From: Sphingobium ummariense RL-3
Lineage (GTDB): Bacteria > Pseudomonadota > Alphaproteobacteria > Sphingomonadales > Sphingomonadaceae
Assembly: GCF_000447205.1 (NCBI RefSeq)
Contig: NZ_AUWY01000048.1
Span: 7,501 to 71,500 of the forward strand
Length of the DNA stretch: 64,000 bases
Reading direction: 5' to 3'
Part shown: in pieces, positions 1-64,000 of the stretch
Numbering within the stretch: position 1 is the first letter of the stretch
Layout of the letters: the number at the start of each line of letters is the position of its first letter
The notes under the pieces: generated by a model
Databases searched by the model: none
What the model saw: only the letters and a program-made list of their open reading frames with translations
Told to the model about the DNA's origin: nothing
Position numbers and translations under genes: made by a program

Positions 1-903
1 GAGCAGCAAGGACACGCCGTCGTCGCGACGGACGCTCAATGTCGGCAGATAGTTGAACTGCGGGTTGCTGAACGCCCCGAAGATCCGGGCAAGGTCGCGC
101 ACCACGCCGATATAGGGGCTGTAATAGCCATAGCCCGCCTCCCGCGTGGAACTGAGCTGAAGGACGAGGTCCGTGGGTGCCCCGGTCAGCGTCTCGGCGA
201 CGGAACTGCTGTGCACATCGGCGAGTACAAGCGCGTCGCGATTTTCGAGCAGGCAGGAGGCCTGCAGCTCAATCACCTTGGACAGGCATTCCTCGTTCAG
301 CTTCATCGACAGGCTGCGGGCGAGCGCGGGGGCGACGCTGCGGAGATATTCGGGATGATAATTGTCCTGCGCGCGGATCGCCGCCATGAAGGCGTCAAGC
401 CGCGAGCGGTCGAGCGAGGCCTGATTCAGCTCCTGCGTGGCGCGAATGAACTCGCCAGGCTTGCCGCGCACGGCATCGGCAATGGTTCCTTCCGCCCCGC
501 CGGTGTCGGGGACAAGGAACAGCGTCATCTGCCGAGCGCCCTTGGGCACGGTGAGGCGGAGGCTGTTATCCTTTTCCTTGGGCTTCCAGGTTTCGGCCGC
601 CTTGATCCAGTCCTTGGGCGGCGGATTGGTCGCGCCGCGCAGGAAGGCGGAAAGAAGGATGAAGTGCGCGCCCTGCTCTTCCGGAAGCTCCGCCTTGATC
701 GAAAGCTCGTCCCCTGCGGTGAGGCTGGGCACCTGCGCGATCGGCAGAACCGCATCGCCGCGCTTCACCGTGATGCGAAGGCCGGGGCCGGGAAGTTCGA
801 ACGGGGCGGGATCGGCGGCGCCCGCTGGCGCAATGCCAAGGGCCAGAGCGGCCGACGCGATCAACGGGAGAACCAGGCGTCGGCAATTGCGGTGCAGGGG
901 CAT
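1..903 (-). CDS. Hypothetical secreted protein, 3' end beyond the window
   Basis: The frame opens with ATG at 903 and stays open for 301 codons to position 1, so the C-terminus is missing. Residues 1 to about 29 form a typical Sec signal peptide: basic start (HRNCRR), hydrophobic core, small residues ending in GAA before DPAPFELPG. The mature part is soluble-looking with no membrane segment, and I recognise no catalytic motif or family. It lies downstream of mmsA on the same strand but is separated by a likely terminator, so it is probably transcribed on its own. Function unknown. The open frame, signal peptide and lack of a competing frame make it a likely real gene. Confidence 0.7.
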   Translation of the reverse strand, partial: MPLHRNCRRLVLPLIASAALALGIAPAGAADPAPFELPGPGLRITVKRGDAVLPIAQVPSLTAGDELSIKAELPEEQGAHFILLSAFLRGATNPPPKDWIKAAETWKPKEKDNSLRLTVPKGARQMTLFLVPDTGGAEGTIADAVRGKPGEFIRATQELNQASLDRSRLDAFMAAIRAQDNYHPEYLRSVAPALARSLSMKLNEECLSKVIELQASCLLENRDALVLADVHSSSVAETLTGAPTDLVLQLSSTREAGYGYYSPYIGVVRDLARIFGAFSNPQFNYLPTLSVRRDDGVSLLL

Positions 904-1063
904 CTATCCTTCCAGCATCATCATTCAGCGCCCCAGCCCCCTGTCCCACATCGGCCCGGTGATGCCAAGCCCCTGCGCAAATGGCGAAAGCAAGTCAGCG
1001 GAGCTTGCGCGCCATTGCATCCAGCGACGGTTCTATGTCGGCTCGCATCCTCTCCCCGCAACA

Positions 1064-1098
1064 GAAAAGGCCGCAACCCCTTCCTGGAGTCGCGGCCC
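1064..1098 (-). terminator. Rho-independent terminator after mmsA
   Basis: On the minus strand a 12-bp stem (GGCCGCGACTCC with GGGGTTGCGGCC, two G-U pairs, 5-nt loop) is followed by TTTT. It starts about 20 bases after the mmsA stop codon. Confidence 0.7.
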
Positions 1099-1118
1099 TT
1101 CGCCCGGTGGGATCTGCC

Positions 1119-2618
1119 CTATTTCATCGTCGGGATGACGAAGCTCTGGTCGACCACCGCGCCGCCCGAGGGCCAACGCTGCGTGATCTTCTTGGTGCGA
1201 GTGTAGAAGCGCACGCCGTCCATGCCGTACTGGTCGAGGTCGCCGAAACCGGAGCGCTTCCAGCCGCCGAAGCTGTGATAGGCGACCGGCACCGGGATGG
1301 GCACATTGATCCCGACCATTCCGACCTCCACCTGCGCTGCGAACCGGCGCGCCATGTCGCCGTTGCGGGTGAAGATGGCGACGCCATTGCCATATGGGTG
1401 CCGGCTCGGATAGGCCAACGCCTCTTCGAAGGTCTCGGCGCGCAGGATCTGGAGCACAGGGCCGAAAATTTCGTCCTGGTAGCTCTTCATCTGCGGCGTC
1501 ACCCGGTCGATCAGCGTCGGGGCGAGATAAAAGCCCTGCTCATAGCCCTGGAGTGAGAAGCCGCGCCCGTCGACGACGATCTCCGCGCCTTCGTCGACCG
1601 CCATCTGGATATAGCTTTCCACCCGCGCCTTATGGGCGCCGGTGACGAGTGGGCCGTACTGCGCGTCGGGGTCGGTCGGGATGCCGGGGCGGAGCGTGTC
1701 GATCGCGGCGACGAGCTTCTCGCGAAGGATCTCGGCCGTCGCTTCGCCCACCGGGGTCACGACCGGCAGCGCCATGCAGCGCTCGCCCGCCGATCCATAG
1801 GCCGCGCCGATGATATCGGCGACCGCCTGGTCCATGTCCGCGTCCGGCAGGATGATGCCATGATTCTTCGCGCCGCCCATGCATTGGGCGCGCTTGCCGT
1901 TCTGGGCGGCGCGGGCATAGACATAGTTGGCGATATCGGACGAACCGACGAAGCTCACCGCCTTGATATCGGGATGGTCGAGGATCGCGTCGACCACTTC
2001 CTTGTCGCCGTGGACGACGTTCAGGATGCCTTCGGGCAGGCCCGCCTCCAGCGCCAGTTCGGCCAGGCGCACCGGCACCGATGGGTCACGCTCGGAGGGC
2101 TTCAGGATGAAGGCATTGCCGCATGCGATCGCCATGGACGCCATCCAGAGCGGAATCATCGCAGGGAAGTTGAAGGGGGTGATGCCCGCGACAATGCCTA
2201 ACGGCTGGCGCATCGAATAGACGTCAATGCCGGGACCGGCGCCTTCGGTATACTCACCCTTCAGCAGATGCGGGATGCCGCAGGCGAACTCAACAACCTC
2301 CAGCCCTCGCTGGATGTCTCCCTTGGCGTCGGCGATCACCTTGCCATGCTCGGAGGAGAGCAGTCGGGCGAGATCGTCCATATTCTGCTCGATCAGTTCC
2401 TTGAAACGGAACATCACGCGGGCTCGGCGCTGCGGGTTGACCGCCGCCCAATCGGGCTGCGCCGCGCGGGCGGAATCGACTGCCCTGGAAAGATGGGCGG
2501 CGTCCGCCAGCTCGACCTGCGCCTGGACTGCCCCGGTCGAGGGATCGAGGATGTCGGACAGCCGCGCGCCGGGCAGCGGGGCAACCTTCCCATGGATGAA
2601 ATGAGTGACTGAACGCAT
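1119..2618 (-). CDS. mmsA: CoA-acylating methylmalonate-semialdehyde dehydrogenase
   Basis: 499 residues, full length for the family. It would oxidise methylmalonate semialdehyde (or malonate semialdehyde) to propionyl-CoA (or acetyl-CoA) with NAD and CoA, in valine and related catabolism in the cytoplasm. The aldehyde dehydrogenase fold is complete: TPFNFPAMIPLW near 147-158, the FVGSS nucleotide-binding turn near 223-227, and catalytic Cys281 in GERCMALP. At the usual general-base Glu position there is Asn (GAKNHGIIL, about residue 252), which is characteristic of MmsA rather than ordinary aldehyde dehydrogenases. A LysR-type gene diverges from it, with repeated motifs in the shared promoter region. 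No mmsB or other valine-pathway gene is adjacent. Confidence 0.93.
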   Translation of the reverse strand: MRSVTHFIHGKVAPLPGARLSDILDPSTGAVQAQVELADAAHLSRAVDSARAAQPDWAAVNPQRRARVMFRFKELIEQNMDDLARLLSSEHGKVIADAKGDIQRGLEVVEFACGIPHLLKGEYTEGAGPGIDVYSMRQPLGIVAGITPFNFPAMIPLWMASMAIACGNAFILKPSERDPSVPVRLAELALEAGLPEGILNVVHGDKEVVDAILDHPDIKAVSFVGSSDIANYVYARAAQNGKRAQCMGGAKNHGIILPDADMDQAVADIIGAAYGSAGERCMALPVVTPVGEATAEILREKLVAAIDTLRPGIPTDPDAQYGPLVTGAHKARVESYIQMAVDEGAEIVVDGRGFSLQGYEQGFYLAPTLIDRVTPQMKSYQDEIFGPVLQILRAETFEEALAYPSRHPYGNGVAIFTRNGDMARRFAAQVEVGMVGINVPIPVPVAYHSFGGWKRSGFGDLDQYGMDGVRFYTRTKKITQRWPSGGAVVDQSFVIPTMK

Positions 2619-2664
2619 GATCGCTCTCCTGCGGTCTTTATGCGGGATGGTATAGACCCGGTGG

Positions 2665-2706
2665 TTGTGCAGAGATACAGGGTTATGAACACATTGATTG
2701 TGCAGA
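2665..2706. promoter_or_regulatory. Direct repeat TTGTGCAGA in the mmsA/LysR intergenic region
   Basis: The nonamer TTGTGCAGA occurs at 2665-2673 and again at 2698-2706, 33 bp apart, about three helical turns. Both copies lie between the divergent start codons; the second abuts the LysR start. The spacing suits a LysR tetramer binding both sites, but the assignment is inference. Confidence 0.45.
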
Positions 2707-2713
2707 AGTGCCT

Positions 2714-3598
2714 ATGCTGAGTTCTGACGACCTGCGCCTGTTCCTGGCGATGATGCGCGAAGGAAATATGCTTGCTGCGGCGCGCCGCACAGGGGTAGAC
2801 CATAGTACGGTCGCACGTCGGCTCAACGCCATGGAAGCGATGCTGGACGCACGCCTTTTCGACAGATCGCCGCGCGGGGTAACGCCGACCCCGGCCGCTT
2901 TTGCCCTGCTGGGCCATGCCGAGCGGATCGAGAGCGAATTGCTGGCAGCGGCGGCGAGCGTCGCGGGGCGTGACCGGGAGGTTGACGGTACGGTTCGGCT
3001 GACGACGCCGGAAGCCTTCGCCGCGCATCTGGTCGCGCCGCATATCGCGGCGCTGCGCGCGCGTCATCCCCGGCTGATGCTGGAGCTGGCGTCCGAAAGC
3101 CGCTCGACGAGCTTGTCCAAGCGAGAGGCGGACATAGCCGTCATGCTGAAGCCGCCTCCACGCGGACGGCTGGTGGCGCGAAAGCTCACCGATTATCGGC
3201 TGGGTCTCTATGGTGCACGGGATTATCTGGAGGCGACCGGCATGCCCGAAAGCCGCGCCGATCTGAGCCAGCACCCCTTCGTTTCCTATATAGAGGAGCT
3301 GGCGGGCTTTCCAGAGATGATCGCGCTTGACCAGATACTATCAGGCGCGCGCATAGCCTTTCGCGCAAGCTCCAGCGCAGCGCAGCATGCGGCGGTCGCG
3401 GCGGGCATGGGCCTGGGCGTACTTCACGTCTTCGCGGCGAGGGATGATTCCCGGCTGGTGCGGCTCCTGCCCGATCAGGTCGAGATCTGGCGCAGCTACT
3501 GGCTGGTGATGCACGCGGACCTGCAGAGGCTGCCGCGGGTTCGCGCAACGGTCGACTTCCTGGACGAAGCGGTGCGGTTGAGAAGGGAAGTGCTGTAG
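2714..3598 (+). CDS. LysR-family transcriptional regulator, divergent from mmsA
   Basis: About 294 residues with the LysR layout. An N-terminal winged helix-turn-helix (residues about 5-62, including NMLAAARRTGVDHSTVARRLNAME) is followed by a linker and a periplasmic-binding-protein-like effector domain from about residue 90 (DGTVRLTTPEAFAAHLVAPH). I take the ATG at 2714; a GTG two codons upstream at 2708 is also possible. Divergent orientation suggests it controls mmsA, which is the usual arrangement for this class. The inducer cannot be read from the sequence. The 228 bases after its stop hold no gene that I can support. Confidence 0.88.
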   Translation: MLSSDDLRLFLAMMREGNMLAAARRTGVDHSTVARRLNAMEAMLDARLFDRSPRGVTPTPAAFALLGHAERIESELLAAAASVAGRDREVDGTVRLTTPEAFAAHLVAPHIAALRARHPRLMLELASESRSTSLSKREADIAVMLKPPPRGRLVARKLTDYRLGLYGARDYLEATGMPESRADLSQHPFVSYIEELAGFPEMIALDQILSGARIAFRASSSAAQHAAVAAGMGLGVLHVFAARDDSRLVRLLPDQVEIWRSYWLVMHADLQRLPRVRATVDFLDEAVRLRREVL

Positions 3599-3826
3599 AG
3601 CACCGGCAGGCAGTGGCGCCGCTTCGCCCGGATCTCCGGTCGGCTTTGGCCTGGGGCGACAGGATCGAACCATGCGCCTAAGTAATTGATTTCTTTATTG
3701 ACGTATCATTCGCCGTGGAAGGTCTGGTAGAAAGCCGAACCGACGTGCAGTGCAGGATCACGTTCCTGCGGCCTGCCCAGCTCGAAACACCCTGTTGAGG
3801 CCGGCGACCGGCGTCCCTCGATCCGC

Positions 3827-5974
3827 TCAGGGTGCAGGCCGCGCTTCCGTCCAGACCAGCACGGTGCCATCCTTGCGGTCCGGGCCGGTACCCGGCCAAT
3901 CGGCAGAATAGGGTTCGCCGGTGGCGGGATTCAATCCGACATAGCGGTGGGTGCGCAGGGACATCAGCATGAACTGGTGACGCAGCATGTCCTGCCACTG
4001 GAACAAGCTGTCTTTCGTCTCGGCCTTCATCAGCCGCACGTCGGCCGGTAGCCCTTCCCCCACGACCGTCAGGAAACCGCTGCCGTCCATTGCCTCGATC
4101 GCGACGCGCCCCTGCCCCCGATCATGGATGCGGAAGCGCGTGCCGGGCCCCTGTGCCTGCGGTGAGTCCGGCCGTGCGAAGTTCAGCATGCCATGCGGAT
4201 CGGTACGGATCGGCCGGTCATCCGCCAGGTTGCGGATGGTGACCACCTTGCCGCTCGGGATATTGGCCGATCGGTCAGCGAAGGGCTCGTCGAGGCGGAA
4301 GTCATCGAAGTCCGCGTGACCTGCCGCCAAGCCCTTCTCGTTGAAGGCGAAGAGGGCATAGCGAACGCCCTGGAAGGTCTTGAGCTGGAAGGCTTGCCGC
4401 ACATCGCCGCCGATCGGGCGGAAGGTGCGGCCGTCGGTGCTGTAGCTGAACCGGGCCACCTCCGTCTCATAATCCCCGTCGACCCGCAGGCTCACGCGAG
4501 GCTCCGGCAACGGCTCCTCGATCGTCCGGTTGGTGAGAAGGTCATAGAAACGCAGCCGGAAGGCCGCGCCGTCGCGCACCACCGCCACATAGGAATAGGG
4601 AATACTGAGCAGCCCCAGGCCGGCGACATCCCCGGCCTTCAGCCCCGAAGCATCGAGCACGGCGGTCGCGATGGACTCGGGTGCCACCGCCCGCTGCGTC
4701 AGGCTGTTGCGCGCCAGCAGGAAATGCGGCGCGGCCAGGCTGTGCAGGCGCAGGAAGCCGCGACGCTCGCGCAGCGACCATTTGCTGTCGTCGGGCACAT
4801 GGTTCCACTGCCACACGGGTTGCAGCTTTGGCCCGGCGAAGCTGTCGTTCCGCTGATAGGTAGGCGTGGGCGGCCCACCCGCCCCGGTCGCCGGCTTGAT
4901 CCAGGTCCGCGGGCTGCGCCCCAGATTGCCGGGCAGGCCAAAAAAGGGCCAGCCATCCTTCCATGTCACCGGGGAGAGAAAGGTCGTGCGTCCCATCGCC
5001 TTGGTGTCCATCATCGAGAAGCCCCACCAGTCTCCGTTCGGCAGGTCAACGATGCCGCCCTGGTGCAGAGGCACGACGCCCAGTTCCCGGGGATTGGGTT
5101 CGACCAGATCGATGCGATCGCCGGGTGCGGGAACGGGGCGGCCCCGAACGGTAGGCGCGGACCATCCCTTCCCCAAGCCCATGGTCTCCCGGCTGGAGAT
5201 GTTCACGGTTTCATAGGGGCCATCGACCCGATCGGCGCGGGCCGCCATCATCCGGCCGACGGGGGCGTAATCGGCGGTGATCAGGATATATTTGCCGTTG
5301 ATCTTGTAGAAATGATGGCCTTCCCCCATCGCGCTCCCCTCCGGGATGACGACGCGGTCGGTGCCCTCGACGATGCCGCTGAGATCGGGCTTCAGCTCGA
5401 CCAGATGCACCGCGCCATAACCATAGACGGCGTAAACCCGCCCATCGTCGTCGAACAGCACAGACAGATCGTGCAGCGTCGCGCCCAGCGCGTTGCGGGT
5501 CCACGGCCCGGCCGGGTTCTTCGCTCGAAAAACCTGCGTGCCATGGCCGTTGATGTTCGAGAAGATGTAGAAGGTTCCGTCGTGATAGCGGAACGCCGGC
5601 GCCCAGATGCCGTTGCCATAGGCATCCTTGCCATCGACGAAGCGATATTCCGGCCCCATGTCCAGCCGGTCGAAGGCGTAGCCGAGCAGCGTCCAGTTCA
5701 CCAGGTCCTTCGAATGAAGCACCGGCAGGCCGGGCATGACGTGCATGGTCGTGCCAGTCATATAGAAATCGTCGCCGACCCGGATGACGTCGGGATCGGA
5801 AAACTCGTCGTTGAACAATGGGTTGGTAAAGGTGCCATTGCCGTTATCCGGCGTCCACGTCTTCGTCGCATCGGATGGCGTCGGCTTCACCTGGGCCGCG
5901 GCCGGCCCGGCGAGGAAAAGGGCCACGGCGATGCCCGTCCAGGCGCGAAAGTGCTTCTGGCTCCAATTCGACAC
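3827..5974 (-). CDS. Secreted glycoside hydrolase family 43 protein (beta-xylosidase/arabinofuranosidase-like)
   Basis: 715 residues with a signal peptide ending near PAAAQ (residue about 28). The GH43 five-bladed propeller occupies about residues 50-350. Its three acidic residues are visible: base Asp in FSDPDVI (about 60-62), modulator Asp169 in LHDLSVLFDDDG, and acid Glu218 in AMGEGHHF. The region after about 380 (FAGPKLQPVWQWNH onward) resembles the C-terminal beta-sandwich of GH43 enzymes. The last about 150 residues look like a further beta-rich carbohydrate-binding module. It probably trims xylan- or arabinan-type oligosaccharides in the periplasm or outside the cell. No sugar transporter is adjacent; it follows the secretion operon on the same strand after 87 bases. 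Exact substrate is uncertain. Confidence 0.85.
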   Translation of the reverse strand: MSNWSQKHFRAWTGIAVALFLAGPAAAQVKPTPSDATKTWTPDNGNGTFTNPLFNDEFSDPDVIRVGDDFYMTGTTMHVMPGLPVLHSKDLVNWTLLGYAFDRLDMGPEYRFVDGKDAYGNGIWAPAFRYHDGTFYIFSNINGHGTQVFRAKNPAGPWTRNALGATLHDLSVLFDDDGRVYAVYGYGAVHLVELKPDLSGIVEGTDRVVIPEGSAMGEGHHFYKINGKYILITADYAPVGRMMAARADRVDGPYETVNISSRETMGLGKGWSAPTVRGRPVPAPGDRIDLVEPNPRELGVVPLHQGGIVDLPNGDWWGFSMMDTKAMGRTTFLSPVTWKDGWPFFGLPGNLGRSPRTWIKPATGAGGPPTPTYQRNDSFAGPKLQPVWQWNHVPDDSKWSLRERRGFLRLHSLAAPHFLLARNSLTQRAVAPESIATAVLDASGLKAGDVAGLGLLSIPYSYVAVVRDGAAFRLRFYDLLTNRTIEEPLPEPRVSLRVDGDYETEVARFSYSTDGRTFRPIGGDVRQAFQLKTFQGVRYALFAFNEKGLAAGHADFDDFRLDEPFADRSANIPSGKVVTIRNLADDRPIRTDPHGMLNFARPDSPQAQGPGTRFRIHDRGQGRVAIEAMDGSGFLTVVGEGLPADVRLMKAETKDSLFQWQDMLRHQFMLMSLRTHRYVGLNPATGEPYSADWPGTGPDRKDGTVLVWTEARPAP

Positions 5975-6061
5975 GTCCCGATCCTTTCCTCGCCGCGCCG
6001 AATCTCCGAACGCCTGATAGCGGTATTAGCGGCAATTATTTGTCGGAGTAAATGTCGATAA

Positions 6062-6817
6062 TCAGGAGACGCCCACGGCGGAGGCCAGCATCCAGCCGGG
6101 CACCGCCGCCAGGGCGAGGAATGTGCCGAGCGGCACGCGGGTGCTTGTCCGCACGCCCTGCCCCAGCATGGCCGCACCCAGTACCGCCAGCAGTCCCGTA
6201 CCGGAAGCCACGAGCAGGATGAAGGGCAATGCCTGCCACCCGAACCAGGCGCCCAGCGCGCCCAGCAGCTTGGCATCGCCCAGCCCCAGCCCCTCGCGCC
6301 CCCGCAATTTACGATAGCTAAGCGCGATCAGCAGCAGCGCGCCATAGCCCAGCGCCGCACCGATCGCCCTGTCAACCAAGGAAGCATCAGTCGACCACGA
6401 TCCGATGGTGAACCCGAGGAAGGCCACCGGAAAGGTCAGCGCGTCGGGCAGCCAGAAATGCCGCCAATCGAGTATCGCCAGCGTCAGCAGCAGCCAGCTG
6501 AGCAACGCCCAGCCGACGCCGCCGAGATCGGGTGACAGACCCAACGCAGCGCCGCCGATGAGTGCGCAGCCCATCTCCACCAGTGGGTGCAGCAGGTCGA
6601 TCCGCGCCCCGCAGGCGCGGCAGCGTCCGCGCTGCACGAGCCAGCTGAGCAGCGGCACCAACTCCGTAGAACGCAGCGTCCGGCCGCAACCGTCACAGGC
6701 CGATCGTCCCCGCGCGATGCCCCGCCCCTGCGGCCAGCGCAGGATCAGCGTCGCCAGAAAGCTGCCAGCGATCGCCCCCGCAATGCCGCCGGCTGCGGCC
6801 GCCAGCGGATCGATCAC
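6062..6817 (-). CDS. gspO: Type II secretion prepilin leader peptidase/methyltransferase
   Basis: 251 residues, polytopic inner-membrane aspartyl protease that cleaves and N-methylates pseudopilins. Zinc-binding Cys pairs are at 41/44 (CDGCGR) and 66/69 (CRACG). The catalytic aspartates lie in LDWRHFWLPD (Asp117) and GLGDAK (about Asp181). It is the last gene of the operon and overlaps gspN by 4 bases (ATGA), so it is translationally coupled. Having it in the operon means all five pseudopilins and their processing enzyme are made together. The four Cys and both Asp are intact, so it should be active. Confidence 0.93.
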   Translation of the reverse strand: MIDPLAAAAGGIAGAIAGSFLATLILRWPQGRGIARGRSACDGCGRTLRSTELVPLLSWLVQRGRCRACGARIDLLHPLVEMGCALIGGAALGLSPDLGGVGWALLSWLLLTLAILDWRHFWLPDALTFPVAFLGFTIGSWSTDASLVDRAIGAALGYGALLLIALSYRKLRGREGLGLGDAKLLGALGAWFGWQALPFILLVASGTGLLAVLGAAMLGQGVRTSTRVPLGTFLALAAVPGWMLASAVGVS

Positions 6818-7536
6818 AACATCCCTTCGATCTTCAACAGCCGTGCATTGCCGACCTGCGCGAAGCCGGCCTGCGCCAGCGTCTGCGCGAGCGTGGGATC
6901 GGCAGTTTCGACCCGCATCTCCGCGACATAGCGGCCCGATCGCCAGATGCGCAGGTCGACCTTTTCCAGGCCCGACTGGCTGACCAGCGGCAGCAGCAGC
7001 GCGTCGCCGTCGCAGGTGGCGATGCCCGACAGGCCCTGCGACAGGTTCAGCCCGGCAATCTGGCCCGCCATGTGCGCGCGCACGCGCCCTTCGGCATGGC
7101 CGCAGCGATCGCCGCTATAATAGCCGCTCACATCCTCCAGCGACAGGCTGCCCACAGGCAGCGGCGCGAAGGTGCGGCCGAGCGGCACCGGCCCGGTAAC
7201 GTCGTCGATGCCGATGCGCCCGATGCCGACCGTCAGCGCGCCGGAAATATCATCCGCCTGGCCGCGCCGCCGCAAGATATCGAAGCGCGCGCGGCCCATC
7301 AGCAAGGAGATGGGGGAGAGGCCGGCGCGTACCGTGCCAAGCGGCATGTCGCCCAGCATCAGCCCGTCGATCCGACCGCCCCAGATGGTGCCCCGCACCT
7401 CCCGCGCGGAAACGCCGAGCCGCTCCAGCCCTGCCAGCCCCAATGCCACGCGCATCGGCAGGAACAGGATGAGGCCCAGCAGCAGGACGAGAAAAAGGGC
7501 GATCCTGGCCCGGCGGGAGAGATGCAATCCCATCAT
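6814..7536 (-). CDS. gspN: Type II secretion protein N
   Basis: 240 residues: a short cytoplasmic basic stretch, one membrane helix at about 12-30, then a periplasmic beta-rich domain. The sequence LERLGVSAREVRGTIWGGRIDGLMLGD is the GspN hallmark (read in two parts: LERLGVSAREVRGTIW and GGRIDGL). GspN is an accessory component found in only some systems; its role in assembly is not settled. It sits between gspM and gspO with 4-base overlaps on both sides, so its expression is locked to the operon. Confidence 0.85.
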   Translation of the reverse strand: MMGLHLSRRARIALFLVLLLGLILFLPMRVALGLAGLERLGVSAREVRGTIWGGRIDGLMLGDMPLGTVRAGLSPISLLMGRARFDILRRRGQADDISGALTVGIGRIGIDDVTGPVPLGRTFAPLPVGSLSLEDVSGYYSGDRCGHAEGRVRAHMAGQIAGLNLSQGLSGIATCDGDALLLPLVSQSGLEKVDLRIWRSGRYVAEMRVETADPTLAQTLAQAGFAQVGNARLLKIEGML

Positions 7537-8018
7537 TGCCCCACACCCCGCACCAGTACCGCCTGCACCGACACACTGCCGGCGGTCGGCGAGGGCCGCG
7601 CGCTCATCGTCTCGACCCGCACGCCCTGCGCCTCAAGCGTCGCTAACCAGGAGAAGAGCGCCACCGGTCGTACGGATCCGACAGCGATGTCGATCCGATC
7701 ATCGCCCTGTGCCTGCAGGCGTTCCACCGTCAGCCCGGCTTCGCCGGCGCTCTGCCCCACGAATTGCTCCAGCGGCAGGGCTGGACCGGCGGCGGCGCCC
7801 CGAGGCAGCGACTTCAGCAGCTTCACCTTGGCGCGGACCGCCGCGTTGCGGTCGGTCGCCTCGCGCAGCGCGCCCCGCACCGATCGCTGCGCGCGATCGA
7901 GCGGCATGGCGATGCCCAGCCACAGGATGACGATCGCCAGCAGGGCGAACATCACCCCCAGCATCCATTGCTCGCGGGCCGAGCGTTCCGCCCAAAGGGC
8001 CTTCAACCGTTCCGTCAT
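7533..8018 (-). CDS. gspM: Type II secretion protein M
   Basis: 161 residues. A cytoplasmic N-terminus (LKALWAERSAREQWML), one membrane helix at about 18-38 and a periplasmic ferredoxin-like domain are typical of GspM. In characterised systems it binds GspL in the inner-membrane platform. Position directly after gspL, overlapping it by 4 bases, supports the call. Sequence conservation in this family is low, so the assignment rests on topology, length and operon order as much as on motifs. Confidence 0.88.
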   Translation of the reverse strand: MTERLKALWAERSAREQWMLGVMFALLAIVILWLGIAMPLDRAQRSVRGALREATDRNAAVRAKVKLLKSLPRGAAAGPALPLEQFVGQSAGEAGLTVERLQAQGDDRIDIAVGSVRPVALFSWLATLEAQGVRVETMSARPSPTAGSVSVQAVLVRGVGQ

Positions 8019-9133
8019 GACCGCACCGTGATGTCCGCCAGCGTCTGACCGCCGGGATCGCGCGAAGGAGTTGCCGTGATCGTGTAGCCCGCCGCCTGCA
8101 AGGCGATCAGCACAAGGTTGATGTCTTCGGCCTTCGCCGCCGCCAGCGTGGCGCGGATCACGCCGTCGGGATCGCGCGAAAGGGCAGTGAGCGATACGCC
8201 GGGCGCATCCTGCAGGGCTGTCATCAGCCCTGCGACCGGGGCGGTAAAGGCGTAGCCGCCCGCGCCGCGCGCGGCGAGCTGCCGGTCCATCTCCGCCTCC
8301 GCGGCGGTGACATCCTGCGCGCCCGGCACGACCTGCTGTGCCAGCGCCAGGCTCTCGCTGTCCAGGCTGCTGGCGGCCAGATTCTGCCGAGTGATTTGGA
8401 CCAGCGCGATCAGCAGGCTGGCAAGCAGGATGAAACCGACCCAGACGGCGATCCGCGCCAGCGCCCGCCGGTCCCAGCTCCGCCGCACACGCTTGGCGAA
8501 GTCGCCCTGCCGCATGTCGAGTGGCGGGCGTTCCAGCGCGACGATGGCGATGGCATCCACCTCAGCCGGAAGAGCGTCGCGCACCGGCGCTTCGCCTGCC
8601 AACCCCAGGGGCGCCAGATCGCCCGGCAGCGCCATGTCCCGTCCGCGCAGCACCGGCTCGCCGCCGATCGTGCCCTGCGTCAACCCCTCCTCCGGCTCGG
8701 GCAGCAACAGCGGCGCGGGCACGATGACGTCCGGGTCCAACCCATGATGCTGCGCCCAGAGCAGCCAGTGCTGCATGTCGCTGCGCGCCGCGACGGCGAT
8801 GATGTGCGGCCGGGCTGGATCGTCATTCTCGTCGGCGGCAGCGAACAGCTGGTCGGCCGGCACGATCGCGTCCGCCAGCGCCGCCAGCCGCGCCGCCGCG
8901 CGCGCCTGCCGGGGTGGCAGGTCGGGATGGGACACCCAGCGCAACGTTACCAGAGCAGCGGGCGGGACCAGCATCACCACCGTTTCGGGCGGCAGCACCT
9001 GCAGCCCGCAGGCGGCGAGCCAGTTCGATCCGGCGCCGGTTTTCACCACCGCGCCATCGACGACGCGCATCCAGAGCGGTTCCGCGTCGGCGGCCTCCGG
9101 GATCGCGACGATCAGCCCTTCGCGCACGCTCAT
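8015..9133 (-). CDS. gspL: Type II secretion protein L
   Basis: 372 residues. A cytoplasmic actin-like domain (about 1-220) is expected to dock the ATPase GspE. It is followed by one membrane helix (about 234-254, IAVWVGFILLASLLIALV) and a periplasmic domain that pairs with GspM. It overlaps gspK and gspM by 4 bases each. Start at 9133 uses the ATG inside the ATGA junction with gspK. Confidence 0.9.
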   Translation of the reverse strand: MSVREGLIVAIPEAADAEPLWMRVVDGAVVKTGAGSNWLAACGLQVLPPETVVMLVPPAALVTLRWVSHPDLPPRQARAAARLAALADAIVPADQLFAAADENDDPARPHIIAVAARSDMQHWLLWAQHHGLDPDVIVPAPLLLPEPEEGLTQGTIGGEPVLRGRDMALPGDLAPLGLAGEAPVRDALPAEVDAIAIVALERPPLDMRQGDFAKRVRRSWDRRALARIAVWVGFILLASLLIALVQITRQNLAASSLDSESLALAQQVVPGAQDVTAAEAEMDRQLAARGAGGYAFTAPVAGLMTALQDAPGVSLTALSRDPDGVIRATLAAAKAEDINLVLIALQAAGYTITATPSRDPGGQTLADITVRS

Positions 9134-10119
9134 GCGCCGGCGCCCCAGTTGCGGCGCACCAGCACGGCCGGGCTCTGCCGGGCATCGATCAAGGCCCGTT
9201 CCACCACCTGCGTCCCCCCGACATCGACCGTCACATCCACCCTGAAGAATCCCGTCGTCACCTTGACCTGCTGCCCCGCCTCATCCAGCGGATTGATGCC
9301 CATGGCCTTGAACAGGTCCCAGAATTGCGGCACGCCTCCGTAGCCGTCCGGCGAGCGCTGCGCCAGTATCTGCCGCACCTGCGCCACGCTCGCCTGTCCC
9401 TGCAGCAGCATCGCCACCAGCGGCGCCTGATCGGGCAGCAGCGTGTTGACGTTGAGCGGCGACAGGTCGTCGGTCGGCAGCGCGCAGACCCAGGGCTTCA
9501 CCAGATCGTAGATCGCCGGGCTCACGCCGTTGACCGCACGGAGTTCGCTCGCGTCCACCATGAAGCGGTTGGCAGTGCGATAGGGGCGCGTCAGCTGGGC
9601 GTAGGTCTCGTCCTCCGCACCGCCCGGCTGGGGCACGCTGTCGCTGTCGATCCAGTCGGCGAGCGAGGCGGCGACGGCCTGGGCCTGCCGCGCGTCCACG
9701 CCCAGCGCCTGGAGCAGCGCCTGGAACTGGATGACGCCCACGGGACGCACGCTCAACGCGGACTCGCTCTCGCCCGAAACCACGCTGTTGAGGTTGAAGC
9801 AGTTGCCCCCGTCGGTCACCCGCGCCGTGGCGACGCCGCCCGGCACGGGGATCGCCTGCGGCGTCCCCATCCAGCCGCCCGCCAGCGTGATCTTGCCCGG
9901 ATTGGCCTGCACCAGGTCGCCGATGCGCAGGCGGGCGATCTCCGTCCCGGCATCGGCGAAGGCACGCCCCTGCTCGACCGCGCCGCCATTGCCGGTCATG
10001 CGGGTCGCCAGAGCGAGATGCTCCAGCGCGGTGGAGGCGACCACCGCCATCACCGCAACCAGCAGCAGCACGGTCAGCAGCGCGGCGCCCTCCTCGGACG
10101 GGCGCTTGCGGTCAGGCAC
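9130..10119 (-). CDS. gspK: Type II secretion minor pseudopilin K
   Basis: 329 residues, the usual size for this large minor pseudopilin that caps the pseudopilus tip. The prepilin site is RPSEEG before AALLTVLLLVAVMAVV, so the mature protein starts with Ala and has Thr at +5. Absence of Glu at +5 is a known feature of GspK. The large periplasmic alpha-helical insertion follows. It overlaps gspJ by 8 bases and gspL by 4. Confidence 0.92.
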   Translation of the reverse strand: MPDRKRPSEEGAALLTVLLLVAVMAVVASTALEHLALATRMTGNGGAVEQGRAFADAGTEIARLRIGDLVQANPGKITLAGGWMGTPQAIPVPGGVATARVTDGGNCFNLNSVVSGESESALSVRPVGVIQFQALLQALGVDARQAQAVAASLADWIDSDSVPQPGGAEDETYAQLTRPYRTANRFMVDASELRAVNGVSPAIYDLVKPWVCALPTDDLSPLNVNTLLPDQAPLVAMLLQGQASVAQVRQILAQRSPDGYGGVPQFWDLFKAMGINPLDEAGQQVKVTTGFFRVDVTVDVGGTQVVERALIDARQSPAVLVRRNWGAGA

Positions 10120-10765
10120 CGGGCGCCTCCTCGACCAGGGGCTTCTCCATCGGTCCCGGCGCCACCAGGAAGCGCAGCGTGACCGGCGGTTCGCCGGTGC
10201 GGGCGATGGTCATCTCGACGGCGCGGGGCATGAGGTCGGGCTGGGTCGGGGTCCATTCCTCGCGCCAATCCCCGCGCGCGTCGCGGAAACGCAGGGCGAC
10301 GTCCTCGACATGGTCGAGCAGCGCCGCCGGATCGTCCCCCACCGCGCCGTCCACCTGCGCATAGGTGCGCCGCTCCAGCCGCCCCTGCCGCACCCAATAT
10401 TCGACCTTTTGCAGGGAAGGACGCGGCAGGTCGCCCAGATTGTCCCAACCGCCGCGCACGAACTGCATCACCGGCAGGCTCTCCCCCTCCCGATGCGACC
10501 AGAAGGCGGGCGCCAGCGTGCCCGTTTCGGTACGGCTGATGCGCGGCACCGCCTGACCGAGATCGGCCGCGAGCGCGCCTGCGGTTCGCTGCACCGCCGC
10601 CATGTCGTCCAGCCGCGCCTTCACCTGGGCTTGCGCCGACACGCTGTTGCCCAGCAGCAGCACGCCCGCCGCCGCCAGCATGGCGAAGATCATCAGCGCG
10701 ACGAGCAGCTCGATGAGGGTGAAGCCTGACTCGCGGGTTTCCGCTCGGGATCGGGGCGCCATCAT
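10112..10765 (-). CDS. gspJ: Type II secretion minor pseudopilin J
   Basis: 217 residues. The leader is short and basic (MMAPRSRAETRESG) and is cut before FTLIELLVALMIFAMLA, which carries Glu at +5. The globular domain fits GspJ, part of the I-J-K tip complex. It overlaps gspI by 4 bases. This normal leader of about 14 residues is a useful contrast with the very long leaders of gspG and gspH in the same operon. Confidence 0.92.
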   Translation of the reverse strand: MMAPRSRAETRESGFTLIELLVALMIFAMLAAAGVLLLGNSVSAQAQVKARLDDMAAVQRTAGALAADLGQAVPRISRTETGTLAPAFWSHREGESLPVMQFVRGGWDNLGDLPRPSLQKVEYWVRQGRLERRTYAQVDGAVGDDPAALLDHVEDVALRFRDARGDWREEWTPTQPDLMPRAVEMTIARTGEPPVTLRFLVAPGPMEKPLVEEAPGA

Positions 10766-11145
10766 CCCACCACCCGCACGAAGCTCAGCACCACGGGTGA
10801 GGCGCCGCCCTGCCCATCCACCGTCAGGTCGACCTGGAGCAATCGCTTATCATCGGTCGCCTTGACCGTGCGTGCCCAGTGCCAGCGGCGGCCGCCATTG
10901 TCGACATCGCCCTCCTCCATGCCCACGGAAGGCGGTGCGGGATCGGTCTGGACCTCCACCATCAGGTTGCGCGCCACGATCTGCGCCATCGCCTTGCTGT
11001 CGAGATCGGCAGCGGTGTGGAGCGTCACGCTCTGCAACCGCACCAGCGCGAGGGCGGCGAGGCTGAACACCGCCAACGCAACCATCATTTCGAGCAGGGT
11101 GAAACCGCTCTCGCGGTCCCGCGCGGTGCGACGCTTCCTACCCAC
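10762..11145 (-). CDS. gspI: Type II secretion minor pseudopilin I
   Basis: 127 residues, typical for GspI. The leader MGRKRRTARDRESG (14 residues, strongly basic) precedes FTLLEMMVALAVFSLAALAL, with Glu at +5. GspI nucleates the pseudopilus tip with GspJ and GspK. It overlaps gspH by 8 bases and gspJ by 4. Confidence 0.92.
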   Translation of the reverse strand: MGRKRRTARDRESGFTLLEMMVALAVFSLAALALVRLQSVTLHTAADLDSKAMAQIVARNLMVEVQTDPAPPSVGMEEGDVDNGGRRWHWARTVKATDDKRLLQVDLTVDGQGGASPVVLSFVRVVG

Positions 11146-11713
11146 CGACCATGACCTTTCCGGCCATGTCGACGGTCACGGACACCCGCTCGCCCTCGCG
11201 CGCCAGGGTGATGGTCATGGGATCGGTCGGCAGGCCCGTGCCGTCGAAGGCGATCTGCTGGCGGCCTTCCCTGCCCACCAGCGCCCGCGTGCCGCCCTTC
11301 CAGTCGGCGGTGGCGAAGGGCTTGTCCTCCAGCGGCACCCATAGCGACCCGTCGCGTCGCTGGAAGCCGTAGCCCGAGGCGGAAACCCACACGCCCATCG
11401 GGCGTGCGGTGACGACCGCTTCGTCGCGCGCGGCGGCCACGCGCGCGGCGAAGCGGTCGGCATCCTCGATCACCCGCCCGCGCGGGTCGGGGATCGCCAG
11501 CACGACGGCAGCGGAAATGAAACCGATGATCGTCAGGACGACCATCAGCTCGATCAGGGTGAAGCCGCGGTCCTCGCGCGATGAGCGCGCCCCGGCGAAG
11601 GCCGGGACCCAGGAAGCGACACGCTGCACCCAGGGCTCTCGACCTCGGCCTTCGCCGGGGAACAGAGAGGGCGGGGCCTCAGAGTTCGCTGGAAAGGATA
11701 TCCGCATTCTCAT
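11138..11713 (-). CDS. gspH: Type II secretion pseudopilin H with a repeat-derived long leader
   Basis: 191 residues from the ATG at 11713. The pseudopilin core begins FTLIELMVVLTIIGFISAAV (Glu at +5), preceded by REDRG, but the leader before it is about 50 residues. Residues about 19-43 are encoded by a palindromic repeat (11590-11660) and include WVPAFAG. The start at 11713 overlaps gspG by 35 bases. A GTG inside the repeat region would give a 23-residue leader instead, still unusually long. No start lies between the repeat and the cleavage site that I can see, so at least part of the repeat must be translated. GspH is the minor pseudopilin joining the tip complex to the GspG shaft. Confidence 0.85.
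   Translation of the reverse strand: MRMRISFPANSEAPPSLFPGEGRGREPWVQRVASWVPAFAGARSSREDRGFTLIELMVVLTIIGFISAAVVLAIPDPRGRVIEDADRFAARVAAARDEAVVTARPMGVWVSASGYGFQRRDGSLWVPLEDKPFATADWKGGTRALVGREGRQQIAFDGTGLPTDPMTITLAREGERVSVTVDMAGKVMVGG
11590..11660. repeat. Palindromic repeat inside the gspH leader region
   Basis: Two inverted arms, CCCCGGCGAAGGCCGGG (11590-11606) and CCTCGGCCTTCGCCGGGG (11643-11660), are separated by 36 bases. Each arm is itself a palindrome centred on CGAAG or CTTCG. This is the same architecture as the intergenic repeat at 24044-24125. It spans the gspG/gspH junction and is read in frame as part of gspH. Confidence 0.75.
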
Positions 11714-12218
11714 TCTCGCCGCCCGGCTGGCCGTCGGCGCCCAGCGAGCTGATGTCGAACGCGCCCTTCCGCCCCGGCACGGTGTAGATGTAGGCCCGGC
11801 CCCACGGATCCTGCGGCAGCTTCTTGATATAGCCGCCCCGGCGATAGCGTTGCGGCTGCGCCAGCGAGGCGGGCGGCGTCAGCAGCGCCTGCAGCCCGTC
11901 GGTCGCCGCCGGATAGGTCAGGTTATCGAGCCGGTACTGCTCCAGCGCCTGCTCGATGGTGGAGATGTCCGCCTTCGCCTTCTCCACCCGGGCGGTGTCG
12001 GTCGCAGGGATCACGTTGATCGCCACGATCGTCGCCAGCAGGCCGATGATGACGATGACGACCATGAGCTCCACCAGGGTAAATCCGGCTTCGCTCCCTT
12101 GATCTTCGTCATCCCGGCGAAAGCCGGGATCCCGCTTGCTTTCGGGAAGCGCCACAAATCTCCGAAGAGAAGTGAGATCCCGGCTTTCGCCGGGATAACG
12201 GGAGGAAAGGTGATCCAT
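11679..12218 (-). CDS. gspG: Type II secretion major pseudopilin G with a repeat-derived long leader
   Basis: 179 residues from the ATG at 12218, which has a strong Shine-Dalgarno (AAGGAG, spacing 6). The pseudopilin core FTLVELMVVIVIIGLLATIV starts only at residue 46, giving a 45-residue leader where 5-10 is normal. Leader residues 7-38 are the translation of a palindromic repeat (RYPGESRDL to DPGFRRDDE). The remainder is standard GspG: DISTIEQALEQYRLDN, the conserved YPAATDGLQALL, and the C-terminal calcium-site region with DPWGRAYIY and SLGADGQPGGE. It forms the shaft of the pseudopilus that pushes substrates through GspD. Confidence 0.93.
   Translation of the reverse strand: MDHLSSRYPGESRDLTSLRRFVALPESKRDPGFRRDDEDQGSEAGFTLVELMVVIVIIGLLATIVAINVIPATDTARVEKAKADISTIEQALEQYRLDNLTYPAATDGLQALLTPPASLAQPQRYRRGGYIKKLPQDPWGRAYIYTVPGRKGAFDISSLGADGQPGGENENADILSSEL
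12107..12200. repeat. Composite palindromic repeat inside the gspG leader
   Basis: Inverted arms at 12107-12131 (CGTCATCCCGGCGAAAG onward) and 12176-12200 flank a 44-base spacer. Each arm contains its own palindrome CCCGGCGAAAGCCGGG or its complement. The whole 94 bases are translated as residues 7-38 of GspG. A closely similar element stands in an intergenic region at 24044-24125. Confidence 0.85.
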
Positions 12219-12229
12219 ATTCAACTCCT

Positions 12230-13447
12230 TCAGGCCCCTGTGAGGCTCTGCAGCTGCAATATCGGCAGCAGGATGGACAGGATGATGACGGCGACGATGC
12301 CGCCCATCAATATGATGATGACCGGCTCCAGCATGGCGAGCGCGGCCGACGTGAAGCTGTCGAATTCGCGTTCGAGATAGTCGGCGGCGCGCTCCAGCAT
12401 GGTGTCGAGCCGGCCGGCGCTCTCGCCGCTCGCCGCCAGATAGACCAGCAGCGGCGGGAAGACGCCGGCGCGGCGCAGCGCCGCCGACAGGCTGCCGCCG
12501 CCGCGGATCGCCTCGACGATCTGGTCCGATGCCTGGCGCAGCACCCGGTTGTGGACCGTCTGGGTAGTGAGCGTCAGCCCCTCCATCAGCGGCAGGCGGC
12601 TCGCGACCATGGTGGAGAGCGTGCGCGCCATCCGCGCCGCATGAAGGTCGCGAATCAGCCGCCCCAGCAGCGGCAGGCCCAGCAGCATCGCGTCGAAGCG
12701 GTAGCGGAAGCCCTCGACCTTCAGCGCGCGCCAGAAGGCGAAGGCGCCGAGGCCGATCAGGATCGCCAGCAGCCACCAGTAGCCGGCGAGAAAGGCGGAC
12801 AGCCCCATCACCAGCCGGGTCAGCAGCGGCAGCTTCTGCCCTACGGTGTCGAACTGCTCCACCACCTTGGGCACGACGAAGATCATCAGCGCGGCGACGA
12901 CGCAGACGGCGAACACCGCCAGTACGGTGGGATAGGCGATCGCGGTCAGCACCTTGGAGCGCATCACCGCCTGTCGTTCCATAAGGATGGAGAGCCGCTC
13001 CATGATCGTCGGCAGGCTGCCAGAGCTTTCGCCGGCGGAAATCATCGCGCGGTAGAGCGGGGGGAAGCTTTTGGGCTCCGCGCCCAGCGCGTCGGCCAGC
13101 CGCCGCCCCTCCAGCACGCCGCCATGCACCTTGCCCACGATCGCGCGGACATGGGGCTGTTCGCTCTGACGGCCAATCGTGCGCAGCGCTTCCTCGATCG
13201 GGCTGACCTGCACCAGAGTCGAAAGCTGGCGCGTGAAGAGGGTCAGTTCCTTGGCAGAGAGGCGCTGCGCGCGGAAGGACAGTCCGGCCCGCTTGCGCGC
13301 CACCTCCGCTGCGCCCGGCTCCAGCCGCACGATGAAAAGCTTGCGCGCGTCCAGCCGGGCGCGCGCATCCTCGACCGTCTCGGCCTTGACCGATCCCTTG
13401 CGCTCCTTCCCTGCAGGGTCGATCGCGACATAGTCGTAATCAGCCAT
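12230..13447 (-). CDS. gspF: Type II secretion inner-membrane platform protein F
   Basis: 405 residues from ATG at 13447, the usual GspF length; the start MADYDYVAIDPAGKERKG matches the family. Two T2SS-F helical domains are seen (about 70-195 and 270-395), each followed by membrane segments; the last is AMLEPVIIILMGGIVAVIIL. Conserved LPTIMERLS and AAGESAG-like (AASGESAGRLD) motifs are present. It links the ATPase GspE to the pseudopilus base. Its start overlaps the gspE stop by 8 bases. Confidence 0.93.
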   Translation of the reverse strand: MADYDYVAIDPAGKERKGSVKAETVEDARARLDARKLFIVRLEPGAAEVARKRAGLSFRAQRLSAKELTLFTRQLSTLVQVSPIEEALRTIGRQSEQPHVRAIVGKVHGGVLEGRRLADALGAEPKSFPPLYRAMISAGESSGSLPTIMERLSILMERQAVMRSKVLTAIAYPTVLAVFAVCVVAALMIFVVPKVVEQFDTVGQKLPLLTRLVMGLSAFLAGYWWLLAILIGLGAFAFWRALKVEGFRYRFDAMLLGLPLLGRLIRDLHAARMARTLSTMVASRLPLMEGLTLTTQTVHNRVLRQASDQIVEAIRGGGSLSAALRRAGVFPPLLVYLAASGESAGRLDTMLERAADYLEREFDSFTSAALAMLEPVIIILMGGIVAVIILSILLPILQLQSLTGA

Positions 13448-15062
13448 CGGCGATGGTTTCCACCTCGACCACGTCGCGGCGCGACACGCGGATGGCCTCT
13501 TCCGCCGTGGTCTGTCCGTCGCGCACCAGCGCACGGGCCGCCGACCCCAGATTCGGGGCGTTGAGGAAGGCGTGGCGCGCGATCAGGGATTCATCGCCAC
13601 CGTCGTTGATCAGGCGGCGGATGGTGTCGTCGACGCGGATCGCCTCGAACACGCCGATCCGGCCCTTGTAGCCGGTGCCGCTGCATTCCTCGCAGCCGCG
13701 CGCCCTGTAGATGATCGTGCCGGGGTCGAAGCCCAGCAGCGCGCTCGCCGACTTGTCCGCCTGCACCGGCTCGCGGCAATGCTGGCACAGGCGGCGGACA
13801 AGCCGCTGGGCGATGACTGCGCGCAGGGTAGAGGCGAGCAGGAAGGGCTCGACCCGCATGTCGCGCATTCGCGTGATCGCGCCCACGGCGTCGTTGGTGT
13901 GGACTGTGGAAAGGACGAGATGGCCCGTCAGCGACGCCTGGACCGCGATCTCGGCGGTTTCGCGGTCGCGGATTTCACCTACCATCACCACGTCGGGGTC
14001 TTGCCGCAGGATCGCGCGCAAGCCGGCGGCGAAGGTCAGGCCGACCTTCGCATTGACCTGGGTCTGGCCGACTCCCTCGATCGCATATTCGACCGGATCC
14101 TCGACCGTCAGGATGTTGCGGGTGCCGTCGTTGAGCTGGCGCAGGCCTGCATAGAGCGTCGTCGTCTTGCCCGATCCGGTCGGGCCGGTGACGAGGATGA
14201 TGCCATTGGGTTCGGACAGCCCCTCGCGGAAGATGCGATCGGGCGCGCCCGTCATGCCGAGCAGGTCGAGGTTGATGCCTGCATTCTCCTTGTCGAGAAT
14301 GCGCAGCACCACACGCTCGCCCGCGCGGCTCGGCAGGGTGGAGACGCGGACGTCGAGCAGCTTGCCGCCGAGCGTCAGGCCGATGCGCCCGTCCTGCGGC
14401 ACGCGCCGCTCGGCGATGTCGAGCCGGGCCATGACCTTGATGCGGCTGACGACCACGGGCGCGACATGGGGCGGCATGCGCAGCGTTTCGCGCAGCACGC
14501 CGTCGATCCGCATCCGCACGATCAGGCCGGTTTCATAGGGTTCGATATGGATGTCCGACACGCCCTGCCGCGCGGCCTCGGCGATGATGCCGTTGATGAG
14601 GCGGATGGCGGGCGCGTCGTCGGCGCTGTCGAGCAGGTCGTCGGCGGTGGGGATGTCGGCGGCGAGCATGTCGAGCTCGTCCGCCCCGACGTCCAATGAT
14701 CCGGCCATGGCCGCGGCGCTGCCGTCCATCGCATAATGATCGGACAGGTGCCGGTCGAACTGCGCCGGATCGACGAAGCGGACGTCGAAGCTCCTGGCCA
14801 GATGGCGACGTACCTCCAGCAGCACACGCGGGTCGCTGCCTTCACGCACCGCGATGATCAGGCGAGCGCCTTCTTCCGGCAGGATCACCACGCCATGCTT
14901 GCGGGCGAAGCCATAAGGGATGTCGACCGGGCGGAGGGGAATTGCAGGGGAGATGCTCTCTCCGTTCTTCTGCGAAAGCAGGAGCTCGGGGCGATCGGGT
15001 TCCGCACTCGAACCTTGGGCTCCTGCCTTCGCAGGAGCACCGGAATTGCTCTCTTCGCTCAC
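13440..15062 (-). CDS. gspE: Type II secretion ATPase E with a repeat-derived N-terminal segment
   Basis: 540 residues. Hexameric cytoplasmic ATPase powering pseudopilus assembly. The N1E/N2E domain (about 40-150) is followed by the ATPase core with Walker A GPTGSGKTTT (about 293-302), Asp box (about 317-325, NILTVEDPVE) and Walker B/His box (VMVGEIRDRETAEIA). A zinc-binding tetracysteine is intact (CQHC and CEEC). Residues 8-32 (GAPAKAGAQ onward) come from a palindromic repeat, lie before the first conserved domain and look dispensable. It overlaps gspD by 4 bases. Confidence 0.93.
   Translation of the reverse strand: MSEESNSGAPAKAGAQGSSAEPDRPELLLSQKNGESISPAIPLRPVDIPYGFARKHGVVILPEEGARLIIAVREGSDPRVLLEVRRHLARSFDVRFVDPAQFDRHLSDHYAMDGSAAAMAGSLDVGADELDMLAADIPTADDLLDSADDAPAIRLINGIIAEAARQGVSDIHIEPYETGLIVRMRIDGVLRETLRMPPHVAPVVVSRIKVMARLDIAERRVPQDGRIGLTLGGKLLDVRVSTLPSRAGERVVLRILDKENAGINLDLLGMTGAPDRIFREGLSEPNGIILVTGPTGSGKTTTLYAGLRQLNDGTRNILTVEDPVEYAIEGVGQTQVNAKVGLTFAAGLRAILRQDPDVVMVGEIRDRETAEIAVQASLTGHLVLSTVHTNDAVGAITRMRDMRVEPFLLASTLRAVIAQRLVRRLCQHCREPVQADKSASALLGFDPGTIIYRARGCEECSGTGYKGRIGVFEAIRVDDTIRRLINDGGDESLIARHAFLNAPNLGSAARALVRDGQTTAEEAIRVSRRDVVEVETIADG
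14968..15041. repeat. Palindromic repeat inside the 5' coding region of gspE
   Basis: One arm is a near-perfect palindrome, GCTCCTGCCTTCGCAGGAGC (15019-15038). The other is an imperfect inverse copy at 14968-14987 (TTCTGCGAAAGCAGGAGCTC). This arm-spacer-arm plan resembles the gspG and gspH repeats, but the arm sequence differs, so it is a related subfamily. It encodes residues 8-32 of GspE. Confidence 0.75.
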
Positions 15063-17260
15063 TGCTGCCCCCCGCTCGGCGGCAGGTCCACGGGCCGCAC
15101 CACGCCGCTCGATTCGCGCACGGTGGGCTCGATCACCTGCGCCGGGGGCTGGGCCACCATGTCGCCCGGGCCGGCCGCAACGCCCGGCGGCACCGCGCCC
15201 ATATAGTCGCGCACCAGTTCGTCGATGCTCGGCTCCGCGTCGGGATTGCGCTGGAGCTGCATCCCCCGGACATAGCCGTAGCGCTGCTGCGTCAGCTTCT
15301 GCGCATCCTCCTTGGAGCGCAAGATCGTCGGGCGGATGAAGACCATGAGGTTGGTCTTGGTCCGGTTCTTCGAGCGCGACTTGAACAGTTCGCCGATCCC
15401 GGGAATGTCGGACAGCAGCGGGATGCGCTCGATCGTGCGGCGTTCATTGTCGTCGAGCAGCCCGCCCAGCGCCAATATCTCGCCATCGTCCACGGTCACC
15501 GTGGTCTCGATCTCGCGCTTGTTGATGATGAGGTCGCTGTTGTCGTTGCTGACCGGGCCGGCGACGCTCGACACTTCCTGTTTCAGGAACAGCTTGATCG
15601 CGCCGCCGGTGTTGATCTGCGGCTTCACCTCCAGCTTGATGCCGACATCCTGCCGCTGGACTGTGCGGAACTGGTTGTCGAAATTCTGGCTCAACGCCTC
15701 TCCGGTGGTGATCGGCACCTGCTGGCCGACCAGGATCGACGCCTTCTGATTGTCGAGCGTCATTACCGAGGGAGTCGAGAGCAGGTTGCTTTCGGTGTCG
15801 GACTTCACCGCGTTGATGATCGCGCCGAAAATGCCGTTATTGCCGATGCTGCCGCCCAGCCCCGCGATCGCGCCGGTGGCGCTTTGCAGGCTGCTGACCG
15901 CCGCCTGCTGGAGCGTGCTGGCGAGGTCGCCATTTTCCCGCACCTCGGTGGTCGTCCGTGTCCCGTCCGGCGCGACTACCGTGGTCGTGGTGGTGCCGAG
16001 CCGATCTGCCGCATAGGCGCCCGCGAGGGTGAGCAAGTTGGGCTGCGCATTGCTGTAGTTGGTGGCGGCAAAGCCGGTCGAGGTGCTGCCGATCAGAAAC
16101 TGCACGCCCAGCTTCTTGGCGGCGGCGTCGCTGATCTCGACGATGATCGCTTCGACCAGCACCTGTTCGCGCCGCGTGTCGATCTGGCGGATGGTTTCGC
16201 CCAGCATGCGCTGCACGTCGCTGTTCGCCGCGACGATGATCGCATTCGCGCCCTCATAGCGGGTGACGATCGCGGGGCCGCGAGTCGAGATGCCGCCACC
16301 GGATGCCGATCCAGTGGACACCGCTGCCACCGGTGCCGCCGCCTGGCTGGCGGGCGCAGCAGAGGGCGCGCCACCAGCCGAGGTTGTGGAGGCCGTCACA
16401 GGCTGGGCGGAAGACTGACCGACCAGTTGCTGCAGCACCGGCAGCAGCTTCTCGGCATCGGCATGCTCCAGCCAGTAAACGCGGATTTCAGTGCCACTCG
16501 CCGCCTGCCGGTCCAGGTCGCGGGCCATCTGCGCCAGCCGCGCGACAGTGCCGGCATCGCCCCGGATGGCGATGCTGTTGCTGCTGTCGATCGGGACCAC
16601 CTGCGCCGACGCGGGCGCCCCGCCCTCGCCGCCGCCACCCGCCACCAGCGCCTGGAGAGAGGTCGCGATCTCGCGTGCGCCGGCGTTCGTCAGCGTCACC
16701 ACCTGGGTCGCCGCATTGTCGCGGTCGATCCGAGCGATCACCTGGCGGATGCGGGCGATGTTGTCGGCATAATCGGCCACCACCACGCTATTGCCCGCGC
16801 GGTTGGCGGTCACGGAACCGTCCCTGCTCACCAGCGGGCGCAGCGTTTCCAGGGCGCTTGCCGCGTCGATGGAACGCAGGCGGAACACCTCCGTCACGAA
16901 GCTGTTGCGGCTGGCCGCCCGGCCCACCGCGCTTGGCTGACCCGCCGCGCCGTCGGCGGGCTGGATCCGGTACGCGCCGCCGGGAGCCGGCACCGCCACC
17001 AACCCATTGGCGCGCAGGGTCGAGAGGAAGATTTCGAAATATTCGGAGCGTGAGAGCGGCCGGTCGGTCACCACCGACACCTTGCCCTGCACCCGGTTGT
17101 CGATGATGAAGGTGCGCCCCGTCACCCGCGCTGCATCCTGGATAAAGGCGCGGATATCAGCGTCGCGCACGTTCAGCGTCTGCTGCGCCAGAACGGGCGT
17201 CGCGACCGGCGCCGCAAGCGCAAGGGCCATGGCGGCGGAATAAAGCAATGGTCTGGTCAT
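15059..17260 (-). CDS. gspD: Type II secretion outer-membrane secretin D
   Basis: 733 residues with a signal peptide ending near PVLAQ. The periplasmic N0 domain follows (LNVRDADIRAFIQDAARVTG), then N1-N3 domains to about residue 400. The secretin C-terminal domain includes VPITTGEALSQNFDNQFRTV and the conserved LGGLLDDNERRTIERIPLLS with GELFKSRS. A low-complexity Ala/Ser/Gly stretch interrupts N3. The C-terminus is Pro/Gly-rich, possibly a pilotin-interaction tail; no gspS is nearby. It forms the outer-membrane channel. Confidence 0.95.
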   Translation of the reverse strand: MTRPLLYSAAMALALAAPVATPVLAQQTLNVRDADIRAFIQDAARVTGRTFIIDNRVQGKVSVVTDRPLSRSEYFEIFLSTLRANGLVAVPAPGGAYRIQPADGAAGQPSAVGRAASRNSFVTEVFRLRSIDAASALETLRPLVSRDGSVTANRAGNSVVVADYADNIARIRQVIARIDRDNAATQVVTLTNAGAREIATSLQALVAGGGGEGGAPASAQVVPIDSSNSIAIRGDAGTVARLAQMARDLDRQAASGTEIRVYWLEHADAEKLLPVLQQLVGQSSAQPVTASTTSAGGAPSAAPASQAAAPVAAVSTGSASGGGISTRGPAIVTRYEGANAIIVAANSDVQRMLGETIRQIDTRREQVLVEAIIVEISDAAAKKLGVQFLIGSTSTGFAATNYSNAQPNLLTLAGAYAADRLGTTTTTVVAPDGTRTTTEVRENGDLASTLQQAAVSSLQSATGAIAGLGGSIGNNGIFGAIINAVKSDTESNLLSTPSVMTLDNQKASILVGQQVPITTGEALSQNFDNQFRTVQRQDVGIKLEVKPQINTGGAIKLFLKQEVSSVAGPVSNDNSDLIINKREIETTVTVDDGEILALGGLLDDNERRTIERIPLLSDIPGIGELFKSRSKNRTKTNLMVFIRPTILRSKEDAQKLTQQRYGYVRGMQLQRNPDAEPSIDELVRDYMGAVPPGVAAGPGDMVAQPPAQVIEPTVRESSGVVRPVDLPPSGGQQ

Positions 17261-18105
17261 TGGCCCTGCAAGGTCAGATTGATGGGGACCGTAGACGCGC
17301 CGCGTTCCACCATCAGGGAAATGCGCGCGCCGGGTATGATCCTGCCCTGGAGCGCCTGGAGGTCGCCCGCCGATCCGACGGGGCGGCCGTCGATCTGGGT
17401 CACGACATCACCGGACTGGAAACCGGCGTTCTGGAAACCCGGCCCCTTGGACAGCAGGACCAGGCCGGTCACGCGTCCGCTTTCCATGCGCGGTGCAACG
17501 CCGATATCGCTTTTCAGGCTCTCGGCAGTCGGGTTGTCGCGGCCAGGCGAGGTGGGCGGCGCGGCCGTGAAAGGCTGCGATGTTGTCGGTGCCGCACTTG
17601 CCGGAGCTGCGGCGTCCGCCGGCTGCGACTGGTCGAGGAAGAGCTGTTCCTCCGCCCCGCCCCGGTCAATCGTCACATGGTCGAAGGCGACTGCCTTCAG
17701 CACGACGCCCGGCATGATCTCATCACCCACGGCGAAGCTGTTCTGCACTCCGTCAGGCCCGGCGACGATGGCCGATCCCTGGCCGGATCCTTCGTTGAGG
17801 CGAATGCCGTAGAGCGTCAACGCGAGCGAGGTCACCACGCCACTGCCCGCCTGCTGCGGCGTGCCGGTGCGGAAGAAGGGATCGAAACTGGAAAACAGCG
17901 CCTGTCGGGCCGCGGGCGACAGCAGTTGCGCCTGTCGGCCTTCCCAGGGGCCGAAGCTGCCCACCGGCGTTACCAGCACCCATGCGAGGCGGGCGAGCTG
18001 CAGCGCCAGGATCGCCAGCGCGCCATATTCCAGAACACGCAGCCAGTCGATGCGCGGCACGCGACCGCCCAAACCCCGGATGGTATCGCCGTACGGCACC
18101 CGCAT
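17257..18105 (-). CDS. gspC: Type II secretion protein C
   Basis: 282 residues: a short N-terminal cytoplasmic part, one membrane helix (about 25-45), the homology region near residues 55-160 that contacts GspD, and a C-terminal PDZ domain (about 200-280, SGRVTGLVLLSKGPGFQNAG). First gene of the operon. It joins the inner-membrane platform to the secretin and helps choose substrates. Its promoter region, shared with a divergent oxygenase gene, holds a PhoB-box-like site. Confidence 0.92.
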   Translation of the reverse strand: MRVPYGDTIRGLGGRVPRIDWLRVLEYGALAILALQLARLAWVLVTPVGSFGPWEGRQAQLLSPAARQALFSSFDPFFRTGTPQQAGSGVVTSLALTLYGIRLNEGSGQGSAIVAGPDGVQNSFAVGDEIMPGVVLKAVAFDHVTIDRGGAEEQLFLDQSQPADAAAPASAAPTTSQPFTAAPPTSPGRDNPTAESLKSDIGVAPRMESGRVTGLVLLSKGPGFQNAGFQSGDVVTQIDGRPVGSAGDLQALQGRIIPGARISLMVERGASTVPINLTLQGQ

Positions 18106-18165
18106 GAAAGTCGCTGTTCCCCCTTGTCGCTGAGCAGCCTGCTAGGCCCCTGTTCTTACTCGCAG

Positions 18166-18183
18166 ATGACAGTTATGTGTCAT
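18166..18183 (-). promoter_or_regulatory. PhoB-box-like site upstream of gspC
   Basis: On the minus strand the site reads ATGACACATAACTGTCAT: two half sites, TGACAC and TGTCAT, with an 11-bp period, as in Pho boxes (CTGTCAT, 4 bases, CTGTCAT). It lies 61-78 bases before the gspC ATG. The site is also a 6-bp inverted repeat (ATGACA and TGTCAT) and touches a perfect 14-bp palindrome GTCATAATTATGAC at 18179-18192. No strong -10 is evident, so the PhoB reading is tentative. Confidence 0.4.
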
Positions 18184-18288
18184 AATTATGACCAGGCCGG
18201 AAGTGCGGGAAGGACGCTTGCAATTCCTGCGACGGACGATAGCTAGGAGCCGTAAGCCCGACTGCCCAGCCGTCCCTTGCGAGACGTC

Positions 18289-18936
18289 ATGTCCGTTACA
18301 GATATCCCTTTTGCCACCGACGCCGATCCCGAATGGATCGCGGCGCATCCCCGAGTCCAGCGCGTGCCCAGCCGCGAGCTGACGCTGTTCATCCGGCGCG
18401 ATTTCCTCTCGGCGGAGGAATGCACTGGCCTCATCGAACGGATCGAGGCGGGACGCCGCCCGTCGACCATCGCCGATGCCAATGGCGACTACGCCTTCCG
18501 TACCAGCGAGACCTGCGACCTTGACGGGGAAGACCCCTTCGTGGCCGCGATCGACGCCAAGCTCTGCGCCTTTTCCGGGATCGATCCCGCCCATGGTGAA
18601 CCCATACAGGGGCAGCGTTATGCGGTGGGGCAGGAATTCAAGGCGCACACCGACTATTTCGACCCTAATGGCGTGGATTATGCCCGGTTTTGCGCAACCT
18701 CGGGCAACCGGACCTGGACGCTGATGGTCTATCTCAATGCGCCGAAGGCCGGCGGCGCGACCCGCTTTCCCAAGATCGGCAAGACGGTGCAGCCGGAAAC
18801 CGGCAAGCTGCTCGCCTGGAACAACCGGATCGAGCCCGGCCGCTACAACGCCGCCACGCTGCACCACGCGATGAAGGTGCGCAGCGGCGTCAAGCACGTC
18901 ATCACCAAATGGTACCGGGAACGGCCCTGGGGCTGA
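18289..18936 (+). CDS. 2-oxoglutarate/Fe(II) oxygenase, prolyl 4-hydroxylase type
   Basis: 215 residues. The iron triad is visible: His120 and Asp122 in FKAHTDYFDP, and a distal His at 192/193 in TLHHAMKV, with Lys202 as likely 2-oxoglutarate ligand. This matches the P4Hc fold, which hydroxylates prolyl residues in proteins or small substrates. The ATG at 18289 is preferred; a TTG at 18277 would add four residues. It is divergent from the secretion operon. Substrate unknown; whether it is linked to secreted proteins is only a guess from location. Confidence 0.85.
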   Translation: MSVTDIPFATDADPEWIAAHPRVQRVPSRELTLFIRRDFLSAEECTGLIERIEAGRRPSTIADANGDYAFRTSETCDLDGEDPFVAAIDAKLCAFSGIDPAHGEPIQGQRYAVGQEFKAHTDYFDPNGVDYARFCATSGNRTWTLMVYLNAPKAGGATRFPKIGKTVQPETGKLLAWNNRIEPGRYNAATLHHAMKVRSGVKHVITKWYRERPWG

Positions 18937-18989
18937 GTCGGCGCATCCGCGCGCGGGTCGGCGTTACGGGACGCGATCGCTCGGCCCGC

Positions 18990-19025
18990 AAAAAAGGGCT
19001 CCTCCCGAAGGAGAAGCCCTTTTTC
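18990..19025. terminator. Bidirectional terminator between the oxygenase gene and acnA
   Basis: Inverted repeat AAGGGCTCCTCC with GGAGAAGCCCTT (one bulged base), flanked by an A-run on the left and TTTTT on the right. It can end both convergent transcripts. Confidence 0.8.
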
Positions 19026-19042
19026 ATTATCCGCGGCAGCGA

Positions 19043-21712
<2,670 letters not shown>

Positions 21713-21954
21713 AAGTCGTGCGTCTCCTCGCAAGCGCCCCGACCGTGAGGCGGGAGGATGACGCGATTCCACCAGATGCCCGTCGAGCGGCGGGCGGAGG
21801 GATGCGCCCCAACCGACGGTCGAAGCAGGTATGTCCCGATGCTGCGCCGCCATAACGCCTGTCGGGCGGGAGTCAAATGGACAAAAGAAGGGTTTCAACG
21901 ATCCGCCTGCGGCACGGGAAACAATCCCGACCTCCTGCGTTGTCGGCGCGTAAC

Positions 21955-22203
21955 ATGGGGAGTTCCAGCATGGACACGCCTGCCGGTGGCATCACGCCCG
22001 ATCCTATAGGATCGACGGGTTTCTTTCTGCCTGCCTATCGCCCAGGGAAAGGCGCGAGCTGTCCGCAATGCGGGGCACGGCAATGGCTGGTTGGGCGAAC
22101 GGTCGCCGAATGCGCCTGCTGCGCGACGGCGCTGCCGCTGGACGCGGGCTATCGGCGCTGGGCGACGGTAACGCCCGCCCGGACGCGTCAAATCATCCTT
22201 TAG
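21955..22203 (+). CDS. Small zinc-ribbon-like protein
   Basis: 82 residues from ATG at 21955 (or 77 from ATG at 21970). Two Cys pairs, CPQCG and CACC, 14 residues apart, suggest a small zinc ribbon; the segment [19 protein letters not shown] is compact and well formed. It is soluble, with no signal peptide. Divergent from acnA with a 242-base gap that otherwise holds nothing I can identify. It resembles uncharacterised sphingomonad small proteins from memory; no function is known. Confidence 0.6.
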
Positions 22204-22233
22204 GCCGGCAGCCTCCTCGCTGACGCAAAAGCA

Positions 22234-23985
22234 CTACCGCGCCTTTTCCGCAGCGATCCACGCGTCGATCTGGCGGTCGAGAACTGTGAGCGGTACAGCG
22301 CCCTGCCCCAGCACCGCGTCGTGAAAGCGGCGCAGGTCGAATTTCGGCCCCAGCGCCTGCTCCGCCCGGACGCGCAGCTCCCGGATCTTGATCTCGCCCA
22401 GCTTGTAGCCCAGCGCCTGCCCCGGCCAGCTGATATAGCGGTTCACTTCCGCATCGATATTGGCGTCGGTCAGCGCGCTGTTCTCCTTCATGAAGGCAAC
22501 CGCGCGCGCCTTGTCCCAGCCCTTGGCATGGATGCCCGTATCGACCACTAGCCGGCAGGCGCGCCACATCTCGTAGGACAGGCGCCCCATCATCTTTTCG
22601 GGCGTGTCGTAGAGGGCCATCTCCTCGCCCAGATATTCGGTGTAGAGCGCCCACCCCTCCACGAAGGCGGTGAAGCCGGCAACATATTTGCGGAACGGCG
22701 GCAGCGGCAGTTCCTGCTGCAGCGCGATCTGGTTGTGATGCCCCGGCACCGCCTCATGCGCAGTGAGCGCCGGCAGCTCCCAGAAGGGCCGCTGGTCGAG
22801 CTTCGACGTGTTCACATAATAGGTGCCGGCAATCCCGGCCTCCGGGGCGCCGGGCATGTAATAGGCGGTGGTCGTCCCCTCCGCCTCGGCCGCGGGAATG
22901 GGCTTGAGGCCATAGGGCAGCCGCGGCAGCGTCGCGAAATAGCGGGGCAGCAGCCCGTCGATCGCCTTGGCCTGCCGTGCCGCGGCACGCAGCAGTTCCT
23001 CGGGCGTCTTCGCATAATAGGAGGGATCGGTGCGCAGATGCGCTATGAAGGCGGCCCGGTCGGGATAACCCGCCTTGGCCGCCACCGCGTCCATCCGGGC
23101 GCGGATGCGCGCGACCTCCTTCAGGCCGATCTCGTGGATCTGGTCCGGCGTCAGGTCGGTGGTGGTGTGCGCACGCACGCGGCTGGCATACCATTCACGT
23201 CCGCCCGGCAAGGTGGAGGCGCTGTCGTTCTTCCGGCAACGCGGCAGATAGTCCTTCACGAACAGGTCGTGCCATTTCCCATATTCAGGCGCCACGACGT
23301 CGCGGATCAGCGCGACCGCCCGCGCCTGCATCGCCGCCCATTCGGCGTCGCTCACGTCGCGCGGCTTCGTCCGCTTGAACGGCTCGTAGAAGCGCGTCTC
23401 TTCCGGCTTGCCCGCCACCACGCCACTGATGCTGTCGGCATAGTGGCCCAGGACCGAGCAGGGCTGGACATAGCCGCCCTTAATCGCCTGCCGCGTGATC
23501 GTGAGCGCATCGCCATTCTGCTTCGGGTACAGGGCCAGCCGCTTCAGATAACTCTCATAATCGGCAGCGGTGTAGAAGGGAAGCCCGTCGGCCATGCCGG
23601 CAAAGCCCTGGTGCCAGCCATAATAGGTGGTGAAGAGCATCAGTCGCTCAGGCTGATGCCGGTCGCTTTCGATATCGTCGCGCAGCATCCACAGCAGCAC
23701 CGCGCGATTGGTGCGACCGGTCTCGTCCAGTCCGGCTTCCGGGATGGCGTCGAGTCGCGCGGCAAAGGCCTTCTCCGCCGCGATCCGCGCGTCCTGCGCC
23801 CTCAGCGAGATATCCGTGATGCGGTCGTCATAATCCCGCACGCCGCGCTGCGTGGCTTCGACCGGATGCTCCGCCAGATACCAGCGCCAGTGGTCGGCGA
23901 GTACGGAATTGAGTTGGTCGGACGGGCTTTGCGCCAAGGCGGGCGCGGCGGAAAGGACGAGAAGGAAGGACGGAATCTTGCGCAT
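22234..23985 (-). CDS. Secreted DUF885-family zinc-peptidase-like protein
   Basis: 583 residues with a signal peptide ending near PALAQ (residue 19). The DUF885 domain fills the protein. A metallopeptidase-like motif HEAVPGHH is followed about 30 residues later by EGWALYTEYLG, matching the HExxxGH plus downstream Glu pattern of this family. It is probably a periplasmic peptidase or carboxypeptidase. Other peptide-handling proteins lie within 10 kb. The enzymology of the family is poorly known, so substrate is not assigned. Confidence 0.85.
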   Translation of the reverse strand: MRKIPSFLLVLSAAPALAQSPSDQLNSVLADHWRWYLAEHPVEATQRGVRDYDDRITDISLRAQDARIAAEKAFAARLDAIPEAGLDETGRTNRAVLLWMLRDDIESDRHQPERLMLFTTYYGWHQGFAGMADGLPFYTAADYESYLKRLALYPKQNGDALTITRQAIKGGYVQPCSVLGHYADSISGVVAGKPEETRFYEPFKRTKPRDVSDAEWAAMQARAVALIRDVVAPEYGKWHDLFVKDYLPRCRKNDSASTLPGGREWYASRVRAHTTTDLTPDQIHEIGLKEVARIRARMDAVAAKAGYPDRAAFIAHLRTDPSYYAKTPEELLRAAARQAKAIDGLLPRYFATLPRLPYGLKPIPAAEAEGTTTAYYMPGAPEAGIAGTYYVNTSKLDQRPFWELPALTAHEAVPGHHNQIALQQELPLPPFRKYVAGFTAFVEGWALYTEYLGEEMALYDTPEKMMGRLSYEMWRACRLVVDTGIHAKGWDKARAVAFMKENSALTDANIDAEVNRYISWPGQALGYKLGEIKIRELRVRAEQALGPKFDLRRFHDAVLGQGAVPLTVLDRQIDAWIAAEKAR

Positions 23986-24043
23986 GGGCGCAATTGATCC
24001 TTCCTGCGCCGCTCCTTGGCAAGAGCGATAGTGGAGCTCAACT

Positions 24044-24125
24044 CGTCATCCCAGCGAAAGCTGGGCTCTCCCTTCTGTGGCGCGTGCGACGAAGGGAAAT
24101 GAGATCCCAGCTTTCGCTGGGATGA
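24044..24125. repeat. Intergenic composite palindromic repeat
   Basis: Inverted arms at 24044-24065 (CGTCATCCCAGCGAAAG onward) and 24106-24125 flank about 40 bases; each arm is also palindromic (CCCAGCGAAAGCTGGG). Layout and several spacer blocks (TGAGATCCC before the second arm) match the element in gspG. It lies between the DUF885 gene and a small gene. As RNA it can form a long hairpin. Confidence 0.85.
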
Positions 24126-24142
24126 CAAAGAGGATGAGATAT

Positions 24143-24346
24143 CTATACCGGCGCCACGCCTTCCACCTCGATCACGCCCTCGCCAGCATGCCACCCCCGC
24201 ACGCGGACGCGCTTTTCGACATGATCGACGGGGACGCGGAGCAGCACCAGCCGATAGGTGCCGCCCAGATCGCGCTGGAGCAGGAAACCGGCCTCATCGC
24301 GTAGCAACCTGCCGGTCTCGTCCACGCCTGCTCCAGCCTCTTCCAT
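24143..24346 (-). CDS. Small DUF5818-like protein
   Basis: 67 residues. The segments ETGRLLRDEAGFLLQRDLGG and VEKRVRVRGWHAGEGVIEVEGV resemble the DUF5818 family common in sphingomonads: a small beta-barrel-like fold. No membrane segment or signal peptide. It begins 5 bases after the stop of the small membrane protein gene on the same strand, so the two are probably cotranscribed. Function unknown. Confidence 0.6.
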   Translation of the reverse strand: MEEAGAGVDETGRLLRDEAGFLLQRDLGGTYRLVLLRVPVDHVEKRVRVRGWHAGEGVIEVEGVAPV

Positions 24347-24351
24347 GGATT

Positions 24352-24537
24352 TTAGTCTATCGCGTCCTTGACGCCCTTGCCGGCCAGCAGACCGAGCACG
24401 AGGAAGATCAGGAACAGCGCGACGGCAATGCCGAACAGCAGCTTGGCGATACCGACGAAGGTGCCGGCCGCGCCGCCGAAGCCGAGAATGGCGAGCACGG
24501 CCGCAATGACGAGGGCGATGATGGCTAGGCGAATCAT
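24352..24537 (-). CDS. Small DUF1328-like membrane protein
   Basis: 61 residues with two hydrophobic helices (about 2-24 and 29-54) around the motif LGFGGAAGTFVGIAKLLF, which is the DUF1328 signature. It is an inner-membrane protein of unknown role; relatives are often stress-induced in bacteria. It ends with a short charged tail GKGVKDAID. Purine-rich sequence before the ATG (GAAGGGAAGGACAATCCC) provides a ribosome site. Confidence 0.75.
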   Translation of the reverse strand: MIRLAIIALVIAAVLAILGFGGAAGTFVGIAKLLFGIAVALFLIFLVLGLLAGKGVKDAID

Positions 24538-24607
24538 GGGATTGTCCTTCCCTTCATGAACAGATGATTTCTGAACGGTCGGGGTGACGGGTTGTTCCGC
24601 AGCCGGA

Positions 24608-25606
24608 TCAGACCCAGCCTTCCAGCACCTGGTTGGGCGGACGGTGGCCGTCGGCCCAACTGCGGATATTGGCGATCACGCGCGCGCCGGTGCCATCGCG
24701 CCCCTCGAAGGTGGCCGACCCCATATGCGGCAGCAGCACGACGTTGGACAGGGCCAACAGCCGCGTATCCACCGCCGGCTCATGCGTATAGACGTCCAGC
24801 CCCGCGCCCGCGATCCGCCCTTCGGAAAGCGCGACGATCAGGGCTTCCTCGTCCGTGATCTCCGCGCGGGAGGTGTTGATGAAATAGGCGTCGGGCCGCA
24901 TGAGGGCGATCCGCCGTCCGTCCATCATCCGCCGGCTGTCGGCGTTCAGCGGGCAATGGATCGACACGATGTCGCTGTCGCGCAGCAGCGAATCGAGCTC
25001 AGGATACCAGGCGGCCTCCAGTTCCTGCTCCACCTCGAAGGGCAGGCGATGGCGGTTGTGATAGGCGATGGTCAGGCCGAAGGCCCGAGCCCGCGCGGCG
25101 ACCGCGCGGCCGATGCGACCCATGCCGATGATGCCCAGCTTCTTGCCGCCTATGCGATGGCCCAGCATGCCCGACGGGCTCCAGCCGCGCCACTGCCCGG
25201 TGCGGACCAGCTTCTCCCCTTCGGCCAGGCGCCGGGGGACGCTGAGGATCAGCGCCATGGTCATGTCCGCCGTATCCTCGGTCAGGACACCGGGCGTGTT
25301 GGTGACGATGATGCCCTTCCGCCGCGCGGCCGCCAGGTCGATATGGTCCACCCCGCTGCCGAAGCTGGCGATCATCTGCAACCGCTCCGGGGCGGCGGCA
25401 ATCATCGCCGCGTCGATCTGGTCGGTGATGGTGGGCACCAGCACGTCGCACTGCGCCATGGCTCGGGCGAGCGCGGTGCGGTCCATCGCACAGTCCTCGA
25501 CGTTGAAGCTGGTGTCGAACAGTTCGGCCATGCGCGCCTCCACATTGGGGGGCAGGCGGCGCGTGACGATGACGCGCGGCTTGGCGGGGCGCGGTTTTCT
25601 GGCCAT
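24608..25606 (-). CDS. D-2-hydroxyacid dehydrogenase (glyoxylate/hydroxypyruvate reductase type)
   Basis: 332 residues, soluble. The NAD-binding glycine motif LGIIGMGRIGRAVA is in the middle. Catalytic Arg is in NTSRAEITDE, Glu in AGLDVYTHEP and His in LLPHMGSAT, in the expected order. It would reduce glyoxylate, hydroxypyruvate or a related 2-keto acid. It is divergent from a secreted SH3 protein gene with 127 bases between, and no pathway partners are adjacent, so substrate is not certain. Confidence 0.88.
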   Translation of the reverse strand: MARKPRPAKPRVIVTRRLPPNVEARMAELFDTSFNVEDCAMDRTALARAMAQCDVLVPTITDQIDAAMIAAAPERLQMIASFGSGVDHIDLAAARRKGIIVTNTPGVLTEDTADMTMALILSVPRRLAEGEKLVRTGQWRGWSPSGMLGHRIGGKKLGIIGMGRIGRAVAARARAFGLTIAYHNRHRLPFEVEQELEAAWYPELDSLLRDSDIVSIHCPLNADSRRMMDGRRIALMRPDAYFINTSRAEITDEEALIVALSEGRIAGAGLDVYTHEPAVDTRLLALSNVVLLPHMGSATFEGRDGTGARVIANIRSWADGHRPPNQVLEGWV

Positions 25607-25733
25607 GAATGGCCGCTATTCCTGCCCGCCCGCCCGGTCAAGCGCTTATGCCCGCGCTGCAAGTCAGTGATTGTCGCGCGGGCCGGCCCCGGTCTATGAG
25701 AGGGCTGTAGGGCTGGTTGGGAATGATCCGGTG

Positions 25734-26201
25734 ATGAAGGGGTATCTGCTGGCGGCAAGCATGGTCGCCACGCTCATGGTTGCGGGCAACGCTGTGGCGG
25801 CGCCCACCAAGCAGGTGCCCTATTGGGCGTCGATTTCCCAGGACGAAGCGCGCATGCGCGTAGGCCCCAGCCTGGATTACCCCTCCAGCTGGATCTATCG
25901 CCGTCGCGACCTGCCGGTGAAGGTGGTGCAGGTGCTGGGCCAGTGGCGCAAGGTGGAGGATCCCGACGGCACGCAGGGCTGGATGCATGTCCGCCTGCTG
26001 AGCGACACGCCGACCGCGATCGTGCGCGCCACGGTCGCACCTCTGCGCGAATCCGCCAGCGATGGCGCCCGCGCCCTCTATCGCGCGGAAAAGGGCGTGG
26101 TGGGTCGCCTGTCGTCCTGCTCCGGGGGCTGGTGCGTCCTTGATGCGCACGGCCAGCGCGGGTTCGTGAAGGCGGGGGACATATGGGGGGCGGTGGAGTA
26201 G
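25734..26201 (+). CDS. Secreted SH3-domain protein
   Basis: 155 residues from ATG at 25734 with a signal peptide ending near NAVAA. Two bacterial SH3-like repeats are seen. The first is about 30-95 (RMRVGPSLDYPSSWIYRRRDLP, then QGWMHVRLLS). The second is about 100-155 (APLRESASDGARALYRAEKG, then RGFVKAGDIWG). Such proteins usually sit in the periplasm and bind peptidoglycan or other wall peptides. A GTG immediately before the chosen ATG is possible but would not change the signal peptide. Confidence 0.82.
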   Translation: MKGYLLAASMVATLMVAGNAVAAPTKQVPYWASISQDEARMRVGPSLDYPSSWIYRRRDLPVKVVQVLGQWRKVEDPDGTQGWMHVRLLSDTPTAIVRATVAPLRESASDGARALYRAEKGVVGRLSSCSGGWCVLDAHGQRGFVKAGDIWGAVE

Positions 26202-26232
26202 TCGCTCCACCGCCACCCCCTCGTTCAATACC

Positions 26233-27582
26233 CTACCATTCATAGGCCTTGGGCAGCGCGCCGGGCCGCGGCGTCGCATAGCGATCCCGCAGCTTGGTCT
26301 GGCGGTTATCGATCGGCTGCTGCACGCCGTCGATCCACACCGCGACCGGCGCGGATTCCATCTCCAGCGGATCGCCGTCCCAGATCACGACATCGGCCGC
26401 CTTCCCGGCCTTCAGCGATCCAATCCGGTCGCCCAGCCCCATGGCCTCGGCCGGGGCGGAGCTGATCGTGCGGAAAGCCTGCCCCCAACTGAGCCCGGTC
26501 GCGCCCGGTATCTTGTTCAGCGCCACCATATTGCCCGCCTGCTGCGTCGCGAGCCTCAACTGCAGCCCCTCGTCACGGTCCATCAGGCCCATGGAGACCG
26601 GCACGCCCGCCTTCACCATCCGCCCGACATTGCTTTGCGTCGCCGCCAGTTTCTCGAAGGCGGATGGCAGGTCGTCCAAGCCGCCGGCGATCACCGGCAC
26701 CTTAGCCGCCGCGATCTGCGGCGCGACCATCCAGCCTTCGGTCGCCCCCGCCAGGATCAGCTTCAGCATCGGGAAATCCTGCTTCAGCGCAAGCACCGAC
26801 AGGATGTCGCGCGCGCTTTCGGCATGGACCATCAGCGGCATCTGGCCGTTCACCACCGGCACCAGCGCCTCGGCATCGGCACGGTTGAGCAGGCTGTCCT
26901 TCGACCGACCGTCATAGCTGGCCGGCGCCTTCGCATAGTCCTGCGCCTCGCGCAGCATCGTCCTGAACGTCAGATAGGCCGCCGGGCGGCTGCCGCCCGC
27001 ACCGCGCGCGCCCTCCTCGCCCATCTCGACATATTGGAAGGCGCGGGCCTTGGTGATCGGGCTCATGTCAGCACCCAGATCCACGACAGCGCCCTGCCCC
27101 GCGAAGATGCCGCTGCCGGCCGACGGGACGACCACCGCCCGGGTCACCCCGGCCGTGCGGCTAATCGCCACCGGATTGGCCAGCGGGTTGATCGCCGGAG
27201 CGACGTCGATCGCCGCGGAGAAGGGCGAGCGCGCCTCCGTATCGTTGGTCTGGCGCACGCCGGGCACCTCGACCAGGCCGACGCGCGAATAGCCGGACAC
27301 GAGGCCTGGCGTCACCCATTTGCCGCTGCCGTCGATGGTCTTGGCGCCGGGGGGCACCGCGACGCCCGCACCGGCCGCCACGACCTTGCCGCCGGTGATG
27401 ACCACGGTGCCGTTCTGAATCGGCTCCGACCCGTCGCCGATCGCGACGGTGGCGCCGGTGATGGCGATCGTCTGGGCAAGCGCGGGAACGCCGGCCGATC
27501 CGCCGAGCAGAGCGGCGGCGAGCAGCGCCCGCGCCGGGCGAAGGCGAAGAGCGACCCGAAGGGTAGAACTGTTCTTGTTCAT
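26233..27582 (-). CDS. Secreted amidohydrolase-family protein
   Basis: 449 residues from ATG at 27582; signal peptide ends near PALAQ. N-terminal beta-strands (ITGATVAIGDGSEPIQNGTV) and a C-terminal KAGKAADVVIWDGDPLEME segment show the composite amidohydrolase fold. The usual HxH metal motif is missing: after the strand GKWVTPGLVSGYSRVG the two His are absent. It may therefore be a catalytically altered partner of the next protein. Its start overlaps the stop of the upstream amidohydrolase by 4 bases (ATGA), implying coupled translation and possibly a heteromeric pair. Confidence 0.82.
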   Translation of the reverse strand: MNKNSSTLRVALRLRPARALLAAALLGGSAGVPALAQTIAITGATVAIGDGSEPIQNGTVVITGGKVVAAGAGVAVPPGAKTIDGSGKWVTPGLVSGYSRVGLVEVPGVRQTNDTEARSPFSAAIDVAPAINPLANPVAISRTAGVTRAVVVPSAGSGIFAGQGAVVDLGADMSPITKARAFQYVEMGEEGARGAGGSRPAAYLTFRTMLREAQDYAKAPASYDGRSKDSLLNRADAEALVPVVNGQMPLMVHAESARDILSVLALKQDFPMLKLILAGATEGWMVAPQIAAAKVPVIAGGLDDLPSAFEKLAATQSNVGRMVKAGVPVSMGLMDRDEGLQLRLATQQAGNMVALNKIPGATGLSWGQAFRTISSAPAEAMGLGDRIGSLKAGKAADVVIWDGDPLEMESAPVAVWIDGVQQPIDNRQTKLRDRYATPRPGALPKAYEW

Positions 27583-28979
27583 TTCACGTCTCCCGCGCCA
27601 ATCTGGCCGAGTTCGAAGTCGCTGACCGGACGCCGCTTGGGGTCCATCGCGTCGTAGAGCAGCGCGCCGTCGATCCACACCTTTTCCGGCCGGGTATAGG
27701 TGCTGAAGGGGTTGCCGTTCCACAGCACGACGTCGCCCATCTTGCCGGGCTTCAGGCTGCCGGTCCGGTCGGCGATGCCCATGGCCCGCGCCGGGTTGAT
27801 CGCGAGCCAGGTCCAGGCGACCTCGTCCGAGATATTCATCCCCATCCGCCGCCCGGCGCCCAGCGCCTTGGCGGCTTCCTGGTTCAGCCGCTGGATGCCG
27901 TTCTCGTCGTCCGAATGGACGATCGCGCAGGCACCGGCCTGGTGCACCAGCGGAATATTCTCCTTGATGCCGTCATAGGCTTCCATCTTGAAGCCGTACC
28001 AGTCGCCCCACATGGCGGAGCAGATACCGTTCTCCCGCAGCAGGTCGGCGATCTTGTAGCTTTCGACCGCATGGTGGAAGGCCGCGACCTTGTAGCCGAA
28101 CTCCTTCGACATATCGATGACATTGGCCATTTCGTCGGCGCGGTAGCAATGGTTGTGGACCAGGATCTTGCCTTCCAGCGTGTCGGCCAGCGTTTCCATG
28201 GCGAGGTCGCGGACCTGCTCCTTCCCGGCGGCGCGCTTCTTCTGATATTCGCGCGCCTTGATCCAAGTCTGGCGGTTGACGGCCATGTTGCCCATGCGGG
28301 TGCTGGGCTCGCGGCCCTTGGAGCCATAGACCCGCTTGGGATTCTCGCCGCAGGCCATCTTCAGGCCCTGCGGCGCGCCGGGGAACTTCATCCCCTGCAT
28401 CGTGCGGGCGTAGACATTCTTCAGCGTCACGCTGCGCCCGCCGAACAGGTTGGCCGATCCGGGCAGGATCTGCAGCGTCGTCACGCCGCCATTGGCAAGC
28501 GCGCGCGAGAAGCCGGGATCCTGCGGCCAGACGCTGTGCTCCGCCCAGACATGCGGCGTGACAGGAGAGGTTGCCTCATTTCCATCCGACAGCGCCTCGA
28601 CGCTGGGGGACGGATAGTCGCCCAGATGGCTGTGGATGTCGATGACGCCGGGCGTCACATATTTGCCGGTGCCGTCGATCACGACGACATCGGCCGGGAT
28701 CGGCGTGTCGGGACCACCGACCGCCGTCACCTTGCCATCCGACAGGAAGACGACGCCCCCGTCGATCCGCGCGCCTTCGCCGTCGAAGATCGTCGCGCCG
28801 CGGATCACCGTCGGTCGGCCCGGAAACGGCACATAGGTCGAGGGATAGGGGTTTTCCGGCTCGGCGGAGGACCCTTGGGTCTGCGCCGGCTTGTCGTCCT
28901 CCTTCTTCGCCACGGCCTGCCCGCTTACGCCCGCCAGCAGCGCGAGCGACAGCAGCATGAGGCTGCGTCTCTTCATCAT
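27579..28979 (-). CDS. Secreted amidohydrolase-family protein with intact metal motif
   Basis: 466 residues; signal peptide ends near GQAVAK. The metal motif HSH is present in YVTPGVIDIHSHLGD, with further His in ILVHNHCYR and AAFHHAVES and an Asp in IVHSDDENG. The C-terminus carries GSLKPGKMGDVVLWNGNPF, the closing strand of the amidohydrolase fold. It is likely a periplasmic peptidase/imidopeptidase-type enzyme (prolidase-like relatives exist). It lies just after the peptide transporter gene, overlapping the next amidohydrolase, so the three probably form one operon for peptide use. Confidence 0.85.
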   Translation of the reverse strand: MMKRRSLMLLSLALLAGVSGQAVAKKEDDKPAQTQGSSAEPENPYPSTYVPFPGRPTVIRGATIFDGEGARIDGGVVFLSDGKVTAVGGPDTPIPADVVVIDGTGKYVTPGVIDIHSHLGDYPSPSVEALSDGNEATSPVTPHVWAEHSVWPQDPGFSRALANGGVTTLQILPGSANLFGGRSVTLKNVYARTMQGMKFPGAPQGLKMACGENPKRVYGSKGREPSTRMGNMAVNRQTWIKAREYQKKRAAGKEQVRDLAMETLADTLEGKILVHNHCYRADEMANVIDMSKEFGYKVAAFHHAVESYKIADLLRENGICSAMWGDWYGFKMEAYDGIKENIPLVHQAGACAIVHSDDENGIQRLNQEAAKALGAGRRMGMNISDEVAWTWLAINPARAMGIADRTGSLKPGKMGDVVLWNGNPFSTYTRPEKVWIDGALLYDAMDPKRRPVSDFELGQIGAGDVK

Positions 28980-28990
28980 GCGATCCCCTG

Positions 28991-30511
28991 TTATTGTTGC
29001 GCCGGGGCGCCTTCGCCCAGGTGCATCATGCGTTTGACATAGGGCGACACCAGCAGCACCAGCGCCCCCACGATGATGGCAAACCAGCCGATCTTGCCAT
29101 AGACGTCAAGCACCTGCGTCACCGATCCGTCCTCCCCGCCCCCCGTCGCGCGAGCGATCAGGCCGGCGATGAAATTGCCCGCCGCCATCGCGAGGAACCA
29201 GGTGCCCATTACCAGCCCGACCATCGAGGAGACGGACAGCCGCGTCATCGCCGACAGGCCGACCGGAGAAAAGCACAGTTCCGCCATGGTATGGAGCAGA
29301 TAGATCAGGAAGACGAAGATCACCGGCGTCAGGCTGGCGCCCGCCATCTTTGCCCCTGCGACCAGCACCAGGAAGCCGGCGCCGCACAGCACCAGACCGA
29401 TGCCGAACTTCGCGGGCGAGGACGGTTCCAGGCGCCGCCGGTCGAGCAGGGTCCAGAGCAGCGCGAACAGCGGGGCCAGCAGGATGATGAAGACCGAGTT
29501 GACCGACTGGAACAGCGACGCAGGCACCTCCCACCCCAATATGGCCCGGTCCACATGGCGATCGGTGAAGATGTTGAGTGACGATCCGGTCTGCTCGAAC
29601 AGGCCCCAGAAAAGCGGGTTGAGCGCGATCAGGAACAGCGCCGCGAACATCCGGTCGCGGTCCACCGGCGACAGCACGGCCACGGCGCGCCAGACGATAT
29701 AGGCGACGGTCAGCGCGGAGAAGACCAGCAGCGCATAGCCGAGCAGTTCGGCATAGCGGATCACCAGCCAGATCGCGACCACGCCCAGCGCCGCGCCGAC
29801 ATAGATCGCCCATTCGCGCGTCAGCCCGACCGCGACGGGCTCGCACAGGGCCTTCGGCTCGGGCGGCTCGCCCTGCCCCAGCAGCCAGGGCTTCAGCCAC
29901 ACGAACATGACGAGGCCCAGAAGCATGCCGACGCCCGCCGCGCCGAAGCCCCAGCTCCAGCCCCAGCGCTCGCCCAGCAGGCCGCAGACGATCGGCCCCA
30001 GCATCCCACCCATGTTGATCCCCATGTAGAAGATCGAATAGGCCGGGTCTCGCCGCGTGTCGTCGCGCGGATAAAGCTCGCCCACCAGGACCGAGATATT
30101 GGCCTTCAAAAAACCCGTGCCGACGATGATGCTGGCGAGCGCAAGGTAAAAGCCGTTGAGGAACAACGGATCCTGGCCACCCGGCCCCTCCGTCACCGCG
30201 ATCAGGAAATGGCCGAAGGCGATGAAGATGCCGCCGGCGAACACCGCCTTGCGCGGCCCGAGATAGCGGTCGGCCAGATAGCCGCCGATGACCGGCGTGA
30301 TGTAGACCAGGGAGGTGTAGGCGCCGTAGAGGAGATAGGCCTGCTCGTCGCCGAACAGGAAATGCTTGGTGAGGTAGAAGATCAGGATCGCGCGCATCCC
30401 GTAATAGGAAAAGCGCTCCCACATTTCCGCGAAGAACAGCAGGTACAGCCCGCGCGGATGGCCGAGCCAGGTCTTGCCCGCCCCGGCGATTGCCATGTCT
30501 GAGGTCGCCAT
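28991..30511 (-). CDS. POT/PTR-family proton-dependent oligopeptide transporter
   Basis: 506 residues from ATG at 30511 with an AAAGGGG ribosome site. The N-terminus shows the POT motif ExxER: EMWERFSYYGMRAIL. Next come GGYLADRYLGPRKAV and the PTR2 signature around FYMGINMGGMLGPIVCG (FYMGINMGG). About 12-14 membrane helices are predicted by eye. It would import di- and tripeptides with protons across the inner membrane. Two secreted amidohydrolases follow 11 bases downstream, consistent with breakdown and uptake of peptides or cyclic amides. Confidence 0.92.
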   Translation of the reverse strand: MATSDMAIAGAGKTWLGHPRGLYLLFFAEMWERFSYYGMRAILIFYLTKHFLFGDEQAYLLYGAYTSLVYITPVIGGYLADRYLGPRKAVFAGGIFIAFGHFLIAVTEGPGGQDPLFLNGFYLALASIIVGTGFLKANISVLVGELYPRDDTRRDPAYSIFYMGINMGGMLGPIVCGLLGERWGWSWGFGAAGVGMLLGLVMFVWLKPWLLGQGEPPEPKALCEPVAVGLTREWAIYVGAALGVVAIWLVIRYAELLGYALLVFSALTVAYIVWRAVAVLSPVDRDRMFAALFLIALNPLFWGLFEQTGSSLNIFTDRHVDRAILGWEVPASLFQSVNSVFIILLAPLFALLWTLLDRRRLEPSSPAKFGIGLVLCGAGFLVLVAGAKMAGASLTPVIFVFLIYLLHTMAELCFSPVGLSAMTRLSVSSMVGLVMGTWFLAMAAGNFIAGLIARATGGGEDGSVTQVLDVYGKIGWFAIIVGALVLLVSPYVKRMMHLGEGAPAQQ

Positions 30512-30720
30512 GAGCCCCTTTGGTTGCCTTATATCGTTCCGGCCCACGGCCGGCGGATGGCATGGGTGTAGAGCGGGACGGCCCGTCCTGTCAAAAGCGG
30601 AGCTTGGGCAGGCGAAAGTTTGGGTTGCAGCGCCTTCCCCTGATACACAGCTCCAGGCCGGATGGGAAAGCGCGAACGCGCCCTTGCGCCGAGAGCCGAG
30701 CCGCGCCATCTGTCCTGCCG

Positions 30721-31299
30721 ATGTTCAACGACCGTTCTACCCCTCTCTCGCTCCTCCAGACTCGTCGCTCCGGCAAGCCGCGCGACCTGGTCGCACCCGG
30801 CCCCGATGACGCGCAGTTGCGGGAGATACTGGAAGTCGCGCTGCGCACGCCCGATCACGGCAAGCTCGCCCCCTGGCGCTTTGTGATCGTGCCGGCGGAC
30901 AAGCGCAGCGCCCTGGCGGACCTGCTGGAAGCGTCCTACCGCGCCGAGAAGCCCGATGCCGGGCGGCTGGAGATCGAGGCGATGCACCAGTTCGCGCATC
31001 AGGCGCCGACATTGGTGGTCGCTCTGTCCGCCCCTGTCGAGGGGAGCAAGATTCCGTTGTGGGAACAGGAACTGTCGGCTGGCGCGGCGATCATGAACCT
31101 GCTCCACGCCGCCCATGCGCTGGGGTTCGCCGGCGGCTGGCTGACGGGCTGGCCCTGCTATAACGGGGATGTGCGCACCGCCTTTGCCGGTGAGGGCGAG
31201 CGGATCGCCGGTTTCGTGTTTCTGGGCACGCCGGGGAAGCCGCTCGAAGAACGACCGCGGCCAGATTATGACAAAATAGTATCTATATGGGACAGATAG
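30721..31299 (+). CDS. Nitroreductase-family flavoprotein
   Basis: 192 residues from ATG at 30721. The motifs LLQTRRSGKPRDLVAPGP, ALRTPDHGKLAPWRF and GWLTGWPCYNGD are those of the YdjA-like branch of FMN-dependent nitroreductases. Soluble, cytoplasmic; would reduce nitro compounds or quinones with NAD(P)H. It runs divergently from the peptide transporter gene and is followed 72 bases later by a GntR regulator on the same strand, which may share its control. Confidence 0.88.
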   Translation: MFNDRSTPLSLLQTRRSGKPRDLVAPGPDDAQLREILEVALRTPDHGKLAPWRFVIVPADKRSALADLLEASYRAEKPDAGRLEIEAMHQFAHQAPTLVVALSAPVEGSKIPLWEQELSAGAAIMNLLHAAHALGFAGGWLTGWPCYNGDVRTAFAGEGERIAGFVFLGTPGKPLEERPRPDYDKIVSIWDR

Positions 31300-31324
31300 T
31301 TACTTTTGTACGACAAAATAGCAT
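31270..31324 (+). promoter_or_regulatory. Direct repeat GACAAAATAGYAT before the GntR gene
   Basis: GACAAAATAGTAT (31270-31282) and GACAAAATAGCAT (31312-31324) are 42 bp apart, four helical turns, and very AT-rich for this genome. The first lies in the last codons of the nitroreductase gene. A smaller inverted repeat TATCT...AGATA lies between them (31281-31299). They are candidate binding sites for the downstream GntR protein. Confidence 0.4.
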
Positions 31325-31371
31325 AGCGTCCTGAGTTGACGCGCATGGCTGTATTATGCCACTGATGCACT

Positions 31372-31716
31372 ATGGCCGACGACTCCAAGCCCGTATATCT
31401 CCGCCTGCGGGAGATTATTGCCGCTTCCATCCTGGACGGCGACTATGCTGATGGCGATCTGCTTCCCTCGGTTCGCGCCTTCGCGGCGCAGCAGGGCGCC
31501 AATCCGCTGACCGTGGCGAAGGCCTATCAGAGCTTTCAGGATGACGGGTTGGTGGTGGTGAAGCGCGGGGTCGGCATGTTCGTCGCCGAGGGCGCGACCC
31601 GTCGCCTGCGCGAGACGGAACGCTCCCGCTTCCTCGATACGGTGTGGCCGCCGGTGGCGCAGCAGATCCGCCGGCTCGGCCTGCGGCTGGACGATCTGGA
31701 CCTGCAGAAGGCCTGA
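31372..31716 (+). CDS. GntR-family regulator, short YtrA-like type
   Basis: 114 residues. The N-terminal winged helix (about 5-75: VYLRLREIIAASILDGDYAD, LLPSVRAFAAQQGANPLTVA, VGMFVAEGA) is complete. The C-terminus is only about 40 residues, as in the YtrA subfamily, with no large ligand domain. YtrA-type genes usually precede ABC transporter genes; here none follows, since the next gene is convergent. It may control itself and the upstream nitroreductase through the repeats nearby. Confidence 0.85.
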   Translation: MADDSKPVYLRLREIIAASILDGDYADGDLLPSVRAFAAQQGANPLTVAKAYQSFQDDGLVVVKRGVGMFVAEGATRRLRETERSRFLDTVWPPVAQQIRRLGLRLDDLDLQKA

Positions 31717-31800
31717 CCGTTTTCCCGCCCTTCTTCGCAAGAAAGAAGCAGCGTCGGGTTTTCCATTATGCCGCCCGGCATGACCGGTACCGGCAAAAGA

Positions 31801-31822
31801 AAGGGCGCCTAGAGGCGCCCTT
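31801..31822 (-). terminator. Terminator of the TonB receptor gene
   Basis: Perfect 9-bp stem AAGGGCGCC/GGCGCCCTT with loop TAGA, followed on the minus strand by TCTTTTG. It sits 25 bases after the receptor stop codon; it may also stop the convergent GntR transcript. Confidence 0.7.
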
Positions 31823-32355
31823 CCCATTCCATCCTGATCCCGCGGATCAGAAGGTCGTCGACAGCGAGAAGTTGAAGGTCGTCCCGATGTCATAGGCGTT
31901 GTACGTCACCGTATTGGTGCCGTTCGACTGGGTTTCCTTATATTTGTTGCCGGTGATGTTCCGCGCTTCGAACTTGAAGTCGAACTGGCGGTCCAGCACA
32001 TGGATGCCCTGCCGGACGACGAAGTCCAGGTTTATGCCCGGATATTCATACACGTCGGGCTGGTCCTGGTTGGCAAGGCCGCGGCTGGTAACGCGCTTGC
32101 TGGCATAGGACAGGATCAGGGTCTGCTGCGACAGATTCTCCTGGTCTTCCAGGCCAAGCTGGAAGTTCACCAGATGGTCCGACTGCCCCGTGAGCGGCGC
32201 GCCGTCGCGGAAGAAGTCGGTCGCCAGGGTCGACGATGCGCCGAACACCGCGACCGTGTCGCCCTCGCTGACCTTCAGCTTGGACTTGGTATAGGTGTAG
32301 TTGGCGATCGCCACCACGCGGCGGGTCGAGAAGAATTCGCCGCTCGCCAGGTTGG

Positions 32356-34001
32356 CCCGCCTTATTCACCAAAAGTGTCCTGAAGGGTTGGCGGGAGTGG
32401 CGTAAGCCTCTGATCTGAATTAGGAACTGGGTGTCTAAGCCGAACCTGCCGCAGGGCAGAAAATGCCACGGGCCACACCCGCCATGAACGATGATATCGC
32501 AAGCTCATTTGGATTCCCAGCAGTCGGCCGCAAGAAAATCACAGCTGCGTTCGACGGTGGCCGGCTTACCTCGGATGGCGGTGTTCTACTGCTTGCACAG
32601 GCCGAGCGCGCGATGGGGATTTGCCAGCGCCTGGCGGCTTGTATTGCCGATCCGCGCGATCCAGCGCGGGTGATCCATCGCCTGGATGACATTCTGCGTG
32701 CCCGTGTGTTCGCGATTGCGTGCGGCTATGAGGATGCCGATGATCTCGATGCTCTGCGCGACGATCCAGGCTTCCGCCTGGCGCTCGGCAAGCTGCCGGA
32801 ATCGGGCGCGGGGCTGGCCAGCCAACCGACGATGAGCCGGTGGGAAAATGCACCGACTACGCGCGAACTGGCCAGCATGATGGCCGCGATGATCGACATC
32901 TACTGCGCCAGCTATCCCGCCCCTCCGACAGCGGTCACGCTGGATATCGACGACACGTGCGACGTCGTGCATGGCTATCAACAGCTCTCGTTCTGGAACG
33001 GGCATCATGGGGAGCGCTGCTTCCTACCGATCCATATCTACGACACCGCGACCGGCAGGCCGGTGGCCATGCTGCTGCGCACAGGCAAGACGCCTTCTGG
33101 AAAGGAGGCGGCGGGGCACATCCGACGCCTGGTGCGTCACCTGCGCCGTAATTGGCCCGATACCCACATCACTATCCGCGGCGACGGGCACTATGGTCGA
33201 CCCGAGGTCATGGCCTACTGCGATGCGGCCCGCGTCGATTACGTGTTCGGCCTGCCCACCAATTCAGCGCTGCGCGCCGATCCCGCCATTGTTGCGGTCG
33301 CCGATGCCTGCGCGGTCAAGCGCGCCCAGCGTCAGTGTCCCGTCCTGCGCAACTATGCCGAGACCCGCTATGGGGCAAAGACCTGGAAGTGCCAGCGTCG
33401 CGTCGTTGCACGGATCGAGGCCAGCACGCTGGGCATGGACATCCGCTATGTCGTCACCTCGTTGGCAACAGGATCGGCCGAGCACATCTACGACACGCTC
33501 TACTGCGCGCGTGGTCAGGCCGAGAACCTGATCAAGCGCCACAAGTCCCAGCTCGCCAGCGACCGAACCTCGTGCCGCTCGGCCAATGCCAATCAGATGC
33601 GCCTGATACTGCACACTGCCGCATACTGGCTGCTATGGCGCATCCAGCAGGCGATGCCCAGGACCGCTGCTCTGGCAAGCGCGGAGTTTACCACCTTGCG
33701 CCTGCGGCTGCTCAAGGTCGCTGCGCGCGTCGTAGAAAGTGCTAGCCGCATCCGCATTGCCTTCGCTTCCGCCTGTCCGGATGCCGACCTGTTCCGCGCC
33801 CTCGTTCTCCGGCTGAAGCCTGCGCCGACGTAGCCCATGCGGCAGCGCCGCAGAACTCCGAGCCCAGCCCTTCAACCCGAAAAGCCCATCAATCCGAATG
33901 CGGTGAAACAAACGCCAGCGATGCCGGTCGTCCGCGCAATACAGCCAGCCGCAGCAAATGCCCAGAGCGGGCCCGAAACCGAGCGTCGTGAATAAGAGAG
34001 G
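32356..34001 (+). mobile_element. IS1380-family insertion sequence, 1646 bp, with 4-bp target duplication
   Basis: Ends read CCCGCCTTATTCACC on the left and, in reverse complement, CCTCTCTTATTCACG on the right; these imperfect inverted repeats share TTATTCAC. The flanks are TTGG at 32352-32355 and TTGG at 34002-34005, the target duplication. The size, 4-bp duplication and transposase all fit IS1380. It is inserted opposite to the receptor gene. Because host frame and duplication are intact, the insertion is recent. Confidence 0.92.
32463..33833 (+). CDS. IS1380-family transposase
   Basis: 456 residues, full length (ATG at 32484 would give 449). DDE-type motifs are visible: TLDIDDTCDVVHG (first Asp), IRGDGHYGRPEVMAYC (second Asp) and YCARGQAENLIKRHKSQL (Glu in the Y-x-G-x-x-E-N-x-I-K motif). 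No internal stop or frameshift, so the element should still be able to move. It fills nearly the whole IS. Confidence 0.93.
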   Translation: MPRATPAMNDDIASSFGFPAVGRKKITAAFDGGRLTSDGGVLLLAQAERAMGICQRLAACIADPRDPARVIHRLDDILRARVFAIACGYEDADDLDALRDDPGFRLALGKLPESGAGLASQPTMSRWENAPTTRELASMMAAMIDIYCASYPAPPTAVTLDIDDTCDVVHGYQQLSFWNGHHGERCFLPIHIYDTATGRPVAMLLRTGKTPSGKEAAGHIRRLVRHLRRNWPDTHITIRGDGHYGRPEVMAYCDAARVDYVFGLPTNSALRADPAIVAVADACAVKRAQRQCPVLRNYAETRYGAKTWKCQRRVVARIEASTLGMDIRYVVTSLATGSAEHIYDTLYCARGQAENLIKRHKSQLASDRTSCRSANANQMRLILHTAAYWLLWRIQQAMPRTAALASAEFTTLRLRLLKVAARVVESASRIRIAFASACPDADLFRALVLRLKPAPT

Positions 34002-36261
34002 TTGGAGAGGTCGAAATATTTCTGCAGCTCGACTTCGCCGCCATAGAGGCGCGCCTTGGGGGCGTTGGCAAAGCTGGTGATGAACTCGCCGCCCGTGATG
34101 AAGGTCTCGATCGGGTTGTCGATATTCTTGTAGAAGCCCGACAGCGAGAAGCGCTGGTCACGCCCGAAATACCATTCATAGCGGGCTTCCGCATTGAACA
34201 GCTTGCTGTCCTGCAGGAAGGGGTTGCCCTGATAGCGGCGGTTGGTGTCCGGGTCGAAGTAGAACTGATAGATCAGCTCGCGGAACTGCGGCCGCGCGAT
34301 GGTCTTCGACGCATTCAGGCGAACCTGCATGTCCGGGCGGAACTGCCAGGTGAGCGTGGCGGCGGGCAGCCAATAATCGTTATCGAGGCTCGTCGCCGCG
34401 GTGCTCGCGCCCGGAACGGTGAAGACCTGGATCGGGGAAACGACTTCCTTGGCCTTCTCGTAGCGGACGCCGGCGTCGATCGACAGCTCCGGCGTGATCT
34501 GCCAGTTGAGCTTGCCGTATCCGGCATGGTTGCGCAGCGTCGCGCGGAAGGCGGGATTGCCCTCGTTGGTCTCGATCAGGACGATATTGTAATGATCGAC
34601 GACCGCCGGCTCGAGCAGATAGTTGGGCCGGAACATGCCGACGCCCTGCGGAAAATCGCTGGGCGCGGTGAACTGGAAGTCGCGGCGTGAGCTGGTGCGG
34701 TTGGTGTCCAGGTAGGCATAGCCCGCGGTCAACGACAGGTCCGGAACGGGCTTGTAGGTCAGGTCGATGCCGCCGGACCACAGATCCTCGTTCAGGTCCG
34801 AATAGCTGATCGTTGCATCACCGCCATTGCCGTTGTTCAGGCGGTTGACGAAATAATTGCCATAGGGGTCGGACGCCGCATTGGTCCGCACATATTCCAG
34901 CGTCAGCTCCTCGGGCGCCTCGCGCTGCGAGTTCGCATAGCCGCCGCGCACGTCCACGCTGAACTCGGGCGACAGCTTGAATTCACCGACGAGCTGGGTG
35001 TCGATCAGCTGCCGCTCATACCAGGCGGTGTCCTGCTGCATGAAATCGACGTCGGTTTCCTGGCGATGGCCGATACCGAGCCGCGTGTGCTTCAGCGTGT
35101 CGCGGATATAGAGGTTGGTCCAGCGGATCTTGTTGTCGCCGAACTCCAGGCCGAGGCCGAGCAGGCCGTTCACGATGATGCGGTTGTCGGTCGTGACGCG
35201 CTGGAAATCATTTTCCAGCGTGCCGAGGTCGGGGGTCAGCGAGTTCTGCTGGCGCTGGTCGCGCGTCACCCACCGATTGCTGTAGCCCGCCGTCGCGATC
35301 AGGCCCAGGGTGGAACCGCCCAGGTCGAAGGACGTGCCGCCCGAGACGGTCGTCGTGAAATTGGGCTCGATGTCCTTGATGCGGTGCACCAGGCCGTTGT
35401 TCGCGTTGACGAGTTGTCCTGCGATCGCCGTGGTGTCGACATTGCCGGAACTGATCCGCTCGCCGCTCTTCAGGAAGGCGGCCATGGCAGGGGCGATATC
35501 ACGCCGGCCGTTGTCGAAGCCGGTCCAGTCGCTGGCGCTGCCATAATAGCTGTAGCCCATCTGGAACGTCGTTTCGGTATTGGCGCCAATGCCGCCGCTG
35601 ACGGTCAGGAAGCTTTCGGCCGGAACCGCGCTGGTGGTCAGGTTGATGACGCCGCCGCCGAATTCGCCCGGATAGTTGACCGAATAGCTCTTCTGCACGA
35701 GCGAGGAGGAGACGATGTTGGTCGGAAACAGGTCGAGCGGGACGACTCGCTTCAGCGGCTCGGGGCTGGGCAGCGGCGAGCCGTTGAGCAGCGCGAGCGA
35801 ATAGCGGTCGCCCAGGCCGCGGACATAGACGAAGCCGTTGCCCACGACGCTGAGGCCGGTGACGCGGCCCAGCGCGCCGGCGATATTGCCTTCGCCCGTG
35901 CGCGCGATGTCCTGCGACGACAGAACCGACACGACGGCGGGCGCGCTGCGCTGGATGTTGGCGGTGCGCCGCCCGGTCACGACGATGTCGCCGCCAGGGA
36001 TGGACACGTCCGGCGGCGTTCCCTCGTCCTGGCCGGCTTCGGTCGCCGACTGCCCCGGCGCGGCGGCCGGATCGGCGGCCTGCGGATCAGCGGTTTGCGC
36101 GATCGCGGCGGGGGCGATCAGTGCGGATGAAAGGAGCAGCAGGCCCGCGAACTTGAGCGGCGTCGCCATCTAATGTCCCCTAATATTGAATTTGCGCAAT
36201 CGGGGCGGAAGGCGGCTCGCATGAGACCGTCTCCCGCCCCGTATATGGGCTCAGGCGGCCC

Positions 36262-37848
36262 TTAGGTGATCGGCAGCGACGTGCACGCGCGGTTCGCGTT
36301 GCTGGTGCTGTCGAACGGCGCGTAGGCGGAGTTGCAGGTCCAGCCCTTGTACCAGTTGTCGTTCGCGTCCTTGACCGCGCCGATATAGGTCGTCGTGTCG
36401 AAGAAGGAGTCGAGCGTCTTGGCATCGAAGGCCGGCACAGCGGTCTCGGTCGCGCCGTTGATGAACAGGCTGCTCAGTGTAGCCGTGTAGGCATCGTTGT
36501 TGTTGTTCGTGCCGGTACCGAAGGCCGTCGCGACCTGTGCGGCGGTGATGCTGCCGGTGCCGAGATACTTGGTCGCGTTGCACTGCATGACCACCGAGCG
36601 GGCGGTCAGCGTCGCCGGCGTCGTGCCCGAACCGTTCATGCGGATGCACTCATTGTTCGGCGACACGATGATGCCGTTGATCAGCGTCGTGTCGGAATTG
36701 CCGCGGAACAGGCCGGATGCCAGGTCGTTGCCTTCGTTGTTGGCACTCGTCTGGCTCTGGATCGCGGTGAAGTTCGCGACCATCAGGCTCTGACGCGGCG
36801 TATCGGACTCGAAGCCGTTGCTGTCGATCTCGAACAGCGCGTCGCCCGCGCCCGGACGCTGGATGACCAGCGCATACTGGATGCGGTTATTCGCGCCCGT
36901 ATCACTGTCGATGCTGTCGTCGTCCGCGCCGGTGGCGATATAGTGCTTCAGCCGCACGACGCCGCCGAAGAATTCCGCGCCATCGTCGGAGCTGTTGTGG
37001 CTCTGGATATAGTCCAGGGTGGTGCCGCTGCCGACACCCTCGGTGGTCAGCGCCTGCAGTTCGGTGTTGGCGCCAAGGACGTAGCCCGAATAGCGGATCT
37101 GGACGTACCGCATCGTGCCGCTGCTGTCGTTGTCGATCTGGCCGCCGAACACGGCCGGGTCAGCCGAACCTTCGGTCTGGCGCTCGCAGGTGCCCGCACC
37201 GACCGAGCCGGTGGTGCAGTCCGTGACGCGCGCACGGCCCATCAGCACGACGCCGCCCCACTGGCCGATCGACGAGTCGGTCGACAGGCCCAGCACATTG
37301 TCGCGGCTGGTGAAGATGATCGGCCTCTCGGCGGTGCCGACGGCATTGATCCGGTTGCCGCGGTTGACGGCCAGCCAGGAGGTGCCGGTCGAGCCATAGA
37401 CGATCACGCCCGGCTCGATGCTCAGCGTGACGGAGGGAATGGTGCAGCCGGCCGGAACAGCGCTGTCGCTCGGGCCGCGGTCGCAGCCGACGTTCACGCG
37501 GCCGGGCAGCGCATAGAGCAGGCCGGGCACCTTGGTCAGCGTGATCGACTGGTTGATCGTCGCGGGCAGCTCGCAGATGCGCCACACGCCGGTCGGGGTG
37601 GTTTGCGTCACGCCACGGTCGACGAAGGGATTTGCGCCCGCAGGCAGGGTCGGACAGCCGCCGGCCGGGGTCACCGTCGCGGGCGGTGTCGGCGTGGGGG
37701 TGGGCGTCGGGGTCGGCGTCGGCGGCGGATTGATGATAACGTCACCGCCAGTGCCGGGCGATGCGATGTCGTCAGCGCCGCAGGCGCTCAGGGCGACGCA
37801 GGCGCAGCTCGCCATGAGGATGGTGTTGAAACGGTTGATCTTGGCCAT
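36262..37848 (-). CDS. Surface-type lipoprotein with Pro-Thr linker, paired with the TonB receptor
   Basis: 528 residues. A lipoprotein signal (ACVALSACGADD; lipid-acceptor Cys about residue 23) is followed by a PTPTPTPTPTP linker and a long beta-rich domain. The domain contains SIGQWGGVVLMGRARV and many Asn/Asp/Gly turns, suggesting a right-handed beta-helix-like repeat fold. Several Cys (about 65, 93, 123, 132, 213, 221) could form disulfides. The TonB receptor gene starts 92 bases after its stop on the same strand, so the two likely act together at the outer membrane. It could be a substrate of the type II system in this window; that is inference. Specific function unknown. Confidence 0.75.
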   Translation of the reverse strand: MAKINRFNTILMASCACVALSACGADDIASPGTGGDVIINPPPTPTPTPTPTPTPPATVTPAGGCPTLPAGANPFVDRGVTQTTPTGVWRICELPATINQSITLTKVPGLLYALPGRVNVGCDRGPSDSAVPAGCTIPSVTLSIEPGVIVYGSTGTSWLAVNRGNRINAVGTAERPIIFTSRDNVLGLSTDSSIGQWGGVVLMGRARVTDCTTGSVGAGTCERQTEGSADPAVFGGQIDNDSSGTMRYVQIRYSGYVLGANTELQALTTEGVGSGTTLDYIQSHNSSDDGAEFFGGVVRLKHYIATGADDDSIDSDTGANNRIQYALVIQRPGAGDALFEIDSNGFESDTPRQSLMVANFTAIQSQTSANNEGNDLASGLFRGNSDTTLINGIIVSPNNECIRMNGSGTTPATLTARSVVMQCNATKYLGTGSITAAQVATAFGTGTNNNNDAYTATLSSLFINGATETAVPAFDAKTLDSFFDTTTYIGAVKDANDNWYKGWTCNSAYAPFDSTSNANRACTSLPIT

Positions 37849-38002
37849 GAGGTCTCCGCTCCGGCGCGCGCCGGCTTGTGATAGGAATGCGGAGCGCCAA
37901 GGGGATGCGAATCGGACAACGCCCCCTGTCGCCCTGGGGCGGCAGTTAGGCGTCGCAGATGACAGGCTCGTTTTCCTTTTGTGACTCTACGGAGACGATA
38001 AA

Positions 38003-38019
38003 ATTTCACTTCCATGACA
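38003..38019 (-). promoter_or_regulatory. PhoB-box-like site upstream of the lipoprotein gene
   Basis: Minus strand TGTCATGGAAGTGAAAT: half sites TGTCAT and TGAAAT with 11-bp period. It lies 155-171 bases before the lipoprotein ATG and in the gap after the TPR gene. A weak -10 candidate TAGAGT follows 13 bases downstream. It matches the better placed site at 38494-38510 in 14 of 17 positions or more. Confidence 0.5.
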
Positions 38020-38075
38020 AAGGGCGCCACCCATCGGCGACGCCCCCTTGTCTTGCCAGGCCCTATGACCGGCGA

Positions 38076-38453
38076 TCAGCGCATCGCGTAGCTGGGCGAC
38101 AGCCGCTCCATGGCGCGAATGGCGATCTGGCGCGACGACGCTTCGCTGCCATCCGCCAGCGCGAGCGTCATGTCGGGCGCTGCGCGCGCCGCCGAATAAT
38201 AGGCACGCGCCTCCTTCATCCTGCCCATGCCGGCATAGGCATTGCCGAGGTTGATCAACCGCGCAGGATCACTTGCCGAGTCGATGATGCGGTCGGCGTT
38301 CAGCACTTTCACTGCATTTTCGAAGTCGCCAGCCTGCAAAGACGCCGCCGCCAGCCGACCGTCGGACGAGCTGACTGCCTGCTGGGGTTGAGCCAGGGCG
38401 ATCGCCGGCGCCGCAGCGAACGCGAACCCGATAACCATCGCCATCTTCCGCAT
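38076..38453 (-). CDS. Small secreted tetratricopeptide-repeat protein
   Basis: 125 residues from ATG at 38453 (AGGAG ribosome site 8-12 bases upstream); signal peptide ends near AIALAQ. The mature part carries about two TPR units: RLAAASLQAGDFENAVKVLN and RLINLGNAYAGMGRMKEARAYYSAARAAP. It probably acts as a small periplasmic scaffold. It is the first gene of the set with the lipoprotein and TonB receptor, all on the minus strand. A PhoB-box-like site and a matching -10 (TATGAT) lie directly upstream. Confidence 0.78.
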   Translation of the reverse strand: MRKMAMVIGFAFAAAPAIALAQPQQAVSSSDGRLAAASLQAGDFENAVKVLNADRIIDSASDPARLINLGNAYAGMGRMKEARAYYSAARAAPDMTLALADGSEASSRQIAIRAMERLSPSYAMR

Positions 38454-38478
38454 CTCATTTCTCCTGAAAAAACTTTCT

Positions 38479-38510
38479 ATCATAGCCAGGAGTATTTCAC
38501 TTTGATGACA
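38479..38510 (-). promoter_or_regulatory. PhoB-dependent-type promoter of the TPR gene
   Basis: Minus strand TGTCATCAAAGTGAAAT (38494-38510), half sites TGTCAT and TGAAAT with 11-bp period. A -10-like TATGAT (38479-38484) follows after 9 bases. A Pho box in place of a -35 with the -10 about 10 bases downstream is the classical layout of PhoB-activated promoters. The start codon is 26 bases after the -10. Confidence 0.55.
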
Positions 38511-38571
38511 TGGCAGCAAGATGGGCGGGAGGCCACGCAAGCAAATTTTATAGCATAAGAATCAGAGTGTT

Positions 38572-38606
38572 ATGACATTTTCGCCATATTGTCATAAAAG
38601 TGCAAT
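38572..38606 (+). promoter_or_regulatory. Further PhoB-box-like site facing ssrA
   Basis: Plus strand TGTCATAAAAGTGCAAT (38590-38606) matches the two neighbouring boxes in form but points the other way, toward the 3' end of ssrA, where no plus-strand gene begins. ATGACA at 38572-38577 makes an inverted pair with its TGTCAT. It may be an upstream co-operative site rather than a promoter of its own. Confidence 0.35.
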
Positions 38607-38619
38607 CGAAAGATGAAGC

Positions 38620-38646
38620 AAAAAAATCCCGCGATTCGAATCGCGA
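38620..38646 (-). terminator. Terminator of ssrA
   Basis: Palindrome CGCGATTCGAATCGCG (38630-38645) followed on the minus strand by GGATTTTTTT. Confidence 0.75.
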
Positions 38647-38689
38647 CGGCCGCCCTGCCCTGGCGGGACGGCGTCAGCTTAACATCTGT

Positions 38690-39030
38690 GGGGAAGGGTC
38701 CGGAGGGTTCTGTTGCCCGGCCCCTCCGGCGGCCGCTGAATTCCCTTCTGTTGCCCGGTGGGTTCAACCGCGTTCTTTTTGGGTAATGTCAGGCCGTGAG
38801 GCCATCAATTACGCAGCAAGAGCAAGAGCCTCGTTATCGTTGGCACTTGTAGGTTTTGAACCTTTTTACGGCGTACTCAGGCCGGGTGAAGGCACCGCTT
38901 TTCAACACACGTCGATCCTAGTTCGGCCCCATCAGAACACCCCGTTCGACGGGGCTTTTGGTGGAGCCGCCGGGTACTGCCCCCGGGTCCGCTGCGCCTA
39001 TTGCACGACACGATTTATCACCATAGCCGG
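38690..39030 (-). ncRNA. ssrA: Two-piece (circularly permuted) tmRNA
   Basis: Alphaproteobacterial permuted ssrA on the minus strand. The acceptor piece comes first and ends CGGCTCCACCA with CCA at 38961-38959. A short processed spacer follows. The coding piece starts GGGGCCGAACTAGGATCGACG at 38930 (shown in part as GGGGCCGAACTAGG). GGGGCCG pairs with CGGCTCC as a 7-bp acceptor stem with G-U at the third pair, the alanine identity element. The tag frame at 38844-38809 is GCC AAC GAT AAC and so on to TAA, coding ANDNEALALAA. It rescues stalled ribosomes with SmpB. Outer ends are approximate. This RNA accounts for most of the gene-free stretch 38607-39095; I see nothing else there apart from its terminator. 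Confidence 0.92.
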
Positions 39031-39095
39031 GCGAACCCGGCACTATCCATATGGGGGAAACGGCCGCGATTTTCAACCGCTTCCCCATGACGCGT

Positions 39096-39608
39096 TCAAG
39101 CGATGGCGAGATTGACCACGCGCGGCTCGGCGGGCGGCAGGCCGGCACTCTTCGCCTGGGTCATCAGTTCCTGCTTGCGGGCGATCATCGCGTCGCGCAG
39201 CGCCACCAGGTCGGCATCGGTCTTGCGGCATTGGGCGAACATGCCCTCGCCCCGCATCTCTTCCTCATGGACATGGTGCTTGATCTCCTCGGACAGCACC
39301 TTGACCTTGGCGTCATAGAAATCGTCCTCCGGCGATCCCGCTTCTATATCGTTCACCAGCACCTTGGCGCCGTCATGCTCGACATAGGCCTCGTCCAATG
39401 TGTCGTCTTCGATCTTCCCGCGAAACGCCGGATAGAAGATCTCCTCCTCGATCATGGTGTGGACCTTCAACTCCAGGCAGATCTGCCGGGCAATATCGCG
39501 CTTGCGAGCGGCGGCGCTGGCGGTCTCGAACTTTTCAAACAGATCCTCGACCTTGCGGTGGTCGGCCTTCAAAAGAGCAATCGCGTCCGTGAACTGTTCC
39601 TGCACCAT
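39096..39608 (-). CDS. Hemerythrin HHE-domain protein
   Basis: 170 residues, all-helical, cytoplasmic. Iron-ligand-type residues: His in LLKADHRKVEDLF, His and Glu in ELKVHTMIEEEIFYPAF, His in AYVEHDGAK, and His/Glu in EIKHHVHEEEMRGEGMF. This is the HHE cation-binding pattern of bacterial hemerythrin-like proteins, thought to sense or buffer O2, NO or iron. It stands alone between ssrA and a small membrane protein gene. Confidence 0.88.
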   Translation of the reverse strand: MVQEQFTDAIALLKADHRKVEDLFEKFETASAAARKRDIARQICLELKVHTMIEEEIFYPAFRGKIEDDTLDEAYVEHDGAKVLVNDIEAGSPEDDFYDAKVKVLSEEIKHHVHEEEMRGEGMFAQCRKTDADLVALRDAMIARKQELMTQAKSAGLPPAEPRVVNLAIA

Positions 39609-39698
39609 CTTGTCCTCCTCATGAAACCGGGCGCGATGGAAGCGGTCGAGGCGCTCACGGGTTCCAGGAAATCATACTGCTCTGGATCAAGCTGCCTC

Positions 39699-40103
39699 TC
39701 ATTCGTAGCCGACGTCATGCGCATGGGGCTTTGCATGCCCGTCGGTGCGCAGATAGCGCGCATCGATCTTTGCAAGCAGCTCTTCCGCCTTCTCGCCGCC
39801 CACCATCTTCATGAGTTCATCGACCTTCGCCTCCAGCCGATCGTCATTCTCCTTGGAGGCGGGCGATCCGACATAGAGGAAATAGGCGAGTCCCACGACC
39901 TGCCAGATGAGCTGGAGGAATTCCGACTGCCAGTTTTCGAATGTGTCACGGCCCATTTCGATGGCATAGGCCGCCAGTTCCGGCGGCTGCCCATGCGCCT
40001 GCGCCTCATCGACATAGGCCCACCAGCCGAACAGCCAGTGCCCCGCGATCGACACCAGGAAAAACAGGGCCGTGATCCAGCCATAGGCGTAGCGCTTCAT
40101 CAT
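39699..40103 (-). CDS. Small membrane protein (DUF6766-like)
   Basis: 134 residues from ATG at 40103 with ribosome site GAGGAGGAAG. Two membrane helices (about 6-28, WITALFFLVSIAGHWLFGWW, and 63-80, LIWQVVGLAYFLYVG) flank a loop with GQPPELAAYAIEMGRDTFEN; the C-terminus is charged and His-rich (HAKPHAH). This matches uncharacterised DUF6766-type proteins from memory. Role unknown. Confidence 0.65.
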   Translation of the reverse strand: MMKRYAYGWITALFFLVSIAGHWLFGWWAYVDEAQAHGQPPELAAYAIEMGRDTFENWQSEFLQLIWQVVGLAYFLYVGSPASKENDDRLEAKVDELMKMVGGEKAEELLAKIDARYLRTDGHAKPHAHDVGYE

Positions 40104-40153
40104 CTTCCTCCTCCTCGAGCGGAGACGGAAGAACGCCCGCCGGCAGGGCTGGT

Positions 40154-40648
40154 TCAGGACAGGAGGCCTTGTCGTCCCCTTTCCATGTCGAGGAGGTAGC
40201 GCTTCGCCTCCAGACCGCCCGCGAAGCCGGTCAGCGCACCGTCGGCGCCGACGACGCGATGGCAGGGCGCGATGATGGAAATGGGGTTGCGGCCATTGGC
40301 TGCCCCCACCGCTCGACTGGCCGTCGGCCGTCCGATCGCCCGCGCCACCTGTGCGTAGCTGCGCGTCTCGCCAAAGGGTATGGCGAGGAGCGCGCCCCAC
40401 ACCGCCCGCTGAAAATCCGTCCCTCGAAAATCCAGAGGCAGGTCGAACGCGCGGCGTTCGCCCGCAAAATATCCGTCGAGCTGCCGCGCCGTTTCCTCAA
40501 GCACCGGATGATCGTGCCGCGCCGCCCGTTCCGCAAGGCGCACTCGCTTCGGATCGTCATCCTCCCACAGCACGGCCACCAGCCCGGTGTCGCTTGCCAC
40601 CAGCCCCAACTCGCCCACGGGCGACGCGAAAGTCCTGAATCCCAGCAT
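40154..40648 (-). CDS. ogt: Methylated-DNA-protein cysteine methyltransferase
   Basis: 164 residues from ATG at 40648 (AGGAGAAG upstream). The active site IAPCHRVVGADG is intact, with GETRSYAQVARAIGRP as the helix-turn-helix and DNA-binding region. It repairs O6-alkylguanine by transferring the alkyl group to its own Cys. No ada regulatory domain is attached. It is followed on the same strand by the small membrane protein gene after 50 bases. Confidence 0.92.
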   Translation of the reverse strand: MLGFRTFASPVGELGLVASDTGLVAVLWEDDDPKRVRLAERAARHDHPVLEETARQLDGYFAGERRAFDLPLDFRGTDFQRAVWGALLAIPFGETRSYAQVARAIGRPTASRAVGAANGRNPISIIAPCHRVVGADGALTGFAGGLEAKRYLLDMERGRQGLLS

Positions 40649-40730
40649 GGTCTTCTCCTTCCTGCCTGCGGAAGGGATAGACCTGTCTTTCCGCCACGCC
40701 TTCCCGGACCTTGCGGCCAAAAGCGGCTAT

Positions 40731-42167
40731 TTATTTCAGCCCGCCGCCCATCGCACGATACAGCTCGATCATATTGGCCGCCCGCGCCACCCGCGTGGCG
40801 AGCAGCGACTGCTCGGCCGTGTACAGCGCGCGCTGCGAATCCAATGTCGTCAGGAACGGGTCGATCCCCGCACGGAACCGGGCCTCCGACAGGCGATAGG
40901 CAGTCTGCGCCGAATCCCGCAGCGACGTCTGCGCCTCCAGCTGCGCGGTCATGGTGCCGCGCCGGGCAAGGGCATCGGCAACCTCGCGGAAGCCGGTCTG
41001 CACGCTCTTCTCATAGGTCGCGACCATCGCGTCATAGGTCGCCCGCGCATAGCGCAGATTGCCCGCATTGCGCCCGAAGTCGAAGATCGGCAGCCGCGCC
41101 GAGGGCGCCACCGACCAGTAGTCGCTGCCCGACCCGAACAGGTTCGACAGCCCCAGGCTGAGTGTGCCGAACGCCGCCGTCAGCGAGATGGTGGGGAAGA
41201 AGGCAGCCCGCGCCGCGCCGATATTGGCGTTGGCGGCGCGCAGTTGATGCTCCGCCGCGGCGATGTCGGGACGGCGCAGCAGCAGGGTCGACGGAAGGTC
41301 CGCGGGCAGGTTCGCCAGCGTCACGTCGCCTTCCGGCAGGGTGGACGGCAGGTCATCTGCGCCGAGCGTCGTGCCGGCGAGCAGGTTCAACGCATTCTGG
41401 TCCTGCGCCACCAGTGTCGTCGCCTGGGCGATGTCGGACCGGGCCTGGTCGTAGCTGGTCTGCGCCTGCCGCACTTCCAGTTCCGACGCGATCCCCTTGG
41501 CGAAGCGCGCCCTGGTCAGTTCCAGCGTCTGTCCGAACGCCGCTTCCAGGCCGCGCGCGATACGCAGCCGCTCCTGATCGCCGGCCATGGTGACCCAGGC
41601 GGTGGCGATCTCCGCGACCAGGGCCACCTGCGCCGCGTTGCGGTTCTCGACCGAAGCGAAATACTGCTCCTGCGCGGCCCGACTGAGGTTGCGCACGCGG
41701 CCGAACAGGTCGATCTCCCACGCGGAGATGCCGACCGACGCATTATAGATGTCGGTCCGGCCGGAAATTCCGCCTGCGCCGCCGCCCGGCCCCTGCTGGG
41801 CGAAGGGCTGGTCCTGGTAGGTGGCGCTGCCATTGGCGCTGACGGTGGGGAAAATCCCCGCCCGCTGCACGCGATATTGCGCCCTCGCCTGTTCGACATT
41901 GGCCAGGGCGATGCGCAGGTCGCGATTGTTGGCCAGCGCTGTGTCGATCACTCGCGCGAGGCGGGGATCGACGAAGAAGTCCCGCCAAGCGGTATCGGCG
42001 GCGGCGACTGCGGCCGCACCGCCGTCCTGCGGATAGGCTGGCCCTTGCGGGCTGTCGGCCGGCACCGGCAGTTCGGGCCGGACATATTTGGGCGCCATGT
42101 CGCACGCCGCCAGGCTCAGCAGCAGGCCGCCGGAAAGCAGATGTCGGATGGTGGTCATCGTCTTCAT
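40731..42167 (-). CDS. RND efflux outer-membrane lipoprotein (NodT/OprM type)
   Basis: 478 residues. Lipoprotein signal LLSLAACDMAP (acceptor Cys about 22). Two outer-membrane efflux repeats form the TolC-like barrel and tunnel (about 60-260 and 270-470), with NARDLRIALANVEQARAQYR-like and LRRPDIAAAEHQLRAANA segments (the former reads NRDLRIALANVEQARAQYR). It is the third gene of the RND operon, starting 8 bases after the pump gene stop. The gene itself is intact, but the IS in the pump gene upstream may reduce its transcription. Confidence 0.92.
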   Translation of the reverse strand: MKTMTTIRHLLSGGLLLSLAACDMAPKYVRPELPVPADSPQGPAYPQDGGAAAVAAADTAWRDFFVDPRLARVIDTALANNRDLRIALANVEQARAQYRVQRAGIFPTVSANGSATYQDQPFAQQGPGGGAGGISGRTDIYNASVGISAWEIDLFGRVRNLSRAAQEQYFASVENRNAAQVALVAEIATAWVTMAGDQERLRIARGLEAAFGQTLELTRARFAKGIASELEVRQAQTSYDQARSDIAQATTLVAQDQNALNLLAGTTLGADDLPSTLPEGDVTLANLPADLPSTLLLRRPDIAAAEHQLRAANANIGAARAAFFPTISLTAAFGTLSLGLSNLFGSGSDYWSVAPSARLPIFDFGRNAGNLRYARATYDAMVATYEKSVQTGFREVADALARRGTMTAQLEAQTSLRDSAQTAYRLSEARFRAGIDPFLTTLDSQRALYTAEQSLLATRVARAANMIELYRAMGGGLK

Positions 42168-42752
42168 GGACTTTCTCAGCTTTCCTGCGGCTGGGCAGGC
42201 ACATCCCCAGCCTCCTGCTCGTGCGCGCCGTGGTGATGCTCGCGGAACAGGCGCTTCACCACGGTGAAAAAGACCGGGACGAAGAAGATCGCCAGCACCG
42301 TCGCCGACAGCATGCCGCCGACCACCGCCCAGCCGATCGCATTTTGTCCGCCCGCACCCGCCCCGGTCGATACCGCCAGCGGCAGCACGCCGAAGATGAA
42401 GGCGAAGCTGGTCATCAGGATCGGTCGCAGGCGCAGCTTGCCCGCCTCCAGCGCGGCTCGCGCGGCCGGCATCCCTTCCCGCATCTTTTCCTCGGCGAAC
42501 TCGACAATCAGGATCGCGTTCTTCGCCGACACGCCGATCGTGGTGATCAGGCCCACCTGAAGATAGATGTCGTTGTTGAGCCCCACGAGGGTCGATGCCA
42601 ACACGGCGCCGATGACGCCCAGCGGCACCACCAGGATAACGGCGATCGGGACCGACCAGCTTTCATAGAGCGCGGCCAGGCACAGGAAGACGATCAGCAG
42701 CGACAGCGCATAGAGCGCCGGCGCCTGTCCGCCCGCCGTCCGTTCCTCATAG

Positions 42753-44209
42753 CAGGCCGTTGACGAAGTCGGCGGTGGCTGATTCAGTGCGGCAGTGGGA
42801 TTGTCTGGCGGGTTAGCGGCGATGGCGATGGGGCGTGATAGCGAGGTCCAGTCCGATTTGATCGTGACGTGGGCGGAGATACCGCGTTCACCGGGGCATG
42901 TTTTCTACGACAAGCTCCAGAAGCTGCTGGCCGAGGCGGGCTTCGATGGCTTTGTCGAGAAGACGTGCAAGCCCTATTATGCGCCGCGGATGGGAGCCCC
43001 GTCGCTGCCGCCGGGCCGCTATTTCCGCATGCTGCTGATCGGCTATTTCGAGGGCATCGACAGCGAACGCGGGATTGTCTGGCGCTGTTCGGATTCGCTG
43101 TCGCTGCGGGAGTTCCTGCGACTGTCGAGCCGCGACAAGGTCCCTGATCATAGCTGGTTGTCGAAGACGCGGAGCCGCCTGCCGCACGAGGTACATGACC
43201 AGATCTTCGGCTGGGTACTGGCCCTCGTCGCCGGGCACGATCTGGTGAAAGGCGAGCGGATCGGCGTCGATGGCTCGACCATGGAGGCGAACGCCGCGCT
43301 GCGTACCATCGTGCGGCGTGACAATGGCGAGACCTACCGCGAGATGCTGGTGCGCATGGCGCAAGAGAGCGGCATCGACACGCCGACGATCGACGACCTT
43401 GTCCGGCTCGATCGCAAACGCAAGGGCAAGAAGCTGTCGAATGCGGACTGGGCGAGCAAGACCGATCCCGACGCGAAGGTCGCGCGGATGAAGAACGGCT
43501 CGACGCGTCTGGCCTACAAGCCCGAACACGCGGTCGATCTCGACACGGGTGTTATCGTGGCAGCGCCGATCCACCCGGCCGACAAGGGCGACACGACAAC
43601 GCTCGACGCCACGCTGGAGACGGCAGCACGCAACCTCGCCGACATTGGCCTGGCGCCGACGTCCGGGGATCCCTGCGATCTTGTGACCGATAAAGGCTAT
43701 CATTCGCGCGAGCTCCTCAAGGGTCTCGACGGCGACATCTGGAAGACGCGCATCGCCGAGCCGGCACCGCCGAATGGATATCTGCGCTGGCACGGCGACG
43801 AGGCTGCCCAGAAGGCCGTCTACGCCAATCGGTCTCGCCTGAAATCCGCCGTCGGACGCAAGGCGATGCGCAAGCGTGGTGAGATGGTCGAGCGTAGCTT
43901 TGCCCACGTCCTGGATCGCGGCGGCATGCGCCGCGCGTGGCTGCGCGGGCGCGAGAATGTTCACAAGCGTTATTTGATCCACGTCGCCGGGTTCAATCTT
44001 GGCATTCTCATGCGCGCCCTGTTCGGTTGCGGCACTCCGAGGGGCGCCAGGGGCGCATCCAAGGCATTCTTGTTCGTAGTTCAGACCGATGTTGCGCTCG
44101 TCATCGCCCTCGTCGCCGAGTTCGACGGAGAAAGGGCCATGCTCCTCATCGTTTTTACCCCTGAAGGCGCTGACAGACCCGGCTGAAAACCGACTTCGTC
44201 ACCGCGCTG
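42753..44209 (+). mobile_element. Insertion sequence, 1457 bp, with 4-bp target duplication
   Basis: Inverted ends are CAGGCCGTTGACGAAGTCGG and CAGCGCGGTGACGAAGTCGG (right end reverse-complemented), 17 of 20 identical. ATAG flanks both sides (42749-42752 and 44210-44213). The single transposase runs opposite to the host gene. Family not settled: the protein suggests an IS1182/IS5-like DDE group. Confidence 0.9.
42822..44186 (+). CDS. DDE transposase of the IS in the RND pump gene
   Basis: 454 residues from ATG at 42822. The N-terminal DUF772-type domain ([35 protein letters not shown]) is followed by DDE motifs: [15 protein letters not shown] (Asp), [14 protein letters not shown] (Asp) and [20 protein letters not shown] (Glu). 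The C-terminus with [13 protein letters not shown] is complete and the stop is 23 bases before the IS end. Intact, so probably active. Confidence 0.9.
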
Positions 44210-46820
44210 ATAGGAAATCCCGTTCCACGAGAAGCCCATGCCCGCCGGCAGCTTGGCGGCGAATTCCTCCATCGCCTGCATCGCGTCGCCGCTGCTGACG
44301 CCGGGAGCCGGAGCCCCCATGATCTGCATCGACGGGACGCCGTTGAAGCGCTCCAGGCGTGCCGGTCCGTAAGCCCATTGCGTGGTCGAGAAGGACGACA
44401 GCGGCGCCATGATCCCCGAACTGCCGCGCACATGCAGGTTGCCCAGCGCCTCTGGCGTGGTGCGGAACGGTGCATCGGCCTGCACATAGACGCGCTTCAC
44501 GCGGTTGCGGTCGATGAAGTCGTTGACATAGGAGCCGCCCATGGCGGTCGCCAGCGCATCGTTCACGTCGGCCTGCGCGATGCCGAGCGCGCCCGCGGCC
44601 GCCTGATCGACGTTGAGCTTGAGCTGCGGCACGTCCTCCAGGCCGTTGGGCCGGACCTGGATCAGGCGCGGATCGGCCATCGCCATCCCCAGCAGCTGGT
44701 TGCGCGCGGCGAGCAGCTTCTCGTGCCCCAGCCCGCCCAGGTCCTGGAGCTGGAAGTCGAAGCCGGACGCGTTGCCCAGTTCCTGCACCGGTGGCGGGAC
44801 GAAGGCGATGACCATGCCCGACGTGATTTTGCGGAACGCCCCGTTGGCGCGCTGCGCCACGGCGGCGATGCCGTTCTCCTTGCCCTTGCGATATTCCCAA
44901 TCGCGAAGGCGAACGAAGACGATGCCGACATTCTGCCCCTGCCCGACGAAGCCGAAACCGGCGACGGTGAATACCGCATCCACATTCTTCTTCTCGTCGT
45001 TCAGATAATAGTCGCGCACCTTGGCGAGAGTCCGCTCGGTCTCCTCGATCGTCGCGCCCGCGGGCAACGACACCTGATTGATGATGCGCGCCTGATCCTC
45101 GTCGGGCAGGAAGCCGGTCGGCAGGCGCAGGAACAGGAATGCCATGCCGCCGACGATCAGCGCATAGACCAGCATGGTGCGGCCCCAGCGCCGCTCCACC
45201 TTCTCGACCGTGTCGCCGTAGCGCCGCCGGCCATTGTCGAACGTCCGGTTGAACCAGCTGAAGAAGGTGCGGTCGAGCCAGCCGAAAACACCCTTCTGTT
45301 CGCCATGATCCTTGCTGTGCGGCTTCAGGATCGTCGCGCACAGCGCCGGCGTCAGGATCAGCGCGACCAGCACCGACAGCACCATCGACGATACGATCGT
45401 GATGGAGAACTGGCGGAAGATCACGCCGGTCGACCCGCCGAAAAAGGCCATCGGCAGGAACACGGCGGACAGGACCAGGCCGATGCCGATCAACGCGCCG
45501 CTGATCTCGTCCATGGATTTCCGCGCGGCTTCCTTGGGACTGAGCCCCTCTTCCTGGATGATGCGCTCGACATTCTCCACGACGACGATCGCGTCGTCGA
45601 CCAGCAGGCCGATCGCCAGCACCATGCCGAACAGCGTCAGCGTGTTGATCGTGAAGCCGGCCGCGTAGAGGATCGCCAGCGACCCCAGCAGCACGACGGG
45701 CACGGCGATAGTTGGAATCAGGGTCGCGCGCCAGTTCTGCAGGAACACGAACATGACGACGAAGACCAGCAGGATGGCTTCGACCAGGGTATGGACGACC
45801 TGCTCCACCGACAGCTTGACGAAGGTCGAATTGTCGATGGGGAAATCATATTTCACCCAGGTCGGGAAGGTCTTGGACAGATCGGCGACGCGCGCCTTCA
45901 CCGCCTCCACGGTGTCGAGCGCATTGGCGCCCGGCGCGAGCCGGATCGCGAAGCCGGAAGCCGGGTGGCCGTTGAACTTCACCTTGAAGCCGTAGCTTTC
46001 CGCGCCCATTTCGACGCGGGCGACGTCCTTCATGCGGACCGTCGACCCGTCGGGATTGCTGCGGACGAGTATCTCCCGGAACTCCTCCGGCGTCTTCAGG
46101 CGCGACTGGGCGGTGATGGTGGCGTTGAGCGCCTGCCCGTCGGGCGAAGGCGTGCCGCCGATCTGCCCCGCGGAAACCTGCGCATTCTGGGCACGGATCG
46201 CGTTCTTCACGTCACCCGTCGTGACGCGCAGCGTCGCCATCTTGTAGGGGTCGAGCCAGATGCGCATCGCATAGGACGATCCGAACAACGTCGTGTCGCC
46301 CACGCCCGTCACGCGGCTGATCGGGTCCTGCAGCGTCGATGCAATGAAGTCCGCCGCATCGACGTCGTCATGCACCCCGTCCTCGGAATAGACCGCGAGC
46401 ACCATCAGGAAGGCGGCGGTCGACTTGGTGACGCGCAACCCCTGCTGCTGCACTTCCTGCGGCAGCAACGGCGTCGCCTGCGCCAGCTTGTTCTGCACCT
46501 GGACCTGCGCAATGTCGGGATCCGTCCCCTGCTCGAATGTCAGGGTAATGGCCAGATTGCCCGCGGAATCGCTGGTCGAAGAGAAATAGCGAAGATGGTC
46601 GATGCCCTTGAGCTGCTGCTCGATGACCTGGGTCGTCGTGCTTTCCAGCGTCTCGGCGTTGGCGCCTGGATAGACCGCATTGATCTGCACCGTGGGAGGC
46701 GCGATTTCCGGGAACTGCGCCACCGGCAGCTCGCGGATCGCCAGCAGGCCCGCAAGCATGAGGACGATTGCGATGACCCATGCGAAAATGGGTCGGTCGA
46801 TGAAGAAACGGGCCATGGCG

Positions 46821-47969
46821 TCAGCGCGCCCCGGCCGGCGCCTGGGTCACCTGCTGCGGCGCGCCGGGCTTGACCACCGTGCCCGGCCGAAGGTTCAGAA
46901 GCCCTTCGACGATCAGCCGATCGCCGGGTTTCAGCCCCTTGGTGACGATCCACTTGTCGCCGACCGCGCGATCCGTTTCCACCTCGCGCGCCTCGACCTT
47001 GTCGCCTGCGCCCACGACCAGCGCCGTGGCACGTCCACGCGGGTCGCGCGTGATGCCCTGCTGCGGCGCCAATATGGCCTGTCTGCGCTGCCCCTCGACC
47101 ACGCGTGCACGGACATACATGCCGGGCAACAGCAGCCCGTCAGGATTGGGGAAGGTCGCGCGCAGCGTCACAGCGCCGGAACTGGGATCGACCGTCACCT
47201 CGGCGAACTGCAGCCGGCCCTCGATCGGATAGGTGCTGCCGTTGGGCAGCAGCAGTTGCACGCGCGCGCCGTCCGCCTCGCTGATACCGCCGCTCTTCAT
47301 TGCCTGCTTCAGGTCGATGATCTGCGCCGCCGACTGGGTCACGTCGACATAAACGGTGTCGGTGCGCTGGATCGTCGCCAGCGGGTCGGCCTGCCCGGCC
47401 TGCACCAGCGCGCCTGGGGTGAACAGCGACCGGCCGATCCGGCCGGAAATGGGCGCGCGGATACGGGTGAAATTCTGGTTGACCTGCGCCGCCTGCACCG
47501 CCGCCCGCTGCGCCGTCACGTCGGCGCGGGCCTGCTGCGCCGCGGCCTCGGCATTGTCCAGCTCCTGCCGGCTCACGGCGTTGATCCCCACCAATTCGCG
47601 ATAGCGCTGGGCCTGCAGGCCCGTGGCGCTGATCGAAGCCTGCGCCCGGGCGAGCGCGCCCTGCGCCTGACCCAGCGCCGCGCGGTAGGGCGCGTCGTCG
47701 ATCTCGTAAAGCAGTTGGCCGGCCTTCACATAGCCGCCCTCGGTGAACAGCCGGCGGCGGATGACGCCGCTGATCTGTGGGCGCACCTCGGCCGTCTCGA
47801 ACGCGGTGATACGGCCGGGAAGCTCATTGAACAGCGGCGCCGCTTCCACTTTCAGCGTGACCACGCCCACGGTGGGCGGTGGCGGAGCGGGGGGCTGCTC
47901 CTTGCCGCACGCGCTCAGCGCCAGCACCGAGCCGCAGGCCAGCAGCCCGAAGAAGTTCCCCTTTCGCAT
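46821..47969 (-). CDS. RND efflux periplasmic adaptor (AcrA/MexA type lipoprotein)
   Basis: 382 residues. Lipobox ALSACGKE (acceptor Cys about 21). A lipoyl half-domain ([20 protein letters not shown]), a coiled-coil hairpin (about 95-165, rich in AQA repeats) and the return lipoyl motif [20 protein letters not shown] lead into beta-barrel and membrane-proximal domains. It bridges pump and outer-membrane channel. First gene of the operon, followed by the pump gene after 4 bases; a TetR gene diverges from it. Confidence 0.93.
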
Positions 47970-48003
47970 CGACTATTCCATCCCTGTCAGATGTGCCTGG
48001 CTT

Positions 48004-48021
48004 GGAATGAACGTTCATTCC
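48004..48021. promoter_or_regulatory. Perfect 18-bp palindromic TetR operator
   Basis: GGAATGAACGTTCATTCC is perfectly self-complementary and lies between the divergent adaptor and TetR genes, 34 bases before the adaptor ATG. Similar palindromes are bound by TetR regulators of RND pumps. Confidence 0.75.
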
Positions 48022-48085
48022 GCTTGCCGCGCACGTAGGAAACTGGCAAATAATATTCAAGGGGCGGGTGGGGTTGAACCAAAAA

Positions 48086-48673
48086 ATGATGATGACAAAA
48101 CAAGAAACAGGTGCGCAGGCGAGGATATTGGATGCCGCGCGGCGCCTGTTCGGTGACAGGGGGTTTCACCAGACGTCCATGGCCGAACTGGCGAACGGCG
48201 CGCAGGTATCGGTCGGCCTCATCTACCGCCTGTTCAAGGGCAAGGAAGACATTATCGAGGCCATCGTGGCCAGCGACGTGGATGAGAATATCGCGCGGAC
48301 CACTCTGCTTCGCGAGCGATTGGACGCAGGCGAGTTCAGCGTGGAGAAAGCCTTCGAGCAGCTCCTGCTTCAGGTGCTGGAGGACAAGGACGAAGCGCTA
48401 TCCTTCGATATCCTGGCGGAAGGCACGCGCAATGCAACGGTCGGAAAGACGATAGAGGACATGTTCATGCGCTATCGCCGCTTCCTTCGCCATTTCGCCT
48501 GCGCCGCCAATCCCGACCTGTCCGGCGAGGCGCTGGACGGCGCGGAGGACGTCATCCTTTCCTGCATCTTCGGCCTCGGCCACCGCACCCTTTCCCGTCC
48601 CAATCTCGACGCGGACGCCACAGCTCGGCGCGGCGCGCAGATGATCGTGGCGGCGCTACGCGCAGCGAGATGA
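48086..48673 (+). CDS. TetR-family repressor of the RND operon
   Basis: 195 residues from ATG at 48086 (two more ATGs follow directly; a GTG at 48068 is possible). The N-terminal helix-turn-helix (about 10-55: ILDAARRLFGDRGFHQTSMA, GLIYRLFKGKEDII) is typical, followed by a helical ligand domain. Divergent from the efflux genes with a perfect palindrome between them, so it most likely represses the operon until a drug-like ligand binds. Intact although the pump gene is broken. Confidence 0.9.
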   Translation: MMMTKQETGAQARILDAARRLFGDRGFHQTSMAELANGAQVSVGLIYRLFKGKEDIIEAIVASDVDENIARTTLLRERLDAGEFSVEKAFEQLLLQVLEDKDEALSFDILAEGTRNATVGKTIEDMFMRYRRFLRHFACAANPDLSGEALDGAEDVILSCIFGLGHRTLSRPNLDADATARRGAQMIVAALRAAR

Positions 48674-48674
48674 G

Positions 48675-49796
48675 CTACCTGACCTTGGCGTATAGCGCCG
48701 CCGTCTCGCGCACGCAGCGGTCCCAGCTATAGCGTCCGGCGACTTCCAGCCCTTGGTCGCGCGCAGCGGCACGCCAGCTTTCATCGAGCAGCGCCTTCTG
48801 CAGCAGCCCGGAAAATCCTTCGACATCCTCCGGCTTCGCCAGCAGCGCCGCGCCCGCCGTCACCTCGGGCAGGCAGGACGCGTCCGAAACCACCGTCGGC
48901 ACGCCGCTCGCCATCGCCTCCACGGGCGGCAGGCCGAAACCCTCATAGATCGACGGATAGACGAACAGCGCCGCCCCTGCGTAGAGGAACGGCAGATCGC
49001 CCTCCTCGACATAGCGGATGTAGCGCAACCATCCCTCGCGCTCGCCCTGCGCGATCTCCTCGAAAATCGAGTCGCTGAGCCAGCCGGAGCTGCCCGCGAG
49101 TACCAGCGGCCGCAGCACGCGTAGGCCCGCCGGCAGCATCCGCCAAGCCCGCACCAATTCCGCTACCCGCTTGCGCGGTTCGATGGTCGACACGCAAAGG
49201 CCATAGCCGCCCGGGATCAGCCCCATTCGCGACAGCACGGGCAGCAGTTCCTCGGCCATGCGGGGACGGAAGGCAGCTCCCACGCCCTGATAAACCGCCG
49301 ATACCCGCGCGGGATCGATACCGGTGAAGTCGATCACGTCCTTTCGCGCCGTTTCCGACACCGTGATGACATGGGCGGCGCGGCGCAGCGAATCCTCGAA
49401 CCGCTGGTCGAACTCCTCCCGCCGTTCTGCGGGATGGGTTTCGGGAAAGCGGAAGACCGACAGGTCGTGGACCGTGATGATGCCGGTCTCGGCGATGTCC
49501 GGCAGAAAGAAATTGGGCCCGTGGCAGACGGATGCCCGCGCCAGCTGCCGCTCCATCCACTGGCGCTGCGGCTTCGTCTTCTTGCGCAGGATGCGATGCC
49601 AGCGCGCCCGCTCGATCGGCGAGGGGTCGACCAGCAGCTTGGCCGGATCGGCGATCCACTCGCCATTGCGCAGAAAGCGCACGCGGCCGATGCTGGGCGC
49701 GCGGGGAATGCGCTGCACCAGTTCCCACACATAGCGGCCGACGCCCGTCAGCACCGGGTCGAGCGCCTCGACGGACAGGATGACCTGCCGGCTCAC
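48675..49796 (-). CDS. Glycosyltransferase family 4 protein (copy 1)
   Basis: 373 residues, GT-B fold. The donor site shows STIEPRKRVAELVRAWRML and the EX7E motif YEGFGLPPVEAMASG followed by LPEVTAGAALLA. The N-terminal acceptor domain has GVGRYVWELVQRI. Probably transfers a sugar from a nucleotide sugar to a surface polysaccharide or lipid. It follows a clear paralogue (49842-50957) on the same strand with 45 bases between. No other polysaccharide gene is nearby. Confidence 0.9.
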   Translation of the reverse strand: MSRQVILSVEALDPVLTGVGRYVWELVQRIPRAPSIGRVRFLRNGEWIADPAKLLVDPSPIERARWHRILRKKTKPQRQWMERQLARASVCHGPNFFLPDIAETGIITVHDLSVFRFPETHPAERREEFDQRFEDSLRRAAHVITVSETARKDVIDFTGIDPARVSAVYQGVGAAFRPRMAEELLPVLSRMGLIPGGYGLCVSTIEPRKRVAELVRAWRMLPAGLRVLRPLVLAGSSGWLSDSIFEEIAQGEREGWLRYIRYVEEGDLPFLYAGAALFVYPSIYEGFGLPPVEAMASGVPTVVSDASCLPEVTAGAALLAKPEDVEGFSGLLQKALLDESWRAAARDQGLEVAGRYSWDRCVRETAALYAKVR

Positions 49797-49841
49797 TGGC
49801 TCTTCCCGGCCTGCTGAAAGTCGCTTCTGTCCATGCTGTCC

Positions 49842-50957
49842 CTATAAATTCGCCGCAACCGCTTCGTACACCCGCACCGTCTCCCGCACGCAGCGATCCC
49901 AGCCATAGGCGGAAGCGACCTCCAGGCCGGTGGCGGTTGCCTTCGCCCGCCAGGCCGCGTCGGTCAATGCCTGCTCGATCGCGGCGGAAAAGCCGGCAAT
50001 GTCCTCCGGCTCGACCAGCATCGCGGCGGCCCCGGTGACTTCCGGCAGGCAGGAGGCATTGGCGACCAGAGCCGGCACGCCGCTCGCCATCGCCTCCACC
50101 GGCGGCAGGCCGAAACCCTCGTAGATCGACGGATAGACGAACAGCGCCGCTCCGGCATAGAGCAGCGGCAATTCCTCTTCCGGCACGTAGCCCAGATAGC
50201 GTACCCAGCCTTCTCGGGCGCCGCGTTCCATGGCCGCGCGGACGGCGTCGCTCAGCCACCCCTCGCCGCCCGTCACCATCAGCGGCCAGCGACTGCGCAC
50301 CGATGCCGGCAACCGCTCCCAGGCCAGCAGCAGCTCCGCGATGCGCTTGCGCGGCTCGACCGTCGATACGCAGAGCGCATAGCCGTCGGTGGAAAGGCCA
50401 TGGCGCGCCAGCGGTCCTGCCAGTTCCTCCCGGCTGCGCGGATGGAATCGCGCGTCCACGCCCAGCGGGACCGCCGTCACCCGCTCCGGATCGAGCGAGA
50501 GCGTCTCGACCGCCTCGCGCCGCATCGTCTCGCTGTCGGTGACGACATGCGCAGTCCGCGCCAGCGAGTCCGCGAAGCGCCGCTCGAAATAGCGCCGCCG
50601 TTCCTCGGGATGGGTTTCGGGGAAGCGCAGGATCGACAGATCGTGCACGGTGACCACGCCACCCTCGACCCAGTCGGGAAGGAAATAATTGGGCCCATGG
50701 AACACATGCCCCCGCCCGACCCGCCGGTCGCGCGCGACGCGCAGCGGGCGCGGCAGGCGAAGCCAGCGCCGCGCGGCCGGCGAGGTTTCCATCAACAGCC
50801 GCTCGGGCGCCTCTATCCATTGCGTCCCGCGATAGAAACGCAGCGCCTCCAAGCCCGGCTCTTCACGCAGGCGCCGGACCAGCTCCAGATTGTAACGCCC
50901 GATGCCCGACAGGCGCGGCGACAGCGCCTCGACCGAAAGGGCGACCTTCAGGCCCAT
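49842..50957 (-). CDS. Glycosyltransferase family 4 protein (copy 2)
   Basis: 371 residues, same fold and length as the neighbour. Shared blocks: HGPNYFLPD/HGPNFFLPD, TVHDLSILRFPETHP, STVEPRKRIAELLLAWERLP, LYAGAALFVYPSIYEGFGLP and the ending YGWDRCVRETVRVYEA. It carries the donor-site Arg-Lys and the EX7E pair. Tandem duplication followed by divergence, so the two may add successive sugars or use different acceptors. Confidence 0.9.
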   Translation of the reverse strand: MGLKVALSVEALSPRLSGIGRYNLELVRRLREEPGLEALRFYRGTQWIEAPERLLMETSPAARRWLRLPRPLRVARDRRVGRGHVFHGPNYFLPDWVEGGVVTVHDLSILRFPETHPEERRRYFERRFADSLARTAHVVTDSETMRREAVETLSLDPERVTAVPLGVDARFHPRSREELAGPLARHGLSTDGYALCVSTVEPRKRIAELLLAWERLPASVRSRWPLMVTGGEGWLSDAVRAAMERGAREGWVRYLGYVPEEELPLLYAGAALFVYPSIYEGFGLPPVEAMASGVPALVANASCLPEVTGAAAMLVEPEDIAGFSAAIEQALTDAAWRAKATATGLEVASAYGWDRCVRETVRVYEAVAANL

Positions 50958-51057
50958 GGGGCGCTTTCCTCAAGGCTTGGAATGATGGCCGCTTTCCCCA
51001 TGACTGATCGATGGCGCTTAGTCGAAATGTCAGGCTCCGGCCACTGGCGGCCATAGC

Positions 51058-51080
51058 ATCCTCCCTTGGCAGGGGAGGAT
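51058..51080 (-). repeat. Hairpin ATCCTCCC...GGGAGGAT after the amidohydrolase gene
   Basis: 8-bp stem (51058-51065 with 51073-51080), 7-base loop, 51 bases beyond the amidohydrolase stop. No T-run follows, so it may be a transcript-end stabiliser or a dispersed repeat. A related hairpin lies at 52425-52448. Confidence 0.45.
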
Positions 51081-51130
51081 GAAACTGACGTCCGCCTCCC
51101 ACCCAATCCGCCATTCCCACCAACTATCCC

Positions 51131-52408
51131 CTACTCCACCAGCACCCCGGCCTTGATGACGTCGGTCACATGCTCCAGCCGCGTCACGTCCTGCAGCGGA
51201 TCGCCCTCTACCGCGACAATGTCGCCATAGCGCCCTACGGCGATCGCGCCGACATCGGCCTCCCAACCCAGCGCCTTCGCGCCCGATACCGTGGCCGCCT
51301 GGATTGCCTGCAGCGGCGTCATGCCCCATTCCACCATCTTGGCGAACTGCCTGCCGTTGTCGCCATGGGGATAGACGCCCGCATCGGTGCCGAACAGCAT
51401 CGGCACCCCGGCGCGCACCGCCTTGCGGAACGTCTCGCGCTGCAGGCGGCCGATCAACTTCTCCTTGTCCAGGCTCTCCTGCTCGGTGCCGTTCGCAATG
51501 CCCGTCGCCAGGATATAGTCGTCATTATAGATATCCATGTCGAACCACGTCTTCTTCTGCGCGGCCAGCTTGATGGTCTCGTCGTCGGCCAGGCTGCAAT
51601 GCTCGATCGTGTCGATCCCGGCCTGGATCGCGGTGCGGATGCCGTCATTGCCGTGCGCGTGCGCCGCGACCTTCAGGCCCAGCATGTGCGCCTCGTCCGC
51701 GATCGCCTTCATCTCCTCGAAGGTCAGCTGCTGCGCGCCGACCGAGTCGCCGAGCGAGAAGACCCCGCCCGTCGCGCAGATCTTGATGACCCGCGCGCCA
51801 TATTTGTGCAGCCAGCGCACCTTGGCCCGCGCCTCCTCCGGGCTGTCCACGACCGACGGGCTCTTGCGGTCCATGGAGGGCGGCAGCCCGCCGCCGTCGC
51901 AATGGCCGCCGGTAGCACCGATCGCATAGCCCGCCGGCACGATGCGCGGCCCCTGGACATAGCCCCCGTCGATCGCCTGCTCCAGGCCGACGTCGGCGAA
52001 GTCCTCGGAGCCGACATTGCGCACGGTCGTGAACCCGGCCTTCAGCGTCTTGCGCGCATTGGCGACGCCCACCGCCGTCCAGAAGCTGTCGGTGTAGCGC
52101 AGGCTCTGATAGCCGCCGACCTCGGCCAGCCCCGTCAGGTGAACGTGCATGTCGATCAGGCCGGGCAGGATCGTCTTGCCGGTCAGGTCGATGTGCCTGA
52201 CGCCGCTGCCCCAACGTACGGTTCGCGCATCCGCGACGCCGGTGATCCGCCCGTCGGTGATAAAGACCGCCGGATGCTCCACCGCCTTGCCCGCCAGCAC
52301 GTCGATCATGCGATCCGCGGTGACAACCACCTGCTCCGCCCGGGCCGGCGCGGCAAGGGCCAGCGCAGCGCCCAGCGCCACGGATAAACGAAGACCTGCG
52401 ACCATCAT
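51131..52408 (-). CDS. Secreted metal-dependent amidohydrolase (prolidase-like)
   Basis: 425 residues; signal peptide ends near APARAE. Metal and catalytic residues of the Xaa-Pro-dipeptidase-like amidohydrolases are visible: DMHVHL (HxH), a Lys in ARVIKICATGG, His in VAAHAHGNDG, His in IDTIEHCSLAD and Asp in MLFGTDAGVYPHGDN. It would hydrolyse Xaa-Pro type or N-acyl amino-acid bonds in the periplasm. An M16 peptidase gene lies directly upstream, so the pair may work on peptides. Confidence 0.88.
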   Translation of the reverse strand: MMVAGLRLSVALGAALALAAPARAEQVVVTADRMIDVLAGKAVEHPAVFITDGRITGVADARTVRWGSGVRHIDLTGKTILPGLIDMHVHLTGLAEVGGYQSLRYTDSFWTAVGVANARKTLKAGFTTVRNVGSEDFADVGLEQAIDGGYVQGPRIVPAGYAIGATGGHCDGGGLPPSMDRKSPSVVDSPEEARAKVRWLHKYGARVIKICATGGVFSLGDSVGAQQLTFEEMKAIADEAHMLGLKVAAHAHGNDGIRTAIQAGIDTIEHCSLADDETIKLAAQKKTWFDMDIYNDDYILATGIANGTEQESLDKEKLIGRLQRETFRKAVRAGVPMLFGTDAGVYPHGDNGRQFAKMVEWGMTPLQAIQAATVSGAKALGWEADVGAIAVGRYGDIVAVEGDPLQDVTRLEHVTDVIKAGVLVE

Positions 52409-52424
52409 TCCCCCTTCATCTGCC

Positions 52425-52448
52425 CCTCCCCGGTTCCAGCCGGGGAGG
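52425..52448. repeat. Hairpin CCTCCCCGG...CCGGGGAGG between peptidase and amidohydrolase genes
   Basis: Perfect 9-bp stem with a 6-base loop in the 69-base gap between the M16 stop and the amidohydrolase start. No T-run on the transcribed strand. Confidence 0.5.
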
Positions 52449-52477
52449 ACATTCCGCGCATCACCCTATACGGCCTC

Positions 52478-55372
52478 TCAGCGCGCCGCCACGCCTTCCG
52501 GCAGGACGACCGCCGACCAGCTCTTGGCGGGCAGCAGATATTTCACCGCGAGCGCCTGGATATCGGCGGGGGTCACGTTCAGCATGTCCTGCGACATGGT
52601 CTGCATCGCGGTCACATAGCGCGGGTCCTGCGCCGCGCCCGCCATCTGGCTCATCCAGAAGGCGTTGCCGGTGCTCGCCCGGGCCAGCAACTGGCGCATC
52701 GGCGCGACCGCGCGCTGCAACTCGTCGTCGCTGACCGGCGTCTTCGCGAGGTCCGCCGCCGTATCCTTCACCACCTGGTAGAAATAGCCGATCCGGTCCG
52801 GCCGCACCTGGCTCGACACCAGGATATAGCCGCCGCTCTCGAAGGAGAAAGGCCAGTTGTTCTGGACATTGGGCGAATAGGCGGCGCCCTCGGTGGAGCG
52901 CAGCTTGTCGAACAGGCGATCGTTGAAGATCTGGGTCAGGATCTCCAGCTGGCGCGCTTCCTTCATCATCGTGAAGCCGCCGGATGTGGGCCAGGCCAGG
53001 ACCGCCGCGGCCTGCTCCTTGTCGCCCTTGTGCCGCAGCACCACGGGCGTTTCGACATGGGCCGGGAAACGCATCAGCCGGTTCGCCTGCGGCACCGGCA
53101 GCGCGGCGCGCGGCGCGAGCGCGCCGAAGGTTGCGGCGACCGCCTGAATCGCCTCTTCCGCCTTGACCTGGCCGAACAGCTGTACCTCGATTGGCCCCGA
53201 AGCCAGGATCGGCTCCCAGGTCGCGCGGAAAGCCTGCGGCGTCAGCGCCTCGATCTCCTGGCGCGAGGGCGTGCGGAACCGCACGTCCTTGTCGTGCAGC
53301 AGCCAGTTGAGGTCGCGCCCCAGCACCGCGTCGGGCGATCGCGACATCGCGTCATAGGCGACCGCCGCGCCTGTCTTGACCCGCGCGATCGGCGCGGAAT
53401 CCCAGCCGGGCGCCGCCAGCTTCGCCGCGAACAACCTCAGCTGGTCCTTATAATCCGCCGGCCGGGTCAACGCCTTCAGCTCGAAGGCGTCATCGGCGAT
53501 GGAGAATTCCATTCCCATGCGGCGGCCATTGGTCAGGTCGTCCAGCTCCCGCTGGCCCAGCTTGCCGATGCCGCTCGCCACCAGCGCATAGTCCGCCGCC
53601 CAGCCCGGTTCCGGCCGGGTCGGGGAAAAGGCCTGCTGGCCCCGCCCGAAACGGACGTTGATCCGTACCTTCTCGGTCTCGACGTCATTGGCGAACAGGG
53701 TGAGCTTCACGCCGTTCGCAAAGGTGATGCTTTCCATGCCCTGCAAGCCGACGGGCGTGCGCGACACCACCGTGCCGGGCGTCCCAAGCGGCGGCAGGTC
53801 GTCCATCGTCACCGCCTTTTCGGCCAGGCGGGCATTGGTCGCTGCCTTGACCGGTGCGGCAACGGCGGCCGCCAGCTTCGCGTCGATACCGGGCTGCACC
53901 TTGCCCGTCACCAGCAACGCGCGAAAGACGCCCGCGGAAAACAGCCGACGGGTCGAATCCAGGATCTTCTGCGGCGTCATGGCAGGCTTGCCGCTGCGGA
54001 AAATGTCGAGCGCGGCCTGGGGACTCACCGTCGTCTCGCGAATATCGACGGCGCTCACCAGGTCGCTCGCCTGGCGCGAGCCCGGCTCGGTGTCCATATT
54101 CTCGACTTGGATCGCGAGCGCCGTATCCATCTGCGCATATTCGCGGTCGATCTCGATCTGGCTGGGCGGCGCGGCCTTCGCATCCTCGATGATGGCACGC
54201 ACATCCTGCAGCGCCTTTTCCCAATTGTCGCCGGACGGCAATATGGTCAGGAACGTGCCGTCGGCGGATCGGCTGACGTCCTGCTGATCGACGCCGGCCT
54301 GCAGGAAGCTGCCGCCCGCGCGCGCCGCCTGCTCCAGCCGGCGGCTGACGATCTGCAGCGCCAGCATGTCGGTCAGCTTGTCCTGGTTATAGAGGATGGT
54401 GTCGGCATGGGGCTTCCACGGCCGCAGCCAGGCCATGGTAAGGCCCAGCGGCACGCCCGGCTCCACCACAACCGCGGTCGCCGGCGCCTTGGTATCGGGC
54501 GCGCCGAAATCCGGCAACGGCTCTGCCTTGCCGGTGCCCGTCCAGCTCGCGAAATTCTCCTTGATCAGCTGCTCGGCCAGCGCCGGATCAATGTCCCCCG
54601 CAATCGCGATCACGGTGTTTTCCGGCCGATACCAGCGCGCATGGAACGCCTCCGCTTTCGATGCGGTCACGGCGTTCAGCGTCGCGATACTGCCGATCGG
54701 CGGATGCTTGGCAAGCGGCTGCCCGGCGAAGAAATGTTCCCGGCTCGCATCCGACACGCGAAGCTGCGGCCCATCCGACTCCCGCTTCTCGGCCAGCACC
54801 ACTGCCCGCTCGGCATCCACCGCGCTGTCGACGATGTTGGGGTCGGCCATCATCCCGGCCAGAATCTTCAGACTTTCGCCCAGGCTCTGCTGCGTCGCCT
54901 GCGGCAGGTCGAGCGCATAGGTCGTGCCGGTGGGCGTCGTGCTCGCATTGCTGTCGCTGCCGAACGTCACGCCCAGCCGCTGCCAGATGCGCTTGGATTC
55001 GCCATCGGGCACATGGCGCGACCCGCGCATCGTCAGATGCTCCATGAAATGGGCATAGCCCAGCTCGTCGGGCCGCTCCATCAGCGACCCGGCGTCGATG
55101 CGCAACCGCACCGACACCTGTCCCGGCGGCACGCCATTGCGCCGGACGGCGTAGCGAAGGCCGTTGGGCAGGGTGCCGAACGTCCAGGCGGTGTCGATCG
55201 GGACGTCGCTGTTCTCGTAGAGCCACGGGCGCACCTGCGCCCTGGTCGATCCGGGGGTTGCAGGAGCAGTCGTCGTCGGCGCGACAGCCGGGGCTCCAGC
55301 CGAAACGGGGCCAGACAGAAACAGCGCGAGGACCGAAAGCGAAGCGGCGGAACGCCGGGTGAAAAGGTTCAT
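52478..55372 (-). CDS. Secreted M16-family zinc peptidase (insulinase/pitrilysin type)
   Basis: 964 residues; signal peptide ends near GPVSAG. The inverted zinc motif HxxEH is HFMEH (GYAHFMEHLTMRGSRH), with the downstream Glu in VDAERAVVLAEKRE. It has the double-M16 layout: the second half (about 500-960) lacks the zinc motif, as usual. Likely degrades peptides in the periplasm. Followed by a secreted amidohydrolase on the same strand. Confidence 0.92.
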   Translation of the reverse strand: MNLFTRRSAASLSVLALFLSGPVSAGAPAVAPTTTAPATPGSTRAQVRPWLYENSDVPIDTAWTFGTLPNGLRYAVRRNGVPPGQVSVRLRIDAGSLMERPDELGYAHFMEHLTMRGSRHVPDGESKRIWQRLGVTFGSDSNASTTPTGTTYALDLPQATQQSLGESLKILAGMMADPNIVDSAVDAERAVVLAEKRESDGPQLRVSDASREHFFAGQPLAKHPPIGSIATLNAVTASKAEAFHARWYRPENTVIAIAGDIDPALAEQLIKENFASWTGTGKAEPLPDFGAPDTKAPATAVVVEPGVPLGLTMAWLRPWKPHADTILYNQDKLTDMLALQIVSRRLEQAARAGGSFLQAGVDQQDVSRSADGTFLTILPSGDNWEKALQDVRAIIEDAKAAPPSQIEIDREYAQMDTALAIQVENMDTEPGSRQASDLVSAVDIRETTVSPQAALDIFRSGKPAMTPQKILDSTRRLFSAGVFRALLVTGKVQPGIDAKLAAAVAAPVKAATNARLAEKAVTMDDLPPLGTPGTVVSRTPVGLQGMESITFANGVKLTLFANDVETEKVRINVRFGRGQQAFSPTRPEPGWAADYALVASGIGKLGQRELDDLTNGRRMGMEFSIADDAFELKALTRPADYKDQLRLFAAKLAAPGWDSAPIARVKTGAAVAYDAMSRSPDAVLGRDLNWLLHDKDVRFRTPSRQEIEALTPQAFRATWEPILASGPIEVQLFGQVKAEEAIQAVAATFGALAPRAALPVPQANRLMRFPAHVETPVVLRHKGDKEQAAAVLAWPTSGGFTMMKEARQLEILTQIFNDRLFDKLRSTEGAAYSPNVQNNWPFSFESGGYILVSSQVRPDRIGYFYQVVKDTAADLAKTPVSDDELQRAVAPMRQLLARASTGNAFWMSQMAGAAQDPRYVTAMQTMSQDMLNVTPADIQALAVKYLLPAKSWSAVVLPEGVAAR

Positions 55373-55435
55373 AGGCGCCGCAGCCTAGTGGCATTTTCCT
55401 GAATGGCTACTGACAAATGGGGGTGCATCGCAGCG

Positions 55436-56404
55436 TCAGGCCAGCCCGGCCGCACGGATCGCCTCCATCGCGCTTTCGAACCGTGCCTCGCCGTCGCCGC
55501 GCACCCAGGCCCATCGCACGCCGGCCCGTTCCAGCTCCTCGCGCGCGATGTCGAGGAAAAGCCGCCGCCGTTCCACCGTGCCGAAAAGGCGGGTGCCATC
55601 GTCGATCCAGGGAAGGTCGATATCCAGCAGCAGGTAGAGGTCCGCATGTCCGCGCCATCGGTCGAACCAGGGATCGCGCCGGCCGAACAGCATCCGCGCC
55701 CACGCCGCCGTCATCAGCGGATCGGTGTCCAGGATCAGGCGACGGTTGCATTCGGGCAGCATCGCGCGGGTCATCGCGTCGTGGGTGGTGGCGATATGCA
55801 ACAGGTCATCCATCGTGAGGTCGGTGCCGAACTGTTCGCACCAGGTGCGGCCGTATTCCGGCACCATGCCGGTGTCGAAGGACGCGGCAAGCCGGGGCGC
55901 GAGGCTGGACTTTCCAGTGCTTTCCGGACCATGCAGACAGATGGTGCGCGCATAATAAGGCCGCACCGGCCCGGGAATGTGCGGCCAATGCCCCCAGGGA
56001 TTGGCACGGATCGCCCTTGATGAGATCGGCACCGCCTCCCGCCCCGGATCGACCGGATGAAAACGGGCGCCGACCTCCGCCGCCAGCCTTGCGCCATAGC
56101 TTTCCGACGCGAAGACGACATCGATCGGATCGGGGTGCACGGTCTGGACGATGGCGCGCCAGATCGGCCAGAAATCGGGATGCTCGTCCGGCGTCTGCGG
56201 CACCACCGCGTCATGGCCGATCACCCTCGCATTCGGAAACAGCGCGCGCATCCACTCCAGCCGCAACGGCCCGGGGATCGGATCGTCCGGCAACCAGCAG
56301 ACCAGGATCGTGAGTTCATCGACCAGCGCGGCCGCCGTGCGGCACAGCAGCACATGCCCGGCATGGGGCGGCATGAACTTGCCCAGCAGGAAGCCGCGGG
56401 TCAT
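55436..56404 (-). CDS. nadR: NadR-like nicotinamide-nucleotide adenylyltransferase / ribosylnicotinamide kinase
   Basis: 322 residues from ATG at 56404, which overlaps the pnuC stop by 4 bases. The N-terminal nucleotidyltransferase domain has GKFMPPHAGHV (HxGH) and ISSRAIRANPWGHW (the ISSTxxR-type motif). The C-terminal kinase domain has Walker A HGPESTGKSSLA. It lacks the N-terminal DNA-binding domain of enterobacterial NadR. It would phosphorylate nicotinamide riboside imported by PnuC and adenylate the product to NAD. Confidence 0.9.
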   Translation of the reverse strand: MTRGFLLGKFMPPHAGHVLLCRTAAALVDELTILVCWLPDDPIPGPLRLEWMRALFPNARVIGHDAVVPQTPDEHPDFWPIWRAIVQTVHPDPIDVVFASESYGARLAAEVGARFHPVDPGREAVPISSRAIRANPWGHWPHIPGPVRPYYARTICLHGPESTGKSSLAPRLAASFDTGMVPEYGRTWCEQFGTDLTMDDLLHIATTHDAMTRAMLPECNRRLILDTDPLMTAAWARMLFGRRDPWFDRWRGHADLYLLLDIDLPWIDDGTRLFGTVERRRLFLDIAREELERAGVRWAWVRGDGEARFESAMEAIRAAGLA

Positions 56405-56958
56405 CGCCGCAGCGCTCGCCGCCAGCCCAGCAATCCCCCGATCGCCATCCCCAGGAAGACCGCATAGAGCAAGGCTGTCAGCGTCAATCCGCGTGCGGCG
56501 TAGAGGCCGATGGCGATCGCATCCACCGCGATCCACAACAGCCAGTTTTCGACATAACGCCGCGACATCAGGATCTGCGCCGCGACGCTCAGCATCGCCA
56601 CGCCCGCATCCCACCAGGGGAAGGCGGCATCGGTATATCGGTGCATCAGCCATCCCCAGCCCAGCGTCGCCGCAGCGGCGCCACCGAGCCAGGCGATGCG
56701 GGCTCTCGCCGTCAGCAGCCGCACCTCCACCGCACCTGCGTCCGCCCGCGCATGCGCCCAGTTCCACCAGCCGTAAAACTGCACGATCAGGAAGAATATC
56801 TGCAGCAGCGCGTCGGAATAGAGCCGCGCCTCGAAGAAGACGAAGCCATAGAGCACCACCATCGCGATGCCGAACGGATAGTTCCAGATGCTCCGCCGCA
56901 CGACCAGCCAGATATTGACCAGCCCCAATGCGGCGGCGACCCATTCAAGCGAACTCAC
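56401..56958 (-). CDS. pnuC: Nicotinamide riboside transporter PnuC
   Basis: 185 residues, seven hydrophobic segments. The substrate motif SIWNYPFGIAMVVLYG and the aromatic block QFYGWWNW are PnuC signatures. It moves nicotinamide riboside across the inner membrane by facilitated diffusion; phosphorylation by NadR traps it. Coupled to nadR by an ATGA overlap. No TonB receptor is next to it, unlike in some relatives. Confidence 0.92.
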   Translation of the reverse strand: MSSLEWVAAALGLVNIWLVVRRSIWNYPFGIAMVVLYGFVFFEARLYSDALLQIFFLIVQFYGWWNWAHARADAGAVEVRLLTARARIAWLGGAAAATLGWGWLMHRYTDAAFPWWDAGVAMLSVAAQILMSRRYVENWLLWIAVDAIAIGLYAARGLTLTALLYAVFLGMAIGGLLGWRRALRR

Positions 56959-57007
56959 GCCGGCGCCTTCGTCATCATTGCGCCAGCGGGCCTAGAGGAA
57001 GCGCCAG

Positions 57008-57047
57008 TCCCTCGCAATCCGTCCCGTGCGGAACGGATTGCGAGGGA
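57008..57047. repeat. Long perfect hairpin between rhlE and pnuC
   Basis: 15-bp perfect stem, TCCCTCGCAATCCGT (57008-57022) with ACGGATTGCGAGGGA (57033-57047), 10-base loop. It starts 9 bases after the helicase stop. No T-run; either a terminator-like mRNA end or a dispersed palindrome. Confidence 0.6.
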
Positions 57048-57056
57048 CGATGCGAT

Positions 57057-58433
57057 TTAGCGCGGCGCGCCGGTACGCTGCACCGCGCCCTTGTGCGCGC
57101 CCACGCTGCCGCGACGGCGGTGGAAGGGCTTCTTCGCGGGCTGTTCGCCATCGGTACGATGGGCGCGATCGGCCGTGCCGCGCTGCTGCTTCTGCTGGTC
57201 CTGGTACCGGCGCTGGCCGTCGGCACGCTTGGTCTGCTGCGCCGGGGTCTGCGGCTTGCCCTTCCGCTGCGGCGCGGCCTTCGGCAGGTTGCGCACCGCC
57301 TCGCTGAAATTCTCCGGCAGCGGCACGATGTCCAGCTTCACCCGCGTCGCCCGCTCGATCGCCTTGAGGTAAGGCCGCTCGTCATCCGCCACGAAGCTGA
57401 TCGCCACGCCCTCCGCGCCGGCACGCGCGGTGCGGCCGATGCGGTGGACATATTGCTCGGGCACGTTGGGCAGCTCGAAATTGATGACGTGCGACACGCC
57501 GGACACGTCGATGCCGCGCGCGGCGATGTCGGTCGCCACCAGCAGCTTGACCTTGCCCTGGCGGAACGCCTGCAGCGCGGTGGTGCGCTGGCCCTGGCTC
57601 TTGTTGCCATGGATCGCAAAGGCCTCGATGCCGGCCCCTTCCAGGAAACGCACGACGCGGTCGGCGCCATGCTTGGTCCGGGTGAAGATCAGCGCGCGGT
57701 CGATGTCCTCGCTTGCCAGCACCAGGTGGAGCAGCGCCTGCTTCTCGCCCTGGTTGACGAAGGTCGCCTGCTGCCGCACCCGCTCCGCCGTGGTCGACTG
57801 CGGCGCGACGCTCACCTTGACCGGATCGTTCAGGAACTGGCCCGCCAGCGCCTCGATCTCCTTGGGCATGGTAGCGGAGAAGAACAGGTTCTGCCGCTTG
57901 GCCGGAAGCAGCTTCGCGATCCGCCGCAGCGGATGGATGAAGCCCATGTCCATCATCTGGTCCGCCTCGTCGAGCACGAAGATCTCGGTATCCTTGATGG
58001 TGAAGGCGCGCTGGTCGATCAGGTCGAGCAGGCGGCCCGGCGTGGCGACGACGATGTCGACGCCGCGGCTCAGCGCCTTGATCTGGCGGTTGATCGGCAC
58101 GCCGCCGAACACCACCTCGACCGACAGCTTCATGAACCGGCCATAGTCGCGGAAGCTCTGCGCGATCTGCGCGGCCAGCTCGCGGGTCGGCGACAGCACC
58201 AGCATCCGGCAGCCGTTGAGCGGCGTCGCCTTGGGGTTGCGCGCGAAGAAGTCGAGGCTGGGCAACGCGAAGGCGGCCGTCTTGCCGGTGCCGGTCTGGG
58301 CGATGCCGCACAGGTCGCGGCCTTGCAGCAGCACCGGAATGGCCTGGCTCTGAATTGGGGTGGGGAGCGTATATTTCTTGGCGGCGAGCGCCTTCAGGAT
58401 CGGCTCGGCGAGGCCAAGGTCAGTGAATTGCAT
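57057..58433 (-). CDS. rhlE: DEAD-box RNA helicase, RhlE type
   Basis: 458 residues from ATG at 58433. All helicase motifs are visible: Q motif (PTPIQSQAIP), Walker A AQTGTGKT, PTRELAAQ, ATPGRLLD, VLDEADQM, FSATMP, IFTRTKHGAD, ATDIAARGIDV and HRIGRTARAG. The C-terminus is a long basic, Gln/Arg-rich low-complexity tail (about 380-458), common in RhlE and thought to bind RNA. Involved in ribosome or RNA remodelling. Monocistronic. Confidence 0.93.
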   Translation of the reverse strand: MQFTDLGLAEPILKALAAKKYTLPTPIQSQAIPVLLQGRDLCGIAQTGTGKTAAFALPSLDFFARNPKATPLNGCRMLVLSPTRELAAQIAQSFRDYGRFMKLSVEVVFGGVPINRQIKALSRGVDIVVATPGRLLDLIDQRAFTIKDTEIFVLDEADQMMDMGFIHPLRRIAKLLPAKRQNLFFSATMPKEIEALAGQFLNDPVKVSVAPQSTTAERVRQQATFVNQGEKQALLHLVLASEDIDRALIFTRTKHGADRVVRFLEGAGIEAFAIHGNKSQGQRTTALQAFRQGKVKLLVATDIAARGIDVSGVSHVINFELPNVPEQYVHRIGRTARAGAEGVAISFVADDERPYLKAIERATRVKLDIVPLPENFSEAVRNLPKAAPQRKGKPQTPAQQTKRADGQRRYQDQQKQQRGTADRAHRTDGEQPAKKPFHRRRGSVGAHKGAVQRTGAPR

Positions 58434-58625
58434 GATGATACTTCCATAAAATGCCACGGCAGCCGGCATCGGCCGGATACGCAGGCGGGCTGCGAAACGA
58501 CCCGCGTGACAAGGGAAGCCTCAGGATAGGTGGTTCGGGATCGTGCCGGCCCGTTCCGAGGAACGCTCACGCTGCCGGCGGCTCAACGCCCGACGATCTG
58601 TGGCGCATATGATGCAGAAGCGAGG

Positions 58626-58664
58626 AAAAAGCAAGCGGCCGCCAGATATTGCCCGGCGGCCGCC
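58626..58664 (-). terminator. Terminator of the pyridoxamine-oxidase-like gene
   Basis: 9-bp stem GCGGCCGCC/GGCGGCCGC with an 11-base loop, followed on the minus strand by TTGCTTTTTCC. Confidence 0.7.
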
Positions 58665-58690
58665 TTTCCCCAATAGGCGATTGCGCGCCG

Positions 58691-59161
58691 TTACAGCGCG
58701 ACTTCGGCGTGCTTCCCGCGCATCTCCGAACGCACGTCGCCACCGAACAGCTGCTTGAACACGCCGGTAATCGACATGTCCGCGCGCCAGATTTCCGCCG
58801 TGCCCAGATCGAAACGCAGCATCAGCAGACTGGGGTCGTTCCGTCCTTCCGGATACCAGGCCTCGACCTGCTTCGACCAATAGCGATCAATCACCGCCGG
58901 GTCGTTCTCCGGCACCAGCGTCCCTTCGATGCAGGCGAAGAGATAATGGTCCTTGCTCGCGAACTGCGCCATGGCCGGGCCGCCGGGCGCCAGCCGGTTC
59001 GACTTGCTGGTATAGAACCAGAAGCAGTGGTTGGCGGCCGGGTCCAGCTGCGCCGTCATCGGCAGGCTGTGCTCGGTGCTGCCGGTCAGGCCCACCATCA
59101 GGAACGGGCTGGCGGACAGGTCGCTCCAGAAACGCTCGCGGATATCCTCTTCGCTGCTCAT
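58691..59161 (-). CDS. Pyridoxamine 5'-phosphate oxidase-like flavin-binding protein (general stress protein 26 type)
   Basis: 156 residues from ATG at 59161 with ribosome site GGAAGGAGAG. Split-barrel flavin fold: FLMVGLTGSTEHSLPMTAQL, CFWFYTSKSNRL, YLFACIEGTLV and the closing SEMRGKHAEVAL. Such proteins bind FMN/FAD and act in stress responses; they are not the PLP-synthesis PdxH. Divergent from the nifU-like gene with 102 bases between. Confidence 0.87.
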   Translation of the reverse strand: MSSEEDIRERFWSDLSASPFLMVGLTGSTEHSLPMTAQLDPAANHCFWFYTSKSNRLAPGGPAMAQFASKDHYLFACIEGTLVPENDPAVIDRYWSKQVEAWYPEGRNDPSLLMLRFDLGTAEIWRADMSITGVFKQLFGGDVRSEMRGKHAEVAL

Positions 59162-59263
59162 GTCTCTCTCCTTCCAAGATGTGGAAAAGGAATGAGCCGC
59201 CGCGCGGGAAGTTCCCCGCAACCATCGCTTGATCTCCCCGCCCGCCATCGCCACATAGCGCGC

Positions 59264-59842
59264 ATGTTGATCGAGACCGAAGCGACGCCCAATCCCGCGA
59301 CCCTCAAATTCCTGCCCGGCCGCGTGGTCATGGGCATGGGCACCCGCGACTTCGCCACGCCCGAAGAGGCGGACGTTTCGCCGCTTGCCGCAACGATCTT
59401 CGGCCTGGGAGACGTCACCGGCGTCTTCTTCGGCGGCGACTTCATTTCCGTTACCATCGCGCCCGGCGCCGCCTGGAGCAACGTGAAGCCCGAAGTGCTC
59501 TCGATCCTGCTCGACCATTTCTCCGCCAACATGCCGCTGTTCGCAGGCGGCGGCGCCGATGGCATCGACGTGCCGCCGGAAGAGGAGGTGCATTTCGCCG
59601 ACGATCCCGAGGATGCGGAAATCGTCGCGCAGATCCGCGATCTCATCGACACCCGCGTCCGTCCGGCCGTGGCGAACGACGGCGGCGACATCGTCTATCG
59701 GGGTTTCGACAAGGGCACCGTGTTCCTGCGCATGCAGGGCGCCTGCTCGGGCTGCCCCTCCTCCACGGCGACGCTGAAGAACGGGATCGAGCAGTTGCTG
59801 AAGCACTATGTGCCGGAAGTTACGGAAGTCCGCGCCGTCTGA
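59264..59842 (+). CDS. NifU-family iron-sulfur scaffold (Nfu type)
   Basis: 192 residues from ATG at 59264. The N-terminal Nfu domain (MLIETEATPNPATLKFLPGR) precedes the C-terminal NifU domain, whose Fe-S ligands are in MQGACSGCPSSTATLKNG (CxxC). It carries or delivers [4Fe-4S] clusters. In this cluster the likely clients include MiaB and aconitase. First gene of the conserved housekeeping block. Confidence 0.92.
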   Translation: MLIETEATPNPATLKFLPGRVVMGMGTRDFATPEEADVSPLAATIFGLGDVTGVFFGGDFISVTIAPGAAWSNVKPEVLSILLDHFSANMPLFAGGGADGIDVPPEEEVHFADDPEDAEIVAQIRDLIDTRVRPAVANDGGDIVYRGFDKGTVFLRMQGACSGCPSSTATLKNGIEQLLKHYVPEVTEVRAV

Positions 59843-59922
59843 CGACGCATTTGGCATAAGCCGCCCTCTTGGCTAACCGATGATGCTGCCCTATCGGTGC
59901 GGCGTTCTCAGGGGAGTCCTTC

Positions 59923-60549
59923 TTGCGCATTCTGGTCATCGACACCGCGACGCAAGCCATGTCCGTCGCGTTGCTGGATGACGGAGTCCCCGTCGCGCAT
60001 TTCCATGACATTGTCGGTCGCGGCCATGCGGAGGCGCTGCTGCCCGTCATCGCCGCGCTTCCCGACGGCGGCCGCGCCGACGCGATCGCCATCGATGTCG
60101 GGCCGGGCAGCTTTACCGGTGTACGGATCGGCATCGCCGCCGCCCGCGCGCTCGCACTCGCCTGGAAACTGCCGCTGCTGGGCTATGGCGCGCTGTCTCT
60201 GATCGCCGCACGCGCCGCGCAGGATCATGCGCAGGGCGCGATCACCGTCACCATAACGGGCGGGCATGGCGAGCTGTTCTGGCAAAGCTTCGCGCCCGAC
60301 GGGCGACAACCGCTGACCGATCCTGCCTCCACGCCGATCGCGACGCTCGCCGCGCAACTGGATACGCCGGTACTCTACGGTACCGGCGCTGAGGCATTGG
60401 TCACCACGCGCGGGCATGGCACGGCGGTGAGTCTCTACCCCGACGCGCGGGACTATCCGCTGATCGCGGCGCTGCCAGCACTGCCACCCATTCCGATCTA
60501 CGGGCGCGGCGCGGACGCCCGCCCCATGGACGATATGCAGAGGCGATGA
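59923..60549 (+). CDS. tsaB: tRNA threonylcarbamoyladenosine biosynthesis protein TsaB
   Basis: 208 residues. Start is TTG at 59923, supported by the upstream AGGGGAG and by the family N-terminus (MRILVIDTATQAMSVALLDD); no ATG is available. GRGHAEALLPVI and DVGPGSFTGVRIGIAAARAL are TsaB signatures. It works with TsaD and TsaE to make t6A37 on ANN-decoding tRNAs. The gene after it overlaps by 4 bases. Confidence 0.92.
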   Translation: MRILVIDTATQAMSVALLDDGVPVAHFHDIVGRGHAEALLPVIAALPDGGRADAIAIDVGPGSFTGVRIGIAAARALALAWKLPLLGYGALSLIAARAAQDHAQGAITVTITGGHGELFWQSFAPDGRQPLTDPASTPIATLAAQLDTPVLYGTGAEALVTTRGHGTAVSLYPDARDYPLIAALPALPPIPIYGRGADARPMDDMQRR

Positions 60550-61025
60550 TCCCGAACATTCATCTCGATCACTATGACGAGGGCGAACGCAACGCCCTGG
60601 CCGACGCGATGCAGGTCATGGCCCGCGCCTTCGATCCCGTCTTCGGCGAGGCATGGACATTGCCCCAGGTGGCCGGGGTGATGATAATGCCCGGCACCTG
60701 GCTGACCATCGCCCGGCTGGACGCCGCGCCGCTCGGCTTCACACTGGTGCGTTCCGTGCTCGACGAGTGCGAACTGCTGCTGCTGGCCGTGGATCCGCTG
60801 TGGCGTGGCAGAGGCATAGGTCATGCGCTCGTGAGTGACTCGCTCCGCACGGCGCGCCGCAGGGGCATCACGTCCATGAATCTCGAAGTGCGCGCGTCCA
60901 ACAATGCGATAAAACTCTACGAAAAGCTTGGATTTGAATATGTACACCGTCGTCCCGGTTACTATCGCGGCAATGATGGTCAATTACACGATGCCCTCAG
61001 CTTTCGGCTCGACATGATGATATGA
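60546..61025 (+). CDS. rimI: RimI-like GNAT N-acetyltransferase
   Basis: 159 residues. Acetyl-CoA site WRGRGIGHALVSDSLRTARR, then NLEVRASNNAIKLYEKLGFE, the RimI hallmark. It would acetylate the N-terminus of ribosomal protein bS18 or other proteins. ATGA overlap with tsaB, a common pairing, means coupled translation. Confidence 0.9.
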   Translation: MIPNIHLDHYDEGERNALADAMQVMARAFDPVFGEAWTLPQVAGVMIMPGTWLTIARLDAAPLGFTLVRSVLDECELLLLAVDPLWRGRGIGHALVSDSLRTARRRGITSMNLEVRASNNAIKLYEKLGFEYVHRRPGYYRGNDGQLHDALSFRLDMMI

Positions 61026-61139
61026 CTGAATAAATCCTTGCCTATCCTGCCGACAGAGGCTAGCGACGCAATACCGCTCTCGAACTGCGTTTTTCAGGGC
61101 GGGTCGCACAATATAGAGCCCTCGCAGGAAAGACAAAAA

Positions 61140-61565
61140 ATGGAAACCGACTCGGCACAGAGCGAACTGCTCATCACCCTGACTTCCGATATTGTCGCAG
61201 CCCATGTTTCGAACAACAGCGTCGCTGTTTCGGACGTGTCGTCGCTGATCCAGAATGTTCATAGCGCCTTGTCCGGTCTCGCGACGCCTGCCGCCGTGCC
61301 AGAGGTCAAGCCGGAACCCGCCGTTTCCGTGCGCTCGTCTATCAAGCCCGACTATATCATCTGCCTTGAGGACGGTAAGAAGCTGAAGATGCTGAAGCGC
61401 CACCTGATGACTCACTATCAGATGACGCCGGAAGATTATCGCGCGAAATGGGGCCTGCCGGCCGACTATCCGATGGTCGCCCCCAACTATGCCGAGCAGC
61501 GCCGTTCGCTGGCGAAGAAGATCGGCCTGGGCACCAAGCGCCGCCGTACCCGCGCCGGCAAGTAA
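61140..61565 (+). CDS. mucR: MucR/Ros-family transcriptional regulator with a degenerate zinc finger
   Basis: 141 residues from ATG at 61140 (upstream AGGAAAGAC). The Ros/MucR domain is DYIICLEDGKKLKMLKRHLM followed by the conserved YRAKWGLPADYPMVAP and LAKKIGLG. Cys75 and the two His (88, 92) of the finger are kept, but the second Cys of the classical CxxC is Asp78. Some Ros-type proteins fold without zinc. The N-terminal part would mediate oligomerisation. Global regulator of envelope and surface genes in relatives. Confidence 0.9.
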   Translation: METDSAQSELLITLTSDIVAAHVSNNSVAVSDVSSLIQNVHSALSGLATPAAVPEVKPEPAVSVRSSIKPDYIICLEDGKKLKMLKRHLMTHYQMTPEDYRAKWGLPADYPMVAPNYAEQRRSLAKKIGLGTKRRRTRAGK

Positions 61566-61587
61566 GCACTGCCTGCAAGACGTTGAT

Positions 61588-61613
61588 AAGGGGCGCGGAA
61601 ACGCGCCCCTTTT
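61588..61613 (+). terminator. Terminator after mucR
   Basis: Stem AAGGGGCGCG/CGCGCCCCTT with loop GAAA-type, followed by TTTT. Confidence 0.8.
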
Positions 61614-61673
61614 ACCTTGGGCGAAAAGCCGCTAGGCTTGCCGTGACTTTTGACCCTGAGCCAGCGAGCCCGC

Positions 61674-62096
61674 ATGAACCGCAAGATCGACGTCGAGGCC
61701 CTTTGCCATGAAAAGGGACTGCGCATAACCGAGCAGCGCCGGGTCATCGCCCAAGTATTGAGCGACGCAACCGACCATCCCGATGTGGAGGAACTGCATC
61801 GCCGCGCCGCCACGGTGGATTCGGGCATTTCCATCGCGACCGTCTACCGCACGGTTCGCCTGTTCGAGGAAGCGGGCATTCTGGAGCGGCACGACTTCGG
61901 CGACGGCCGTGCCCGGTACGAGGCAGCGCCCGAATCCCATCACGACCATCTGATCGACGTCGAAACCGGCAACGTCATCGAATTTGTCGATCCGGAACTG
62001 GAGCAGCTTCAGAAGCAGATCGCCGAGAAGCTGGGCTTCCGCCTGGTCGACCATCGCATGGAACTCTACGGGGTCGCGCTCGATCGCAAGAACTGA
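61674..62096 (+). CDS. fur: Fur-family metal-dependent regulator
   Basis: 140 residues from ATG at 61674. Winged helix (EKGLRITEQRRVIAQVLSDA, GISIATVYRTVRLFEEAGIL) and metal site ESHHDHLIDVETGNVIEFVD. The CxxC structural zinc motif of enterobacterial Fur is absent (VETGN here), as in many alphaproteobacterial Fur/Mur. Could respond to iron or manganese. Followed 4 bases later by the acyltransferase. Confidence 0.92.
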   Translation: MNRKIDVEALCHEKGLRITEQRRVIAQVLSDATDHPDVEELHRRAATVDSGISIATVYRTVRLFEEAGILERHDFGDGRARYEAAPESHHDHLIDVETGNVIEFVDPELEQLQKQIAEKLGFRLVDHRMELYGVALDRKN

Positions 62097-62100
62097 CGGC

Positions 62101-62859
62101 TTGGGCTCCTTCCGCCGCTGGCTTCGGATCGGCGCGCTGGCGGGCAGCCTGCTCTGCTGCCTCCTGCCGCATCTGCTCTGGCGTGCGCTGGGGCGCCCCT
62201 CGCCCTGGCCGCGACGCTTCCTGGCCCTCGCCGCCCGCGGTGTCGGCGCGCGCGTCCGGATCGAAGGCCGTCCCGCGTCCGGCAACCTGTTCATCCTCGC
62301 CAATCATCTGAGCTGGATCGACATATTGGCGCTCGGCGGCGCGACCGGCGCCGCCTTCGTCTCGCATGACGGCGTCGCCGGCTGGCCCGTGATCGGCTGG
62401 CTCGCCGCCCAGAACAGCACGCTGTTCGTCGCACGCGAGCGGCGCGGCGCGCTCGCCGGACAGATCGACGCCCTGCGCGCCGCCATGGCGGGCCACCAGC
62501 CGGTCGCCCTGTTTCCGGAGGGCACCACCGGCGACGGCACCGCGCTGCTCCCCTTCAAGCCGTCCCTGCTGGCGGTGCTGATGTCCCCGCCCTGCCCCGT
62601 CATCGTCCAGCCGGTCCATATCGACTATGGCGCCGCGACGACGGACATTGCCTGGGTCGGCGAAGAGCCGGCTGGCACCAACGCGTCGCGCGTCCTGGCC
62701 CGCCCCGGCCGCCTGGACGTGACCTTGCGCTTCCTGGAGCCCTTCGACCCGTCCGCCTGCGCCGATCGCAAGGAGATTGCCACCCTGGCGCGCGACCGGA
62801 TCGCCGCCAGCATCGCGCTGCACCAGCGGCCTTCCGCTCCGGCGCTCCCCCCTGTATAG
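62101..62859 (+). CDS. plsC: 1-acyl-glycerol-3-phosphate acyltransferase (PlsC family)
   Basis: 252 residues. Motif I NHLSWID (HX4D), motif II-like ARERRGALAGQ and motif III FPEGTTGDG are present, with an N-terminal membrane helix. Start is taken as TTG at 62101, four bases after the fur stop; no ATG lies between it and the conserved domain. It acylates lysophosphatidic acid, or possibly another lysolipid such as an ornithine lipid. Confidence 0.85.
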   Translation: MGSFRRWLRIGALAGSLLCCLLPHLLWRALGRPSPWPRRFLALAARGVGARVRIEGRPASGNLFILANHLSWIDILALGGATGAAFVSHDGVAGWPVIGWLAAQNSTLFVARERRGALAGQIDALRAAMAGHQPVALFPEGTTGDGTALLPFKPSLLAVLMSPPCPVIVQPVHIDYGAATTDIAWVGEEPAGTNASRVLARPGRLDVTLRFLEPFDPSACADRKEIATLARDRIAASIALHQRPSAPALPPV

Positions 62860-62868
62860 CTGGACCGC

Positions 62869-64000
62869 ATGAATCGCAGCGACGCCCCGAAAAATCCGGC
62901 CACCTTCCACGTCAAATCCTTCGGCTGCCAGATGAACGTCTATGATGGCGAGCGCATGGCGGAGATGCTGGGCACGCGCGGCATGACCGCTGCGGCCGAC
63001 GGAACGGAGGCCGACCTCGTCATCCTCAACACCTGCCATATCCGTGAGAAGGCAGCAGAAAAGGTCTATTCCGATATCGGCCGCATGGTGCGGGAGGATG
63101 GCTCGCGGCCGATGATCGCGGTCGCCGGCTGCGTCGCCCAGGCCGAAGGCGGGGAGATCAGCCGGCGCGCGCCGACGGTCGACATCGTCGTCGGCCCGCA
63201 GGCCTATCACCGCCTGCCCGACCTGATCGACAGGGCGGGGCGTGGCGAGGAAGCCGTCGACACCGACATGCCGCTCGCCTCCAAATTTGCCGCCCTGCCG
63301 GGGCGCGCGAAGCAGGCGCGCCCCACCGCCTTCCTCACCATCATGGAAGGATGCGACAAATTCTGCACCTATTGCGTGGTGCCCTATACGCGCGGCGCTG
63401 AGATCAGCCGCTCCTGGTCGGCGATCCTCGACGAGGCGAAGGCGCTGGTCGACGGCGGCGTGCGGGAAATCACGCTGCTCGGCCAGAACGTCAACGCCTG
63501 GACCGGCGAGGACGACCGGGGCCGCGTGCAGGGCATGGACGGGCTCGTCCGCGAGCTGGCGAAGATCGCGGGCCTGGAGCGCATCCGCTACACCACCAGC
63601 CATCCCAACGACATGAGCGACGGCCTGATCGCTGCCCATGGCGAAGTGGACAAGCTGATGCCCTTCCTCCACCTGCCGGTGCAGTCGGGCAATGATCGCA
63701 TCCTCAAGGCGATGAACCGCAGCCACAGCGTCGACAGCTATCTGCGCATCATCGACCGTGTTCGTGCCGTGCGACCCGACATCGCGCTGTCGGGCGACTT
63801 CATCGTCGGCTTCCCCGGCGAAACCGATGCGGAGTTCGAAGATACTCTGAAGATCGTCGAACAAGTGCGCTATGCACAATGCTATTCCTTCAAATACAGC
63901 CCGCGCCCCGGCACGCCGGCAGCCGAAATGAGTGACCGGGTCGCTCTACAGGTCATGGACGACCGCCTCGCCCGATTGCAGTCCGCCATCAACCGGCACC
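62869..64000 (+). CDS. miaB: tRNA-2-methylthio-N6-dimethylallyladenosine synthase, 3' end beyond the window
   Basis: 377 codons are inside the window. The N-terminal UPF0004 cluster Cys lie in [20 protein letters not shown] and VAGCVAQAE. The radical-SAM motif is [17 protein letters not shown] (CxxxCxxC). The frame then continues through [16 protein letters not shown] with the TRAM domain off the edge. It methylthiolates i6A37 in tRNAs using two [4Fe-4S] clusters. Starts 10 bases after plsC. Confidence 0.95.

Follow-up and report, generated by a model that had tools for sequence, protein, structure and literature searches.

In the REPIN/RAYT system, two REPs in inverted order give one long hairpin. 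In Di Nocera et al. 2013 (PMC3733652), CGTC families are reported from S. wittichii and S. chlorophenolicum, apparently without a dedicated transposase, RPE-6 of Rickettsia conorii is equated with CGTC-1, and R. conorii proteins carrying an N-terminal RPE-1 are cited as being expressed. The same paper cautions that REPs at the N-terminus may be misannotated as coding. Type IV pilins have class III leaders whose length is given in a review as 6–51 residues (PMC6916266). Intragenic REPs are already known; a literature search of open-licence PMC papers found none on repeats in pseudopilin leaders, nor on a recurrent leader hotspot of the kind described here.

A palindromic element within gspG

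The window (the whole 64,000-nucleotide stretch of DNA analysed here) belongs to a genome of 4.75 Mb, the closest named relatives of which, by gspG, are Sphingobium species. On the minus strand of the window lies a type II secretion operon (gspD-E-F-G-H-I-J and onward) with the following features:

6185..6505, minus strand: Peptidase_A24 domain near the operon (profile match)
10112..10765, minus strand: gspJ (Pfam T2SSJ), with a short leader here and repeats in some relatives
10762..11145, minus strand: gspI (Pfam T2SSI), with a short leader here and repeats in some relatives
11138..11713, minus strand: gspH (Pfam GspH)
11590..11660, minus strand: second REP dimer, read in frame in the GspH leader, though in another of its reading frames (arm matches 11591–11608 and 11642–11659)
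11679..12218, minus strand: gspG, the major pseudopilin, 179 codons with a 45-residue leader (open reading frame; Pfam T2SSG and N_methyl)
12084..12086, minus strand: codon of Gly45, the last leader residue, at the predicted cut G/FTLVE (sequence and N_methyl match)
12107..12200, minus strand: putative CGTC REP dimer with tags outward (head-to-head, HH), in frame as residues 7–38 (inverted repeat, genomic copies and fold; definition from PMC3733652)
12153..12155, minus strand: GTG at residue 22, within the repeat, the sole alternative in-frame start (sequence)
12225..12230, minus strand: ribosome site AAGGAG, 6 nt before the ATG (12216–12218), with similar sites in relatives
12230..13444, minus strand: gspF (Pfam T2SSF), its stop codon overlapping the gspG ribosome site AAGGAG
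14967..15040, minus strand: REP-like inverted pair with a different stem, close to the N-terminal end of GspE and in frame there (identified by eye)

GspG has both the T2SSG domain (Pfam, residues 68–176) and the N-methylation motif (N_methyl, residues 43–65) of a T2SS major pseudopilin, with the cut coming after residue 45. The initial annotation had described a 45-residue leader with a normal core after the cut and a strong ribosome site 6 bases ahead of the ATG; the Pfam matches bear out the former, and AAGGAG was found where the latter was placed. Cleavage of the class III signal peptide is predicted, the cleavage motif being normal and a peptidase domain being encoded in the genome. The Peptidase_A24 domain at 6185–6505 is taken to be GspO, and a second such domain lies on another contig of the same genome. 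Throughout this genome the N_methyl model has four matches, which are GspG, H, I, and J. Over the whole window, Rfam at its gathering thresholds gave a tmRNA only, an alphaproteobacterial (permuted) gene at 38737–39080 on the minus strand.

That the 94-nt palindrome at 12107–12200 is read in frame as GspG residues 7–38 was confirmed by the open reading frame, the arms and the fold. The arms (12107–12145 and 12162–12200) are 39 nt each and 85% complementary, and the RNA fold has a z of −6.0, with none of 200 dinucleotide shuffles folding equally well. Both arms read ATCCCGGC-GAAA-GCCGGGAT, an 8-bp stem beginning with AT and a 4-base loop, as in CGTC-1. The outer tags are CGTC on one arm and CGTT on the other; the definition of CGTC-1 in PMC3733652 allows the tag variants TGTC and CCTC, and CGTT would be a further variant. 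The tails, CCC and CTC, are by themselves no ground for excluding membership in CGTC-1, since most but not all of the short tails described in that paper fit CCA. The tags lie at the outer ends, 12107 and 12200, with about 40 nt between the units, and an HH dimer is defined there as having its tags outside and a spacer of mostly 20–100 bp. By these definitions (PMC3733652), the gspG element classifies from its letters as a CGTC-1 head-to-head REP dimer; the likeness to Rickettsia palindromic elements drawn at the outset holds to the extent that the element shares a superfamily with R. conorii RPE-6.

The element is also multicopy, as expected of CGTC-1. Its arm, CCCGGCGAAAGCCGGGAT (family A), occurs at 43 places in its own genome, the one genome covered by the genome-wide count (≤2 mismatches; 7 exact), for 1 match of the reversed-pattern control, and the same arm has 7 matches within the window (≤3 mismatches) against 0.21 expected. 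Stretches of 21–31 nt of one gspG repeat arm are identical in other copies in this genome. Thirty of the 43 places were retrieved, and of the 20 long frames (out of 58) that were compared with Pfam, 6 matched. Judging by domain content, we take the genes concerned to include a MiaB-like radical SAM gene in which the REP separates two domains, and MurD, with the REP inside the middle-domain match; at an Era-like GTPase, a GIY-YIG and a Lactamase_B gene the copy is on the N-terminal side, perhaps outside the gene, and a thioesterase match looks like chance. The MiaB-like, MurD and Era-like GTPase copies are at loci L003, L010, and L004.

Repeats in pseudopilin leaders across the genus

The comparison covered 60 genomes, each represented by some 10 kb surrounding gspG; 56 are from the same genus, including the genome of the window (L141–L196). 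In the genus, gspG leaders measure 10–86 residues with a median of 42, close to the 45 of the window gspG (n = 55 measurable; start codons were called by rule, some of them poorly, as in L181, L187, and L192), and this, with the range in the review, does away with 5–10 residues as the only norm. Nor is the window leader a short one with a single unusual insertion: leaders in the genus are usually long, and many consist of other repeats. Classed by eye (n = 56), family A is present in one frame in 10 leaders and in another frame in 3, family B in 14 and family D in 2; 5 are apparent deletion remnants, and 22 have none of these. The arms of family B are TGAGCnTGTCGAA and those of family D are CCCTCCCT, and their differing sequences suggest that A, B, and D are mutually unrelated. 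The DNA patterns are stricter than the eye, giving A 12, B 10, and D 2 at the F-G junction: L149, L157, L172, and L180 (classed A) and L158, L162, L174, and L176 (classed B) fail them, and L152, L160, and L178 pass pattern A though classed as remnant or none. The short leaders of L152, L160, L148, and L147 look like remnants of a deletion between arms.

Family B is multicopy in the genome of the window (37+42 matches; reversed control 0), as is family D in several genomes, with 12+11 matches in G047 and up to 24+24 in G030, each palindrome being counted on both strands; D has 0 matches in the genome of the window and in G003, which itself contains one of the two D-class loci. Among the gspG loci of named relatives, many of which are the same assemblies as in the main set, 60 of 80 were resolved by motif and 20 were not, and 19 had arms (A 11, B 8).

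Repeat-free homologues had been expected to have a short leader. Taking as repeat-free the same-genus loci that have no REP and at most one tandem motif, this is true of 10 of the 15, with 10–27 residues, and fails in the other five, with 35–47. The condition set for refuting the proposal, that all relatives share the long leader with unrelated sequence, came out half true: long leaders are usual, and many of the relatives use different repeats.

Repeat-encoded stretches are also found in the GspH, GspI, and GspJ leaders of relatives, and in the window in the GspH leader and at the GspE start. The distribution of arms of patterns A, B, and D differs between junctions: F-G (24/56), G-H (9/56), H-I (6/51), I-J (5/56), and D-E (8/54) have them, and none was seen at E-F (0/54), J-K, K-L or L-M (each 0/56). 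The four leader junctions hold 65 arm matches in 22.65 kb, against 0.45 after shuffling by pairs of bases, and gene bodies hold 11 in 504 kb, so that leader junctions are about 130-fold richer. Patterns B and D were derived from gspG leaders, and the H, I, and J junctions were therefore used as an independent check; alone they gave 23 arm matches in 14.66 kb. Searched for without any pattern, inverted repeats (score ≥11) turned up in 52 of 209 leader junctions (F-G 22/56, G-H 13/51, H-I 9/51, I-J 8/51), whereas gene bodies had them in 16 of 3262 windows of 140 nt. Beyond the leader junctions they were present in 9/54 at D-E and in none of 56 at either J-K or K-L. Within the gspG leaders proper, a strong inverted repeat was present in 21 of 55, compared with 1 of 1100 base-shuffled leaders. 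In L192–L196 the G-H and I-J segments are overlong, anchors having been missed; these loci were kept in the pattern counts and excluded from the G-H, H-I, and I-J counts of the frame, leader-junction-length and pattern-free tests.

None of the A, B or D repeats or tandem units was seen at the starts of GspF, GspL, and GspM or in the short GspK leader. Although GspK is a pseudopilin, its leader is repeat-free at the gspJ-gspK junction in 56/56 loci (L141–L196).

A further kind of repeat, a 33-bp unit, is common to the four paralogs GspG, H, I, and J (for example in L182, L180, L191, L154, L173, and L190). The unit ends in the cleavage motif, its peptide reading RSAEHGFT or RSAQQGFT. At least two units are present in the leaders of 14/56 G, 16/56 H, 8/51 I, and 14/56 J, and tandem units are found in no other junction of the operon. 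In eight genomes, 40 of 40 matches (≤3 mismatches) lay no more than about 1.4 kb from gspG, on its contig, for 4 matches of the reversed control in the same genomes; we could thus set aside the 33-bp unit as a genome-wide repeat, all of its matches being confined to the gsp locus. Units that lie at this locus and end in the cleavage motif indicate that the recognition motif itself has been copied head to tail.

Outside the genus, gspG was detected in 33 of 189 other genomes of the class at the threshold used, and of the 89 leader sites there only one, L221, fitted the pattern (34 of 36 places covered). By eye only, and uncounted because they fail the pattern, L208 and L213 (GspI) and L215 (GspG) look repeat-encoded, and further named sphingomonad examples of repeat-encoded leaders are likewise by eye only. 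As tested, the phenomenon appears to belong mainly to this genus.

RAYT was considered as the mobiliser and rejected: Y1_Tnp genes were found in 17 of 61 genomes, and of 22 such loci only one, L206, has a family B pair nearby. In the genome of the window there are three Y1_Tnp genes, none with family A in the flanks retrieved, which leaves the REPIN-with-RAYT arrangement without a counterpart there. One of the three is L206, with the family B pair close downstream; the other two copies have no such pair.

Reading frame and turnover of the leaders

Past the end of gspF, 50 of the 56 loci have an ATG preceded by a ribosome site, by the rule used, and 6 lack one; in 49 of the 50, all but L161, the first such ATG shares the frame of gspG and no stop intervenes before the cut. 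The distance from the upstream stop to the cut leaves one remainder modulo 3 in 51/51 loci for gspI, across 28 different lengths, and in 51/51 for gspJ, across 30; for both genes the frame is uninterrupted from that stop onward in all 51 loci. In gspH one remainder is kept in 48/51, the failing loci being L142, L161, and L181. Leader lengths that respect the frame would be unneeded if the leaders were untranslated, and the repeat-bearing leaders are almost certainly translated on this comparative ground. Such genus-wide conservation is strong evidence, at least here, on the doubt over translation of N-terminal REPs raised in PMC3733652.

At L161, where gspG has family B arms, the ribosome-site ATG is out of frame; the gene may be broken, have another start or reflect an assembly error. 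Two database entries under one strain name, P0004 and P0054, share the same GspG core and start before and after the repeat, respectively, a warning for annotation, since one strain name has two entries with different gene starts.

The leaders turn over fast. Mapped on the operon tree, leader classes require at least 23 changes, and 500 label shuffles give a mean of 30.1 and a minimum of 24; the observed value lies below the shuffled minimum, which points to some inheritance of leader class, in a test where the classes were assigned by eye and where, because the tree is of operon proteins, exchange is indistinguishable from repeated insertion. Over 990 nt of gspF and the gspG core, L144 and L151 share 97.6% identity, yet their leaders align at 0.16 compared with 0.15 when shuffled; unrelated leaders on near-identical genes are likewise found in L142/L168, L163/L165, and L149/L170. 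Among pairs at least 91% identical, 13 of 23 share the leader by our own threshold. Alignments of the swapped leaders break just past the ATG and near the cut. In gspJ, by eye, L169 has a short leader, L142 and L171 a B-like insert and L168 an A-like one, the arms of these last three failing the DNA pattern. Replacement of whole leaders between near-identical genes suggests short recombination tracts.

Explanations and comparison with known systems

We consider it very likely that the insertion of a REP dimer, translated as a leader that is then removed, has been tolerated in gspG, and that the leaders of GspG, H, I, and J are recurrent sites of repeats. A CGTC-type REP dimer would have ended up 18 nt into gspG, in frame, and would be translated as most of the GspG prepilin leader; the prepilin peptidase (GspO) would cut after Gly45 and leave the mature pseudopilin unchanged, and the insertion would consequently cost little. 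In the leaders of GspG, H, I, and J, palindromes and 33-bp duplications would arrive, decay, be partly deleted and be exchanged, with one firm demand, that the frame stays open. Most likely, then, repeats persist in the leader as long as they preserve the frame: as the leader would be cut away, frame-keeping insertions there should do little harm, and the peptidase gene near the operon counts in favor of this account. Tolerance of a repeat in a peptidase-removed leader had been proposed from the window; the repeat is indeed read in frame in a predicted removable leader, but the event is recurrent rather than a single insertion.

Several observations count against this account. The repeat-free GspK leader (56/56) means that class III leaders as free space is not a universal rule, and repeats are also present at the D-E junction, even though GspE lacks a leader of the removable kind. 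Whole-leader replacement in near-identical genes is unexplained by insertion alone. To these are added the out-of-frame ATG of L161, the 6 of 56 loci without a ribosome-site ATG by the rule used, the failure of the H frame in 3/51 loci, the single pattern match among 89 leader sites outside the genus, and the lack of family D matches in G003 and the genome of the window.

The junction might instead be a preferred target of the insertion machinery rather than a site of survival, which we regard as unlikely. The gspG elements with clear arms begin at similar positions, at about nt 15–35 of the open reading frame, different repeat kinds are found at the same place, and GspK, whose leader is of the same type, has none; however, several repeat kinds would need an identical preference, and Y1 transposase genes occur in only 17/61 genomes, with 1 of 22 loci having a pattern repeat nearby. 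It is rather unlikely that sphingomonad pseudopilin leaders are actively diversifying cassettes, in which palindromes and tandem units tune pseudopilin output or processing and whole leaders are swapped among otherwise near-identical genes, the exchanged tract ending close to the ATG on one side and to the cleavage site on the other.

We also find it quite improbable that the hairpin is kept for an RNA role past the footprint of the initiating ribosome, adjusting how well gspG is translated, or how stable it is, in relation to gspF. The fold (z = −6.0), the excess of strong inverted repeats (21/55 leaders against 1/1100 shuffled) and the palindromic nature that the different repeat kinds have in common are what such a role would predict, but 34 of 55 gspG leaders have no such hairpin, which is evidently not needed; 33-bp tandem units accumulate too, and the leaders of GspH, GspI, and GspJ behave alike though these are minor pseudopilins. 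That translation starts inside or after the repeat, leaving it as untranslated 5′ sequence, is highly improbable: the residue-22 GTG has GGAG four bases upstream, P0054 makes a later start possible in that relative's gene and PMC3733652 voices a general caution, but the window gspG has no ATG, GTG or TTG between repeat and predicted cut, so that of the later starts once envisaged only the GTG inside the repeat is available, and untranslated sequence would not have kept the frame in 49/50 gspG and 51/51 gspI and gspJ loci over 28 and 30 lengths.

Read as repeats tolerated in a removed leader, these loci are a clean natural experiment on which parts of a gene can bear selfish repeats, here a segment that would be translated and then removed, and many natural leaders are available to test what the prepilin peptidase and the export route accept.

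The gspG element resembles the CGTC REPs of PMC3733652 in its CGTC tag, its 8-bp stem starting with AT, its 4-base loop and its HH dimer, and in being multicopy in sphingomonad hosts where intragenic copies are known; it differs in that copies here cluster in one kind of functional segment, whereas many N-terminal copies are treated there as possibly misannotated. With the Rickettsia palindromic elements (RPE-6, RPE-4, and RPE-1) it shares the presence of in-frame palindromes within working genes, but those elements are in many unrelated proteins, and here different repeats lie in the same predicted removable leaders in many species. REPIN/RAYT systems likewise have an inverted REP pair, but no linked Y1 transposase was found for the family A copies. 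Finally, the class III prepilin peptides of T2SS and type IV pili have a hydrophilic leader ending in Gly that is cut by a prepilin peptidase, as predicted for GspG, whereas here many leaders consist mostly of repeat DNA and may be wholly different among near-identical genes.
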